Under the pieces are notes generated by a model. The model worked only from the letters and a program-made list of their open reading frames with translations. It ran no database searches and was not told the origin of the DNA. The position numbers were made by a program, and so were the translations under genes. This document shows positions 1 to 10,000 of a stretch of DNA of 10,000 bases, in pieces. Positions within the stretch are counted from its first letter, which is position 1. Each line of letters starts with the position of its first letter. The stretch is from the NCBI GenBank assembly GCA_008636095.1, contig VSJD01000338.1, forward strand, positions 1-10,000, given 5' to 3'. Origin of the DNA: Kiritimatiellota bacterium (GTDB taxonomy: Bacteria > Verrucomicrobiota > Kiritimatiellia > JAAZAB01).

Positions 1-229
1 AGTTCTCGCGTAGCCAGGCCCAAGGTCGTTTGGGCGTAAGCGCTTCGATCCGGGCGCTCAGTTCCGTGGCCGCCGGTTCAACCTGTGGCCAATTGTCAGC
101 CTTCAGTACATCCCGGACCAGTTGAATTCCGGCATCCAAACGCGCCAAGGCAGTGACCTCGGCCACGTCTTCCCGAAGATCGCGGATGTGCCGCGCTTCT
201 TTGATCAAATGCAACAGGACTTTCTTCAT
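1..229 (-). CDS. lepB: Probable signal peptidase I, N-terminal part (runs off left edge)
   Basis: The reading frame stays open from an ATG at 229-227 to the window edge, giving 76 complete codons. The start MKKVLLHLIKEARHIRDL is preceded by GAAGG at suitable spacing. The visible part is charged, probably helical, and has no membrane segment yet. It ends in PWAWLREN. Several PVC-type signal peptidases I have a long cytoplasmic N-terminal region ending in an R-E-N motif just before the first membrane helix and the catalytic Ser box, so the visible end fits. The gene lies directly downstream of lepA on the same strand, and lepA-lepB is a known operon pair. Signal peptidase I would cleave signal peptides from exported proteins at the inner membrane. 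The catalytic Ser and Lys lie outside the window, so the name rests on context and a short motif. Otherwise it is an uncharacterised protein. Confidence 0.55.
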   Translation of the reverse strand, partial: MKKVLLHLIKEARHIRDLREDVAEVTALARLDAGIQLVRDVLKADNWPQVEPAATELSARIEALTPKRPWAWLREN

Positions 230-267
230 TCGCCTTCGTTCAAAAAAAATCATCCGGGTTCCTTCCG

Positions 268-309
268 TCATATGCCATCAACCATTTTCCATCAACCATT
301 AGTCATTTC
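268..309. repeat. Heptamer array, CCATNNN family (6 units), downstream of lepA
   Basis: Six consecutive 7-bp units fit the pattern NCATNNN on the plus strand, including CCATCAA twice and CCATTTT and CCATTAG once each. They fill much of the 85-bp gap between the lepA stop and the start of the next gene. The units match the array at 2246-2308 in sequence and orientation. No oppositely oriented partner is visible nearby. Confidence 0.75.
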
Positions 310-314
310 TGTAG

Positions 315-2141
315 TTAAGTATTCGATTTGAGTACCGAAACAAACGCTTCCTGCGGCACGTTCACCCGGCCGACCAGTTTCATGCGCTTCTTGCCTTCCT
401 TCTGGCGTTCCAGAAGCTTGCGCTTGCGGGAGATGTCGCCGCCATAGCATTTGGCCGTCACATCCTTGCGTAGAGCCCGGATGGTTTCACGGGCGATGAT
501 CGTCTTGCCAATCGCCGCCTGGACGGGGATGGTAAACAAATGCGACGGAATAACGTCCTTCAGCGCGGCGCACATCTGCCGGCCGCGGCTCTCTGCCTTG
601 GAACGGTGAATGAGACAGGAAAACGCGTCCACGGGTTCGCCGTTGAGCAAGATATCCAGGCGCACCAGGTCGCTGGCCATGTGCCCCTGGTGCTCATAAT
701 CCATGGAGGCATACCCGTGCGAAATACTTTTAAGAAAATCGTAGAAATTCACCAGGATTTCATTTAGCGGCATCGAACACGTTAACATGACCCGCCGCGT
801 GTCCAGCGAATCAGTTTTTTCCACCGTGCCGCGCCGGTCCATGATGAGCTTCATCACATCATTGATATGCTCGTTTTGGCAGATTATAAACGCGCGGATC
901 ATGGGCTCCTCGATATGGTCAATCCGCGTCAGGTCGGGCATGTGCACGGGGTTGTCAATCTTGAGCATCTCCCCGTTATTCAAGAACACATTATAGATTA
1001 CCGAAGGGTACGTGCTGATGATGTCCACGTCATGCTCGCGCCGCAGACGTTCCTGGACAATTTCCATGTGTAATAGGCCGAGAAACCCGCAGCGAAACCC
1101 GAATCCCAGCGCCACGGACGATTCCGGCTGGTAGGTGAACGCGCTGTCGTTCAGGCTGAGACGGTCCAGGCTGGATTTCAGCTTCTCAAGGTCGGACGTA
1201 TTGACCGGATAGACCCCGCTGAACACCATGGGCAGGACAAGCTTGAAACCCGGCAACGGATGCTTTGCCGGCCGCTCCTGGGTTGTAATGGTGTCACCGA
1301 TGAGAATATCGCGGGGCTCTTTGATCGTGCCCACGATGTACCCGACTTGACCAGCATCCAGAACGGCCACCGGCGTGGGTTTCGGACAGAACATGCCGAC
1401 TTCCTTGATCTCGCCGGTATAGCCGGTGCCCATGAACCGGATACGGTCCCCGGTTTTCAGCCGGCCGTCCTTGACGCGCACATACGGCATAACGCCGCGG
1501 TAAGCGTCATAAATGGAATCGAAAACCAGTACCCGTGTCCCGCCCTCCAAATCCGTCTTCGGCGGCGGCACCTGGTGCATGATCATTTCCATCAGGGCCG
1601 GTACCCCCTGCCCCGTCTTGGCGCTGATCAGGCTCCCTGCCTCCACCGAAAGCCCCAGGATTTCCTCGATTTGCCTGACCACGGCATCCACATCGGCCGT
1701 GGGCAAATCAATCTTGTTAATCACGGGAATGATGGTCAAATTAGCTTCCATGGCCAGATAGGCGTTGGCCACGGTCTGCGCTTCCACGCCCTGCGCGGCG
1801 TCCACGACGAGCAAGGCGCCATCGCAGGCCGCCATGCTCCGCGAGACTTCATACGTGAAATCAACATGGCCCGGCGTGTCCAGCAGGTTGAACTCGTACG
1901 TCTGGCCGTCGGCAGCCTGGTAATTCATGGTAACGGGGTGGCACTTGATGGTAATGCCCCGTTCGCGCTCAAGATCCATGCTGTCCAGAACCTGGTCGCG
2001 GAAATCACGTTCGTCAACGGTATGGGTCAACTGCAACATGCGGTCGGCCAGCGTGGATTTCCCGTGGTCAATGTGCGCGATGATGCAGAAATTGCGGATG
2101 CGCGAGAGCGAATCTGCAATGGTCAATGGTGAAGGGTTCAT
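315..2141 (-). CDS. lepA: Elongation factor 4 (LepA), ribosomal back-translocating GTPase
   Basis: Translational GTPase that binds ribosomes and acts during initiation/elongation, notably under ionic stress. Counting from the ATG at 2141, the product is 608 aa, close to the usual 600. The G motifs are AHIDHGKS (22-29), RGIT (61-64), DTPGH (88-92), NKID (142-145) and SAK. The C-terminus carries the LepA-specific basic tail RKRKLLERQKEGKKR. The frame is open further upstream to a TTG at 2210, but those 23 residues are a translated heptamer repeat. LepA proteins normally begin only a few residues before IRNF.IIAHIDHGKST. Even with the ATG at 2141, the first eight or so residues (MNPSPLTI) come from the array, and no Shine-Dalgarno sequence precedes it. 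A TTG at residue 6 is another possible start. The gene follows rpe and precedes probable lepB on the same strand. Family certain; exact start uncertain. Confidence 0.95.
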   Translation of the reverse strand: MNPSPLTIADSLSRIRNFCIIAHIDHGKSTLADRMLQLTHTVDERDFRDQVLDSMDLERERGITIKCHPVTMNYQAADGQTYEFNLLDTPGHVDFTYEVSRSMAACDGALLVVDAAQGVEAQTVANAYLAMEANLTIIPVINKIDLPTADVDAVVRQIEEILGLSVEAGSLISAKTGQGVPALMEMIMHQVPPPKTDLEGGTRVLVFDSIYDAYRGVMPYVRVKDGRLKTGDRIRFMGTGYTGEIKEVGMFCPKPTPVAVLDAGQVGYIVGTIKEPRDILIGDTITTQERPAKHPLPGFKLVLPMVFSGVYPVNTSDLEKLKSSLDRLSLNDSAFTYQPESSVALGFGFRCGFLGLLHMEIVQERLRREHDVDIISTYPSVIYNVFLNNGEMLKIDNPVHMPDLTRIDHIEEPMIRAFIICQNEHINDVMKLIMDRRGTVEKTDSLDTRRVMLTCSMPLNEILVNFYDFLKSISHGYASMDYEHQGHMASDLVRLDILLNGEPVDAFSCLIHRSKAESRGRQMCAALKDVIPSHLFTIPVQAAIGKTIIARETIRALRKDVTAKCYGGDISRKRKLLERQKEGKKRMKLVGRVNVPQEAFVSVLKSNT

Positions 2142-2216
2142 GGTCAATGAAAAATGGTTAATGGGGAATGGTTCATGGTTAATAGGGAATGGTTGATGGA
2201 AAATAGTCAATGGTTC
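2119..2216. repeat. Heptamer array, ATGGNNN family (14 units), overlapping the lepA start
   Basis: Fourteen contiguous 7-bp units lie in perfect register on the plus strand. The consensus is ATGGTNN with variants such as ATGGTTA, ATGGTCA, ATGGGGA and ATAGGGA. Because 7 is not a multiple of 3, translation gives a 21-nt, 7-residue periodicity (INHEPFP, INHFSLT, MNPSPLT on the minus strand). The array provides the lepA start codon and its first codons. It faces the array at 2246-2308 across a 29-bp spacer. Confidence 0.88.
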
Positions 2217-2245
2217 GGAACTTCAGGATAGGATCAAATCATAGT

Positions 2246-2308
2246 CCATCTCCCATCTGCCATTTACCATCTACCATTAACCATTCCCTATTTCCCATCT
2301 ACCATTCT
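2246..2308. repeat. Heptamer array, CCATNNN family (9 units), overlapping the rpe stop
   Basis: Nine contiguous 7-bp units in register on the plus strand (CCATCTC, CCATCTG, CCATTTA, CCATCTA, CCATTAA, CCATTCC, CTATTTC, CCATCTA, CCATTCT). This is the reverse complement of the family at 2119-2216, so the two could pair as a long imperfect hairpin with 2217-2245 as the loop. The last two units encode the final Glu-Trp-stop of rpe. Confidence 0.88.
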
Positions 2309-3015
2309 TTGGCACAGTCCTTGCCGAACACCGCGCGTGCTTTTTCCCGCATCTGCCGCAAATCCTGTGCCATGGTTTTCGATTTGAATAGCGCGTTTCC
2401 GGCCACCATTATATTGGCGCCGGCCTCCGCCACGCGCGTTACGGTATTCAGGTCAATGCCACCATCCACGGTGATGCCCAAAATAGCGTCCCCTCCCCTT
2501 CCTTGTCCTGGTTGCGTCCGCACGGCACGACGGATGGCGGCGATTTTGGGTAATACTTCCGGCATGAATTTCTGGCCGCCAAAGCCCGGATGGACGGTCA
2601 TGCACAGCACCTCGTCCACCTCGCCGAGGAATGGAAGTAGCGCCTCAAACGGCGTCTCGGGATTGATTGCCACTCCGGGAATTGCGCCCAGCGCACGAAT
2701 GTGACGGAGCGTGCCCAGGACATCGCACGAGGATTCAACGTGGATCGTCAGCGTCGTGGCGCCGGCCTTGATAAATACCTCTGCAAACTGGTCCGGCCGC
2801 GATAACATCAGGTGCACACTGAGCGGGATATTCAGGCACCGGCGCGCCATCTTGACCACATCTGGTCCCATGCTCAGGTTGGGCACAAAGTGCCCATCCA
2901 TGATATCCAGGTGCAGGGCATCGGCTCCGGCCGCCTGCGCCTTGAGCGCCGATTCTTCCAGCCGGCCGAAATCACCGGCCAATAATGACGGCCAAATATA
3001 AATCTTCGCGTCCAT
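2299..3015 (-). CDS. rpe: Ribulose-phosphate 3-epimerase
   Basis: Interconverts D-ribulose 5-phosphate and D-xylulose 5-phosphate in the pentose phosphate pathway (cytosolic TIM barrel with a divalent metal). The 238-aa product has the family's usual length. Visible motifs are PSLLAGDF (9-16), HLDIMDGHFVPN with metal ligands His35 and Asp37, His68 in SVHLM, VHPGFGGQKF (141-150) and VDGGI with Asp184. Asp37 and Asp184 are the expected acid-base pair. The frame stays open upstream to 3186, but that extension overlaps the end of the cmk-plsC gene and does not resemble Rpe. The ATG at 3015 (MDAKIYIWPSLL) aligns with family N-termini. No clear Shine-Dalgarno sequence is seen. The TAG stop lies in the heptamer array. 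The start is 71 bp downstream of the cmk-plsC stop, and the gene is probably co-transcribed with it. In the usual family motif the residue before PS is often Ala; here it is Trp. Confidence 0.95.
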   Translation of the reverse strand: MDAKIYIWPSLLAGDFGRLEESALKAQAAGADALHLDIMDGHFVPNLSMGPDVVKMARRCLNIPLSVHLMLSRPDQFAEVFIKAGATTLTIHVESSCDVLGTLRHIRALGAIPGVAINPETPFEALLPFLGEVDEVLCMTVHPGFGGQKFMPEVLPKIAAIRRAVRTQPGQGRGGDAILGITVDGGIDLNTVTRVAEAGANIMVAGNALFKSKTMAQDLRQMREKARAVFGKDCAKEW

Positions 3016-3035
3016 GGCAAGCAAGAATAACAGAA

Positions 3036-3050
3036 GCGCGGCATCCGCGC
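3036..3050. other. Small perfect hairpin between cmk-plsC and rpe
   Basis: GCGCGG and CCGCGC form a perfect 6-bp stem with a 3-nt loop in the 71-bp gap. On the minus strand it is followed by a moderately T-rich stretch (TTCTGTTATTCTT), so it could be a weak terminator or attenuator. The T tract is broken and rpe starts about 20 bp further on, so this role is tentative. Confidence 0.3.
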
Positions 3051-3086
3051 AAGCCGGAGGACAGCCGAAGAACGGCCTGAAGGCCA

Positions 3087-4424
3087 TTATATAGAGATCC
3101 CCGCCGGATCCAAAGCCGCGATGCGCGCCATGACCAAATCGGCTATTTTCTGGTGCCTCTCCGGATCGCCCTTGAACACGGCGCAATCCGCCGGCGTCAC
3201 GGGCTTACCAAAATAAGTGGTAATCTTCCGGGGCTTGATCCAACGCGCATCACGGGGAAACGCTTCAAAGGTGCCGCTCACATAAGCGGGTATGACCGGA
3301 ACACCCGCCTTTTCAATCAGAAACCCAATGCCGGCCTTGACCGGCTGGAGGCGCCCATTCCTTGTACGCGTGCCTTCCGGAAACAGGCAGAGCATATTGC
3401 CTTGCCGCACCAGGTTAATGGTGCCTTTAAGCGCGCGAATGTCGCCTTTGGTGCGGTCAATGGGTAATGTGCCAACCGCTATCGCCCACCACTTCATGAA
3501 CCGCGATTGCTTAAACAGGGTGTCGCGGGCCAGAAAATAAACATGCCGGTTCCAGATGTCACAGCACACCGCGATCGGATCGAGAAAGCTGGCATGGTTG
3601 GATACCAGGATACAACCGCCTTCGCGCGGTACGTGTTCAAGGCCGTGCGTCGCGTAGCGGTGAAAAACCCACAGGTAGCACAAAAAAAACACGCGCGAAA
3701 AATGGTAGGCAAACGGATTAAAACCATCCCGCTCTATGGCTTTGGTTATACGATGTTGCGGAGAGGAGCGCACAATCGAAACAATTTGCGCCACCACGTC
3801 CTCAATGGCCAGATGCGTGGTTTCAATGCGGCAGGCCCCGGGCGCCATGGCTAACGGCGCCGTGGACCGCGCCAGATCGCACGCGTCGCGCCGCAAAAGC
3901 GCGCGTTTGACCTCATCCGGATTCATCTCGTCTCCGGCCAGGTCCTGCTGTTCACGATACCGGCGCCGTGCCCGCTCCTCGGGGTCGGCATCAAGATAAA
4001 ATTTGAAAGCCGCCTCCGGAAATACCACGGTGCCGATATCGCGCCCTTCCACGACCAGGTCGCCGAAAGTCGTCAGGGATCGCAAGCGTTCCCCTACCCA
4101 TGCCCGCACTTCTGGGATGGCCGCCACGGCGCTGACCTGCTCCTGGACCGCCAGGGACCGGATGGCAGTCCCGGGATCAACATCGTTAATTGCAAACCGG
4201 ATGGCGCCCTCTTCCACAAAAAAACGCATCACTACCGAGGGCAGATGACGGACGATCGCTTCCGGCAAAGCCCCGGCCAAACTGTCGCGGATAATCTGCC
4301 AGGTGAGCGCGCGATAGATGGCGCCTGAATCCACGTGTACATAGCCAAGGCTTTCGGCCACCTTGCGGCTGACCGTGGATTTACCGGAGGCGGAAGGTCC
4401 ATCAATGGCTATAATGAAATGCAT
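3087..4424 (-). CDS. cmk-plsC: Cytidylate kinase fused to 1-acyl-sn-glycerol-3-phosphate acyltransferase
   Basis: A single 445-aa frame with two complete domains. Residues 1-220 are cytidylate kinase: P-loop GPSASGKST (9-17), VDSGAIYRA (31-39), EGRDIG (126-131) and RRDACDLARSTAPL (178-191). This domain phosphorylates CMP/dCMP. Residues 240-440 are a PlsC/LPLAT domain with NHASFLD (276-282, the HX4D catalytic motif) and FPEGTR (348-353), preceded by a hydrophobic segment near 242-254 that may contact the membrane. This domain would acylate lysophosphatidate to phosphatidate. The following step, CDP-diacylglycerol synthesis, uses CTP, so the two activities meet in phospholipid synthesis. No internal stop or frameshift separates the domains. 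Adjacent cmk and plsC genes are known in other bacteria, so fusion of neighbours is plausible. The ATG at 4424 lies 25 bp after the aroA stop, without a clear Shine-Dalgarno sequence. Domain calls are secure; the coupling is inferred. Confidence 0.93.
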   Translation of the reverse strand: MHFIIAIDGPSASGKSTVSRKVAESLGYVHVDSGAIYRALTWQIIRDSLAGALPEAIVRHLPSVVMRFFVEEGAIRFAINDVDPGTAIRSLAVQEQVSAVAAIPEVRAWVGERLRSLTTFGDLVVEGRDIGTVVFPEAAFKFYLDADPEERARRRYREQQDLAGDEMNPDEVKRALLRRDACDLARSTAPLAMAPGACRIETTHLAIEDVVAQIVSIVRSSPQHRITKAIERDGFNPFAYHFSRVFFLCYLWVFHRYATHGLEHVPREGGCILVSNHASFLDPIAVCCDIWNRHVYFLARDTLFKQSRFMKWWAIAVGTLPIDRTKGDIRALKGTINLVRQGNMLCLFPEGTRTRNGRLQPVKAGIGFLIEKAGVPVIPAYVSGTFEAFPRDARWIKPRKITTYFGKPVTPADCAVFKGDPERHQKIADLVMARIAALDPAGISI

Positions 4425-4449
4425 AGGAATTCAAAGTTGCGGCGTCTGC

Positions 4450-5766
4450 CTAATTTAATTCAACCTTGGCTCCTAACAATGTCAGGTGATGCCAGAATTC
4501 AGGGTACGAGGTGTTCACGCAGGCAATTCCCCGGATGCGGACGGGCGCAGAGGCGCGCAGCGCCAGGATTGCCATGGCCATGGCCACACGATGGTCTCCG
4601 TAACAGTCAAGTTCCACATTCCCACGCACCGTTGCCCCGCCGCTCACGCACATCCCATCCTCGCGCTCATCGGCGGGAATGCCCAGGGCCCGCAGATTGG
4701 CAACCATGCACGCAATGCGGTCGGATTCCTTGACCCGCAGTTCACGTGCATCCCGGATGACCGTCGTTCCGCATGCCAGGGCGCCGGCTACGGCCGCTAT
4801 GGGAAGTTCATCAATCAGGTTTGGAATTTCGGCGCCGCCGATCTCGGTGCCACGCAGGTCGGCGCCGCGAATGGTAATGGCGCCGGACGGCTCTGCCGCC
4901 AAGGACGCGGTTTCCGGCACAACGGCCAGATCGGCGCCCATGCGCTTCAATACATCCAGCAAGGCGGTTCGCCGCGGATTCAAGCCTACATTCTGGATGG
5001 TCACGGCCGTTCCCAAAACAGCGGCAGCCACCAGCCAGAAGGCGGCCGACGAAAAATCACCGGGCACGGTCCAGTCCCTTGCCGTCAGGTCCGGCCCGCG
5101 CGGCCCATAGCCCCTGATCGTGATCAGGTTTCCGTCCGTCCGCAAGGGAATCCCCAACACCTGGAACGCGCGCTCGGTATGATCCCGCGTAGGCAGGGGT
5201 TCTGCGATGCGCGTTTCCCCTTCCGCAAAAAGAGCCGCCAGCAGGATGCAGGATTTGACCTGTGCGGAGGCAACGGGCATGGGGTACGCAATGCCCCGCA
5301 AGGCGCCACCGGTAATGCGGATGGGCACACAGTTTCCCGTTCCCATCAGCTCGACCCGGGCGCCCATTTGTTCTAACGGCGCCTGGATGCGTTGCATGGG
5401 GCGGGAACGCAACGATTTGTCGCCGGTTAATTCCGTGGTCCATGGCCGCCCGGCCAGGAGCCCGGCCAGGAGCCGCAGGCCGGTTCCCGAGTTGCCCATG
5501 TCCAGGGGCTGGCGTGGACATGCCCAGGGCCTGCCCGTAACCTGAATGCGTTCCGGTGTGATCTCAACCCGCGCGCCGAGGCACTCCATGGCTTTCAGGG
5601 TGTTCAGGCAATCTTCACTCCGCAGAAATCCCGTCAAGCGCGACGGACCGATAGTCAGCGCCGAGAGCATTGCTACCCGATGTGAAATACTTTTGTCCCC
5701 GGGAACACGCACGGTACCCGTCAGCACACGGCAGGGATGGATGGTTACATTATCGGCCGTGTTCAC
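4450..5766 (-). CDS. aroA: 3-phosphoshikimate 1-carboxyvinyltransferase (EPSP synthase)
   Basis: Transfers the enolpyruvyl group of PEP to shikimate 3-phosphate, the sixth step of the shikimate pathway (cytosol). The 438-aa product is full length. Motifs: GDKSISHR (23-30), NSGTGLR (92-98), SAQVKS (167-172), PGDFSSAAF (235-243), catalytic-type Asp319 in LIDELP, RVKESDR (344-350) and GDHR (390-393). The SAQVKS, RDHTER and ELRVKESDR wording resembles the class II-like group. The residue matching the CP4 enzyme's glyphosate-tolerance Ala is Gly here (N-S-G-T), so that determinant is absent. The start is GTG at 5766-5764, overlapping the tyrA TGA as GTGA. AAGGGA seven bases upstream serves as ribosome binding site. 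This overlap implies translational coupling with tyrA, which acts later in the same pathway. Confidence 0.96.
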   Translation of the reverse strand: MNTADNVTIHPCRVLTGTVRVPGDKSISHRVAMLSALTIGPSRLTGFLRSEDCLNTLKAMECLGARVEITPERIQVTGRPWACPRQPLDMGNSGTGLRLLAGLLAGRPWTTELTGDKSLRSRPMQRIQAPLEQMGARVELMGTGNCVPIRITGGALRGIAYPMPVASAQVKSCILLAALFAEGETRIAEPLPTRDHTERAFQVLGIPLRTDGNLITIRGYGPRGPDLTARDWTVPGDFSSAAFWLVAAAVLGTAVTIQNVGLNPRRTALLDVLKRMGADLAVVPETASLAAEPSGAITIRGADLRGTEIGGAEIPNLIDELPIAAVAGALACGTTVIRDARELRVKESDRIACMVANLRALGIPADEREDGMCVSGGATVRGNVELDCYGDHRVAMAMAILALRASAPVRIRGIACVNTSYPEFWHHLTLLGAKVELN

Positions 5767-6665
5767 AAGGCGGTCCCTTGGCCCCGGGTCAACGCACGCC
5801 GCCGTTCCCGGCTTGTTTGCAGAAACTTGTCCAGCATCTCCAGGTCACCGCTTTTTCCGCCGGAGGCGGATCTGCCAAGGCATGATAAAATGTTTAATAA
5901 ATGGTCCGCTTCCCTGGAAAATGTCTTCAGTTCGTTGTGGATCGCAGGCTGGTTGGCGCGGATGATATCCCGCCACAGCTGGGGGTCGCCCTCCGCAATG
6001 CGCGTGGTATCGAAGAAACCGGCGCCACAGAACGGCCCTACCCGACCAGGCTGGGTCCGGCCTACGCACGCGGCCAGTAGCGCAGCCACCAGGTGCGGCA
6101 CATGACTGGTTTTTGCCAGGAGGTGATCGTGTGCCTGTGGCGATAGCGCCTGCACGCGAGCATCCAGTCCTTGCCACAGGCGCATGACCTGCGCGTGGGC
6201 CGCCGGCGCTGTCCGGCGCGTGGGCGTCAGCGCCACAAGCGCGTTCTGGTAAAGCGTGGCGGACGCTGCCTCGATCCCTTGCCGCTCGGAGCCGGCGATC
6301 GGGTGACTGCCGATGAAAGGCACCGGTCCACGCGGAAACAAGGCCTCTACCCTTTTCACAATCTCCGCTTTGCAACTGCCGACATCCGTCATAACGCCGC
6401 CGGCAGCCAGGCAGGTGTGACACGCGCCGATCAATTCCGGTATTGAACTGACCGAGGTGCAGAAAACCGCCAGTTCGGCGGCTTGCACGGCATCCTCGGG
6501 GCGTTCAAAGACCTGGTCCACAATCCCCAGTTCCAAGGCAAGCTCGCGTGTTTCCGCGCGGCGCGCAAAGCCGGCCACGACCCGGGCCAGGCCTTTCTGC
6601 TTGATGGCCAGTCCCAGTGATCCGCCCATGAGCCCCAACCCAATAATGGCAACACGATTAAACAT
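5763..6665 (-). CDS. tyrA: Prephenate/arogenate dehydrogenase (TyrA family)
   Basis: Oxidative decarboxylation of prephenate (or arogenate) toward tyrosine, using NAD(P)+. From the ATG at 6665 the product is 300 aa. Motifs: Rossmann GLGLMG (9-14), TDVGSCK (93-99), GSHPIAGSE (119-127) and the helical HDHLLAKTSHVPHLVA segment typical of the TyrA dimerisation domain. No ACT domain follows and there is no chorismate mutase fusion, so this is the short monofunctional form. The frame is open to a GTG at 6689, but the ATG at 6665 has a strong GGGAGGAG directly upstream and begins at the Rossmann strand. The gene lies 33 bp after the enolase-like gene and overlaps aroA. tyrA-aroA adjacency is known, and in pseudomonads the two are fused with cmk following. 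Prephenate versus arogenate preference cannot be read from sequence alone. Confidence 0.92.
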   Translation of the reverse strand: MFNRVAIIGLGLMGGSLGLAIKQKGLARVVAGFARRAETRELALELGIVDQVFERPEDAVQAAELAVFCTSVSSIPELIGACHTCLAAGGVMTDVGSCKAEIVKRVEALFPRGPVPFIGSHPIAGSERQGIEAASATLYQNALVALTPTRRTAPAAHAQVMRLWQGLDARVQALSPQAHDHLLAKTSHVPHLVAALLAACVGRTQPGRVGPFCGAGFFDTTRIAEGDPQLWRDIIRANQPAIHNELKTFSREADHLLNILSCLGRSASGGKSGDLEMLDKFLQTSRERRRALTRGQGTAL

Positions 6666-6667
6666 TA

Positions 6668-6675
6668 CTCCTCCC
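6668..6675 (-). promoter_or_regulatory. Strong Shine-Dalgarno sequence deciding the tyrA start
   Basis: GGGAGGAG on the minus strand ends two bases before the ATG at 6665, and the GGAGG core is four bases from it. It sits too far inside the longer reading frame to serve the GTG at 6689, so it favours the shorter start. Confidence 0.7.
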
Positions 6676-6698
6676 AATTCCATTACCACAGCATTCCA

Positions 6699-7988
6699 TT
6701 ATTTCACAATCGTTAAATAATGTTGGCTTGGTTCCAGAATACCGCCGCTCGCGGCGTAAAAACCGTCGTCCAGATGAAACAGGCCATGCGTTGTTTCCAT
6801 CCAGGGCGCTCCGGCCCGCGGATGATAGGATTTCATCAGGTCCCAGTTTTTATAGTTCTGATGACCGTTCGTTTCCAACGCGCCGATACGCATCCCGGGC
6901 AATGGCGCCAAGCGCGCGGCGACATTCTTGTTCCAATCCACAAGGATGGGGTTGACCGTCAGGTCCGCGCAAAAGCAGGGAACATTTTGCTCGTGGGCCA
7001 GGCGGGCGATTTTCAGGCTCATGCTCAGCGTTTTGGCAATCGGCTTTAAGGCGATGGCGCGATACCCCATCTCGATGCGTTCCCGCGCGTCCCGGTCCGA
7101 ATGCGCGCTCTCATCCGCCGCCAAACGCACCGGGATGTTGCGCACATCCACACGGTATTCTTCCGGGAAAGGTTCCTCCAGAATCATGATCCGTTCCAGA
7201 GCTCCTATTTTTTGGGCATGCTCCAGCAGTCGCATCAGGCGATCCTTGCTGTCATACCGGCCGTTGGCGTCCAGGTAATACGGAATGCGGTGATTGTCCA
7301 TATAGGGAATATCGCTGTGGCCAATGCTCTCATGAATGGCTGTCAGGCGTTGTTTGTCCCAGGCCAGCATTTTATCCAAATCCCCGTCCTTGTCCGGGTC
7401 GGCGCCGATTTTTATTTTGATGAAAAAATAACCATCGGCCACTGCCTTGACAATGTCGGCCTGGGGGACGCCATAACTCATCAAGGGAATACTGGCCAGT
7501 TCACGATGCCGATGCGCGAGGGCCTTGCGATAATCCGCGGGAATCATTTCGTCAAACGTGTGCAATCCATTTTCAGCCGCGTACAGCATCCAGGCGGCGT
7601 TATCCACGGCTACCAGCGCGTTGAGCGCAAAGGTCAGACGCAGGTTCCGATACCCGGTGATGGTTTGGCCGTATTGGTACGTGGCCGGCAACAGGTCGTC
7701 CAGCAGGGTCATCGGGTGGTCGAATCCCCGCTTTTCCGCCTCGCGCAGGGCAAAGGCCGTCATGAGAAACATCACTGCGTTACCGGCGGCTTCGGGGTTG
7801 GCTATGAACACCGCGGCATCGGACCAGAGCGTGCTTTGCGTACCCAGACCGAGGCCCAACTTCCCATTACGGCTTTCCATCAGGGCAACAACCTGCCATA
7901 GTTCCTTGAGGTAGGCGCCCTTGAAGCCGAAGGGCGAACCCAACAGCTCGCGTTCAAAGGCAAGGTTTGTGCGTTTTAATTGGATCAT
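6699..7988 (-). CDS. Enolase-superfamily enzyme (mandelate racemase/muconate lactonizing type), substrate unknown
   Basis: The 429-aa protein has a capping N-terminal domain (about 1-150) and a barrel with the expected acid/base and metal residues: KIK at 191-193 (second strand), Asp240 in LDANGRYD, Glu271 in LEEP, Asp292/Glu293 in ADES and Lys315 in ALKP. Lys-x-Lys plus a Lys on the opposite face is the pattern of the muconate lactonizing subgroup, which includes dipeptide epimerases, o-succinylbenzoate synthase and cycloisomerases. The family removes an alpha proton from a carboxylate substrate using Mg2+. The long C-terminal part (ETNGHQNYKNWDLM, then METTHGLFHLDDG) is longer than in typical epimerases and is not one I recognise. 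The ATG at 7988 has AGAGGG eight bases upstream. It is the first gene of the run and sits 33 bp before tyrA. Fold confident; substrate and pathway role unknown. Confidence 0.8.
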   Translation of the reverse strand: MIQLKRTNLAFERELLGSPFGFKGAYLKELWQVVALMESRNGKLGLGLGTQSTLWSDAAVFIANPEAAGNAVMFLMTAFALREAEKRGFDHPMTLLDDLLPATYQYGQTITGYRNLRLTFALNALVAVDNAAWMLYAAENGLHTFDEMIPADYRKALAHRHRELASIPLMSYGVPQADIVKAVADGYFFIKIKIGADPDKDGDLDKMLAWDKQRLTAIHESIGHSDIPYMDNHRIPYYLDANGRYDSKDRLMRLLEHAQKIGALERIMILEEPFPEEYRVDVRNIPVRLAADESAHSDRDARERIEMGYRAIALKPIAKTLSMSLKIARLAHEQNVPCFCADLTVNPILVDWNKNVAARLAPLPGMRIGALETNGHQNYKNWDLMKSYHPRAGAPWMETTHGLFHLDDGFYAASGGILEPSQHYLTIVK

Positions 7989-7996
7989 GACGACAT

Positions 7997-8002
7997 CCCT
8001 CT
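7997..8002 (-). promoter_or_regulatory. Ribosome binding site of the enolase-like gene
   Basis: AGAGGG on the minus strand, eight bases before the ATG at 7988. It supports that start, which is the first ATG of the open frame. Confidence 0.6.
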
Positions 8003-8032
8003 GTTAATATTTCGACGCGGCGCAAAGCGCCT

Positions 8033-8083
8033 TGTCCCTCGACTCCGCTCGGGATCCTGAACCTGTCGAAGGGCTCAAGGTTA
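8033..8083. repeat. Interspersed imperfect palindromic repeat
   Basis: CCCTCGAC (8036-8043) pairs with GTCGAAGGG (8065-8073) with one bulged base. The interior contains CGCTCGGGATCCTGAACC. Sequences of the form CCCTTCGACAGG...GAGCGGAGTCGAGGG are familiar as intergenic repeats in many unrelated bacterial genomes, and I recognise this as one of them. Only one copy is present in this window, so its repetitive nature comes from recall. Confidence 0.5.
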
Positions 8084-8208
8084 AGGCGTTTCTTGCTGGA
8101 TTGCTTAATTTCAATTTCGCATAACGGCGTTGAACTGTCAATTGACTTTGATAGACCCCACGCCCCTTTTTATTTGGCATAATGGTTCCATCCATGTATG
8201 GTTAACCC

Positions 8209-8237
8209 GGATATTTCACGCTTAGCGTGAAATATCC
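8209..8237. repeat. Perfect 13-bp inverted repeat with 3-nt loop
   Basis: GGATATTTCACGC, loop TTA, then GCGTGAAATATCC: every base of the 13-bp arms pairs. No T tract follows on either strand, so it is not a standard terminator. It could be an operator for a dimeric regulator of lipA or of the divergent gene, or a short interspersed palindrome. The sequence alone does not decide. Confidence 0.85.
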
Positions 8238-8256
8238 GCCTTATGGGCTTCGACGC

Positions 8257-8342
8257 GCCCCGTAAAAGCGGGGCTTGCTCAGGGTTTGCCTTTCGGCGCG
8301 GCGCAGGGTTAACCTTGAGCAAGGTGCGCAAGCGCCGCGCCG
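8257..8342. repeat. Cluster of overlapping GC-rich inverted repeats upstream of lipA
   Basis: GCCCCG/CGGGGC (8257-8262 with 8269-8274, 6-nt loop) is followed by GCTTGCTCAGGGTT pairing imperfectly with AACCTTGAGCAAGG (8273-8286 with 8311-8324). CGGCGCGGCGC pairs perfectly with GCGCCGCGCCG (8294-8304 with 8332-8342). The latter two cannot form together without interlacing, so they are competing structures. GGTTAACCC at 8200-8208 also has an inverted copy at 8306-8314. If transcribed, this would be structured leader RNA of lipA. Confidence 0.7.
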
Positions 8343-8376
8343 ACGCATCAACAGAGATTCGAAACAGTTGCTCCGT

Positions 8377-9405
8377 ATGATATCAGACGCATCCAACATT
8401 CATTCCCGGAAGGTAGCACAACGCCTGCCGCCCTGGATCCGGGTCCGCCTGCGGTCGGACGGTCATTTCTCCAAAGTGCACGCAACCCTCCGTGCGGGAG
8501 AACTGCACACGGTATGCGAAGGAGCGCACTGTCCAAATAAGCTGGAGTGTTATAACCGGGGCACGGCCACGGTTATGATCCTCGGCGACACGTGCACGCG
8601 TTGTTGCAAGTTTTGCGCCGTGCGCGGCGGGGTTCCACCCCACCCCGCCGATCCCCGCGAGCCCGAGCATGTGGTTACAATGGCTCGTACCCTGGGCTTG
8701 CGGCACGTGGTCGTGACGAGCGTCACGCGTGATGATTTGGACGATGGCGGCGCCGGGCTCTTTGCCGAGACCATTATTCAGCTCAAGCGCCTGAAGGGCG
8801 TCACGGTTGAAGTGCTGACGCCTGATTTTCAGGGTAAGCGCCATCTGTTGGAGACCGTCCTGGCGGCCGGACCGCATGTGTTCAACCATAATCTGGAAAC
8901 CGTCCGCCGGCTCCAGCCGGACGTGCGACCGCAGGCAGATTATGACCGCTCTCTCCAAGTACTGCGCATTGCGGCCGCGTGGCGGCCAAAGCTGATTGTA
9001 AAATCAGGCCTGATGGTCGGTCTGGGCGAAACCGATGACGAACTGATGGTGGCCATAGCTGATCTGCGCTCCGCCGACTGTCGGAGCCTGACGCTTGGCC
9101 AGTACCTGGCCCCCTCCCCGCGTCACTGGCCGGTAGCGCGCTTTGTCCCCCCCGAACAGTTTGAGCACTATCGCCGGTGCGCCCTGGCCATGGGGTTCCT
9201 GGCCGTGGCAGCGGGCCCCTTGGTACGTTCCTCTTACCAGGCGGACCAGCTCATGGCCGACCACCAGCAAAATTCCAAATTCCAAGCTCCAAATTCCAAG
9301 GAAAAACAATCAACGAAGTCAAATGACAAACGCAACCCGGTGGCGAGAGATTGGAGCACAATGCACGGTGCAAGTCGTCTGCGCAGCGGCAATACGGACT
9401 TGTGA
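8377..9405 (+). CDS. lipA: Lipoyl synthase, with an abnormal repeat-derived C-terminal tail
   Basis: Radical SAM enzyme that inserts two sulfurs into protein-bound octanoyl groups to make the lipoyl cofactor of 2-oxoacid dehydrogenases and the glycine cleavage system. From the ATG at 8377 the product is 342 aa. It has the LipA-specific auxiliary cluster ligands CEGAHCPNKLEC (Cys47, 52, 58), the radical SAM motif CTRCCKFC (Cys73, 77, 80) and the RSSY motif (284-287) whose Ser ligates the auxiliary cluster. The frame is open upstream to 8275, but that part overlaps the palindrome cluster and does not resemble LipA. The start MISDASNIHSRK precedes the conserved PPWIRVRL. A TTG at 8368 is an alternative, and neither start has a good Shine-Dalgarno sequence. 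LipA normally ends soon after RSSY. Here about 44 extra residues (from 299) are translated from a heptamer array and the following palindrome-rich DNA. No lipB is in the window. Confidence 0.95.
   Translation: MISDASNIHSRKVAQRLPPWIRVRLRSDGHFSKVHATLRAGELHTVCEGAHCPNKLECYNRGTATVMILGDTCTRCCKFCAVRGGVPPHPADPREPEHVVTMARTLGLRHVVVTSVTRDDLDDGGAGLFAETIIQLKRLKGVTVEVLTPDFQGKRHLLETVLAAGPHVFNHNLETVRRLQPDVRPQADYDRSLQVLRIAAAWRPKLIVKSGLMVGLGETDDELMVAIADLRSADCRSLTLGQYLAPSPRHWPVARFVPPEQFEHYRRCALAMGFLAVAAGPLVRSSYQADQLMADHQQNSKFQAPNSKEKQSTKSNDKRNPVARDWSTMHGASRLRSGNTDL
9269..9306. repeat. Heptamer array, TTCCAAA family, inside the lipA 3' end
   Basis: Four 7-bp units in register from 9273: TTCCAAA, TTCCAAG, CTCCAAA, TTCCAAG, flanked by A-rich sequence. 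They are translated as NSKFQAPNSKE in LipA. The inverted counterpart lies at 9705-9733. AAATTCC-type runs are familiar as intergenic repeats in uncultured and PVC-type genomes (recall, not searched). Confidence 0.75.
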
Positions 9406-9448
9406 CATCCTGACGGGAACAGGGGAATGGGCAGCATGATGGCGCAGG

Positions 9449-9607
9449 GCGAATTGCGGGTCCCGAGTCTGACGAGGGGTTTGAAAAGCAAGGCAAGTTT
9501 GGCTCAGATGCGCCAGCGCCGCGCGCAGCGCTATACCCGTGTATGCGCAAGCGCGGAAATGGCGTAGATGAGCCGAAATCGCCATGGCCTTTTCAAACGC
9601 AATTCGC
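9449..9607. repeat. 159-bp imperfect palindrome
   Basis: The outer arms GCGAATTGCG (9449-9458) and CGCAATTCGC (9598-9607) are perfect complements. Next in, TTTGAAAAG (9480-9488) pairs with CTTTTCAAA (9589-9597), leaving 9459-9479 as a one-sided bulge. Then GGCTCA (9501-9506) pairs with TGAGCC (9569-9574), and TGCGCCA (9509-9515) with TGGCGTA (9560-9566, one G-T pair). Alternating GC segments follow, then ATAC (9533-9536) and GTAT (9541-9544) around a CCGT loop. The arms match too consistently for chance. No T tract follows, so it is not a simple terminator. It could be a mobile palindromic repeat, a protein binding site or a structured RNA. Confidence 0.85.
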
Positions 9608-9704
9608 ACTGCTCTTGCCGATCACCGGCGATCAACGCGGTCTATAAGTGGCTAAATGCGGCCTTGGGTAATAAAAATCACACGCTATTTACGGAAGGAC
9701 CATA

Positions 9705-9733
9705 TTTTTTGGAATTTGGAATTTGGATTTTTC
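9705..9733. repeat. Heptamer array, TTGGAAT family, upstream of lpxL-like gene
   Basis: TTGGAAT, TTGGAAT, TTGGATT in register (9709-9729) with T-rich flanks. It is the reverse complement of the array at the lipA 3' end, so the two bracket the 159-bp palindrome as an outer inverted repeat about 460 bp across. Confidence 0.75.
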
Positions 9734-9769
9734 TCAGTCTTTTGCTATTAACTTAACCATTCCTAATTT

Positions 9770-10000
9770 ATGATGGATAAATATATATGTTATCGCCTGG
9801 CGCAGATTATCAGCCGGACCCTGCCGCGACGGTTTGCGTACTGGCTGGGACTGCGCATCGCCGACCATTTTTATGCGTCTGATCACATCGGCCGCCGCGC
9901 AGTCATGTCCAACTTCCGGCAGATTCTGACCATGCAGGGCATAGCCGCTTCGGACAAAACACTTGAGCAGATGGCACGGAAAAATTTCCAGTATTTCGGC
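9770..10000 (+). CDS. LpxL/HtrB-type lipid A biosynthesis acyltransferase, N-terminal part (runs off right edge)
   Basis: The frame is open from ATG at 9770 (a second ATG follows immediately at 9773) to the window end, giving 77 codons. It reads MMDKYICYRLAQIISRTLP, then RRFAYWLGLRIADHFY, GRRAVMSNFRQIL, and ends LEQMARKNFQYFG. This is the typical N-terminal pattern of the LpxL/LpxM/HtrB family: a YRLAQ.LSR.LPRR.AYWLG helix, then RR.V..N..R. and a late FxxFG. Family members transfer an acyl chain to the lipid A precursor at the inner membrane. The catalytic HX4D motif lies beyond the window. No clear Shine-Dalgarno sequence precedes the start; the upstream bases are AT-rich. It is on the same strand as lipA but separated by 364 bp of repeats, so co-transcription is uncertain. 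Confidence 0.8.
   Translation, partial: MMDKYICYRLAQIISRTLPRRFAYWLGLRIADHFYASDHIGRRAVMSNFRQILTMQGIAASDKTLEQMARKNFQYFG

Follow-up and report, generated by a model that had tools for sequence, protein, structure and literature searches.

Facing heptamer arrays between rpe and lepA of a Kiritimatiellota bacterium as probable arms of a gene-less IVS-type element

The junction between rpe and lepA in the 10,000-nucleotide stretch of Kiritimatiellota DNA that we analyzed (the window) is occupied by two facing arrays of degenerate 7-bp units, which probably represent both arms of a short IVS-type element that lacks a gene. In the family to which this element would belong, complete copies would consist of an IVP/S23 four-helix-bundle gene (PF05635) flanked by two arrays that are inverted relative to each other and built of degenerate units of 7 bp or, in some cases, 8 bp. 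Arrays with the word of the window are dispersed through the genome, occur as inverted pairs, and are present at some and absent from other orthologous sites of related genomes. Across the class, period-7 arrays are associated with IVP genes when compared with control loci, and the words of the arrays are correlated with the proteins that they flank.

The first arm of the element (2119..2216, plus strand) comprises 14 heptamer positions of the form ATGGNNN in one 7-bp register from 2119 to 2210, with exact ATGG cores at ten of them. After a loop of 29 bp (2217..2245), part of which recurs in the orthologous element of the relative G058, the second arm (2246..2308, plus strand) is inverted with respect to the first and comprises nine CCATNNN positions from 2246 to 2302, eight of them with exact cores. 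A first-pass annotation of the window had described the same 14 and nine units across 29 bp; the strict register it reported was confirmed, whereas the units are not all intact, as the core is degenerate in 5 of the 23. Identity over 100 bases at the element was 61 at a lag of 7, 62 at a lag of 14 and 66 at a lag of 21, while elsewhere in the window the maximum was 45 at lags of 2 to 29 (best four windows per lag).

Both arms contribute to the genes beside them. The genes lepA (elongation factor 4; 315..2141, minus strand) and rpe (ribulose-phosphate 3-epimerase; 2299..3015, minus strand), the latter upstream of lepA on the same strand, were each confirmed by Pfam. As the annotation had claimed, the best lepA start codon (ATG, 2139..2141, minus strand) lies within the first arm, with about seven of the following codons also array-derived, such that the N-terminus of the protein is array-encoded, and the rpe stop codon (TAG, 2299..2301, minus strand) lies within the second arm, which also supplies the last codons, GAA TGG. 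The nearest relatives of the window LepA among the named contigs found were Kiritimatiellia records with 69% and 67% identity. The array scan revealed a third, single-armed CCATNNN array of four units just past the lepA stop (275..299, plus strand), which is probably a remnant.

The proposal that the arms can fold into a hairpin agreed with the predicted fold of the transcript strand from 2110 to 2312, which has an energy of -65.8 kcal/mol. For 200 shuffled sequences the energy was -45.9 +/- 4.1 (z -4.9), and none of them folded as well as the native strand. As in an IVS, the ends of the window copy are complementary and are predicted to fold into one stem. The copy is situated between rpe and lepA rather than within a 23S rRNA gene, and its 29-bp loop has no S23/IVP ORF. 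No Rfam match was found in the window at gathering thresholds.

Another part of the window, 9417-9632, belongs to a dispersed repeat with a length of about 215 bp. A query of 9300-9706 produced at least 41 matches in the genome that holds the window (a draft of 3.8 Mb in 357 contigs), and at least 11, 28 and 10 in the relatives G021, G045 and G058, respectively. The repeat is flanked by a facing heptamer pair of AATTCCA type (9270-9300 and 9706-9733), with its members about 400 bp apart, and a profile search of its contig found no PF05635 match.

A search for three phased units of the ATGG word (ATGGNNNATGGNNNATGG) produced 225 matches in the window's own genome and 1 with the reversed control, and a pattern for inverted pairs with a limited loop produced 48 matches per strand, equal to 21 elements by count, and none with its control. 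The matches listed, which are fewer than half of the 225, represent about 47 separate arrays. In 40 stretches taken around the listed ATGG sites, both arms had at least three units in 24, always in the order ATGG then CCAT, and one kind of arm alone passed in the other 16. The aligned units of 25 elements gave the consensus ATGGTYR. The copies are short, gene-less, dispersed and have inverted ends, as do MITEs. In the class survey, 38 of 57 genomes had at least one three-unit match, with a range of 0 to 225, although low counts mean little because the reversed control reaches 16 in single genomes. At 9 of the 25 printed ATGG sites (L226, L227, L229, L230, L240, L241, L245, L256 and L257) a GC-rich hairpin (CCCGATCCGCGCG...CGCGCGGATCGGG and variants) was seen by eye to directly adjoin the arrays.

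ORF calling on 26 elements placed the stop of a flanking ORF inside 11 and a start inside 6, counts that are approximate because the crude calling missed the rpe of the window, whose longest ORF overlaps the next gene; one element, L230, lies within a short predicted ORF. These counts indicated that the supply of gene ends is common in the ATGG family, and the annotation's expectation of further arrays, in inverted pairs at gene ends, held in this genome. Because 7 is not divisible by 3, successive units fall in different reading frames, and TAATG and TGATG both occur within ATGGTYR arrays. Start and stop codons are thus available in all frames, which explains how an array can terminate one gene and initiate its neighbor.

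Comparison of the rpe-lepA junction between relatives showed that the array is present in only some of them. The LepA proteins of G058, G021, G045 and G057 have 97%, 97%, 94% and 82% identity to that of the window, respectively. The junctions of G058 and G045 have ATGG arrays whose lengths are unlike those in the window, so that the predicted variation in array length was found, and in G021 the junction has a different facing pair, of TCAGAA type. None of these three relatives has a conserved non-periodic sequence at the junction. In G057 the two genes overlap by ATGA with no array, and no heptamer array was seen at the junction in that genome or in five more distant relatives examined, while G033 has an insert of another kind there. 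The empty or other-word junctions in relatives of the same genus indicated that the array of the window was inserted. Its insertion had consequences for the coding sequence of lepA: the protein begins MTDSLSRIRN in G021 and MIESLSRIRN in G058, from starts that are nearer to the gene than that of the window, whereas in the window genome and G045 the native start has been lost and an ATG of the array is used (MNPSPLTIADSLSRIRN in the window).

To extend this comparison, the left flanks of 28 sites of the window's genome (23 of them ATGG-armed, including L117) were looked up in four genomes of the same genus, and 26 were comparable in at least one relative. For twelve of the sites, the orthologous position is empty in one or more relatives; the alignment for L265 is doubtful. 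Among 21 gene-less ATGG sites that could be compared, a script detected 6 at which a relative has a 7-bp array with a word other than ATGG; the words read at five of these six were AATTCCA-like, GTGTTCG, GTTCTTG, GCAGAAT with GTCGTCT, and ATCGGCA-like. Four IVP sites were also flagged with non-ATGG arrays in relatives, where the word of the window's genome is not ATGG either, and at L113 and L118 the word in G021 is unlike its counterpart. At L238 a gene that ends in WWIIIAA in G058 has acquired the ending WWIIIGNG from the element, in each case followed by the stop. By-eye comparison of the empty sites found no consistent target-site duplication; the flanks there are partly replaced, and differences of tens of bases are common. 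At one ATGG site, L229, the orthologous position in G045 (L333) has facing arrays of units of about 9 bp (CCACGGATA-like and its complement).

Known genome sequences suggested that such arrays accompany IVP genes, and this prompted a search for PF05635. The profile search identified 12 matches in the window's genome, 10 of them above the family cut-off, and none in any of 14 control genomes. Period-7 arrays, with differing words, were present within 1.5 kb of 9 of the 12. The three matches with no such array within that distance were L115, L121 and L122, the latter two being below the Pfam cut-off.

To determine how general this association is, we assembled 81 IVP loci of the class (the 12 above, 29 and a further 40), mostly higher-scoring matches, which are not all independent because some are orthologues or neighbors of each other. 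A period-7 array was detected in at least one 260-bp flank of 46 of the 81 loci, and in both flanks of 29. Arrays of period 7 or 8 were found at 59 and of period 8 at 14, while each other period from 4 to 15 was found at three at most, except for 14 (27 loci), which is the double of 7. The corresponding numbers for period 7 were 1 of 26 lepA loci, 4 of 800 random intervals from diverse bacteria, and 1 of 520 intervals inside lepA loci. Inverted arms scored above 24 at 67 of 80 IVP loci, compared to 28 of 800 random intervals, 1 of 26 lepA loci and 7 of 520 intervals inside lepA loci, and when the arms were compared with swapped arms, 66 of 79 IVP loci exceeded the 95th percentile and 41 the 99th. 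At a stricter threshold, 22 of 79 loci tested had no array of period 7 or 8. In six loci (L204, L218, L224, L381, L401 and L406) units of 8 bp take the place of 7-bp units. In several comparisons between IVP loci in different places, homology extended over the gene plus the sequence immediately beside it and ended about at the arrays (e.g., L112/L113, L205/L374 and L400/L402); other pairs in the set were orthologues whose flanks were homologous too.

The connection between the gene-less ATGG copies and IVP genes comes from L117 (C239 of the window's genome), in which an IVP gene (PF05635, E 3.1e-13, and no other Pfam family) lies between ATGG and CCAT arrays like those of the gene-less copies of the same genome. 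G058 has a full orthologue of this locus, while G021 and G045 keep just a few units. It was the one ATGG-armed IVP element found, apart from that orthologue, compared to 24 two-armed copies of less than 200 bp among the 40 loci. A second informative site is L120, an IVP gene with AATTCCA arms that is full in G058, reduced to the 3' end of the gene and one arm in G021, represented by a small hairpin in G057, and empty in G045. These two sites are the basis for deriving gene-less copies from full ones. The L117 protein had 243 relatives in a database of proteins alone, without their DNA context; a sequence search of the PDB produced no match for it at E 0.01, and no relative was confirmed in viral contigs. 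The L113 protein matched PDB entries 2rld and 2gsc, of which 2gsc is Xanthomonas XCC0516.

The association was also seen beyond the class. In a phylum-wide draw of 17 further IVP loci (two of which, L435 and L436, were still from the class of the window), the best period was 7 in 13 and 8 in 2, with no threshold set. Plasmid records with an IVP match numbered 30, of which 10 were examined (nine from cyanobacteria and one from Azospirillum), and a period-7 or -8 array scored at least 0.71 in all of these but L449; the arrays of L450 and L457 are direct rather than facing. In two of the plasmids, from Anabaena sp. 90 (L456) and Pseudanabaena galeata (L457), an IVP gene with heptamer arrays is located between cas6 and cas4 of a CRISPR locus. 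The GxxExxY family (PF13366) was tried as an alternative owner of period-7 arrays and rejected, as none were found in the 260-bp flanks of the 27 loci, of 30 (L342-L371), that had full flanks. Inverted arms nonetheless scored above 24 at 24 of these 27 loci, compared to 28 of 800 random intervals, with a weak peak near 9 bp, and these genes perhaps belong to a parallel element family.

Word similarity rose with protein similarity among 44 period-7 loci (Mantel r 0.44, with none of 2000 permutations as high). Related proteins had related words across families of the class, as in L113, L225, L377 and L411, and in L201, L203, L206 and L373. This correlation may represent shared descent rather than recognition. 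L117, the locus of the ATGG lineage, had no near relative among the 81 IVP loci.

Within single elements, by contrast, the two arms showed no sign of correspondence in their variable bases. Over 25 elements, the variable triplets of the arms of one element matched no better than those of arms of different elements (p 0.98 end to end and 0.86 with register shifts; 0.87 and 0.58 when G-U pairing was allowed). The stem is thus only partly paired, and the data support neither copying by fold-back nor selection for perfect pairing of the stem. Selection for a fully paired stem was therefore rejected, and with it the idea that pairing of the variable bases has been selected. The arrays do look like the amplification and subsequent drift that the annotation had offered as one origin. 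What is kept in the ATGG arms is the word, with its consensus ATGGTYR.

We infer that the transcribed arms would pair as a stem and be cut by RNase III. The message would thereby be divided into separate pieces, so that an element inserted between two co-transcribed genes, as with rpe and lepA, would be tolerated. The IVP protein, which is Avd-like (Avd being the DGR accessory protein), may recognize the heptamer word of its element, and the L117 and L120 sites suggest that internal deletion would yield gene-less copies, which would subsequently drift as units are gained and lost. A more speculative extension, which we consider rather unlikely, is that the arrays act as address labels: each IVP lineage would read its own word, mirrored at the ends of the element, and the Avd-like IVP would direct the excised hairpin, as RNA or DNA, to further junctions between genes, in which case the bacterial heptamer excess would be largely the debris of one element superfamily.

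The simplest alternative would be that the arrays are plain simple-sequence repeats, produced by polymerase slippage at gene ends, with the inverted pairing and IVP neighbors being incidental. In most genomes of an earlier survey (cited in PMC4679880), heptanucleotides outnumbered the other classes of longer repeat, and both the differences in array length between relatives and the unmatched triplets of the two arms are consistent with slippage. However, slippage accounts poorly for one word recurring in about 47 separate arrays among the matches listed and in 21 inverted pairs, for sites that are empty or have another word in relatives, and for period-7 arrays at 46 of 81 IVP genes versus 4 of 800 random intervals, and we regard it as quite unlikely. 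We consider it very improbable that the hairpin is a selected regulatory feature of the rpe-lepA operon, such as an attenuator or processing site. Its fold is more stable than that of the shuffles (z -4.9) and an ATGG element is common to the junctions of the window's genome, G058 and G045, but it is absent from G057, replaced by another word in G021, repeated as the same structure at many unrelated junctions, and unmatched from arm to arm in its variable bases.

Two further alternatives concern what would move the elements. The arrays could be MITE- or REP-like hairpins moved in trans by a Y1 (HUH, RAYT-type) transposase with IVP as a passenger, which seems unlikely. Over 55 genomes, counts of IVP and Y1_Tnp were correlated (rho 0.53), and Y1 was present in 33 of the 34 genomes with at least five IVP matches, but this may reflect general mobile load and shared ancestry. 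Moreover, ATGG array counts were only weakly correlated with Y1 (rho 0.30), as they were with IVP itself (rho 0.31), and the printed ATGG sites showed no fixed head sequence, only the degenerate word. Alternatively, the Avd-like IVP might recruit a reverse transcriptase that copies the excised stem-loop RNA into new sites, consistent with the resemblance of PF05635 to the DGR protein Avd described in part of PMC10053308 and with the correlation of ATGG array counts with RVT_1 (rho 0.38). An RVT_1 match was absent in 14 of the 34 genomes with at least five IVP matches, most of these being drafts, and we consider the retro-element improbable. Overall, the genome counts did not show either enzyme to be an obligatory partner in the same genome. 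The reading of the arrays as arms of a gene-less IVS-type element is the one that we favor.

IVP/S23 genes, annotated as four helix bundle proteins, occur widely without a known function, and heptamer repeats have been reported as over-represented in bacterial genomes for no agreed reason. If the two are parts of one element family, these two questions can be tested jointly, and heptamer arrays become traceable as element debris, debris that rewrites gene ends, as in the new lepA start and new rpe stop described here.

The STRR of cyanobacteria are heptanucleotide tandem repeats that are not known to occur as facing pairs around a gene. The arrays of the window resemble them in being tandem heptanucleotides, and to that extent the likening of the arrays to STRR in the first-pass annotation was apt. 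They differ from STRR in their word, ATGGTYR, and in coming from a genome whose nearest named LepA relatives are Kiritimatiellia. The analogy also proved too narrow, as the arrays are better described as the ends of an IVP-carrying family with many words.

Other heptamer repeats also share features seen here. The GGGAATC repeats of Xanthomonas (degenerate GGGANTN) are dispersed, mostly intergenic, and variable in length, with 70 and 75 convergent (inverted) heptamer pairs in two species (PMC4692102), so that they are like the present arrays in degeneracy, dispersal, inverted pairing and length variation. Unlike here, they were treated as G-quadruplex repeats and were reported generally to have no link to mobile elements; neither “S23” nor “XCC0516” was found in its main text. 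In P6b of the Nostoc tRNA-Leu intron, degenerate heptanucleotides, whose copy number varies, likewise form a hairpin by pairing, but they lie inside an intron stem and the portions drawn upon mention no IVP gene (PMC3488679). The TAACTGA repeats of Beggiatoaceae are similarly dispersed, mostly intergenic and often just upstream of start codons; by contrast they are direct repeats, with one inverted case, and were proposed to be binding sites for a translational regulator (PMC4679880, in part).

The closest known system is the IVS in the 23S rRNA gene of Coxiella, described in part of PMC4990558. It has an IVP/S23 gene between complementary arms, a stem that is cut by RNase III in vitro, and GACAGAT heptamers beside the ORF whose number varies between strains. 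The family described here is similar in its IVP gene, complementary arms and heptameric repeats. It differs in that the window element lies between protein genes, many words are used across the family, and most of the ATGG copies fetched are too short for an IVP gene. The behavior of the stem would be best modeled on that of the Coxiella IVS. Searches of open-licence literature showed no account of inverted heptamer arms joined to IVP genes in general. The parts are of known kinds; their combination, in which IVP genes go with facing 7-bp arrays of many different words and with gene-less copies where genes meet, appears to be new relative to that literature.
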